In this document: one piece after another, positions 1 through 33,668 of the stretch
Numbering within the stretch: the first letter of the stretch is position 1
Layout: each line of letters begins with the position of its first letter
NCBI GenBank assembly: GCA_020343535.1
Contig: CP070799.1
Location: 1,690,207-1,723,874 of the forward strand
Direction of reading: 5' to 3'
DNA: 33,668 bases
DNA from: Nitrospinaceae bacterium
GTDB lineage: Bacteria > Nitrospinota > Nitrospinia > Nitrospinales > VA-1
Position numbers and translations under genes: made by a program
Notes under the pieces: model-generated
Databases searched by the model: none
Told to the model about the DNA's origin: nothing
The model's input: only the letters and a program-made list of their open reading frames with translations

Positions 1-1722
1 GCCGGTACCGAAACAGATGACGAGCGCTTTTTGGGGCGCGGGGTGCAGCGCCATGGGCACGAAGCCCATCGCCTCCATGTAGGCGCTGCCGCCGAAGGAT
101 CGCGAGACGGTCGCGGTGCTGAAGCCATCGACGTACAGGGTGCGCGCGCCCGTTCCCAGGTCTTCCACCACGCTCAGGGTGGAAAAGTCGCCCTCCTTAT
201 AGGCCAGCAGGCGAGCCCGGGTTTTATCGTCGGTGATCTCGGTACGGGCGAGATTGTTCTCTCCCAGGTGCTGTGTGCTGACGACGGGGTCGGCATACAG
301 AAAGCCGCCGGCGATGCCCAGGGCGCAGGCGGCAAGCGCCGCCGCCGCCGTGCCCGGCCGTGCCCGCAGGTGCACCACGAGCCCGAACGCCGCCAGAAGA
401 ATCAGCCCGGCGAAAATGACGAATAGAGATAGGCGGATGCCCAGCCAGGGAATGAACAGGAAAGGCGTGAGAAACGTGCCCGCCACCGCGCCGAGGGTAT
501 TGAGCGCGTAGCTGTTGCCGAGCGTCCGGCTCACGGTGCCGAAGAGCGAAAGGTGCACCCGGTGCGCCAGCGGAAATGCCAGGCCGAAGCCGAGGGCGGG
601 CGGAAACATCAGGCCGAAGGCGAACAGCGAGCGGACGAGGAGCGTGCGGCTGGGCGTGTTCTCCACGGCATAAAACGATTGGTCGGCCCGAAGCGTCCAT
701 TCGGGGACCTGGTTGAACAGGGGGAGAATGGCGATGGCCGCCGCTCCGATGGCCAGCTCCACAGCTAGGAATTTAAGCGCCCAGCGCGAGTTGCCGAGAG
801 CCTTTTCGGCGATCAGGCTGCCGAGGGCGATGCTGAAGAGAAACGTTGCCAGGATGAGGGCGAAGGAGTACAGGCTGCTGCCCAGGGGAAAGACGAGGAC
901 CCGCGTCCATAAAATTTCGCTCGCCAGCGCCGCCATGCCGGAGTAAACGAAGATGAACAAAAGCAGCAGGCTCTCAAAGCGCGAAGGGGCGGGCTCCTCT
1001 CCTCCCGGTGTATCGAGGTCGGCGGGGCGGGCGTGGCCCCGGCACGCGGCTTCCGGGCGGGGGAGCGTTCTTTTTCGGTGGACGAAGCAGAGAAGAAGCA
1101 CCAGGCCGTTCATCGCCACCGCCGTCAGGGTGGTGCCGCGAATGCCGAAGTTTTCCACCGCGAACCATTGCGTATACAGGCAGCCGAACACCGCGCCCAG
1201 GGTGTTGAGGCTGTACAGGAGCGAAACATCGGCAAATACGCTGCCCGCCCGTCCGCCGATGGACCACGACCCGATGAGTGGCAGGGTGGCCCCCATGAGC
1301 AGGGTCGCGGGCAGCATGAGCAGGGCGCTCAGGATGAATTCCAGACCGTGCAGCAGCGGGCCGGCGGCAAGCTCCGCGTGCATGGCGGCGGGGTAAAGCT
1401 TTTCGAGGAGAGCAAGCCCGTGGGGGAAGGCCAGCCCGTACATACCGATGGCCCCTTCCAGCAGACCGTAAACCCAGACCAGGTCCCAGCCCCGTCCGGT
1501 GGCTTCCAGCCGGTGGAGCACCCGCTGTACCGCCCAGGCGCCAAGGGCGAGACCGCCCATGAACGCGCACAATACGGCGCTGATGGCGTAAAGCGTGCCG
1601 CCGAAGATGAGCGAGAGCTGTTTGATCCAGACCAGTTCGTAGACCAGACTGGCTGCTCCGGAGAGGAACAGGCAGAACAGGGGCAATGCGCGGCCATCGT
1701 GGGTTTTGGGGCTGGAGTTCAT
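1..1722 (-). CDS. Membrane-bound spermidine-synthase-like protein, N-terminal part (runs off left edge)
   Basis: The reading frame is open from an ATG at 1722 to the left edge, giving 574 codons without a stop. The product is strongly hydrophobic, with successive membrane helices starting at LFCLFLSGAASLVYELVW. It ends at the edge with ALVICFGTG, the start of the glycine-rich S-adenosyl-nucleotide loop of spermidine-synthase-like folds. This matches the large fused membrane/spermidine synthase-like family, in which a polytopic N-terminal half precedes a SpeE-like domain. The substrate is unknown, and polyamine synthesis should not be assumed. An AGG about 7 bases upstream serves as a weak ribosome site. 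A broken paralogue of the same architecture lies at 30816-33337. The gene is divergent from the PpiC-type gene at 1892. Overlapping long frames on both strands here look like shadows, with arginine- and proline-rich composition. Confidence 0.85.
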   Translation of the reverse strand, partial: MNSSPKTHDGRALPLFCLFLSGAASLVYELVWIKQLSLIFGGTLYAISAVLCAFMGGLALGAWAVQRVLHRLEATGRGWDLVWVYGLLEGAIGMYGLAFPHGLALLEKLYPAAMHAELAAGPLLHGLEFILSALLMLPATLLMGATLPLIGSWSIGGRAGSVFADVSLLYSLNTLGAVFGCLYTQWFAVENFGIRGTTLTAVAMNGLVLLLCFVHRKRTLPRPEAACRGHARPADLDTPGGEEPAPSRFESLLLLFIFVYSGMAALASEILWTRVLVFPLGSSLYSFALILATFLFSIALGSLIAEKALGNSRWALKFLAVELAIGAAAIAILPLFNQVPEWTLRADQSFYAVENTPSRTLLVRSLFAFGLMFPPALGFGLAFPLAHRVHLSLFGTVSRTLGNSYALNTLGAVAGTFLTPFLFIPWLGIRLSLFVIFAGLILLAAFGLVVHLRARPGTAAAALAACALGIAGGFLYADPVVSTQHLGENNLARTEITDDKTRARLLAYKEGDFSTLSVVEDLGTGARTLYVDGFSTATVSRSFGGSAYMEAMGFVPMALHPAPQKALVICFGTG

Positions 1723-1790
1723 GAAAAACCTGGAGAGAGTGAGAACCGGCGGATTGTCCCACATCCCGGAAGAGGATGTCAACGCGGCGG

Positions 1791-1830
1791 ATCTCCCTGA
1801 ATAGGGCCGTTGCAACGCCCTCTCAGGGAT
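1791..1830. repeat. Imperfect inverted repeat / hairpin with a self-complementary loop
   Basis: The outer arms are ATCTCCCTGA (1791-1800) and TCAGGGAT (1823-1830), pairing with one bulged T. The inner arms are AGGGC (1803-1807) and GCCCT (1817-1821). The loop at 1808-1816 contains the palindrome GTTGCAAC. There is no T-run on either side, so it does not look like an intrinsic terminator. It lies between the divergent genes starting at 1722 and 1892, so it could be a regulatory site or a copy of a dispersed repeat. Confidence 0.5.
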
Positions 1831-1891
1831 GGTAACCTTGCTCAGGTCCTCGGGCCTTCCCATAACAACAGAATTTTCAAGGAGCGTTTAG

Positions 1892-2953
1892 GTGAACCAA
1901 TTGAGCGTTGTTGGACAGAAGGGTATTTTCAGTCTTTCCTGCCTGCCGCGAAAGTGCGTGTGGCTGGGAGTCTTGTGGGTCGTGGCCGCGCTCTTCCTTG
2001 CGCAGGCGGCAGGGGCGGCGGACGAGCCCAGGATTCCCGACATCGTGGCGCGGGTCAACGGCAAGGATATCGACGCCAAATACATCCGCTTTGAACTTGG
2101 CCGGGTGCTGGCGCGGGCGAAGGGGCCCGTCAGCCCCACCGATCAGGAAAAGATAATCCGCGGCATCATCGACAAGGAAGTGGTGCGCGAACTGGTGTAC
2201 CAGGAAGGTCGGACGAAAAATATCGAGGTTCCGTCCGAAGTCATCGACCGGGAAATAGCATCGATCCGCGAGCCCTATGCCAGCGACGAGGAATTTGAGG
2301 CGACTCTCAAGGAACGTGACATCACTCTCGATGAGCTCCGGCACTCCATCACCATCGACGCCATGGCCCGCCAGCTCCTCGATGAGCAGGTGAAGGGGCG
2401 GGTTCACATCTCCGATGAAGATGTCCAAAAATACTACGACGAAAACAAGGAGCAGTTCTATCGCCCTGAGGCCTACCGCGTGCGCCATATCTTCATCGCG
2501 TTCTTTCCGCCGGAGCGGGTGAAGAGCACGCAGCGCAAGGAACTGATGGCGCGCAAGGACGAATTCATCGAGGCGGCGCGGCTGAAGATGGACAATGTTC
2601 TCAAGGAAGTCAACGCGGGCGGCGATTTTGCCGCACTCGCCAAAAAATACTCGGACGACGCGGGCAGCCGCGACAAAGGCGGCGATCTGGATTTCATTTA
2701 CATGGGCGTGTTCGACCCTGCCTTCGATGAGGCGGTGGCGAAGCTGGGCATCAATCAGGTGAGCGGCCTGGTGAAAACCGAATACGGCTTTCACGTCATC
2801 AAGCTGCTGAAAAAACGGCCGCCGGAGTATGCCGAATTCAAGGAAATGGAGGCCGTGATTCAGGCGCACCTGTTCAATGAGAAAGCGCAGGACAAGGTCC
2901 AGGATTACCTGGACGCGCTCAGGAATAAAGCGAAAATCGAAACCTTTTTTTGA
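1892..2953 (+). CDS. Exported peptidyl-prolyl cis-trans isomerase (SurA/PpiC parvulin type)
   Basis: The 353-residue product has an N-terminal hydrophobic stretch (about 21-43) ending in AQAAGAADEP, a likely signal peptide. A SurA-like N-terminal chaperone region follows (about 48-185), then a parvulin rotamase domain (about 190-310) with the pattern VRHIFI, AKKYSDD, KGGDL and GFHVIKL. Such proteins help outer-membrane and periplasmic proteins fold. The start is GTG at 1892, preceded at 7 bases by AAGGAG (1879-1884). A strong hairpin terminator follows at 2961-2996, so the gene is probably transcribed alone. It is divergent from the membrane spermidine-synthase-like gene. The family assignment is secure; whether it is the SurA orthologue or a PpiD/PrsA-like paralogue is not. 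Confidence 0.9.
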   Translation: MNQLSVVGQKGIFSLSCLPRKCVWLGVLWVVAALFLAQAAGAADEPRIPDIVARVNGKDIDAKYIRFELGRVLARAKGPVSPTDQEKIIRGIIDKEVVRELVYQEGRTKNIEVPSEVIDREIASIREPYASDEEFEATLKERDITLDELRHSITIDAMARQLLDEQVKGRVHISDEDVQKYYDENKEQFYRPEAYRVRHIFIAFFPPERVKSTQRKELMARKDEFIEAARLKMDNVLKEVNAGGDFAALAKKYSDDAGSRDKGGDLDFIYMGVFDPAFDEAVAKLGINQVSGLVKTEYGFHVIKLLKKRPPEYAEFKEMEAVIQAHLFNEKAQDKVQDYLDALRNKAKIETFF

Positions 2954-2960
2954 TGGCTTA

Positions 2961-2996
2961 AGAGGGGCCGGGCATGCAGGCCGCCTCTCTTTTTTT
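2961..2996 (+). terminator. Rho-independent terminator after the PpiC-type gene
   Basis: AGAGG plus GGCC (2961-2969) pairs with GGCC, a bulged G, and CCTCT (2979-2988). A T-run follows at 2990-2996. It begins 8 bases after the stop codon at 2953. Confidence 0.85.
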
Positions 2997-3098
2997 GCGG
3001 CCGGGGGCCCCGTTGCGGTTGCACGGGCGGAGGGGTGTTCCAAGTCCCCGGCGGTTGTAGTTCCCTTTAAATCAATACAGAACCTGGAGGATATTTGC

Positions 3099-3776
3099 AT
3101 GGCAACTTATACCAAGGAAAAAGACGTCGCCACGACCCTGGAGGATGATAGCGGGGCGCGGGCGGCCATGAAAGAAGTATTTTCCAACACGGCCCGATGG
3201 CCCGCCGGCTATGGCGGTTTCACCGCCGACGCGGTGGTCAATATCGACGGCCAGGAGAGCCAGGGCCAGGTGACGGTCAAGGGCCCGAAAGACATAGAAA
3301 CCACCCTCGAAGATGGCCCCGCCAAGGAATTCCTGACAGAAAACCTAGCCTCTATCGCCATGCACCGGGGGCCGCGCTCTTTCGAGGAATCCGATGGCAA
3401 ATACAAGCTCGTCTTCGGCGACGACGGCCTGCACCCCCTTGGGCGCAAGCTGGTCCTCGGCGGCGACGGCATGAGCTCCTTTTACCGCGTGAAGGACGGC
3501 CGCATTCAGCAGATCAACCGTGCCACGCCCAGGATGTCGTTCTCCATCAATATCGAGGAGAGCGTAAAGACCGTTGACGACAAGTACCTCACCCACAAGT
3601 ACACGGTCTACTATTTCAATCCACAAGACGGGGCGTTGAAGGACGTAGAGAGCTACACCGACGATTACACGCGCGTGGACGGAGCCGACCTTCCCCAGTA
3701 CCGCCGGGTGATTCATACCGCGAAAGGCAAGGTCGCCGTCGACAGCATTACGCTCAGCAACCATAAAAATCTTTAA
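3099..3776 (+). CDS. DUF3386-like protein of unknown function
   Basis: The 225-residue soluble protein has no signal peptide or membrane segment. Near the N-terminus it has the segment ARWPAGYGGFTADAVVNIDG, followed by alternating beta-type stretches including VTVKGPKDIETTLED and YTVYYFNPQDGALKDVESYTD. I take this as resembling DUF3386, which is known mainly from cyanobacteria, on the basis of the motif near residues 34-50 and the length; no search was possible. The biochemical role is unknown. The ATG at 3099 is chosen because GGAGG (3086-3090) lies 8 bases upstream; the frame stays open further upstream but without a comparable site. The gene is flanked by terminators at 2961-2996 and 3784-3820, so it is monocistronic. 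Confidence 0.75.
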   Translation: MATYTKEKDVATTLEDDSGARAAMKEVFSNTARWPAGYGGFTADAVVNIDGQESQGQVTVKGPKDIETTLEDGPAKEFLTENLASIAMHRGPRSFEESDGKYKLVFGDDGLHPLGRKLVLGGDGMSSFYRVKDGRIQQINRATPRMSFSINIEESVKTVDDKYLTHKYTVYYFNPQDGALKDVESYTDDYTRVDGADLPQYRRVIHTAKGKVAVDSITLSNHKNL

Positions 3777-3783
3777 CCTTTCC

Positions 3784-3820
3784 ATGCTCCTTCCCTTGCG
3801 ATAAGGGGAGGAGCATTTTT
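3784..3820 (+). terminator. Rho-independent terminator after the DUF3386-like gene
   Basis: A 14-bp stem pairs 3784-3797 with 3803-3816 (ATGCTCCTTCCCTT with AAGGGGAGGAGCAT, one G-T pair) around a 5-base loop. TTTT follows at 3817-3820. Confidence 0.85.
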
Positions 3821-3826
3821 GGATTC

Positions 3827-3931
3827 CCTCCCCTTGGTTCGAGGGGAGGTTGGGCGGGGTGGGTTGCCTGGCGCTGGCTTGCCTCCCCTTTTCCCAAGCC
3901 CCCTCCTTGTGAAGGAGGGGGATCATTTTTT
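3827..3931. repeat. Tandem GC-rich hairpins, probable dispersed intergenic repeat
   Basis: Two further perfect hairpins follow the terminator. CCTCCCCT (3827-3834) pairs with AGGGGAGG (3842-3849). CCCCCTCCTT (3899-3908) pairs with AAGGAGGGGG (3912-3921), followed by ATCA and a T-run. Between them lies another CCTCCCCTTTTCCCAAG block. The repeated CCTCCCCTT theme looks like a REP- or MITE-like intergenic repeat rather than coding DNA, but no second copy is visible in this window. Confidence 0.5.
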
Positions 3932-3952
3932 GAGGACTTTCCCAAGGGGCCC

Positions 3953-4900
3953 ATGGAGGCGCACGGTTCAAAAAAAGTGATTTATGCCGCGCTCGCCGGC
4001 AACGCCCTCATCGCCGTCACCAAGTTCGGCGCCGGTTTTTACACCGGCAGTTCGGCGATGCTGAGCGAAGCCATTCATTCTCTGGTCGACACCGGCAACC
4101 AGGGGCTTCTCCTGTACGGCCTCAAGCGTTCCGAACAGCCGCCCGACCGCAGCCATCCCTACGGCTATGGGATGGAGCTCTATTTTTGGTCGTTCGTGGT
4201 CGCCGTCCTTATTTTCGGCATCGGAGCGGGGGTTTCCATCTACGAGGGCCTGCACAAGCTTAATGAGCCGGAACCGGTCAGCGATCCCTACGTTAACTAC
4301 ATTGTTCTCGCGGTCGCCCTGGTGTTCGAGGCCGGGGCCTGGTGGGTGGCGTTCAAGGAGTTTCGACGCTCGACAGGGCGCCTGGGCTACTTTCAGGCGG
4401 TGCGGGAAAGCAAGGATCCGGCGGTGTACACCGTGCTGTTCGAGGACACCGCCGCCATGCTTGGCCTGCTGGTCGCCTTTAGCGGTATTTTCCTTGCGGA
4501 CCGGCTGCAGATGCCCCAGTTCGACGGCGCCGCCTCGATCATCATCGGCCTGATTCTGGCGGGCACGGCCGGGTTCCTGATTTACGAGAGCAAGAGCCTG
4601 CTCATCGGCGAGGGCGCCCGCGCCACGGTGGTCGAGGGCATCGGGCGCATGGTCAAGGAGAGGCCGGGTATCAAGGCGGTGAACGAAATCCTTACCATGC
4701 ACCTTGGCCCGCGGGACATCCTGCTCAACCTGAGCCTGGATTTCGAGGACAACATAAAATCGGAAGAGGTGGAGGCGTCGATTTCAGAGATGGAACGGGC
4801 GATCAAGGCAGAATTCCCCGAGGTGGGCCGGGTGTTCATCGAGGCGCAAAGCCTGAGCGGCCACCGCGCCAGCCGGCGCAGCGATGCGGAAGATTCCTAG
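3953..4900 (+). CDS. Cation diffusion facilitator family transporter
   Basis: The 315-residue membrane protein has about six hydrophobic helices followed by a cytoplasmic C-terminal domain (about 222-315). Helix 2 carries His42 and Asp46 in IHSLVDTGNQ. Helix 5 carries Glu164 and Asp165 in FEDTAAMLG. Both are in the positions expected for the transport metal site of CDF proteins. The pattern DTGNQ, SHPYGYGMELYFWSF resembles the ZnT9-like branch. It probably exports a divalent metal such as Zn2+ or Mn2+ from the cytoplasm in exchange for protons; the metal is inferred. The ATG at 3953 is close behind AAGGGG, so the ribosome site is poor. The gene ends tail-to-tail with the nucleotidyltransferase gene, overlapping by 4 bases. 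Confidence 0.9.
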   Translation: MEAHGSKKVIYAALAGNALIAVTKFGAGFYTGSSAMLSEAIHSLVDTGNQGLLLYGLKRSEQPPDRSHPYGYGMELYFWSFVVAVLIFGIGAGVSIYEGLHKLNEPEPVSDPYVNYIVLAVALVFEAGAWWVAFKEFRRSTGRLGYFQAVRESKDPAVYTVLFEDTAAMLGLLVAFSGIFLADRLQMPQFDGAASIIIGLILAGTAGFLIYESKSLLIGEGARATVVEGIGRMVKERPGIKAVNEILTMHLGPRDILLNLSLDFEDNIKSEEVEASISEMERAIKAEFPEVGRVFIEAQSLSGHRASRRSDAEDS

Positions 4901-5886
4901 GCCCCTACGACGACTTTACCCAGCACCCGCTCCCCCGGCGGCACCACCGCGCCATGGCCAAGGATCGACCTTTCCACCTGTGCGCCTTTTCCCACGATCA
5001 CATCATCCCAGCAGACCGAATTTTCCATCGAAGCGCCGGCGGCCACGCGGCAGCGATCTCCCAAGACGACGTGCGGGCCGATGTTGGCCCCGGCGTCGAT
5101 GCTGAGATCGCGGCCCGCCGCCACGGGCCCGGCGATGCCCGGGCCGCGGGCAAACGGGATCTCTCCTTGCAGGCGAAGGGTGCCTTGAAGAGCGTCCCGG
5201 TGGGCCTGCAAATACGTTTCGCGCGTGCCGAGATCGAGCCAGTAACCCTCGTGCAGGCAGGCGTACACCGGCAGGCCCTCTTCGACCATGGCGGGGAAGA
5301 TGTCGGCGGCGGTTCCCGAAAAGCGGCCGGCGGGAATGCGCTGCAATACTTCCGTCTCCATGACTTGAACGCCGGTGAACATGACTCGGGTCTGGGTGTC
5401 CGGCCGGTGCGGGGCATTCGCGCCGAGAAAATGCGTGACGCGGCCCTTGGCGTCGATTTCGATGAGGCCGTAGCGTTCCGGTACGGGGTCCTGGCGGACG
5501 ACGAGGGTGAGGCAAGCCCCCTTGTTCCGGTGAAACGCCATCACCCGGGCAAGGTCGACATCGCTCAGGATATCGCTATTGACGACGAAAAACGCCCCGC
5601 CACCCAGGAACCGTTCCGCCTGCTTGATGCCGCCCGCCGTGCCGAGGATTTTTTCTTCCAGTGAAAAATGGATACCGAGGCCGCTGATGCCTGTGAACGC
5701 AGCGATGATTTGATCGGGCAGGTGATGCAGGTTGACGGTGACGTCGCCGACGCCCGCGGCCCGCAGCCAGCCCAGGGTGTGGCCGAGCAGCGGTTGGTTC
5801 ATGACCGGAAACAGGGGTTTGGGCAGCTGCCGGGTGAGGGGCAGCAGGCGCGTGCCGTATCCGGCGGCCAGCACCATGGCCTTCAT
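4897..5886 (-). CDS. Sugar-phosphate nucleotidyltransferase with left-handed beta-helix C-terminus
   Basis: The 329-residue protein opens with the nucleotidyltransferase signature AAGYGTRLLPLTRQLPKP (residues 7-24). VNSDILSDVDLARV follows in the middle, with the metal-binding aspartate. The C-terminal region (about 240-329) has hexapeptide-type spacing (IAGPVAAG, IDAGANIGPHVVLGD, VIVGKGAQVERSILG), a left-handed beta-helix. The family makes NDP-sugars such as GDP-mannose or UDP/dTDP-sugars for cell-surface glycans; the exact sugar cannot be read from the sequence. The start codon overlaps the mtnA stop by 4 bases (ATGA at 5883-5886), so translation is probably coupled. GGAGA lies upstream inside mtnA. 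It is the last gene of the minus-strand operon. Confidence 0.88.
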   Translation of the reverse strand: MKAMVLAAGYGTRLLPLTRQLPKPLFPVMNQPLLGHTLGWLRAAGVGDVTVNLHHLPDQIIAAFTGISGLGIHFSLEEKILGTAGGIKQAERFLGGGAFFVVNSDILSDVDLARVMAFHRNKGACLTLVVRQDPVPERYGLIEIDAKGRVTHFLGANAPHRPDTQTRVMFTGVQVMETEVLQRIPAGRFSGTAADIFPAMVEEGLPVYACLHEGYWLDLGTRETYLQAHRDALQGTLRLQGEIPFARGPGIAGPVAAGRDLSIDAGANIGPHVVLGDRCRVAAGASMENSVCWDDVIVGKGAQVERSILGHGAVVPPGERVLGKVVVGA

Positions 5887-6923
5887 CCCGTCTCCGTCAG
5901 CCGTTTCAGGCTTTCATCGAATGGCGGCCGGGCGATGCCGTTTTCGGTGATGATGGCGGTCACCAGGGCGTGGGGGGTAATGTCGAAGGCGGGGTAGGCC
6001 GCCACCGTCCCTTCCGGCGCGATGGACTGCCCCGCGACGTTCACCACCTCTTCACCCTCGCGTTCCTCGATGGGGATGGCTTCGCCCGAGGCGATGGTAA
6101 GGTCCAGGGTGGAGACCGGCGCGGCGACGTAAAAGGGAATCCCGTGCCGGTGGGCCAAGGCCGCCACCATGTAAGTGCCGATCTTGTTCGCCACGTCGCC
6201 GTTGGCGGCGATGCGGTCCGCGCCCACCACCACCGCGTCCACCTGTTGCTTCATCATGAAATAGCCGCTCATGCCGTCGGTGATGAGCTTGACGGGAATG
6301 CCGTCCTCCATCAGTTCCCAGACGGTGAGGCGGGAGCCTTGAAAAAAGGGCCGCGTTTCGTTGGCCAGCACGTTGACCCGCTTGCCCGCTTCGACCGCCG
6401 CGCGCACCACGCCGAGGGCGGTGCCGTATCCGGCGGTGGCAAGCGCCCCGGCGTTGCAGTGGGTGAGCACGACGCTTTCTTCCTTGAGCAGAGCCTGGCC
6501 GTGCCCGCCGATCTTGCGGTTGATCTGGATGTCCTCTTCCACCACGGCGAGGGCTTCCTGCCGGAGCCGTTCCTTGATTTCGGCGACGGGAAGGTGCCGG
6601 TGCTTGCGGGCGGTGCGCTTCATGCGCTCGATGCCCCAGGCGAGGTTGGCCGCTGTCGGGCGGGCTTTGGCGAGCGCGTCGCACTGGTGTTCCAGGCGGG
6701 CGTAGAACGCCTCGAAGGTGTTGGCCTCGATGGCGTTGGCCCCCAGGCTCACGCCGATGGCCGCGGCCACACCGATGGCGGGGGCGCCGCGGATCACCAG
6801 GTCCTGAATGGCCCGCCCCACCTCCTCGATGGTGCGGCAGTCGACGAACACCTTTTCCCGGGGCAGGCGCGTCTGGTCGATCATGCGGGCCAGGCCGCCC
6901 TGGTATTCGATGGTCTTGATCAT
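5883..6923 (-). CDS. mtnA: S-methyl-5-thioribose-1-phosphate isomerase
   Basis: MtnA converts 5-methylthioribose-1-phosphate to the ribulose form in the methionine salvage pathway, in the cytoplasm. The 346-residue product has the eIF2B-like fold signatures RGAPAIGVAAAIG (45-57), HCNAGALATAGYGT with catalytic Cys156, VGADRIAANGD with catalytic Asp236, and NKIGTY. Length and residue positions match characterised MtnA enzymes closely. AAGGAG sits 6 bases before the ATG. The start overlaps yggU by 4 bases. No mtnK, mtnP, mtnB or mtnC is in view, so the rest of the pathway must lie elsewhere. A nucleosidase-like gene at 11041 could supply the upstream step. Confidence 0.96.
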   Translation of the reverse strand: MIKTIEYQGGLARMIDQTRLPREKVFVDCRTIEEVGRAIQDLVIRGAPAIGVAAAIGVSLGANAIEANTFEAFYARLEHQCDALAKARPTAANLAWGIERMKRTARKHRHLPVAEIKERLRQEALAVVEEDIQINRKIGGHGQALLKEESVVLTHCNAGALATAGYGTALGVVRAAVEAGKRVNVLANETRPFFQGSRLTVWELMEDGIPVKLITDGMSGYFMMKQQVDAVVVGADRIAANGDVANKIGTYMVAALAHRHGIPFYVAAPVSTLDLTIASGEAIPIEEREGEEVVNVAGQSIAPEGTVAAYPAFDITPHALVTAIITENGIARPPFDESLKRLTETG

Positions 6924-7240
6924 GCGGGCTCCTTGGCGTCGCCGGGGATTAGTGCGGCGATTTTTTTGCCGAATTCCACGGCGGAAAGGGCTTCGACGCG
7001 CAGTGTTTTGTTGCGGCCCGTCTGGCCGCTCACCAGGCTCACCCGCGAGGGGCTGACGCCCAGCGCGCGGGCGACGAACTTCAGGCAGGCCTTGTTGGCC
7101 GCGCCCTCCACGGGCGGTGCCGTCAGGTGGATTTTGAGCGCGCCGTCGTGCACCCCGGCGATGCGGTTTTGGCTTGAGCGGGGACGCACCAGGACGGCAA
7201 AACGCACGCCATCGCTGTCGGCTTTCAGGTTGAGGGGCAT
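6920..7240 (-). CDS. yggU: DUF167 / YggU family protein
   Basis: The 106-residue protein has the typical YggU pattern. It includes VRFAVLVRPRSSQNRIAGVHDGALKIHLTAPPVEGAANKA, read in parts at residues 12-30 and 31-50, followed by LGVSPSRVSLVSGQTGRNKTLRV. The family is widespread and small, and its function is not established. It sits between the divIVA-like gene (11-base gap) and mtnA (4-base overlap). The association of yggT, divIVA and yggU is a recurrent one in bacteria. The ribosome site before the ATG is weak, so translation may depend on the preceding gene. Confidence 0.92.
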   Translation of the reverse strand: MPLNLKADSDGVRFAVLVRPRSSQNRIAGVHDGALKIHLTAPPVEGAANKACLKFVARALGVSPSRVSLVSGQTGRNKTLRVEALSAVEFGKKIAALIPGDAKEPA

Positions 7241-7251
7241 GGCCCGGGGCT

Positions 7252-7653
7252 TTACTTTTTCAGGTGATCGCGAACGGTGTCCTTGATCGATTGAATCAGT
7301 TGAGATTTTTCCTGCGTCAATTTATGGATTTCGTTTTTGAGCGCCGCCATTTCTCCCTCGGCGTTTTGCCGGTGCTTCTGCGCCTGCTGCCTCGCCATCA
7401 GGATCACCTGACGCGCCTTTTCCTTCAAAGCTTCGGTGTCGATCGGCGGGGGGGATTCCGCGCCCGAGTTCTTCAGCGTCTCGATCAGGCGGTCCTTTTC
7501 ACCCAGCTCTTCCTTCAGCTTCTGGATCTCCTCGGCCATTTCACGGAAATCGTCGGCGACAAGATGCATGAAGGCATCGACCTCCTCTTTGTTGTAACCA
7601 CGGAACTTTTCGCGGAAACACTGCTCGAGGATGTCGAGATGGTTCAGGCGCAT
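7252..7653 (-). CDS. DivIVA-domain coiled-coil protein
   Basis: The 133-residue protein begins with MRLNHLDILEQCFREKFRGY, then NKEEVDAFMHLVADDF. This is the DivIVA N-terminal lipid-binding pattern, in which the I(x)Q xFxxKFRGYNxxEVDxFL core is easy to recognise. From about residue 38 to the end it is heptad-rich coiled coil, broken by a short proline stretch (about 67-72). DivIVA-type proteins localise at curved membrane and recruit division or growth factors. The short length and gram-negative context suggest a DivIVA-like scaffold rather than a proven pole-targeting factor. GAGG lies 5 bases before the ATG. YggT is encoded 7 bases upstream. Confidence 0.9.
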   Translation of the reverse strand: MRLNHLDILEQCFREKFRGYNKEEVDAFMHLVADDFREMAEEIQKLKEELGEKDRLIETLKNSGAESPPPIDTEALKEKARQVILMARQQAQKHRQNAEGEMAALKNEIHKLTQEKSQLIQSIKDTVRDHLKK

Positions 7654-7660
7654 GCCGGCC

Positions 7661-7960
7661 TCATTGAAGTTGTAGGGCGAGCTGGGCCAGGGATTTGACC
7701 AGAAATTCCTGGAGGAAAACGATCGCCAGAATCACTATAATGGGGGAAATATCGAGGCCGATGCCGGACATCGGCAGCATCTGCCGGACTCGAAGCATCA
7801 CCGGTTCTGTGATACTGTACAAAAACTGGACGATGGGGTTGTAGGGGTCGGGGTTGACCCAGCTGAGAAGCGCGCGGACGATGATGATCCACATGTAAAG
7901 CGTGAGCGCCATGTTGAGGACCACGGCGACGGCATTCAGCAGGTTTCCGAGTATCGGCAT
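7661..7960 (-). CDS. yggT: YggT family integral membrane protein
   Basis: The 99-residue protein starts MPILGNLLNAVAVVLNMALT. It contains two hydrophobic segments (about 5-28 and 70-92) separated by the family motif SWVNPDPYNPIVQFLYSITEP. YggT proteins are small membrane proteins linked by genome context and some genetics to envelope, division and osmotic functions; no catalytic activity is known. The ATG at 7960 is preferred by family length. An in-frame TTG at 7996 would add 12 unlikely residues. The ribosome site is weak. It is the first gene of the operon and has a candidate promoter at 8048-8076. Confidence 0.9.
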   Translation of the reverse strand: MPILGNLLNAVAVVLNMALTLYMWIIIVRALLSWVNPDPYNPIVQFLYSITEPVMLRVRQMLPMSGIGLDISPIIVILAIVFLQEFLVKSLAQLALQLQ

Positions 7961-8047
7961 GGGCGGGTGTTCGCGTGTTGGCTTGGGGCGCGCCAAACGG
8001 CCCCGAAGATATTTTTCAATGGCAACGGATTGATTTTAAACAAGGGT

Positions 8048-8076
8048 AAACTATCCGAATTCCCAATCAATGTCAA
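8048..8076 (-). promoter_or_regulatory. Candidate sigma70 promoter for the yggT operon
   Basis: On the minus strand TTGACA (8076-8071) is followed after 17 bases by TAGTTT (8053-8048). The -35 box is perfect and the -10 box is weak. It lies about 90 bases upstream of yggT and inside the short divergent gap before asnS. Confidence 0.5.
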
Positions 8077-8117
8077 TGGCCCGGCCCCCGGTGCCGGGTC
8101 TTTCAATCGGCGGCGTC

Positions 8118-9518
8118 ATGATGAAAAAAAAACGCGATAAGATCAGGGATCTCCTGGGCCGCGGCGAGGAATCGCCGGCGGTTCTCATCAAGGGCTGGGT
8201 GCGCACGAAAAGAGATTCCAAGGGCGGGTTCTCCTTTCTGGAGATCAACGACGGGTCGTGCATGAGTGGCCTGCAGGTGGTGGCCAACCACAGCCTCCCC
8301 GGCTACGAGGCCATTGCCCACCGGTTGACGACGGGAAGCTGCGTTTTCGTCTCCGGCGCGCTGGTCCGCTCCCAGGGCAGGGGACAGACGCTGGAGGTGC
8401 AGGCCGCCGAGGTTGGGCTCTATGGCACGGCGGACGCGGAGAAATACCCCCTGCAGAAGAAAGCGCACTCCTTCGAATTTTTACGCGAGATCGCCCATCT
8501 CCGGCCGCGCACCAACACCTTCGGCGCGGTGATGCGCGTCCGCCACCGGCTGGCGTACGCCATTCACAAGTTTTTTCACGATCGCGGTTTCATCCACCTG
8601 CACACGCCGATCATCACCACCAGCGACTGCGAGGGCGCGGGGGAAATGTTTCAGGTGACGACGCTAGATCTCGCCCAGCCGCCGACCTGCGACGGCAAGG
8701 TGGATTACGACCAGGACTTTTTCGGAGAGCGGACGGCGCTGACGGTGAGCGGTCAGCTTGAGGGCGAAATCTACGCGCTGGCCCTGTCGGAGATCTACAC
8801 CTTCGGCCCCACTTTCCGCGCCGAAAACTCCAACACCAGCCGCCACTTGGCCGAGTTCTGGATGGTCGAGCCCGAGATGGCCTTTTACGATCTGGAAGAT
8901 AATATGGACCTGGCCGAAGAGTTCATCAAGGCCCTGTTCAACGATGTGCTGCAGCACTGCCCCGAGGACATGGCGTTCCTCAACAAGCGCATCGATCCTC
9001 ATATCCTGGAAACCCTCGCGAAGGTGTGCGAGAGCCAGTTCGAGCGCATCCACTATACCGATGCGGTCCACCTGCTCGAAAAGTCGAGCGAGAAGTTCGT
9101 CTACGGGGTGGAGTGGGGCTGTGCACTCCAGTCGGAGCACGAGCGCTACCTGAGCGAAAAGGTGTTCAAGAAACCCGTCATCATTTTCAACTACCCGGAA
9201 GCGATCAAGTCGTTCTACATGAAGCTCAATGAGGACGGCGAGACGGTGCGCGCCATGGACGTGCTGCTGCCGAGGCTGGGGGAGATCATCGGCGGCAGCC
9301 AGCGCGAGGACGACGCGGCTCTTTTGGAAAAACGCATGCGCGCCAAGGGCCTGGACCCGGAGGATTACTGGTGGTACCTGGATCTTCGGCGCTTTGGCTC
9401 CGCGCCGCATTCTGGCTTCGGCCTTGGGTTCGAGCGGCTGGTGCAATTCGTCACCGGCATGGAGAACATCCGCGATGTTATTCCCTTTCCGCGCACGCCC
9501 CGGCACGCCCGCTTCTAG
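8118..9518 (+). CDS. asnS: Asparagine-tRNA ligase
   Basis: AsnRS charges tRNA-Asn with asparagine using ATP. From ATG 8118 the product is 466 residues, the same length as the E. coli enzyme. It has an N-terminal OB-fold anticodon-binding domain (about 18-115), where [20 protein letters not shown] is clear. A class II catalytic core follows, with motif 2 at [20 protein letters not shown] and motif 3 at [20 protein letters not shown]. The residues [16 protein letters not shown] are typical of AsnRS rather than AspRS. An upstream in-frame start at 8070 would add 16 residues not seen in the family. The gene converges with rlmD, 6 bases apart. Confidence 0.96.
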
Positions 9519-9524
9519 GCCGGC

Positions 9525-10904
9525 TCAACCGGCGGGCACCAGGCGGACGGCGGTTTCCACGTGCTGAGTCTGCGGAAACATGTCGATCACCGTGATCTGT
9601 GCGATGCGGTAGTCGGGAAGTCGCGCCAGGTCGCGCGCCAGGGTGGCGGGGTTGCAGGAGATGTAGATAATCTGCTTTGGCGCCATTGTTTTCGCCGCCT
9701 CGAGCACGGCGGGGGAACAGCCCTTGCGCGGCGGATCGACAACGAGGGTGGCCACCGGCCCCTCCCCGATGAGCTGGGGCAGATGTTGTTCTACGGTGCC
9801 GGCGAGAAAACGCGCGGTGTCGATGCCGTTGCGGCGTGCGTTTTCCTCAGCGTCGGCCACCGCCGGGGCGTATTCCTCGATTCCCGTTACCTTTAAGCCC
9901 GCCCGGGCGATTCCCAGGGCAATGCCTCCAACCCCCGAATAGGCGTCCACCACCCTTCCGCCGAGAGAGGCGGCCCATTCCCGCGCCAGGCCGTAAAGCC
10001 GGGCTGCCTGTTCCGTGTTCACCTGAAAAAAAGAGCCGAGGGACAGGTTGAGAGTCAGGTCGCCCACGGTTTCGGCCAGACGATCCTTGCCCCACAGAAC
10101 GCGGGTCTTCGGCCCGAGGATCGCGTTGGTGTCGCGCTCGTTCAGGTTCTGCACCAGTCCCGTGATGCCAAAGCGGCTGAGAGCCGCCTCGTTCAGTGCC
10201 TCTTTGAGAAAGGGTTTCGGCAGGCGGCCGCGGGTGGTGACGAAGCCCACGAGGGTCTCGCCTGGGCTCTTGGCGTGGCGGACGATGAGCCCGCGCAAAA
10301 AACCCTTGTGGCGCGTTTCGTTGTAGATCGGCACGCGGTGCTTTTCGAGGAGGCCGCGCAGCCATTCCTTGGTGGCGTTGATCGGGGCCTGAAGAATATC
10401 GCAGGTCGCACTGTCGGCGACGTCGTGGCTGCCTTCCTGAAAGAAGCCGATGCCGAGCTTTCCCGGCGCCAGCAGCGTCACGGCGAAGCTCGCCTTGTTG
10501 CGGTAACCGTAGGGACGCGGCGCGGCCCAGGTGGTGATTTCGGGAAACGCATCGATATTGCCGAGGTGCGTGAGGCTGTCGGCCACCACCCGCGTTTTAA
10601 AAGCGAGTTGGTCTTCGTAGCGCTGCTCCTGCAATTTGCAGCCGCCGCAGGCGGTGAACACCGGGCACGGGGCGGCCACGCGAGCGGGCGAGGGGGAGAG
10701 AACCTCGATCACGCGGCCGACGCCGAAGCGCGGCGTCCTCTTGATGATTTCGGCGCGCACCTGGTCCCCCGGCAGGCCGCCGGGGAGAAACAGAGTGTAG
10801 CCCGACGCGCGACCGATGCCGTCGCCGCTTGCACTCTGGGTTTCGACGTCGATGTCGAGGCGGTCGCCGGGGGCGACGGGTATTTCGAGCTGGGGTTTTG
10901 CCAT
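9525..10904 (-). CDS. rlmD: 23S rRNA (uracil-5-)-methyltransferase, RlmD/RumA type
   Basis: This enzyme uses S-adenosylmethionine to make 5-methyluridine in 23S rRNA (U1939 in E. coli). The 459-residue protein has an N-terminal TRAM domain (about 8-68). Four cysteines sit in the spacing for a [4Fe-4S] cluster (Cys80, Cys86, Cys89, Cys168). The SAM-binding loop is VVDAYSGVGGIALG. The catalytic nucleophile is Cys417 in YISCNPATLARDL, with VDPPRKG before it. GGAGA lies just upstream of the ATG. The closely related RlmCD or TrmA-like specificities cannot be fully excluded from sequence alone, but the iron-sulfur cysteines favour RlmD-like. Confidence 0.88.
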   Translation of the reverse strand: MAKPQLEIPVAPGDRLDIDVETQSASGDGIGRASGYTLFLPGGLPGDQVRAEIIKRTPRFGVGRVIEVLSPSPARVAAPCPVFTACGGCKLQEQRYEDQLAFKTRVVADSLTHLGNIDAFPEITTWAAPRPYGYRNKASFAVTLLAPGKLGIGFFQEGSHDVADSATCDILQAPINATKEWLRGLLEKHRVPIYNETRHKGFLRGLIVRHAKSPGETLVGFVTTRGRLPKPFLKEALNEAALSRFGITGLVQNLNERDTNAILGPKTRVLWGKDRLAETVGDLTLNLSLGSFFQVNTEQAARLYGLAREWAASLGGRVVDAYSGVGGIALGIARAGLKVTGIEEYAPAVADAEENARRNGIDTARFLAGTVEQHLPQLIGEGPVATLVVDPPRKGCSPAVLEAAKTMAPKQIIYISCNPATLARDLARLPDYRIAQITVIDMFPQTQHVETAVRLVPAG

Positions 10905-10982
10905 GAGGTCTCCAAGGATCTGCTTAAACCTATCACTTTATCATAAAGCCCAGGGGTTTTGAAAAGGGATTAAAAGCCGCTG

Positions 10983-10991
10983 TGCTAAAAT
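10983..10991 (+). promoter_or_regulatory. Candidate extended -10 element for the nucleosidase gene
   Basis: TGC precedes TAAAAT (10986-10991), an extended -10 pattern about 50 bases before the start at 11041. The nearest TTGAAA lies 21 bases upstream, too far for a standard -35, so this is tentative. Confidence 0.35.
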
Positions 10992-11040
10992 GCACACCGG
11001 CGTTCGGGGTTCGTGTTCGCAAAAAGGGGAGGGGCGAGTC

Positions 11041-11814
11041 ATGGAACAGGCGATTTGCATTCTGGCCGCGGTGCGTGAGGAATTGTCCGGCATTCTCAGG
11101 CAGATGGCCGTCTCCGGCAAGCGCAAGATCGGTCGGGCGGATCTCTGGAGCGGCAGCTGGCAGGGAAGGCCCCTGCTTTTGGTGCGAACCGGAGTGGGGC
11201 ATCGGCGCGCCTCTTTAGCCCTCAGCGAGGTTCTTCGGTCGCACCAGCCGGGTTTGATCGTGTCGATCGGCTACGCGGGGGGCGCCGACCCTGCACTCCG
11301 CGTGGGCGACCTGCTGCTCGCCGAAACCATCCTGGAACCGCCGGGCGGAGAATGGAGCGCGGGCGATGGTAAATCCCCGCCTGCGCGCTTCGACATCGAC
11401 GCCGCTCTTGCCGCGCGTTTTGCCGCTGTGACTCCGCCCGAAGGCGTCACCTTGCACCGGGGCGCGCTGCTCACCGTCGGCGAAGTGGTTACCGGGCCTG
11501 AAAATAAGCGCGCCCTCGGGGCGCGCTACGGGGCGTGCGCGCTCGACATGGAAACCGCGGCTCTGGCGCGGCTGGCGCGGGATAGCGGCCTCCCGTTTAT
11601 TTCGCTGCGCGCCATCAGCGACGCGGCGGACGATGCGCTGATGGATGTTTCGCCGTTTCTGGAGAAAGACGGGGAGGTGTCCAAGCTGAAGGCGGGCTGG
11701 TACGTTCTTACCCACCCCACGGCGATCGGCACGCTGCGCAGCCTGCAGGTTGTTGCCCGCCAGGCGACCGCGCGGATGACGGATTTCCTCGCTGGCGCGG
11801 TCAGGGAACTCTAA
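11041..11814 (+). CDS. Phosphorylase-superfamily protein, MTA/SAH nucleosidase-like
   Basis: The 257-residue protein is a member of the PNP/UDP phosphorylase fold. It has an N-terminal ICILAAVREE, a ribose/purine-site loop VSIGYAGGADPALRVGDLLL, CALDMETAALARLA with the ribose-binding glutamate, and ISDAADD with the general-acid aspartate. These are the elements of 5-methylthioadenosine/S-adenosylhomocysteine nucleosidases. Related nucleosidases and the hopanoid-associated HpnG group share them, so the substrate is not certain. Together with mtnA at 5883-6923 it would fit methylthioadenosine recycling, but a kinase is also needed. The ATG at 11041 is preceded by a GGGGAGGGG stretch. An upstream in-frame start at 10990 lacks a ribosome site. 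The gene converges with the kelch gene, 14 bases apart. Confidence 0.8.
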   Translation: MEQAICILAAVREELSGILRQMAVSGKRKIGRADLWSGSWQGRPLLLVRTGVGHRRASLALSEVLRSHQPGLIVSIGYAGGADPALRVGDLLLAETILEPPGGEWSAGDGKSPPARFDIDAALAARFAAVTPPEGVTLHRGALLTVGEVVTGPENKRALGARYGACALDMETAALARLARDSGLPFISLRAISDAADDALMDVSPFLEKDGEVSKLKAGWYVLTHPTAIGTLRSLQVVARQATARMTDFLAGAVREL

Positions 11815-11828
11815 CCAAACGCAGTGTT

Positions 11829-12788
11829 TCAGGGAGTGGGAAGCTCGAAGATGAAATGGCGGTCGCTGCCGCCGCCGCCGGGATTCGGGCCGCCGCTCAG
11901 TAGATGGATTTTCCTGTCGAGCAGCACCGAGCCAAGACCGTGCAGCCCTTCGGGCATTGGGGCCATCGCCGTCCACACATCGCGTTCGGGGTCGTAGGCT
12001 TCGTTCTCGGTGAACGTGCCTTCTCCCGATTCGCCGCCAAACACATGAATCCGGCCGCTAAGCACCCGCGAGGTGATGCCGCTTCGTGCCGTGGGCAGGG
12101 GTTTCTTCTTGGTCCAGCGGTGGCTCGCGGGGTCGTAGGCTTCGTTGACGCTCAGGTTTTGGTTGTAGTCGACGTTCACTCTCCCACCGATAACGTAGAG
12201 CTTGCCCGCCGCCGCCGAGGCGGTCAGGTGATCGCGCGGTGTGGGCAGCGGGGGCAGGGTGTCCCAACGGTCGCTGGCTGGATCGTAGACTTCGTGCGCA
12301 CCTGTGTTCACCAGGCGGAAAAACTCCCGCCGCGCGCCGCCGATGGCGTGGATCTTGCCGTCGATCACTTCCGCAGCGAGGGCGCCGCGCGCGGTCGGCA
12401 TCGAGGCCTTTTCGGTCCACGTGTTTTTCGCCGGATCGAACTCGTAGGTGGTGGCCACCGGCGACCAGCGGCCGGAATAGAAGCCGCCAATGACGTAAAG
12501 CCGTCCACCTGCCACGGTGGCGGTTGTGTGGTGGAGCGGTTGCGGCAGTGGGGGCTTGTCTTCCCAGATTCCGGTTTTGGGATTAAGGGCGAGAACCCGT
12601 GCGCTGATGCCCTTCGGGGTGAAGCCGCCGATGAGGTAAATCGTCCCGTCCAGGAGGGCGGCGGCCGATTCGGTGCGTTTTTCCGGCAGCGGGGGCTCTA
12701 CCGTCCACCGGCCGGGCGGTTCCGCGGCGAGCGGTGCATTAAGAAACAGGGTCAGTGCGAAGAACCATCCCGCAAGGGTGCGTTGCAT
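11829..12788 (-). CDS. Exported kelch-repeat beta-propeller protein
   Basis: The 319-residue product has an N-terminal signal peptide (residues 1 to about 22, ending NAPLAAEPPG). About six kelch repeats of some 45-50 residues follow, each with a hydrophobic strand ending in a GG pair: GTIYLIGGF, GRLYVIGGF, GKIHAIGGA, GKLYVIGGR, GRIHVFGGE and KIHLLSGG. This predicts a six-bladed propeller in the periplasm or outside the cell. No catalytic residues can be named, and a binding or scaffolding role is the usual guess. GGGAGG lies before the ATG. The gene starts 15 bases after the kdsA stop, so it is probably cotranscribed with it. Confidence 0.88.
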   Translation of the reverse strand: MQRTLAGWFFALTLFLNAPLAAEPPGRWTVEPPLPEKRTESAAALLDGTIYLIGGFTPKGISARVLALNPKTGIWEDKPPLPQPLHHTTATVAGGRLYVIGGFYSGRWSPVATTYEFDPAKNTWTEKASMPTARGALAAEVIDGKIHAIGGARREFFRLVNTGAHEVYDPASDRWDTLPPLPTPRDHLTASAAAGKLYVIGGRVNVDYNQNLSVNEAYDPASHRWTKKKPLPTARSGITSRVLSGRIHVFGGESGEGTFTENEAYDPERDVWTAMAPMPEGLHGLGSVLLDRKIHLLSGGPNPGGGGSDRHFIFELPTP

Positions 12789-12803
12789 GAGGCCTCCCTG
12801 GGT

Positions 12804-13679
12804 TCAGGCCGGCGCGGTTTTCTCCCGCGCGCCGGGCAGGCATTGTCTCAGCGTCCGGTCGATCGAGAGAAGCTGATCGAGCAGGGCGGGCAGGTCGTCC
12901 ACGCGAATCATGTTGGGGCCGTCGGAAGGGGCGCGGTCGGGGTCGGGATGCACTTCCATGAAGAGGGCGTCCACTCCCACGGCCACGGCCGCACGGGTGA
13001 TGTCCGGCACCAGCTCGCGCTGGCCGCCGCTACGGGTACCTTCACCGCCGGGCAGTTGCAGGCTGTGGGTGGCGTCATAAACCACCGGGCAGCCGTGCTC
13101 GCGCATCAGCACCAGGGAACGCATGTCGACGACCATGTTGTTGTAGCCGAACATGAAGCCGCGCTCAGTGAGCAGGATGCTGCGCTGGCCGCTGTCCTCC
13201 ATTTTGCGCACGACGTTTTTCATGTCCCACGGGGCCATGAACTGCCCCTTCTTGATGTTCACCGGTTTGCCCGTCCGGGCGGCCTTGACCAGCAGGTCGG
13301 TCTGCCGGCAGAGAAACGCGGGAATCTGCAGGACGTCGAGCACGCGGCTTGCGGCCTCGACCTCGTGCTCGGCGTGGATGTCGGACAATACGGGAACGCC
13401 CACGCCTGCCTTGACCCGCTCGAGGATCTTCAGGCCCTCGGCAAGCCCCGGCCCGCGGTACGAATCGATGGAGGAGCGGTTGGCCTTGTCGTAGGACGAC
13501 TTGTAGATGAACGGCACGCCCGCCTCGCGGGCGATATCCTTCAGCCGCTGGGCCGTGGCCATGGCCTCGGCTTCCGATTCTATGACACAGGGGCCGGCGA
13601 TGAGAGCCAGCGGCAGGCCGCCGCCGATCTCCACCGAACCGACGGTCACCCGTCGCGACTGCCAGGGAGAGAGGCTCAT
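12804..13679 (-). CDS. kdsA: 3-deoxy-8-phosphooctulonate synthase
   Basis: KdsA condenses phosphoenolpyruvate with arabinose-5-phosphate to give Kdo-8-phosphate, the precursor of the inner-core LPS sugar Kdo, in the cytoplasm. The 291-residue protein has [11 protein letters not shown] near the N-terminus, [50 protein letters not shown] and [18 protein letters not shown]. All are family hallmarks. The ATG at 13679 is chosen because it overlaps the stop of the upstream gene (13676-13679) and gives the family length; the frame stays open further upstream as a shadow. The presence of kdsA is good evidence for an LPS-containing diderm. Confidence 0.95.
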
Positions 13680-14173
13680 GGGCTCGGGGGCTCCGGCGTC
13701 GACAGGTCGATGCCGATGGGTACAGGGTGTGGGGTTTCGGTGCGCGGCGGAAGCCCTTCCGCCGCAAGAAGCCCCAGGGTGATTTCGCGGACCTTTTCCA
13801 TGTTGGCTGCCTTGCTCACGGCCGTGAACCCGGCCTCCTGCAACTCGGAGAGGTTGACATCGGGCCCGTCCGGACTGGTGACGACAATGAAGTTCAGCGC
13901 CTTGTGCTTCTTTTTGATCCCCAGCAGGTGCTTGATTTCGGTTTTGTGCGGCCTGAGAACGTATATTACGAGGTCGGAGGGGCCGAGGACATTCTGCTTG
14001 AAGCAATCGACGATGGAAACAAAGCTCATCACCAGAAACGGCTCCTGCTTAATGAACTTGGACATCTGGATGCGCTCGCCCCGCACCGGGTCGACGATGA
14101 AGATGATTTTCGGGCGCGGGCCGGCAGGCGCGGAGGAAGCAGCGGATCGTCTTCTTCGGGGTCGGCGGTTCAT
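13676..14173 (-). CDS. Degenerate receiver-like protein coupled to kdsA, function unknown
   Basis: The 165-residue protein has a basic N-terminus ([10 protein letters not shown]) and then an alternating beta-alpha pattern like a response-regulator receiver. Strand 1 is KIIFIVD, strand 3 DLVIYVLRP, strand 4 NFIVVTS and strand 5 TAVSK. The switch threonine/serine and the lysine of receivers appear present, but the end of strand 3, where the phosphorylated aspartate belongs, reads LRPH. This is therefore probably a non-phosphorylated pseudo-receiver, which is inference from pattern only. No output domain follows, only a proline-rich tail. The stop overlaps the kdsA start by 4 bases. No good ribosome site precedes the ATG, so the true start could be somewhat downstream. 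Confidence 0.7.
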
Positions 14174-14361
14174 GCGGTTCAGTCTATCATCAAAATCGGC
14201 CTCGATGCACCCGAAAAGAAAGGGACGCCGAACGGCCCTTTTCTCCCGGTCCGGTTGGGCTACCCTGGGCGTGGCGGGCCGCGGGGTTTTGGTTTGACTT
14301 TAATTCGAGCAGTGTGAAAAAATAAAAGAGGTTTTCCTTATCCCTTCCTGCCGAGGCGCTG

Positions 14362-15666
14362 ATGAATGTCTTGAAAGCGATTCTTCTGGCCTTCCTTTTT
14401 TTCTTGCTCTTTCCCGTTTTCGTTTGGGCCTCCGGCCGCGTCGTGGTGGTCGAGGTTGCCGGTGCGATCAACCCGGTGGTGGCGGAGTTCGTCACCCATG
14501 AAATCCGCGAGGCGAACCTGGAGGGCGATGCCCTGGTGGTGATCCGGATGGACACGCCCGGCGGGCTCGATACGTCCATGCGGCAGATCATCAAGGGGAT
14601 TCAGCATTCCCGGATTCCCGTGGTCACGTTTGTCGCTCCCAGTGGTTCGCGGGCGGCATCGGCGGGCACCTTCATTGCCATCGCTTCGCATATTGCGGCA
14701 ATGGCCCCGGGAACCAATATCGGCGCGGCGCATCCGGTCAACCTCATGGGCGGCGGCGATGGCAAGGAGACGAAGACACTGGAGAAAAAGGTCGTCAATG
14801 ATGCGGCGGCGTACATCCGCTCCCTCGCCGAGGCGCGTGGGCGCAACGCGCACTGGGCCGAGATGTCGGTCCGCGAGAGCGTGTCGATCTCCGCCGAGGA
14901 GGCGAAGCGCCTCGCGGTGATCGACCTTGTGGCCTCGAACCTCGATGCCCTGCTGTTGGCCCTCGACGGCCGCGAGGTGGCCATGGAGTCCGACACCCTT
15001 GTTCTGAAGATCAAGGGCCTGCCGGTGGTGCACCGCGAGATGAGCCCGCGCGAAAGGGTGCTCGACATCATCTCCAACCCCAACATCGCTTACATCCTGA
15101 TGATGATCGGGGTCGTCGGCCTGTATTTCGAGTTGTCAAATCCCGGGCTCATTTTGCCGGGCGTGCTCGGCGGCATCAGCCTGATTCTCGCGCTGTACGC
15201 CATGCAGACCCTGCCCATCAATTACGCCGGCCTGTTATTGATCCTTTTGGGCGCCGTCCTGTTCATCGCCGAGATCAACGTGATGAGTTACGGTTTGTTG
15301 TCTGTCGGCGGCGTGCTCTCGATTTTGCTAGGCTCGCTCATGCTCGTCGAAAGCGACGACCCGGCCATGCAGATCTCGAAGTCCGTCCTCATCCCGACGC
15401 TCCTGTTCTCGGTGGTGGTGGCGGCGGGCGCCGTGTACCTTGCCGGGAAGAGTTCCAGGCGGCGGCCGGTGTCCGGAGCCGAGGGGCTGATCGGCGAGTG
15501 CGGGGTGGCGAAAACCGCCCTCACGCCGCGCGGAACCGTGATGGTGCACGGTGAACTATGGTCGGCCGAGAGCGATGTTCCCATCGAGGCGGGAGAAACG
15601 GTGGTGGTTCGCGCCCTGAAGGGGCTTTCTCTCCACGTGGGCCGGAAAAACCAGCGACCAGCCTGA
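14362..15666 (+). CDS. NfeD-family membrane-bound ClpP-class serine protease
   Basis: The 434-residue protein begins with a signal peptide or anchor (1 to about 23). A ClpP/SppA-like domain (about 25-215) follows, with RMDTPGGLDTSMRQI and the Ser of SGSRAASAGTFIA. A candidate catalytic lysine lies in LEKKVVNDAAAYIRS. Four to five membrane helices (about 232-370) and a small C-terminal OB-fold (about 375-434) complete it. This is the long NfeD form, which in archaea cleaves stomatin-type proteins. Usually a slipin/stomatin gene is next to it, but here none is visible, and the next gene is a lipoprotein hydrolase 33 bases on. GAGG precedes the ATG. Confidence 0.9.
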   Translation: MNVLKAILLAFLFFLLFPVFVWASGRVVVVEVAGAINPVVAEFVTHEIREANLEGDALVVIRMDTPGGLDTSMRQIIKGIQHSRIPVVTFVAPSGSRAASAGTFIAIASHIAAMAPGTNIGAAHPVNLMGGGDGKETKTLEKKVVNDAAAYIRSLAEARGRNAHWAEMSVRESVSISAEEAKRLAVIDLVASNLDALLLALDGREVAMESDTLVLKIKGLPVVHREMSPRERVLDIISNPNIAYILMMIGVVGLYFELSNPGLILPGVLGGISLILALYAMQTLPINYAGLLLILLGAVLFIAEINVMSYGLLSVGGVLSILLGSLMLVESDDPAMQISKSVLIPTLLFSVVVAAGAVYLAGKSSRRRPVSGAEGLIGECGVAKTALTPRGTVMVHGELWSAESDVPIEAGETVVVRALKGLSLHVGRKNQRPA

Positions 15667-15699
15667 GCGGCGGTTCCCGACGCGCTTTGCCCGGTTTTC

Positions 15700-16548
15700 A
15701 TGAATCGAATGGATATGGATTCCAGCTTGCAGACCGTGGCCGCGTGCGCGATGGTGGTCCTGGTGTGCGGGGTGTTGCTCGCCGGCTGCGAAAAGCAGAT
15801 TATTTTTCAGCCGACAAAATACCCCGGCGGCCTGTGGGATACCGCGAATTTCGGATTCACGGTGGAAGACGTGGATTTTGAAAGCGCCGATGGGACGAAA
15901 CTTCACGGCTGGTACGTGGCCCGGCCGGGCGCGCGCGGTACGCTTCTGTGGTGCCACGGCAACGCCGGAAACCTTTCGCACCGGGCCGAGAATATTGCGC
16001 GCCTCCGCGTTTTGCCCCTCAATGTGTTTATCTTCGATTACCGGGGCTATGGCAAAAGCGAGGGCAAACCCGGCGAGACGGGTGTTTATCAGGATGCCCT
16101 GGCTGCGTACGACACCCTGGTTCGGGAAAAGGGCGTGAGCCCCGACACCCTCATCCTGTTCGGCCGTTCGCTGGGCGGCGCTTGCGCCGTTCATATTGCG
16201 TCGTACCGCAAGGCCGCCGGGCTGATTTTGGAATCCGCCTTCACCTCCGCCGCCGACATGGCGAAGGAGATCCTTCTGTTCCTGCCGAGCGGCCTGGTCC
16301 GCACCCGGCTGGACATCGCCGGACCGCTGGCGGCGCTGGATCTGCCGAAACTGCTTCTGCACGGCGACCGCGACGAGGTGGTGCCCTTCGAAATGGGGAA
16401 GGCGCTCTTTCAGGCGGCGAAGGCGCCGAAGACGTTTTATGTCATCGCAGGCGCGGGCCACAACGATACCTACTACACCGGCGGCAAACCTTACTACGAG
16501 GCGTGGCGGCGGTTTGTCGAGGAGGTTTTGCCGCCGCCCGCGCCTTGA
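15700..16548 (+). CDS. Lipoprotein alpha/beta hydrolase
   Basis: The 282-residue protein has an N-terminal hydrophobic segment ending in the lipobox VLLAGC (Cys30), so it is probably a lipid-anchored envelope protein. The alpha/beta-hydrolase core has the oxyanion segment WCHGNAGN (84-91), DYRGYGKSEG, nucleophile Ser157 in GRSLGG, Asp225 in HGDRDEVVP and His254 in GAGHND, a complete triad. It resembles the ABHD13/17-like and Bem46-like hydrolases. The substrate is unknown; an acyl or thioester bond is likely. An alternative ATG at 15709 would shorten it by three residues. It may be cotranscribed with nfeD. Confidence 0.88.
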   Translation: MNRMDMDSSLQTVAACAMVVLVCGVLLAGCEKQIIFQPTKYPGGLWDTANFGFTVEDVDFESADGTKLHGWYVARPGARGTLLWCHGNAGNLSHRAENIARLRVLPLNVFIFDYRGYGKSEGKPGETGVYQDALAAYDTLVREKGVSPDTLILFGRSLGGACAVHIASYRKAAGLILESAFTSAADMAKEILLFLPSGLVRTRLDIAGPLAALDLPKLLLHGDRDEVVPFEMGKALFQAAKAPKTFYVIAGAGHNDTYYTGGKPYYEAWRRFVEEVLPPPAP

Positions 16549-16666
16549 TCGGCCCGCGGGCCGCGGCGTCCCGGTGGTTCTGGGAATTTATAGTGATCGA
16601 AGTGCCATTTTAAGGTACATTGACCCGGAAATTTTTGCGCAAAGGGCGGGCACTTTCAAGGATGAT

Positions 16667-17845
16667 ATGGCAGACGATGTGAGACAGGAAATTCTGGGCG
16701 GTTTGAAGCGGGTCGTTATTAAAATCGGCAGCAGCGTCATTTCCAGAAAAGAGGGGGAGAAGGGCAAAAGCGTCTACCGTCTCGACGAGGAGCGCGTCCG
16801 CCATTTCGCGAGGCAGGTGAAGAAGATCGCGCGGACGGGACGGGAGGTGGTCCTGGTTTCATCCGGCGCCATCATGGCCGGGCGCGACCGCCTGGGGCTC
16901 GGCGGCGCCCATCTGACCGTTCCCGAAAAGCAGGCCTGCGCCGCCATCGGCCAGAGCTACCTCATCCACGCCTACGAGAAAAAGTTCAAGGCCCAGGGCC
17001 TCAAGGTCGCACAGATGTTGTTGAGCAGCGACGACCTCGGCAACCGGCGGCGCTACCTCAACGCCAAGCACACCATCGAGGCGCTGCTCGAATACGGCGT
17101 CATTCCCATCATTAACGAGAACGATTCGGTGACGGTGGACGAGATCAAGATCGGCGATAACGACACGCTGTCGGCCACGGTGGCGTGCCTGATGGACGCG
17201 GGGCTCCTTGTCATCCTTTCGGATGTGGAGGGGCTGTTCTCCCGAGATCCCACCCGGCGGACGAAAAATTCGCCGCCGCCCGAGCTCATCCCGCTGGTGA
17301 ACAGGGTGACCGCCGACATCGAAAAGCTCGCCGGCAAGAGCGGCAGCCAGGTGACCGTCGGCGGCATGCTTACCAAGGTCCTGGCGGCAAAAAAAACCAT
17401 GAGCTTTGGAATTCCCACCCTTCTGGTCAGCGGCAGGGACGATTCGGTTCTCGAAAAGGTGGCCGCCGGAGAAACGGTGGGGACGTTGTTCTGGTCCGGC
17501 CGGGGCCGCATCCGCGACCGCAAGCACTGGATAGCCCATACGCTCAAGGTAATGGGCCGGCTGATGGTCGATGCGGGTGCGGTGAGAGCCCTCGTCGAAG
17601 GCGGCAAGAGCCTGCTGCCGGCGGGGGTGTTGAAGGTCGAAGGATTGTTCGAGTTCGGTAACGCGGTGAGCGTGGTCGACGAATCGTCGCGGGAAATCGC
17701 CCGCGGCCTGGTCAATTACAACACCGATGACCTGGAGAGCATCAAGGGGCTGAAAACGTCCGAGGTGCGCAAACTCGTCGGCAACAATTTCTACGAGGAG
17801 GTCGTCCATCGCGATGACCTGGTGATCATTGAAAACGACGATTGA
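16667..17845 (+). CDS. proB: Glutamate 5-kinase with PUA domain
   Basis: ProB phosphorylates glutamate to glutamyl-5-phosphate, the first step of proline synthesis. The 392-residue product has the amino-acid-kinase core VVIKIGSSVIS, VSSGAIMAGRDRLG, IPIINENDSVTVDEIKIGDN, and the LSDVEGLFSRDP loop. A C-terminal PUA domain (about 300-392) contains LPAGVLKVEGLFEFGNAVSV. The ATG at 16667 follows AAGGA and begins MADDVRQ, giving the family length. The long upstream open frame overlaps the hydrolase gene and is rejected. proA and obg, frequent neighbours, are not here. Feedback inhibition by proline is known for the family. Confidence 0.95.
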   Translation: MADDVRQEILGGLKRVVIKIGSSVISRKEGEKGKSVYRLDEERVRHFARQVKKIARTGREVVLVSSGAIMAGRDRLGLGGAHLTVPEKQACAAIGQSYLIHAYEKKFKAQGLKVAQMLLSSDDLGNRRRYLNAKHTIEALLEYGVIPIINENDSVTVDEIKIGDNDTLSATVACLMDAGLLVILSDVEGLFSRDPTRRTKNSPPPELIPLVNRVTADIEKLAGKSGSQVTVGGMLTKVLAAKKTMSFGIPTLLVSGRDDSVLEKVAAGETVGTLFWSGRGRIRDRKHWIAHTLKVMGRLMVDAGAVRALVEGGKSLLPAGVLKVEGLFEFGNAVSVVDESSREIARGLVNYNTDDLESIKGLKTSEVRKLVGNNFYEEVVHRDDLVIIENDD

Positions 17846-17890
17846 GATATACACCCACCGGCTGGAAACCCATCGAGGAGGCCGCCTTGG

Positions 17891-18322
17891 TTGCCTTTGC
17901 AGCTGTTGAAAGCGCCCGCGAAGTGGTGGGAGAAGGAACCGGTCCGCTTCGAATGCCAGCCGGATTGTTTCAAATGCTGCCTCAAGCCGGGGGTGATCTA
18001 TTTCGACAGCGAGGACATCCGCCGTGTCGCCGGGCACCTGGGTGTATCGCAAAAGCAGTTCAAGGCCGAGCACCTCACCCGCGACGACGGCTATTTCGTC
18101 CTTGAGGTTTCGGATCGGAATCCCTGCCCCTTCCTGACCATGGATGGCTGCGGGATTCACGAGGTGAAGCCGAAGCAGTGCCAGGCCTATCCGTTCTGGA
18201 GGGAAAACCTCGACCACCGCGCCACCTGGAAACTGGTGGGCGGCTTTTGTCCCGGGGTCGACCGGGGGCCGATGGTGCCTCTTGCGACGATCAAACGCCT
18301 GCTCAATCTGTTTCGCCTCTAG
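17891..18322 (+). CDS. YkgJ-type cysteine-cluster protein
   Basis: The 143-residue protein has eight cysteines: 22, 26, 29 and 30 in FECQPDCFKCC, 79 in PCPFL, 87 in DGCGIHEVKPKQC, 97, and 120 in GGFCPG. This is the YkgJ (UPF0153) zinc- or iron-chelating pattern. The family role is not established; iron-sulfur or zinc binding is proposed. The start is TTG at 17891, chosen because GAGGAGG lies 9 bases upstream and MPLQLLKAPAKW gives the normal length. It follows proB by 45 bases and is probably in the same transcript. Confidence 0.88.
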   Translation: MPLQLLKAPAKWWEKEPVRFECQPDCFKCCLKPGVIYFDSEDIRRVAGHLGVSQKQFKAEHLTRDDGYFVLEVSDRNPCPFLTMDGCGIHEVKPKQCQAYPFWRENLDHRATWKLVGGFCPGVDRGPMVPLATIKRLLNLFRL

Positions 18323-18365
18323 AGAGATCCCTTAAACGGCAATCATGATTTCCAGGAAAAAACCG

Positions 18366-18971
18366 ATGTTATTCCAGGTCGTCCTGACGGGGGAAGAACG
18401 CCGCGCTTTGGCCGAGCTGATTGGCCGCCCCGTACTTCGCGCCGCGACCGATGGTTGGGCGCAATACTTGCTGGTCGAAGGAGGCTGCCTCAAGGTCATC
18501 CCCAAGGAAATCGCCACTCCCGACGATTACCGCCCCTACGCCGGCGTGTGCCAGCCCGAGCCGGCCTTTATCGACCCTGAAACGCCCTTGCCGGAGAAGG
18601 AGAGGATCGCCGACGGCCTTGGCGAGGTGGAGGAGGTCTGGATTCTGAAAACCGGTTTGACGTTCACCTTTCCGGAATCCCTCCCCGACAGCGAGCCGGT
18701 GAAGGGGGTCAAAATTCCCGGCGGAGTGCGTTACGGGCCGGTGTTTCACGCGCCCGACCGACTGCAGGCGCTGGCGCAAAAAAACCCCGACCAAGCGGTG
18801 GTGGAACTGGACATCGCCATCGAAATCCGCACTGCCCGCCACGACCTCCTCTTTTATACCGATTCCCAGGCCTACCTCGCACGCGCCGCATTGGACAAAA
18901 AAAAGCCCGCCGGCCTGCCTTCCAGGGACAAGATCGCAAGGAGCTGGGTGCTGCCACAGGAAACCGCCTGA
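18366..18971 (+). CDS. Conserved-looking hypothetical protein
   Basis: I do not recognise a family. The 201-residue protein is soluble, with no signal peptide, membrane segment or cysteine-rich motif after the early VCQPEP. It has regular beta-type stretches (LFQVVLTGEERRALAELIG, WAQYLLVEGGCLKVIPKE) and an acidic central part. Coding is supported by unbroken frame, typical third-base GC bias and position 43 bases after the YkgJ-type gene. AGGA (18354-18357) lies upstream of the ATG at 18366. An in-frame ATG at 18345 would add seven residues but lacks a ribosome site. Confidence 0.7.
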   Translation: MLFQVVLTGEERRALAELIGRPVLRAATDGWAQYLLVEGGCLKVIPKEIATPDDYRPYAGVCQPEPAFIDPETPLPEKERIADGLGEVEEVWILKTGLTFTFPESLPDSEPVKGVKIPGGVRYGPVFHAPDRLQALAQKNPDQAVVELDIAIEIRTARHDLLFYTDSQAYLARAALDKKKPAGLPSRDKIARSWVLPQETA

Positions 18972-19041
18972 GGCTGCCGGCCGGGAAAACCGCGAGGGCC
19001 GGGGCGGCCGCATGGCGCCTCCAAAAGGCCCGGGAAGGTGG

Positions 19042-19070
19042 TTGACAAGAGGCGGGGAGGCAAGGATAAT
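19042..19070 (+). promoter_or_regulatory. Sigma70-type promoter for purA
   Basis: A perfect TTGACA (19042-19047) is followed after 17 bases by GATAAT (19065-19070). Transcription would start near 19077, giving a leader of about 118 bases before purA. A second TTGACA around 19132 has no matching -10 and is not called. Confidence 0.75.
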
Positions 19071-19143
19071 GCCCAGTTGGCTCCGGCCTTTCGGCCGGCT
19101 TCCGGAGGCCCCAGACACTCATTTCATGGATTTGACAAGATAG

Positions 19144-20481
<1,338 letters not shown>

Positions 20482-20565
20482 TCCCGCCTGGCCGAAGGGG
20501 GCGCCTCCCGTAACGACCTGGATGAAAAAACGCGGCGCTTCTTAAGCGACCGCGGCATCCGCGCC

Positions 20566-20799
20566 GTGACCATCGACCTGGCTGAACTTTCTCCCAATTG
20601 CTGTGTCGGGCGGCTGCCCGACGTCCGCGTTCACCCCGGGCCGCCTGGCGACCCCGGCGCCTACCGGCATTTTCATGCCGGAGGTCTCGATATCCATGTC
20701 GCCAAGGGGTTGAATACCGAAAAAGCACTCAGGCTCTACCTCTCGGGCTGGGGGCCCTTCCATAAACTCGAGGTGTCCGGCCTGAACCTTTTTCTGTAG
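20566..20799 (+). CDS. Small CC/Se-motif-like (HesB-like) protein, start uncertain
   Basis: The minimal product from GTG 20566 is 77 residues: VTIDLAELSPNCCVGRLPDV, then a VHPGPPGDPGAYRHF segment, GGLDIHVAKGL and a final WGPFHKLEVSGLN. The CC pair followed by P-V, PxDPxxYR and GhxhhV is the pattern I associate with the CC/Se-motif family. Those proteins are small and IscA/HesB-like, and some members carry selenocysteine; here the position is cysteine. Family matches normally begin about 15 residues earlier, and the frame upstream reads DEKTRRFLSDRGIRA in line with that. It has no ATG, GTG or TTG between the purA stop and 20566; only CTG at 20518 would serve. One extra A in the six-A run at 20525-20530 would join ATG 20522 to this frame. 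Function is unknown. Confidence 0.6.
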   Translation: MTIDLAELSPNCCVGRLPDVRVHPGPPGDPGAYRHFHAGGLDIHVAKGLNTEKALRLYLSGWGPFHKLEVSGLNLFL

Positions 20800-20875
20800 C
20801 TCGGGAACTGGACACGCGGCCCGCAAGCCAGCATGCCTCCGTTGCCGTCGATGTCTTCCGCCATGGTTTGATCGG

Positions 20876-20905
20876 CCGGCTGGGCGCGCCGGAGTTTTCT
20901 TTTTT
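20876..20905 (+). terminator. Candidate rho-independent terminator after the purA operon
   Basis: CCGGC (20876-20880) pairs with GCCGG (20888-20892). A TTTTCTTTTTT tract follows (20895-20905). The stem is only 5 bp but all G/C. Confidence 0.55.
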
Positions 20906-20924
20906 ATATGTTATGGATTGGGAC

Positions 20925-20930
20925 TATAAT
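20925..20930 (+). promoter_or_regulatory. Candidate -10 box for cstA
   Basis: A perfect TATAAT is located 63 bases upstream of the cstA ATG, in an AT-rich pocket. The -35 region 17 bases upstream (TTTTAT) is poor, which would fit an activator-dependent promoter. A GCCCC/GGGGC hairpin (20955-20969) follows in the predicted leader. Confidence 0.45.
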
Positions 20931-20992
20931 GAGAATATATCACATGATGGTCCCGCCCCCGTGCGGGGCATAAACCGATCCTCTCCTGACCG

Positions 20993-22702
20993 ATGCTGAC
21001 GATATTCATCCTGATTTTTTCCTGTTTGTTTTTTTATTTCATCGGCTACCGCTATTACGCGGGCCGGCTCGACCGCGAAGTCATTCAGCCAGACGCCGGC
21101 CGCGCGACCCCCGCCGGCGGTCAGCGGGACGGCGTCGATTACGTTCCCAGCAAGCCGCTTGTTTTATTCGGCCATAACTTCGCCTCCATCGCCGGAGCGG
21201 GGCCAATTATAGGGCCGATCATCGCCATGCATCATTTTGGCTGGGCGCTCACTCTGGTCTGGGTGCTCATCGGCAACGTGTTCATCGGCGCGGTGCACGA
21301 TTACCTGACGTTGATGGTTTCGGTGAGGCATCGCGGCAGTTCCATCGCCGACATCGCCGAGGGCACCATGGGCGGCCGCGCCAAGGCGGTATTTGCCGTC
21401 TTTCTGGTTCTCGCCATGCTGCTGGTGGTGGCCGTTTTCGGGGTGGTTGCGGCGAAGACGCTCATCGCCCAGCCGGAGATGGTGTTCCCGACGTTCGCGA
21501 TCATTCCCATTTCCATGGTCCTTGGCTGGTTCGTTTACCAGAAAAACGGCAACTTGGTCGCGTCGTCGCTGATCGCGGTTTTTGCGGTGGTGGTCTCTAT
21601 CTATGTCGGGTTCAAGCTGCCCGTTCCCCTGCCCGAGGAAGGCCTCCTCGGGTTTTCGCCGCTCATGTTCTGGTTTGTGGTGCTGATGGTTTACGCGGCG
21701 GTGGCCTCGGTGCTGCCGGTGCAGGTGCTTCTGCAGCCGCGCGACTACCTGTCCACCTATATTCTGTTTGGCTCGATGGCGCTCGGCATGCTCGGCCTGT
21801 TGTGGGTGCATCCGGAGATCAACACGCCCGCCTATCGCGGCCTGATGTCCGAGGGGCAGGGGCCGGTGTGGCCGATGCTGTTCGTCCTGGTGGCGTGCGG
21901 CGCGGTTTCCGGGTTTCATTCCCTAGTCGCCGGCGGCACCACGTCGAAGCAGCTGGCGAGCGAAGCGCACGGCAAGCCTATCAGTTACGGCGGCATGCTG
22001 ACCGAGGGGGTAGTGGCAGTGGTCACCGTGCTCCTGGTCGGCGGCGGCCTGTTCTGGGTAGCCCCGGCCGGAGGCGGGGTCGACATGGCCACCCTTGGTT
22101 TTCGCGAGACGCTGAAATCCGGCGGCTGGATTCTGGCCTTTGGCAACGGGTTCGGCAACGTAGTGCACCAGATGCTGCCGGTGCTCAGCTTCACGTTTGC
22201 GTCGATGATCGCGGTGCTCGCGCTCAACACCTTCGTGTTGACCACGTTGGACACGGCGGTGCGCATCACCCGCTTCATCGTCCAGGAATCGGTGGGGCGC
22301 AAGGTCCCGGCGCTCGGGAACAAATACTGGGTCACCGCCGCCATCATCGTCCTTGCCTACCTGATCGGTGCGACCGAAGGCTGGCAGAAAATCTGGCCGA
22401 TTTTCGGTGCCACCAACCAGCTCATCGCGGCGGTGGCGCTGATGGTCGCCTCGACGTACCTGGTGGCGCGGCGCAAGCCGACGCATTTCACCCTGATCCC
22501 GGCCTTCTTCATGATCGTCACGACCATCGGCGCGCTCGGTTGGCAGGCGTACCGCTTTTTCACCGCCCCCGAGCCCCATCTGTTGCTCGGTGCGACGTCG
22601 CTGCTTCTGATCGGCCTTGCCCTGTTTGTCGCCAGCGAAGGCATGAAGGCCCTGCGCGGCGGCGCGGCGGCGCGCCTCACCCCGGCGCCGTCGGAAACCT
22701 AG
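20993..22702 (+). CDS. cstA: Carbon starvation protein CstA family transporter
   Basis: The 569-residue protein has about 16 hydrophobic segments. It carries the CstA signatures YRYYAGRLDREV, VDYVPSKPLVLFGHNFASIAGAGPIIGP, GNVFIGAVHDYLTLMVSVRHRG and, near the C-terminal third, WPIFGATNQLIAAVALM. CstA-family proteins import peptides or pyruvate and are induced on carbon starvation in enterobacteria; the substrate here is not known. Length is shorter than E. coli CstA (about 700) and resembles the shorter family branch. ATG at 20993 follows CTCTCCTGACCG with no strong ribosome site. It is flanked by terminator-like hairpins on both sides, so probably transcribed alone. Confidence 0.92.
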   Translation: MLTIFILIFSCLFFYFIGYRYYAGRLDREVIQPDAGRATPAGGQRDGVDYVPSKPLVLFGHNFASIAGAGPIIGPIIAMHHFGWALTLVWVLIGNVFIGAVHDYLTLMVSVRHRGSSIADIAEGTMGGRAKAVFAVFLVLAMLLVVAVFGVVAAKTLIAQPEMVFPTFAIIPISMVLGWFVYQKNGNLVASSLIAVFAVVVSIYVGFKLPVPLPEEGLLGFSPLMFWFVVLMVYAAVASVLPVQVLLQPRDYLSTYILFGSMALGMLGLLWVHPEINTPAYRGLMSEGQGPVWPMLFVLVACGAVSGFHSLVAGGTTSKQLASEAHGKPISYGGMLTEGVVAVVTVLLVGGGLFWVAPAGGGVDMATLGFRETLKSGGWILAFGNGFGNVVHQMLPVLSFTFASMIAVLALNTFVLTTLDTAVRITRFIVQESVGRKVPALGNKYWVTAAIIVLAYLIGATEGWQKIWPIFGATNQLIAAVALMVASTYLVARRKPTHFTLIPAFFMIVTTIGALGWQAYRFFTAPEPHLLLGATSLLLIGLALFVASEGMKALRGGAAARLTPAPSET

Positions 22703-22717
22703 GACCCGGTGGACGAA

Positions 22718-22742
22718 GGCCGCTTTCGGCCGGTTGGTTTTT
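22718..22742 (+). terminator. Candidate rho-independent terminator after cstA
   Basis: GGCCG (22718-22722) pairs with CGGCC (22727-22731) around CTTT. GGTTGG and a TTTTT run (22738-22742) follow. It lies 16 bases after the cstA stop. Confidence 0.55.
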
Positions 22743-22762
22743 AAGGGGGAATGGTTTATCAT
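22734..22762 (+). promoter_or_regulatory. Candidate promoter for the Nfu-type gene
   Basis: TTGGTT (22734-22739), 17 bases, then TATCAT (22757-22762). An inverted repeat CCCGGT-A-ACCGGG (22771-22783) sits at about +2 to +14, a possible operator. Confidence 0.4.
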
Positions 22763-22820
22763 GGGCCGATCCCGGTAACCGGGTCCGGTGTTATGCCGGG
22801 CCGGAAAGATTTTAATTGCC

Positions 22821-23486
22821 ATGAAGCTCAGCGAGATACTGGCCGCGCGCGAGCGGGCCAAGGAAAAAACCGTTCAGAAGCCCCCCCCGGCCGCCGCCCG
22901 ACCCGCCGCCTCCGCCCCCTCGGCCATCAAGGTCGTCCGCACCCGTGAGACGCCCAACCCGGACGCGCTGCAGTTTGTCCTCAATGCGCAGATCCTCGGC
23001 CGCGGCAACCGCTCCTTCGCCGCCCGAAAGGAGGCCGGGACAGACCCCCTGGGGCAGGCGTTGTTTGATGTGCGCGGTGTGGCCAACGTCTTCATCATGG
23101 ATAATTTCGTCACCGTCACCAAGGACAACACCGTGGGCTGGAACCTGCTGCGCGACCAGGTCTGGAAAACCATCGAAAAGAATGTGAGCGTTTACCCGGC
23201 CGAGGGCCCGGGGGAGCTGGAAAGCATCGACGTGCTGAAATTCCCGACTCTTCCCCGAGATGAAAAGCTCAAGGCGGTGGAGATGGTGCTCAACCGGTCG
23301 ATCCGCGCCAACCTGGCCAAAGACGGCGGCGGCGTAGAGGTTAAGGGCATCGACGGCAACGTGGTGCTCATTCAGTATCATGGTGCTTGCGGCAGCTGCG
23401 CCACTTCGACCACCGGAACCCTCCAGTACATTCAGGGCCAACTCAAGCAGCAGATTCACCGGGATATCGAAGTCAAATCGGTGTGA
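22821..23486 (+). CDS. Nfu-type iron-sulfur cluster scaffold/carrier protein
   Basis: The 221-residue protein has an alanine/proline-rich N-terminal linker (about 18-36). An Nfu N-terminal domain (about 38-125) starts with TRETPNPDALQFVLN, followed by a NifU-like C-terminal domain (about 148-221) with the cluster-binding Cys190 and Cys193 in GACGSCATS. Such proteins carry assembled [4Fe-4S] clusters to target enzymes. The ATG at 22821 is preferred because it begins MKLSEILAARERAKEKT; an in-frame ATG at 22788 lies nearly on the presumed promoter. The ribosome site is weak (GGAAAG, 13 bases away). The N-terminal tail before the first domain is unusual, and its role is unknown. Confidence 0.9.
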   Translation: MKLSEILAARERAKEKTVQKPPPAAARPAASAPSAIKVVRTRETPNPDALQFVLNAQILGRGNRSFAARKEAGTDPLGQALFDVRGVANVFIMDNFVTVTKDNTVGWNLLRDQVWKTIEKNVSVYPAEGPGELESIDVLKFPTLPRDEKLKAVEMVLNRSIRANLAKDGGGVEVKGIDGNVVLIQYHGACGSCATSTTGTLQYIQGQLKQQIHRDIEVKSV

Positions 23487-23631
23487 GCCTGCCCCGCGCC
23501 TGAACTCGTTTTCCCCCTGTTTTTCCTTGTATCCGGTTTCCGAATCGCCGCGGTTTTCAAGCGCTGGCCCATCCCATTCGGCCCCGCTTCAAATAAAACT
23601 CAAAAAAACAACGATTTTTGTTTCTATTCGC

Positions 23632-23661
23632 TTAACAATTTAGAATTCAATGTGTTATGAT
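23632..23661 (+). promoter_or_regulatory. Promoter for the MacAB-type operon
   Basis: TTAACA (23632-23637), an 18-base spacer, and TATGAT (23656-23661) preceded by TGT, which makes an extended -10. Transcription would start near 23668, about 32 bases before the adaptor ATG. Confidence 0.65.
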
Positions 23662-23699
23662 TTTGGTATCGATCACGACACTTGAACGGATATTTTGGC

Positions 23700-24998
23700 A
23701 TGGCGAAGGGATTGCGCAGGCTTTTCCTGCTCTTGATTCTGGGCGGCGGTATTTTTTGGCTGCACCAGGAGGGATGGCTCGCGGCCGGGGTGGAGAAATT
23801 TTCCTCTTTGGTGACGGGCCGCGAAGAGGAGGGGCCGAGCCTTGAAGACTATGAATTTCAACGGGTCACTCGCGGGGATGTGCATCAGAAGGTGCTTGCC
23901 ACGGGTACCGTGACGCTGAAAACCGGCGCCGAAGTAAAGATCGGCGCGAGGATTTCGGGCAAGCTCGAAAGCCTCAGGGTGCGCATCGGCGATTTCGTGC
24001 GTTCTGGCGACCTGATCGCTATGATTGAGCACGAGGATCTGCTGGCCCGGGTGGCCCGGTTTCGCGCCGACCTGGCCGCCGAAGAGGCGCGGCTGGACAA
24101 GATCCGCCAGGAAAAGCCGCTGGAGATCAACGCCGCCATGGCGGAGCTGGAGGAACTTCAGGTGCAGCAGAGCCTGGCGCTCAAGATGCTGGAGCGCAAT
24201 CTGGAACTGAACCGGCAGGGCGTGGTTTCGCAAACGGTGGTGGACGAATCCAACGAGCGAGCCGAAGTGCTCAGGTCGCAGATCCGCGTGGCGGAAGAAA
24301 AGCTCAAGTTGGAGGAAGCCCGCCTGGAGAACGATCTCAAGGTCGCGCAGACGCAGGTGGAACGAGCGCGTGCCACTCTGAATGAAGAGGAAACCCAGCT
24401 TTCTTACGCACGCATCACAGCGCCCATCGACGGGGTTGTGGCGTTCATCTCCACCCAGGAAGGGGAGACGGTGGTGGCGGGCTTGAGCGCGCCCACCTTT
24501 GTTACGCTCATCGATCTCAGGAAACTGGAGGTGACGACCTTCGTCGACGAAACCGACATCGGCCGCATCTCCGTCGGGCAGAGCGCGGTGTTCTCCGTCG
24601 ACACCTACGCCGACAAGTTGTTCAAGGCCGAGGTGAGAGAGATCCGGCCCAAGGCGGTGATCAAGGACAACGTGGTCAATTACGAGGTCATCCTTGAGAT
24701 CGATCCGAAACACATTGCCCTCTTGCGCGCGGAGATGACGGCCAACGTGGTGGTGACCACCGGAACCCGCAAGCAGGTGCTTCTCATTCCCAGGGAAGCG
24801 CTCAACCGGGAGGGGAAAAAGACCTTTGTGCTGCGCCGCCAGGGTGAGACACTGGAGGAGGTTCCGGTGGAAATCGGCTGGCGCGAAGGCAAGGTCCTGG
24901 AAATGATTTCGGGCGTGAACGAGGGCGACGAGATCGGTATTCTCAAAAAGACGGGCGGCGGCAACCATCGAAAGGGCAGGAGGTCCAGGCGGCGATGA
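23700..24998 (+). CDS. HlyD/MacA-type periplasmic adaptor subunit
   Basis: The 432-residue protein has an N-terminal membrane anchor (LRRLFLLLILGGGIFWL, about 5-21). A lipoyl-like half domain follows (TGTVTLKTGAEVKIGARISGKL read in parts, about 66-90), then a long coiled-coil hairpin (about 115-225) rich in Glu, Leu and Lys. After that come the second lipoyl half YARITAPIDGVVAFISTQEGE and beta-barrel and membrane-proximal domains. This is the MacA-like adaptor that links an ABC exporter to an outer-membrane channel. ATG 23700 is taken over an in-frame TTG at 23682. The gene stop overlaps the ATPase start by 4 bases. No outer-membrane TolC gene is in view. Confidence 0.9.
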   Translation: MAKGLRRLFLLLILGGGIFWLHQEGWLAAGVEKFSSLVTGREEEGPSLEDYEFQRVTRGDVHQKVLATGTVTLKTGAEVKIGARISGKLESLRVRIGDFVRSGDLIAMIEHEDLLARVARFRADLAAEEARLDKIRQEKPLEINAAMAELEELQVQQSLALKMLERNLELNRQGVVSQTVVDESNERAEVLRSQIRVAEEKLKLEEARLENDLKVAQTQVERARATLNEEETQLSYARITAPIDGVVAFISTQEGETVVAGLSAPTFVTLIDLRKLEVTTFVDETDIGRISVGQSAVFSVDTYADKLFKAEVREIRPKAVIKDNVVNYEVILEIDPKHIALLRAEMTANVVVTTGTRKQVLLIPREALNREGKKTFVLRRQGETLEEVPVEIGWREGKVLEMISGVNEGDEIGILKKTGGGNHRKGRRSRRR

Positions 24999-25714
24999 GC
25001 CTGATCGAGATGCGGTCCATCAGCAAGGTCTACCGCAATATCGGTTTCGAGACCCAGGTGCTTCGCGGAATTTCCCTGGATATCGAAGAAGGGGAGTACG
25101 TCAGCATCATCGGTCCTTCCGGCGCGGGCAAGAGCACGCTGATGGCCATCATGGGCTGCCTCGCCCTGCCCACGGCGGGAACCTACGCCCTGGACGGCGA
25201 AGAAGTGCAGAGGATGAGCGACCGCCGGCTCTCGCGCGTGCGCAACGAGAAAATCGGTTTCGTCTTCCAGGCGTTTCATCTGCTGAAGGGGGTGCCGGCG
25301 ATCGACAACGTGATGATGCCGCTGATGTATTCGGAGCGCGTCCCTAAGGACGCCGCCCGCCGTGCCGAGGCGGCGCTCACGCGGGTGGGCCTCGGCCACC
25401 GCCTCCGCCACACTCCCGGCCAGCTTTCTGGCGGTGAGCAGCAGCGCGTGACCATCGCACGGGCGCTCATCACCCAGCCCCGTATCATCCTCGCCGACGA
25501 GCCCACCGGCAACCTCGACTCCAAAAATGGCGCGGAAATCATGGCCGCGTTTGATTTGTTGAACGCCGAGGGGACGACGATCATTCTCATCACGCACGAG
25601 CAGGAGGTGGCCCGGCACGCCAGCCGTATCATCACCTTGAAGGATGGATTGATTGAGACCGACAAGCGCTATGAGAATCTTCCGCAATCTGAGACAGGCC
25701 CTCCGCGGGCTTAG
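24995..25714 (+). CDS. ABC transporter ATP-binding protein (MacB/LolD type)
   Basis: The 239-residue ATPase has Walker A GPSGAGKST (40-48), Q-loop VFQAFHLL, ABC signature LSGGEQQRV (144-152), Walker B IILADEP (164-170), D-loop NLDS and H-loop ITHEQ. The sequence is typical of the MacB/LolD/FtsE clade that powers FtsX-fold permeases. Translation is probably coupled to the adaptor gene (ATGA at 24995-24998). Its last 44 bases overlap the first permease gene. The exported substrate is unknown; macrolides, lipoproteins or peptides are known for relatives. Confidence 0.93.
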   Translation: MSLIEMRSISKVYRNIGFETQVLRGISLDIEEGEYVSIIGPSGAGKSTLMAIMGCLALPTAGTYALDGEEVQRMSDRRLSRVRNEKIGFVFQAFHLLKGVPAIDNVMMPLMYSERVPKDAARRAEAALTRVGLGHRLRHTPGQLSGGEQQRVTIARALITQPRIILADEPTGNLDSKNGAEIMAAFDLLNAEGTTIILITHEQEVARHASRIITLKDGLIETDKRYENLPQSETGPPRA

Positions 25715-26879
25715 GCAAAGCAAGGGCAACACCTTCCTGATGACGCTGGGCATTCTCATCGGGATCGGGTCGCTCACCATTATCGTCGCCATCGGCGAGG
25801 GCGCCAAGGCCAAGGTTCTGGAGCGGATCACCAATCTGGGCTTCGGTCCGGATTCCTTCTCGGTCATGGCGGGGGCGGGCCGCCTGTTCTTCGCCCGAAC
25901 CGATCAGCCCACCAGCATGACCCTGCAAGACGCCGACGACATCCGCGCCATGCCCACTGTGCGTTTCGTCGTGCCCCGGCAGCGGGTTTCCATGCAGGCG
26001 AAATACCGGGAGCGGTTTACCGAGACCCGTGTCTACGGCGTGACACCGGAATGGCAGGACGCGCGCGGCTGGGCGCTGGCGGACGGGTCGTTCTTCGGCG
26101 AAGATGCCATGGAGCGCAAGTAGCGGGTCATCGTGCTTGGGGCGACGCCGGCGAAAAAGCTGTTTGAAGGCGAGGACCCTATCGGGAAAAAAATCCGGCT
26201 CGGCCAGGTGAGCTTCGAGGTCGCCGGCCTATTGCAGGAGAAGGGGCTCACCGAAAGTGGTTACGACCCCGACGACCGGGCGCTGATTCCCCTTACCACC
26301 TCGATATCGCGCCTCCTTAATCAAACCCACCTCCACAGCATCAAGGTGGTGGCCGTGAGGCCCGACAAGGTGGCCGAGGTCATGCAGGCGGTGCGTCTGC
26401 TGCTGCGCCGCAACCACAACCTGTCGCCTCTCGCCGAGGATGATTTCCGCTTTGTCACTCCGGAGGGAATCATGCAGTGGGTCACTCGGTCGGAACAGGC
26501 GCTCAACCGGATGCTGATCCTGGTGTCGACGGTGTCCCTGCTGGTGGGGGGGATTGTCATCATGAATATCCTGTTGGTGTCGATTCGCGAGCGGGTTCGC
26601 GAGATCGGCATCCGCCGCTGTTTCGGCGCGCGCCGGTCCGACATCACCCAGCAGTTCCTGTTTGAGTCGGTGTTCGTGTCTCTCCTGGGCGGGGCGCTCG
26701 GTGTCGCCACGGGACTCGGGGTCTCCCTCCTGCTTGAGCGGCTGGATTTCCTGCCCGCACAGGTGACCTGGGAGCCCTTCGCGCTGGCTTTCGTTTTTTC
26801 AAGCCTTGTTGGGCTTGTTTTTGGCATTCAGCCGGCGCGCCAGGCGGCGCGGCTCAGCCCGGACGAAACCCTGCGATGA
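25671..26879 (+). pseudogene. First MacB/FtsX-type ABC permease, interrupted by an in-frame TAG
   Basis: The frame starts at ATG 25671 (MRIFRNLRQALRGL) with a first helix TFLMTLGILIGIGSLTIIVA and a MacB-type periplasmic domain. At 26121-26123 it reads TAG between AMERK and RVIVLGATPAKKLFEGEDPIGKK. It then continues in the same frame to 26879 through the rest of the periplasmic domain and three more helices (MLILVSTVSLLVGGIVIMNI and two C-terminal). Residues around the stop match the usual flow of the family (VVVLG..A..LFG..DPIGK). A single C-to-T change of a CAG would account for it. Without the stop the protein would be 402 residues, close to its neighbour. It is either a true nonsense mutation or a consensus error. 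Confidence 0.85.
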
Positions 26880-26892
26880 AGGGGTTCCGCCG

Positions 26893-28107
26893 ATGAAGAC
26901 CTTCCTGAGTCTCACCGCGATGACCCTCGCCTCGAATAAAATGCGGACCTTTCTTGCGTCGCTCGGCGTCATGATCGGCATCGCCTCGGTCATCATCATG
27001 GTGTCCATCGGCAAGGGGTCGGAACAGGAGGTCCTGGACGTCATCGCACAGATGGGTGAAAACCTCATTACCATCAATGCCGGTGAGATGAAGCGCCGCG
27101 GGGGCCGGCTCCGCCTCACCGGCCAGGTGACCACGCTCACCGTCCGCGACGCGCGCCAGATGGCGCGGGAAGTCCCGGAACTTGCGGAAGTGGCGCCTTT
27201 CAATTTTCAACGCATGCAGGTGAAAGCCGGAAACCTGGCCGCGGAAACCACCGTCGCCGGGTCGACGCCGAACTTTCTCAAGGTGCGCGGCTATTCGGTG
27301 GAGACCGGCGCGTTCTTTGAAGAAAAGGACATGAAGCAGGCGGGCCGCGTGGTGGTGATTGGGCCGACGGTGGTCAAGAATGTGTTTGGCGATGAGCCGG
27401 CGGTGGGGCGGGTCCTGCGTGTCGGCCCGGTTCCCTTCAAGGTCGTCGGCGTCTTTCGCGCCAAGGGGCTGGACACCGATGGCATGGATCAGGACGACAT
27501 CGTCGTGATTCCGCTCACCGCGCTGCAAAGGCGCGTGCTCAATAAAAATTTCATCAGCACCATTTACGCCCGCGCGGATTCCAGGAAGAACATCGACCGG
27601 GCGGTGCGGGGGATTCGGGATGTTTTAAGGAAACGGCACAAGCTGCGGGGCGAGGAGGAGGACGATTTCACCATCGTCAGCCAGCTGGATCTTGAGGCGC
27701 TGAAGCAGGAAACCAGCGAGCTGTTCACCCGGTTGATCGCTGGCGTGGCGGCGATATCGCTGGTGGTGGGAGGCATTGGCATTCTCGCGGTCATGCTCGT
27801 TTCGGTCAAGGAACGTACGCGCGAAATCGGCCTGCGCCGCGCCCTTGGAGCGACCCGCGGGGCCATCATCCGGCAGTTCGTTCTTGAATCGGTGGCGATC
27901 GGGGTGATGGGCGGTGTTATCGGTATTGTGCTGGGCGTCAGCCTCACGCTGGGGCTCGACCGCTTCGGCCCCTGGACGCTCGTGCTTCATATGCCGTCGG
28001 TGTATTTGGCCACCGGGGTGTGCGTGCTGATCGGCCTGTTGTTCGGCGTGGGCCCGGCCGTCAAGGCTTCCCGCCTCGACCCCATGGCGGCGCTGACGGT
28101 GGAATAA
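26893..28107 (+). CDS. Second MacB/FtsX-type ABC transporter permease
   Basis: The 404-residue membrane protein has four helices in the FtsX arrangement. One is near the N-terminus (FLASLGVMIGIASVIIMVSIG), followed by a large periplasmic MacB-type domain (about 45-270). Three are at the C-terminus (about 280-400), including ISLVVGGIGILAVMLVSVKERTREIGLRRALGA, read in parts. It ends with the usual P-V-K-A-SRLDPMAALTVE tail. The ATG at 26893 begins MKTFLSLTAMTLASNKMRTF and follows the first permease by 13 bases; the longer in-frame start at 26806 is inside that gene. It presumably forms a heterodimer with the first permease. Confidence 0.92.
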   Translation: MKTFLSLTAMTLASNKMRTFLASLGVMIGIASVIIMVSIGKGSEQEVLDVIAQMGENLITINAGEMKRRGGRLRLTGQVTTLTVRDARQMAREVPELAEVAPFNFQRMQVKAGNLAAETTVAGSTPNFLKVRGYSVETGAFFEEKDMKQAGRVVVIGPTVVKNVFGDEPAVGRVLRVGPVPFKVVGVFRAKGLDTDGMDQDDIVVIPLTALQRRVLNKNFISTIYARADSRKNIDRAVRGIRDVLRKRHKLRGEEEDDFTIVSQLDLEALKQETSELFTRLIAGVAAISLVVGGIGILAVMLVSVKERTREIGLRRALGATRGAIIRQFVLESVAIGVMGGVIGIVLGVSLTLGLDRFGPWTLVLHMPSVYLATGVCVLIGLLFGVGPAVKASRLDPMAALTVE

Positions 28108-28139
28108 AAAAAGCCCGCCTCCCTCGCGGGAAGCGGGCT
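28106..28139 (-). terminator. Rho-independent terminator for the PuuD-like gene
   Basis: Read on the minus strand, AGCCCGC (28139-28133) pairs with GCGGGCT (28118-28112), with an inner TCCC/GGGA stem. A run of seven T follows (28112-28106). It overlaps the last base pairs of the plus-strand permease stop codon. Confidence 0.8.
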
Positions 28140-28169
28140 CGCTCGGTACCTGATAAAAACGGGATCTGC

Positions 28170-28634
28170 CTAGAAGCCGAGGCCGCCGTGGTTGGCGGCC
28201 ACCATGCCGACGAGCATCGGCAGCGACAGCCAGGCGTTGGTGCGGCTTGCCAGAAATGCGTGCCGCTTGGCTTTCGCCAGTGCATCGCCCTCAAGTTCTC
28301 CGGCGATAATTTTCTTCTGGTTCGGCCAGATGATGAACCAGACGTTGCCGGCCATGATGATGCCGAGCAGCATGCCTACCATGATCTCTGCACTCGGGAT
28401 GCCTTCCACCGTGCCGCGGCCGGCGATGTAGTAGGCGATGCCCGTGACCACAGTCAGGAGAGCGGCCCAACGGAACAGAAACAGCGCCCTCGGCAGGATG
28501 ATCTGCGTGTAGGGTTTCGCCGCGCCCGCCTCGGTCATTTGAGGCATGGACTGCACTTGAACCAGGTTGAAGAAGTACAGCAAGCCGATCCACAGAATGC
28601 CGACTAATACGTGAAGAAATTCATATACCCACAT
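28170..28634 (-). CDS. PuuD-like (urate hydroxylase N-terminal domain-like) membrane protein
   Basis: The 154-residue protein has four hydrophobic helices (about 5-25, 50-68, 82-104 and 135-150). The motifs VGILWIGLLYFFNLVQVQ and GNVWFIIWPNQKKII are typical of the membrane part of PuuD-like proteins (DUF989). Full-length PuuD is about twice as long and ends in a cytochrome c domain, absent here. Urate hydroxylation should therefore not be assumed; the short form is of unknown function. GGGGAG lies 5 bases before the ATG. It ends at a clear minus-strand terminator and is probably transcribed alone. An inverted repeat at 28694-28707 lies upstream. Confidence 0.75.
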   Translation of the reverse strand: MWVYEFLHVLVGILWIGLLYFFNLVQVQSMPQMTEAGAAKPYTQIILPRALFLFRWAALLTVVTGIAYYIAGRGTVEGIPSAEIMVGMLLGIIMAGNVWFIIWPNQKKIIAGELEGDALAKAKRHAFLASRTNAWLSLPMLVGMVAANHGGLGF

Positions 28635-28693
28635 ATTCTCTCCCCATTCCTTTCTTATAAATTTATAAAGCCGAATGATTGGTATTAATAACC

Positions 28694-28707
28694 CTGCAAA
28701 ATTGCAG
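28694..28707. repeat. Short inverted repeat upstream of the PuuD-like gene
   Basis: CTGCAA (28694-28699) and TTGCAG (28702-28707) form a perfect 6-bp inverted repeat around AA, about 60 bases upstream of the start at 28634. Possible operator; no other gene is present in 28635-28865. Confidence 0.35.
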
Positions 28708-28865
28708 CAGGTTGGGACGATCGGGTTAGGTTGCTGAATTGTAGGATGGCAATCGGTGGTCCAGGATTCAACTTTTCTGGACGCCTGTGATGGAATTTTA
28801 CCTTATTTCGCCCACAAAGCCAATCTTTATGGCCTCGCAAATCGGTGAATGCGGCAACGGGCGCT

Positions 28866-29201
28866 TTAACCGCGCATCCACAGGATAAAAAACAGGATCG
28901 CAGTGAGGGCCAGCGCTGCGGTGACAAGCGGTTGCTGGTGGAAAGGTGGTGTAACCGGCGTTCTGGAAAGGGGAGGGGCCGGCAACTCGCTGTCCTCGGG
29001 AGCCGCGGGATTTTTCTGCGGCTGCAAATTCCTTCGGAGGGAGGCGTTTTCACGTTCGAGTTTTTCGATGCGGTTTTTCAGTTGCAGGCGTTCCAGCTTG
29101 AGGGATTTGGAACGCTCGATTTCCCGCCTTAAGGCTTCCTCCGGCCCCAGGGTGATGCCGTCGTCTTCGAAAGGCTCCTGCCATTTGCCGTCGTCGGTCA
29201 T
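28866..29201 (-). CDS. Small tail-anchored coiled-coil protein, function unknown
   Basis: The 111-residue protein has an acidic N-terminus. A charged helix with heptad-like leucines follows (about 22-58, containing LKLERLQLKNRIEKLERENA), then a proline-rich linker (about 60-90). A single C-terminal hydrophobic helix, PLVTAALALTAILFFILWM (about 91-109), ends it. This layout predicts a tail-anchored inner-membrane protein with a cytoplasmic coiled coil. I do not recognise a family. There is no strong ribosome site. The gap to the aldo/keto reductase gene upstream is 54 bases, so the two may be cotranscribed. Confidence 0.65.
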   Translation of the reverse strand: MTDDGKWQEPFEDDGITLGPEEALRREIERSKSLKLERLQLKNRIEKLERENASLRRNLQPQKNPAAPEDSELPAPPLSRTPVTPPFHQQPLVTAALALTAILFFILWMRG

Positions 29202-29255
29202 GGGAATGCAACGTCCAAGGTGAATAACAGCCGGGGAGAATATAGCTCAATCTGG

Positions 29256-30203
29256 CTAAGCACCGCCTTTGATCAGGGCAAAGGCCTCGCTGGCTGCGTT
29301 GAGGCGTGCGTGTTGATCTTCGTCGAGCGTGAGTTGCTGCGCGCCCGCGAAGCCCGCCACCTGGCTGGCCTTTCTGGAACCCACCACGGCGGTGAAAATA
29401 TTATCCTGTGAAAGCGCCCAGGCCACCGCCACGGCGGCCGGAGCGACCCCGGCTTCATCGGCGATTTCCTCGACCGTCTGGTAAACCTTGAGCGCGTGCG
29501 GGAAGAGCGGCTCGTTGTACAGGGGATTGCTTTGCCGGGTGGGCGATTTTTTCGCCTCCTTGTCCAGGCGCCCCGCGAGCAGACCCTGGGCGGTGGGTGA
29601 ATAGGCCATATAGCCGATGTGCGCCCGCCTGCAGGTATCGCGGGTGGCGCCTTCAAACTCGCGTTCCAGCAGGTTGTAAGGCACCTGATTGACGGAGAAT
29701 TCACTGAGGTTCGGGCCGAGGCGCACCAGGTCGTCCTGATGAAAATTGGACAGGCCGACGAGCCGCGCCTTGCCGCTTTTTTTTAGGGCGGTCATGGCTT
29801 CCACGAGCCGGGCGGATTTTTCCTCGCTGTCGAAGTACGGCCCTGGCCAGTGGATGAGATAAGCATCGACATAATCGCGGCCGAGGGCGGTAAGGCTTGC
29901 TTCGAGATGGCCCTGATAGCTGGCGATGGATAGTTCGGCGTCGGGCCAGATTTTGGAAATGATGACAACGTCATTTTTCCGGGGCCCGAGGGCCCTTGCC
30001 AGCCGCCGTTCGGATTCACCGTCGCCGTATCCCTCCGCGGTATCGAACGCGGTGATGCCCGCGTCGAGCGCGGCTTGCACCACCGCATCGGCTTCCAGCG
30101 GCGTGCACCGGTCTCCCCAGCCTTCGCGAGGGGCGAGCTGCCAGCAGCCGAAGGTGATCCGGCTCCAGTTTTTCCGCAAGGCCTGCCCCAGGGTATCGCC
30201 CAC
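29256..30203 (-). CDS. Aldo/keto reductase family oxidoreductase
   Basis: The 315-residue protein has the complete AKR tetrad: Asp54 in FDTAEGYGDGESE, Tyr59, Lys84 in IISKIWPD and His118 in YLIHWPGP. NADPH-binding elements include VGLSNF, VNQVPYNLLERE and the C-terminal VVGSRKASQVAGFAGA. Such enzymes reduce aldehydes or ketones with NADPH in the cytoplasm; the substrate is not predictable. The start begins MGDTLGQALRKNWSRITFGCWQL. It follows the 30205-30507 gene on the same strand by a single base, so the two form one unit. Confidence 0.92.
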   Translation of the reverse strand: MGDTLGQALRKNWSRITFGCWQLAPREGWGDRCTPLEADAVVQAALDAGITAFDTAEGYGDGESERRLARALGPRKNDVVIISKIWPDAELSIASYQGHLEASLTALGRDYVDAYLIHWPGPYFDSEEKSARLVEAMTALKKSGKARLVGLSNFHQDDLVRLGPNLSEFSVNQVPYNLLEREFEGATRDTCRRAHIGYMAYSPTAQGLLAGRLDKEAKKSPTRQSNPLYNEPLFPHALKVYQTVEEIADEAGVAPAAVAVAWALSQDNIFTAVVGSRKASQVAGFAGAQQLTLDEDQHARLNAASEAFALIKGGA

Positions 30204-30204
30204 G

Positions 30205-30507
30205 TTATCTCAGGATAAAGGTAATGGTTCTTTGCCGGCGCATATTATCGCCTTCCCCGTAGGGGCCGAAGGAATCCTGCCAATCGAAGATGCGGTTTTT
30301 CATCTTCCAGACGCGGTAGGCCGCCAGCAGGATGGAGACCCCCGCGAACAAAATGAAAGATGCGAACAGGAACGCGATGAACTCGGGAAATATGAAAATC
30401 AAGATCGCGAGGGCCACGAGAAAAACGCCTAGCGTGAGAAGACCCTTCCGCATGGCCCGGTAGCCCTGGTCGAAAATATCGTTTGCATGACCCCATTCCT
30501 CAGGCAT
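30205..30507 (-). CDS. Small two-helix membrane protein of unknown function
   Basis: The 100-residue protein has two adjacent hydrophobic helices (about 22-39 and 42-62) and a charged C-terminal tail ending MRRQRTITFILR. An excellent ribosome site AAAGGAGG lies 5 bases before the ATG, which supports the start. The aldo/keto reductase gene begins directly after its stop. No family is recognised. Confidence 0.8.
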   Translation of the reverse strand: MPEEWGHANDIFDQGYRAMRKGLLTLGVFLVALAILIFIFPEFIAFLFASFILFAGVSILLAAYRVWKMKNRIFDWQDSFGPYGEGDNMRRQRTITFILR

Positions 30508-30815
30508 GAGCGCCTCCTTTCATGTCATGCTCAAACAATAAGATCGGCCAGGGGGTCTGTCAAGGCCACTCCTGATGGAAGGAAGGGAGGCGATGTGCCC
30601 TGGTTTCTGCTGAGGAGGATCATTAATGCGCGAAGCTTGTTTGTTTTTAGATTGTTAGTTATACTGAAAGTGTAATTTTGCTGCCGCCGTCGAGATCAGG
30701 CAAGAGGGATGCAACGCTCGCCGAGCCAACTTGGCCCATTCACTTCAGTTATCCGGTTCACGGAATCCCCGCCCCTTCGCGGATTTTTTCTCATTTTTCA
30801 GGGTTTAAAGGATCT
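30508..30815. other. 308-base intergenic region between divergent genes
   Basis: Nothing coding is supported here. It carries the ribosome site of the minus-strand gene next to 30508, a plus-strand promoter candidate at 30637-30665, and an AT-rich stretch around 30640-30680. An AAAGGA ribosome site (30808-30813) precedes the ATG at 30816. Confidence 0.7.
30637..30665 (+). promoter_or_regulatory. Candidate sigma70 promoter for the second spermidine-synthase-like gene
   Basis: TTGTTT (30637-30642), 17 bases, then TATACT (30660-30665). The transcript would have a leader of about 145 bases before ATG 30816. Confidence 0.5.
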
Positions 30816-33337
30816 ATGGATGATAAGCGATTGTCTCGTCTGACCGTACTGTCCATTCTTCTCGTATTTTTGACCGGTTGTACGGCGCTGGTGTTTCAAA
30901 ACACCTGGCATCAATATCTGACCTATCTTCTTGGTTCGTAATCCGAATCGGCCGCTCTCATCATTTCCGTATTTCTGGGCGGCATGTCCCTGGGCTACTT
31001 TCTGTATGGCCGGCTTTCACAACGTTATCGGGCGAATCTTTTTAAAGTATACGGAGCGACTGAGTTTTTCATCGGCATCTGGGCCTTGTTTTCGCCGAAT
31101 ATCTACCAGGCGCTGGCGATGGTCAAGCTTACCGGCTTTCCCGGTGAACTCGGGGTCACGGTGTTATTCCTCGGCATTCCCACGGTGTTGATGGGTGCGA
31201 CCATTCCCATTTTGACGCAGGCCCTTAGCCTTCATGTCAAAACCGCCACACGGATTCATTCTCTCGTTTACGGGATCAATACGCTGGGCGCCGCGACGGG
31301 TTCGATGCTGGCGGGGTTTTATTTTCTGCCGAGGTTGGGGCTTCCCCTGAGCCTGATGTATTGTGGGGCAATCAATCTGCTGGTCGGAGTATCGTTTTAT
31401 TTTTTGAGTCCCATTTGGAGCCGGGGTTATTTTTTCGATTCTCCTCCGAAGCAGGCCCCGGCGAAAAACCGCTCCCGGAAAGGCCCAGCCTGGAACTGGC
31501 TTTGGAGCATCGCTTTCCTTTCGGGGTTTATCACCATTGGCCTGGAGATCATCATGATCCGGTTGATGGGGCTTGCAGCGGGGTCTTCGACCTATTCTTT
31601 TTCACTGATCGTGGGAATATTTTTGGTGTGCATCGCCCTGGGGGGGGCTCTGGTCGGCAGGATTAAAAGCATTCCCAGGTGGAGTCTGATATTTCTGTTG
31701 CTCGCGGCCGGAGGTTCTTTATTATTGCTCTACCGGTCGGTCGAAACCTGGCCTTACTACGTGCATATTTTACGCACGTTCTTCACATCCAACCCCGAGA
31801 CCTTCCCGGTTTATTTCGCGGCGTTGTCGATGGCCGTCATGCTGGTGTTGCTGGTGCCGATTTCATTGTGTGGGGCGACCTTGCCTCTTTGTTTCGATTA
31901 TCTGAAAAGAAAGCAAAAGGAATTGGGCCGGGAGTCAGGCTCGCTCTACGCCATAAACACCCTGGGGTGCGTGCTGGGCGCTCTTCAGCCGGGATACTCC
32001 CTTTTGCACTGGTTCAACCTGAATGAGATTTTCCTGTTCATCATTTATCTCAATGGGCTGGCGATGCTGATAGCCCTGTTGAAGTTGATGCCGGAACTGT
32101 CGCGCCGGGCGGCAGTGGGGTTTGTCGGTGCGGCAGGCGTTCTGGCTGCATTTCTGTTCGCGCAACCCTTGTGGGAAAATCAGTACCTGGCGTTGGGGGC
32201 TTTTCGCACGCAGGAGAAAATAGCGCCGTCGTTCAACGGGCCTGAGGCCTTGCTTTACCCGCATAAAGCGCTTTATTACGATGACGGACCGGTGGTGTCG
32301 GTTTCGGTCCTTCCCGATGGGCAGCAACCTCCAGGGCTCGCGATCCAGGTGAACGGAAAACCGGAAGGCCACACGAAGGCCGATTTCTTCACCATGCAAT
32401 TGACAGGTCATATTCCGGTGTTGCTGGCGATTAATCCGGAAAAGACCTGTGTCATCGGTTTTGGTACCGGCATCAGCGCCGGTGTCATGCAAGAGTATCC
32501 TGAAGTGGGGCAAGTGGATTTAATCGAGATCAATGCCAAGGTCCTGGAAGCGGGGAGATTATTTTCGGATTACAACTACCAGGTCCTGGACAGCCCAAAA
32601 GTGGGAGTGTTTCGTACCGATGCGTTTCGCTTTTTCCGCCTGGAGAAGGGGCCCTACGATGTTATTGTCAGCGAGCCTAGCAATCCTTGGATGGCCGGGG
32701 TGGCGAATTTGTTCACCTCCGATTTTTATGACTTGGTCCAGCAAAACCTTGCCGAGGACGGAATTTTCTTTCAATGGATTCAGTTTTATTCCCTCTCCCC
32801 CGAGACCTTGAAGCTGGTCGTGAACACCTTTCGATCGAGCTTTCCCTATTACTACTATTTTTACTTGGGGGGGGGGCCGATGCCGGCCTGATGGGCTCGA
32901 AGAAACCTCTGTCGGTGGATCAGTTAATGAAAGCTCATCGGCGATTGCTGGACCCGGAAAAGAACCGTGCCTTGCGGGAGGTGGGCTTTAATCATGTGGC
33001 GCAAATCCTGCAATTGGAAATTTTTTCCGGAGAGGAGATTGATCGATTGTCTGAAGAGGCGGGGATCAATACCCTAGAAAACCCAAAACTCGGGTATTGG
33101 GCCGGAAAAGATTTTTTCCTCAATCAGGGGGTCGATCTATCTAAGGTTGGCGCGAGGGCGTCAGGTCAATTTAACCCGGAATCGATGGCGGTTTCCATGT
33201 GGCGGTCCCATTCGGGGGAAAAGAGCTGGGTGCCCATTCCCGATGCATTTTGCATGGCCTCCCGCGGAACGTGCGACTGGCTGAAGGCCAGAGACCAGGT
33301 GAGCGCGCAGGTGTCTAGGAGGCCTTCTTCCGGCTAA
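30816..33337 (+). pseudogene. Second membrane-bound spermidine-synthase-like gene, with an in-frame TAA and a frameshift
   Basis: The frame starts at ATG 30816 with MDDKRLSRLTVLSILLVFLTGCTALVFQNTW (read in parts). It meets TAA at 30939-30941 after YLLGS and resumes at once in the same frame with SESAALIISVFLGGMSLGYF. A polytopic membrane half follows, then a SpeE-like domain with VIGFGTGISAG (SAM-type loop), LIEINAKVLEAG, DAFRFF and DVIVSEPSNPWMAGVANLF. At a run of ten G (32867-32876) the frame shifts. The C-terminal part continues to 33337 in another frame with LMGSKKPLSVDQLM and INTLENPKLGYW, which fits the end of the family. Eleven or eight G would restore it. Intact length would be about 840 residues. 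Convergent with the glycosylase gene, overlapping by 4 bases. Confidence 0.85.
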
Positions 33338-33668
33338 CTTCCCACCGTTCTTAAAATATTTTTCACCTGATCGAAATCCTGCATTTGCCTGGCCAGCGGG
33401 CGTCGCCAGTTGGTGACGCGCGGGCTGGGATGAAAGAGGGGGAGCAGCAGGAATTCTTGCGTCTGTTCAAGTTGTGCGGCTTTTTCAGGCAGGGTGAAGC
33501 GGGTGCCGAGCAGGTGGTTTACGGCCTTTAGGCCGACGCCGCCCAGGGTGACCACGAGCCTGGGCGAAATAATATCCAGAACCCGGCCAAGGTAATGCGA
33601 GCAGTTCTGGATTTCGCTCGCACGCGGCGTGCGGCTTCGCCCATCTTTCAGCGGCGTGCACAGAACGG
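33334..33668 (-). CDS. Uracil-DNA glycosylase family protein, C-terminal part (runs off right edge)
   Basis: The frame is open from the right edge to a TAG at 33334. It reads VLCTPLKDGRSRTPRASEIQ (read at the edge), then CSHYLGRVLDIISPRLVVTLGG, VGLKAVNHLLG and LLPLFHPSPRVTNWRRPLARQ. The C-x-P, E-x-x-x-C and HPSPR patterns are those of the family 4/5 iron-sulfur uracil-DNA glycosylases, which remove uracil from DNA to start base-excision repair. About 111 residues are visible; the N-terminal half with the water-activating motif and first cluster cysteines lies outside the window. The family number cannot be settled from this part. Confidence 0.82.
   Translation of the reverse strand, partial: VLCTPLKDGRSRTPRASEIQNCSHYLGRVLDIISPRLVVTLGGVGLKAVNHLLGTRFTLPEKAAQLEQTQEFLLLPLFHPSPRVTNWRRPLARQMQDFDQVKNILRTVGS

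Follow-up and report, generated by a model that had tools for sequence, protein, structure and literature searches.

Genes and features behind purA

The window, i.e. the whole stretch of 33,668 nucleotides analysed here (contig CP070799.1, positions 1,690,207 to 1,723,874, of a Nitrospinaceae bacterium, assembly GCA_020343535.1), displayed a small reading frame between purA and cstA. From stop to stop this frame spans 20482-20799 on the plus strand (105 codons), directly after the purA stop and in the same frame as purA. The closest copy was found at the same place behind purA in a genome of the same genus (G001, hereafter the sister), where it encodes a 71% identical protein (E 1.9e-45). Features considered below are the following:

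19195..20481, plus strand: purA (adenylosuccinate synthase; NF002223, 589 bits), with stop TAA at 20479-20481
20495..20501, plus strand: Shine-Dalgarno sequence AAGGGGG (sister AAGGAGG), whose pairing site ends 3 nt before 20506, as in the sister
20506..20508, plus strand: TCC at the position of the lost start codon, where 12 of 12 relatives display ATG, GTG or TTG (sister ATG)
20506..20799, plus strand: CC/Se-family reading frame homologous to that of relatives, 97 codons and stop TAG
20518..20520, plus strand: CTG, according to a codon scan the only in-frame near-cognate start between the Shine-Dalgarno sequence and the conserved strand
20522..20545, plus strand: ATG proposed as start by a first-pass annotation, out of frame, 7 codons ending at 20545, with a six-A run at 20525-20530
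20599..20604, plus strand: CC motif, two cysteine codons (residues 32-33), invariant in 13 aligned copies
20800..20992, plus strand: spacer to cstA, 193 nt, exceeding that of the sister by about 130 nt, with TATAAT at 20925-20930
20993..22702, plus strand: cstA (carbon starvation protein), the next gene downstream (PF02554, 458.8 bits; 90% identical to the sister)

Identity with the sister was 73% over residues 2-97 of the CC protein and 89% for purA. Close relatives with names were Nitrospinaceae/Nitrospinae MAGs; 'Nitrospirae bacterium SZUA-350' is the name under which the nearest is recorded. Openness of the 105-codon frame was weak evidence when taken alone (116 of 2000 mononucleotide shuffles stayed open), while the comparison with relatives establishes its orthology at the sequence level. 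That the frame lacks an acceptable start, as claimed in the first-pass annotation, was confirmed: no in-frame ATG, GTG or TTG precedes 20566, and the only in-frame start-like codons within 20482-20570 are CTG 20488, CTG 20518, ATC 20557 and GTG 20566. Between 20482 and 20521, ATG, GTG and TTG were absent from all frames.

Family assignment and predicted fold

The initial assignment to the CC/Se motif family was upheld by a profile search. Translation of 20482-20796 matched NF041239, 'CC/Se motif family (seleno)protein' (Moor_selen_rel), with an E-value of 2.9e-10 and 40.1 bits for a cut-off of 40, residues 14-101 being aligned to positions 6-91 of the 91 of the profile. The membership score was thus reached but is borderline, as a run over the whole genome yielded 39.5 bits, slightly less than required; the sister scored 48.8 bits. 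All 13 aligned copies matched this profile at E up to 1 (best 3.3e-14), and the cysteine pair C32 C33 was invariant in all 13, as the family motif demands. The window protein therefore shares with NF041239 a match over nearly the whole model and the Cys-Cys motif; it differs by its cut-off-level score, by the cysteine form being the only one and by the lost start codon. A scan of a collection of genome contigs gave seven loci, one of which, in Streptomyces (33% over residues 4-52), was taken as a chance match; plasmids displayed no match.

The family is listed with motif CxxU in an excerpt of PMC13188914, which fits the suggestion that cysteine stands here where some relatives use selenocysteine. 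Within the phylum this suggestion found no counterpart: none of 16 NF041239-type matches across 77 genomes contained an internal stop, and a search of this genome for selA gave nothing, so that only the cysteine form was seen. Membership of NF041239 does not require selenocysteine, as the model covers the cysteine form. For the HesB family, named at the outset as a further search target, none of the 13 copies matched TIGR01911 (HesB-like selenoprotein) at E up to 1. Excerpts of PMC1794560 and PMC13188914 describe TIGR01911 as a small HesB-related family which likewise includes selenocysteine and cysteine forms; its listed motif UxGP (excerpt of PMC13188914) differs from the CC motif.

A structural model predicted for the window protein (20509-20796; seven sequences) reached a pLDDT of 79.6 and a pTM of 0.68. 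The best Foldseek match of this predicted model was E. coli IscA (1s98; probability 1.00, E 0.005, TM 0.59), and the first ten rows consisted of IscA, SufA and small proteins of the Fe-S-biosynthesis type (E 0.005 to 0.23). VIA-align gave a Z of 7.7, which lies in a range where unrelated folds and chance matches also score. The protein is accordingly predicted to fold like IscA/SufA, with its Cys-Cys pair located after the first strand, as is the first cysteine of the single PF01521 (Fe-S_biosyn) protein of this genome. This last correspondence stems from a non-significant hhalign alignment (P 0.34), in which the CC motif was placed opposite that cysteine.

Sequence similarity to these proteins was low. 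No Pfam family, and hence not PF01521, matched the window protein at E up to 1; PF01521 was found in one of the 13 copies only (E 0.0079), and a search of PDB sequences with the family profile gave nothing significant (best E 0.3). In IscA, the C-terminal CxC motif acts as a ligand. It is present in the genome's own PF01521 protein (CGCGE), whereas the window frame ends with NLFL at residue 97 and contains no cysteine after residue 33, so that the CxC of a third ligand is missing. A role of the intact protein as thiol, metal or Fe-S carrier can be put forward from the predicted fold; it is kept tentative because the protein is not a PF01521 member by sequence, the hhalign comparison was not significant and the C-terminal CxC is absent.

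Position of the lost start codon

Window and sister could be aligned without any gap over 20494-20796, with 30% mismatches overall. The sister ATG falls on the TCC at 20506-20508 (window 20505-20514 reads CTCCCGTAAC). The same start column was shared by 12 other Nitrospinota copies (5 ATG, 4 GTG and 3 TTG), i.e. those with a readable 5' end, their starts being picked from the alignment and the internally deleted copy of G058 and the fragment of G042 being left out. The window was the sole copy out of 13 without a canonical start at this column. A homologue clearly starting at 20566 had been named at the outset as an argument against a missing start; none of the 12 aligned homologues begins there. 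The claim of a missing start was thus correct, but its location at ATG 20522 was not, the homologous start lying upstream at 20506.

The Shine-Dalgarno sequence was preserved. Duplex energies were -11.0 kcal/mol in the window and -11.2 kcal/mol in the sister at equal spacing, calculated with the usual anti-Shine-Dalgarno sequence, and pairing was retained in the window despite an A-to-G change. The anti-Shine-Dalgarno motif itself was not found at the L078 locus, which holds 200 N near the sole 16S rRNA match of the genome (model positions 109-308). Of the two elements by which an expressed gene would be recognised, a start codon and a Shine-Dalgarno sequence at working distance, the second was kept while TCC occupies the place of the first. 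Since the alignment is free of gaps, the sister ATG lies on TCC, the Shine-Dalgarno sequence is kept and the frame is the same around the A run, the start codon is, on the evidence of the aligned sequences, one lost through substitution.

The first-pass annotation had instead proposed that one extra A in the run 20525-20530 would join ATG 20522 to the domain; a sequencing error, slippage or frameshifting could be its source. The six-A homopolymer does exist and is preceded by this ATG. However, the sister is gap-free through the run, and codons GAC-CTG-GAT-GAA-AAA are conserved in the protein frame of both (DLDEK), upstream of the run and through it. Relatives begin at 20506, before the run, and no pairing site in the 22 nt around ATG 20522 was better than -1.5 kcal/mol. 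An additional A is therefore unneeded, and its occurrence is considered very improbable.

A consensus error or a strain mixture, the organism itself having a normal start, was also weighed and is regarded as improbable. The genome record (2.53 Mb) has a completeness of 86.46% and seems to be scaffolded and devoid of a full 16S gene, as judged from the partial 16S match and the 200 N at L078; such a draft-like assembly would leave room for errors. An in-frame TAG in another conserved gene of the window points in the same direction. On the other hand, no fewer than two bases would have to change to give a start at 20506 and 7 of 10 nt differ in the same ten nucleotides, the codons ATG, GTG and TTG are lacking in every frame of the preceding stretch, and no frame break other than that TAG was recognised in window segments matching the sister contig. 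We infer that the loss of the start is probably real in the organism and that it would abolish translation.

The gene with the in-frame stop encodes a MacB-type permease (MacB_PCD and FtsX domains; window 25656-26876), in which TAG at 26121-26123 corresponds to CGC in the sister. Its flanks are still in frame and 86% identical to the sister. As a second window gene with a disrupted frame, it was also counted in favour of decay.

A quasi-palindrome template switch, producing an inverted copy of the Shine-Dalgarno sequence, was considered as cause of the start loss and is not claimed. The idea came from window GCCTCC being the inverse of sister GGAGGC. The 7-of-10 mismatch cluster near the start was equalled by another at 20533-20534, and the template motif search gave 3 matches for a shuffle mean of 3.45, i.e. 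chance. As the sister Shine-Dalgarno sequence also folds into a hairpin, the latter is not specific to the window.

Relation to purA and losses among relatives

Conservation of the purA neighbourhood, which had been suggested as a check, was found in all 12 copies with a readable 5' end: each lies downstream of purA, at -4 to +423 nt from its stop. Five of them share 4 nt with purA and are read in a different frame, the remaining ones being located 27 to 423 nt behind. The overlaps (L039, L040, L041, L042 and L025) read ATGA, GTGA or TTGA, and suggest from their sequence that translation of the two genes may be coupled in two other families of the order.

Readthrough of the purA stop, yielding a PurA fusion protein, had been another proposal for the missing start. 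The CC frame is in phase with purA in the window, G001 and G002; it is in a different frame in G003, G046, G057, G060, G061 and G062, and stops intervene between the two genes in G026 and G027. Relatives moreover possess start codons of their own. As neither frame nor spacing is constant between relatives, readthrough was rejected, and a fusion protein appears barely credible. By pinning the lost start to a single codon, the relatives remove the frameshift and fusion readings.

The CC gene displayed a scattered distribution. At E 1e-3 it was matched in 7 of 46 family genomes (no match in the other 39) and in 15 of 77 phylum genomes, many of these genomes being incomplete. purA was found in 40 of the 46, and 30 of these loci were read: four carry the CC gene, and in 28 cstA follows at a distance of no more than about 1.5 kb. 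The purA-cstA interval of G007, G029 and G030 contains a C-terminal fragment that resembles the last 13 to 26 residues and ends in a stop. Their E-values are weak (0.011, 0.002 and 0.008, respectively); the noise level is given by two matches at 0.028 and 0.036, which in other genomes fall within purA or upstream of it, and the two weakest relic matches are no stronger than these misplaced ones. It is their position between purA and cstA and the final stop, not the E-values, that make these relics credible, and on this footing remnants of the gene in relatives are taken as established. A fragment was also found on a short contig of G042.

Two further remnants were observed. In G058 (L044 1501-1652) an internally deleted CC gene, from which the CC motif is gone, is still located between purA and cstA. 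In G052 (L045 1501-1575) a second C-terminal fragment lies about 1.3 kb behind a full copy, upstream of cstA.

Expression or decay of the window gene

The gene is probably in early loss, as the start codon of its relatives is replaced by an ordinary codon in this genome. The interpretation regarded as fairly probable is that 20506-20799 is an IscA-fold gene, a cysteine form of NF041239, whose start was lost and which is now an early-stage pseudogene translated poorly or not at all. The ancestral state would have been a small gene downstream of purA in part of Nitrospinota, encoding a protein of predicted IscA/SufA fold with a Cys-Cys pair after the first strand. Substitutions would then have replaced the start codon at 20506-20508 by TCC, leaving ribosome-binding sequence and reading frame in place, with little or no translation at present. 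In other members of the order the same gene would have been deleted, truncated or lost. This explanation is plainer than the initial ones, an ordinary event being accounted for by a neat comparison, and the puzzling 'gene without a start' becomes a dated and testable case. The family seems to offer a decay series at one locus: intact, start lost, internally deleted, C-terminal stub and gone.

A gene that is alive and uses a non-canonical start is judged rather unlikely. Initiation would take place at CTG 20518, at CTG 20488, or inefficiently, possibly by reinitiation, near 20506 through the strong Shine-Dalgarno sequence. The frame is intact with a dN/dS of 0.13 between window and sister, the Shine-Dalgarno pairing outlived the A-to-G change, and starts are already weak in 7 of 12 relatives (GTG or TTG). 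A functional GTC start is described for Streptomyces sigR in an excerpt of PMC5472188. CTG 20518 may serve as initiation codon, as initially suggested, but the end of the only good Shine-Dalgarno sequence lies 15 nt upstream of it; CTG 20488 is preceded by a weak site only (16 nt upstream, -2.3 kcal/mol), so none of the candidates is well placed relative to a Shine-Dalgarno sequence. The protein sequence before 20506 is not conserved with the sister. Regarding reinitiation, 24 nt separate the purA stop from 20506, compared to a coupling almost wholly lost at about 20 nt according to an excerpt of PMC10666635. A functional gene starting at CTG 20518 or at or near TCC 20506, by which an IscA-fold thiol protein would deliberately be produced at a low level behind purA, is accordingly deemed quite unlikely. 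Were the frame expressed, translation would begin here without any of the accepted start codons, a rare and well-placed example.

Of 21 columns that are invariant in the other copies, three are altered in the window (M1S, R70N and K86H), which speaks against a functional gene. Treated in the same way, each other copy changes 0 to 2, the window thus displaying the most changes of all 13. The CC motif and ten other columns invariant in all 13 copies were retained. For the CC gene, polarisation with outgroups assigned 15 amino-acid changes to the window and 6 to the sister, compared to 52 and 61 for four neighbouring genes pooled (Fisher p 0.055). This asymmetry is borderline, and codons 1 and 3 are counted in it.

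How old an inactivation can be is limited by the intact frame, with no stop or indel across 97 codons, and by the low pairwise dN/dS (0.13 as given above, compared to 0.098 for purA, 0.108 for cstA and 0.22 for nfuA). With 21 one-step stop targets, a frame would stay free of nonsense changes with a probability of 0.50 after 0.1 neutral substitutions per site, and of 0.12 after 0.3. An inactivation of the gene could be young, since at the former value every second such frame would still lack a nonsense change. A codon-model branch test did not indicate relaxed selection on the window branch of the CC gene (2dlnL 0.01), the test being weak with synonymous sites near saturation. Higher omega values obtained by the same test on the window branch of purA, cstA and nfuA (2dlnL 6.7, 6.65 and 9.14, respectively, versus one ratio) were taken as a saturation effect.

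Silent divergence of the CC gene from the sister was about twice that of the four neighbouring genes. Four-fold sites differed at 28 of 44 positions (L026), compared to 219 of 673 in the neighbours (Fisher p 5.5e-5), and GC3 was 0.71 and 0.62 for the two CC genes and 0.77-0.86 for neighbours. Recombination, weaker codon selection or decay may account for this excess.

Spacer to cstA

The sequence of the spacer 20800-20992 occurs once in this genome. Its TATAAT at 20925-20930 was equalled in none of 200 shuffles. Nine relatives display an intact CC gene followed by cstA; in six of them (G001, G002, G003, G057, G060 and G062, not G026, G027 and G046) the best -10-like hexamer ahead of cstA coincides in part with the final codons or the stop of the CC gene. 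Single sites of this kind were not beyond chance, 14 to 67 of 200 shuffles being as good. Such a -10-like box in the 3' end of the CC gene may explain the survival of the C-terminal stubs.

Follow-up and report, generated by a model that had tools for sequence, protein, structure and literature searches.

A ten-G tract and an upstream nonsense codon in a putatively acquired fused membrane/spermidine-synthase-like gene of a Nitrospinaceae bacterium

The gene and its two lesions

The window, that is the whole stretch of 33,668 nucleotides analysed here, comes from a draft metagenome bin (G000; completeness of 86%), nominally a single-contig genome, in which contigs, roughly ordered by length, were joined by 100 N. 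It corresponds to one joined contig and ends where an N run starts. Near this end, the forward strand carries a gene related to the fused MFS/spermidine synthase family, which lies between an aldo/keto-reductase-like gene (29259..30203, minus strand) accompanied by a small ORF (30208-30507, minus strand) on the left and a uracil-DNA-glycosylase-like gene (33334..33666, minus strand), cut by the contig end, on the right. Both flanking genes were named by eye from their translations. Like other members of the family, the gene combines a polytopic N-terminal part with a C-terminal spermidine-synthase-like domain; it differs from them in that the window copy is broken. The N-terminal part scored 80.5 bits with model NF037959 (fused MFS/spermidine synthase), for a cut-off of 40, and a PF01564 (Spermine_synth) domain was detected in the 5' part of the gene (58.2 bits, above the curated cut-off). 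Models of true spermidine synthases gave scores below their cut-offs (speE, 70.9 versus 249.55; PRK00811, 79.2 versus 260; PRK03612, 123.2 versus 472). As every model of a true polyamine aminopropyltransferase gave such a result, the family assignment carries no implication of enzyme activity. A second fused MFS/spermidine-synthase-like gene, 26% identical to the first and displaying native codon usage, is located at the other end of the contig (window positions 1-1722, minus strand).

Three intact orthologues, L002, L003, and L021, were found in other Nitrospinales and are 50-55% identical to the window gene. Their N-termini align from an ATG at position 30816, which is preceded by AAAGGA and is the probable true start of the 5' part of the gene (30816..32876, plus strand, up to the end of the tract described below). 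A start at ATG 30984 was rejected on the basis of this alignment, since the orthologues begin about 65 residues upstream from that position and the equivalent stretch is present in frame in the window. Codon 42 of the frame initiated at ATG 30816 is a TAA (30939..30941, plus strand), the first disabling lesion, located at a position occupied by an invariant Gln (LLGSQS) in the three orthologues. The same single TAA was found inside the match in a translated search with L002, which does not depend on the alignment.

The second lesion is a G tract (32867-32876, plus strand). The earlier note had described a run of ten G at which the frame leaves the spermidine-synthase-like gene to end at position 32891, the family-typical C-terminus continuing in another frame to position 33337. 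This description was correct on each point. The tract contains exactly ten G, and translation from ATG 30984 shows that the frame stops at a TGA (32889-32891) behind it. The C-terminal part, which is out of frame (DAGLMGSKKPLS...; 32879..33337, plus strand), shows 34% identity to the C-terminus of L002 and 35% to that of L003, indicating that it is genuine. The two frames, which differ by one, are separated by the long homopolymer inside the ORF. Each of the orthologues L002, L003, and L021 crosses the junction in a single uninterrupted frame. A frameshift within a fused membrane/spermidine-synthase-like gene is supported. As assembled, the gene is therefore broken twice, by the nonsense mutation at codon 42 and by the frameshift in the G tract.

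It had also been proposed that eleven or eight G would restore a full protein and that the tract might be a phase-variable switch. Both lengths do join the two frames. The full product is nevertheless blocked by the TAA at 30939-30941, which lies upstream of the tract, so that no tract length alone can yield it. This is the main argument against slipped-strand phase variation, in which the length of the tract would vary between cells and switch the C-terminus on and off. Two features speak for such a switch: a membrane-protein gene is put off frame by one at a run of ten G, and an exported haem protein has a second off-frame tract, consisting of ten C, in its signal peptide (see below). The upstream stop codon, the lack of a tract in the orthologues, the mostly intergenic location of the nine tracts of 10-11 G/C present in the genome, and the resemblance of the gene to a decaying acquired island (see below) make it very unlikely. 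An explanation by programmed frameshifting at this run of G was dropped, as the orthologues need none and the TAA would remain.

The least probable of the explanations considered is that of a split working gene, in which translation would restart at ATG 30984 and at a TGATG (32889..32893, plus strand), where the premature TGA overlaps an ATG of the downstream frame, thereby producing separate membrane/synthase and C-terminal pieces. The stop/start overlap is in the right frame, and conservation extends to both sides of the tract. However, a protein started at position 30984 would lack the most N-terminal hydrophobic segments, conserved throughout the orthologues, and no clear ribosome site is found ahead of this ATG. 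The overlapping ATG lies within a stretch conserved in the family (LMG/ILG) and may be due to chance, and the gene is split in no relative.

Conservation across the junction and insertion of the gene

The alignment provided information on the ancestral length of the tract. No G tract is present at the junction in L002, L003, and L021. An eight-G version of the window gene has, column for column, the length of the orthologues between PYxYxF and the conserved (L/M)GSK, whereas an eleven-G version adds one residue, this spacing being counted by eye. The tract falls in a linker of variable sequence (QFMRHD, KFNVFD, QTQETD in the orthologues) that directly follows the Spermine_synth domain. Searching the named relatives, Nitrospina sp. 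MSP and Nitrospinaceae bins, returned no match with a single protein as query; with the alignment as query, it recovered the orthologues already identified and one fragment close to the end of a contig.

Divergence was evaluated at the columns that are identical in the other three copies. Of these columns, 16.1% before the tract and 17.2% behind it are changed in the window copy. The corresponding values, on the two sides of the tract position, are 16.7% and 7.7% for the intact orthologue L021 and 11.3% and 20.0% for L002; the part behind the tract is thus conserved about as in intact copies. Overall, no excess of substitutions was detected at otherwise invariant columns (16% for the window copy versus 17% for an intact orthologue). 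The gene displays the disabling changes of a pseudogene, a nonsense mutation and a frameshift relative to intact orthologues, with no sign at these columns of the relaxed constraint that is expected of an old pseudogene but not required of a recent one. This indicates either that inactivation was recent or that one of the lesions is a consensus error, the gene being intact in most cells.

The gene and about 250 bp of AT-richer upstream DNA form an insertion (approximately 30566..33335, no strand assigned; 30422-33372 as delimited by strict blastn). In G001:C201, a contig from the single further same-genus genome that was compared, the left and right flanks adjoin without the gene, revealing an empty site. 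The uracil-DNA-glycosylase and aldo/keto-reductase genes are also close together, with no copy between them, in genomes G027 and G031, whose own copies of the gene sit on other contigs. The GC content of the island is 0.528 (52.8%) versus 0.611 (61.1%) around it, and the codon usage of its gene is atypical (log-odds per codon of 0.036 versus 0.17-0.25 in the neighbouring genes). The gene was found in 4 of the 77 genomes of the class. The empty site in relatives combined with the foreign composition points to horizontal acquisition. The orthologues and their genomic surroundings have a GC content of 43-50%, which would fit a donor belonging to the lower-GC Nitrospinales. Inverted repeats were not found at the island edges, which harbor only short repeat pairs of the kind expected by chance and thus no mobile-element signature; no plasmid record resembles the island.

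Long G/C tracts and broken frames in the bin

The main rival to recent inactivation is homopolymer miscounting, according to which the length of the tract is a consensus or assembly error, the TAA a strain variant or another error, and the gene intact in most cells. The draft nature of the bin, with its contigs joined by 100 N, and the conservation of the protein on both sides of the tract are in favor of this possibility, and Illumina sequencing may yield spurious homopolymer indels (PMC8808543). Several observations count against it. The TAA cannot arise by homopolymer error. The ancestral spacing corresponds to eight G, two below the observed number, and an undercount by one base would imply an extra codon. 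The nine-base tracts located inside long open frames do not shorten these frames.

Broken frames were counted in a filtered gene comparison, which is small and favours conserved genes, so that the rates are rough: 72 kb of comparable sequence in G000 contained one lesion, and the 48 kb and 59 kb compared in two relatives contained none. The sole lesion in these 72 kb was the TAG at position 26121 of the same window, in a MacB-like permease gene; no frameshift was present, which also argues against miscounting. Two lesions in a gene of 2.5 kb, for about 0.035 expected, are unlikely to result from random noise. The filtered homology survey was used because the unfiltered version was swamped by antisense ORFs. 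A codon-based frameshift scan was discarded as too noisy, since gene overlaps and 100-N gaps entered its count and the lesion at the tract escaped it. The TAG is in frame (26121-26123) and interrupts a MacB/FtsX-like permease gene (25671-26876); at this site, the orthologue from the same genus, in G001:C201, has the uninterrupted sequence MERKRRVIVLG.

Long G runs as such are unexceptional in the window and in the genome. The window contains five eight-G words, for 4.9 expected from dinucleotide frequencies, and in the genome the number of G/C runs falls from 36 at a length of exactly eight bases to 15 at nine, 7 at ten, and 2 at eleven. One of the tracts of at least ten bases is harmless, since the exonuclease domain of the oligoribonuclease-like gene that carries it is already complete at that point. 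Another, a ten-C tract (L054:2504-2513, that is G000:C1:1102203-1102212), lies between a signal peptide, whose ATG has a good ribosome site, and a conserved Tll0287-like haem protein and puts the two in different frames. In relatives, including a 73% identical copy in G001, the signal peptide and the haem protein are in one frame. A second paralogue of the haem protein, at G000:C1:2187035, has an open frame.

Two of the three genic ten-base tracts are thus off frame, in the same sense, which suggests either miscounting of long tracts in the bin or real slippage. This second tract breaking a conserved frame counts for the error explanation, and it leaves both error and slippage open for the G tract, though not for the TAA. 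On balance, we consider it doubtful that an error accounts for the broken gene. It is a long shot that G/C tracts of at least ten bases slip in natural populations of this lineage and switch exported or membrane proteins, namely this gene and the Tll0287-like haem protein, as a contingency system of a nitrite-oxidiser lineage, the TAA being a local strain lesion; should mixed tract lengths occur at both sites, they would be a first pointer to phase-variable genes among marine nitrite oxidisers. Many very long G/C tracts (15, 23, 25, 26, and 40 nt) are present near or between genes in G008, a 98% complete Nitrospinaceae genome. They were rejected as a family sign of phase variation, having no consistent genic placement.

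Origin of the lesions and comparison with known systems

Together, the two lesions, the empty site, and the foreign composition probably reflect a horizontally acquired fused membrane/spermidine-synthase-like gene that was recently inactivated. In this scenario, the tract would descend from about eight G, provided by two Gly codons and neighbouring G, and would have grown through ordinary replication slippage, to which it is prone. A slippage-prone G run in a variable linker may thus have supplied one of the two lesions. The lineage would make no full-length protein from the gene, and the tract would have no regulatory role. More generally, what looks like a poly-G switch can turn out to be an acquired gene at an early stage of decay, and the switch falls away once inspection of the true start codon and of the orthologues brings another lesion to light.

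Two known systems are relevant to this locus. The poly-G contingency genes catalogued in Campylobacter and Neisseria (PMC6321876, PMC5320596) resemble the window gene in having a long G tract in a membrane-protein gene, with the frame off by one. The window gene differs from them by a nonsense lesion that is independent of the tract and by the absence of the tract from orthologues. The inlA gene of Listeria (PMC2831843) is similar in that a frameshift caused by a homopolymer indel inactivates the gene; in the window gene, the tract is composed of G and located near the 3' end, in contrast to the 5' A tract of inlA, and a nonsense codon is present in addition.
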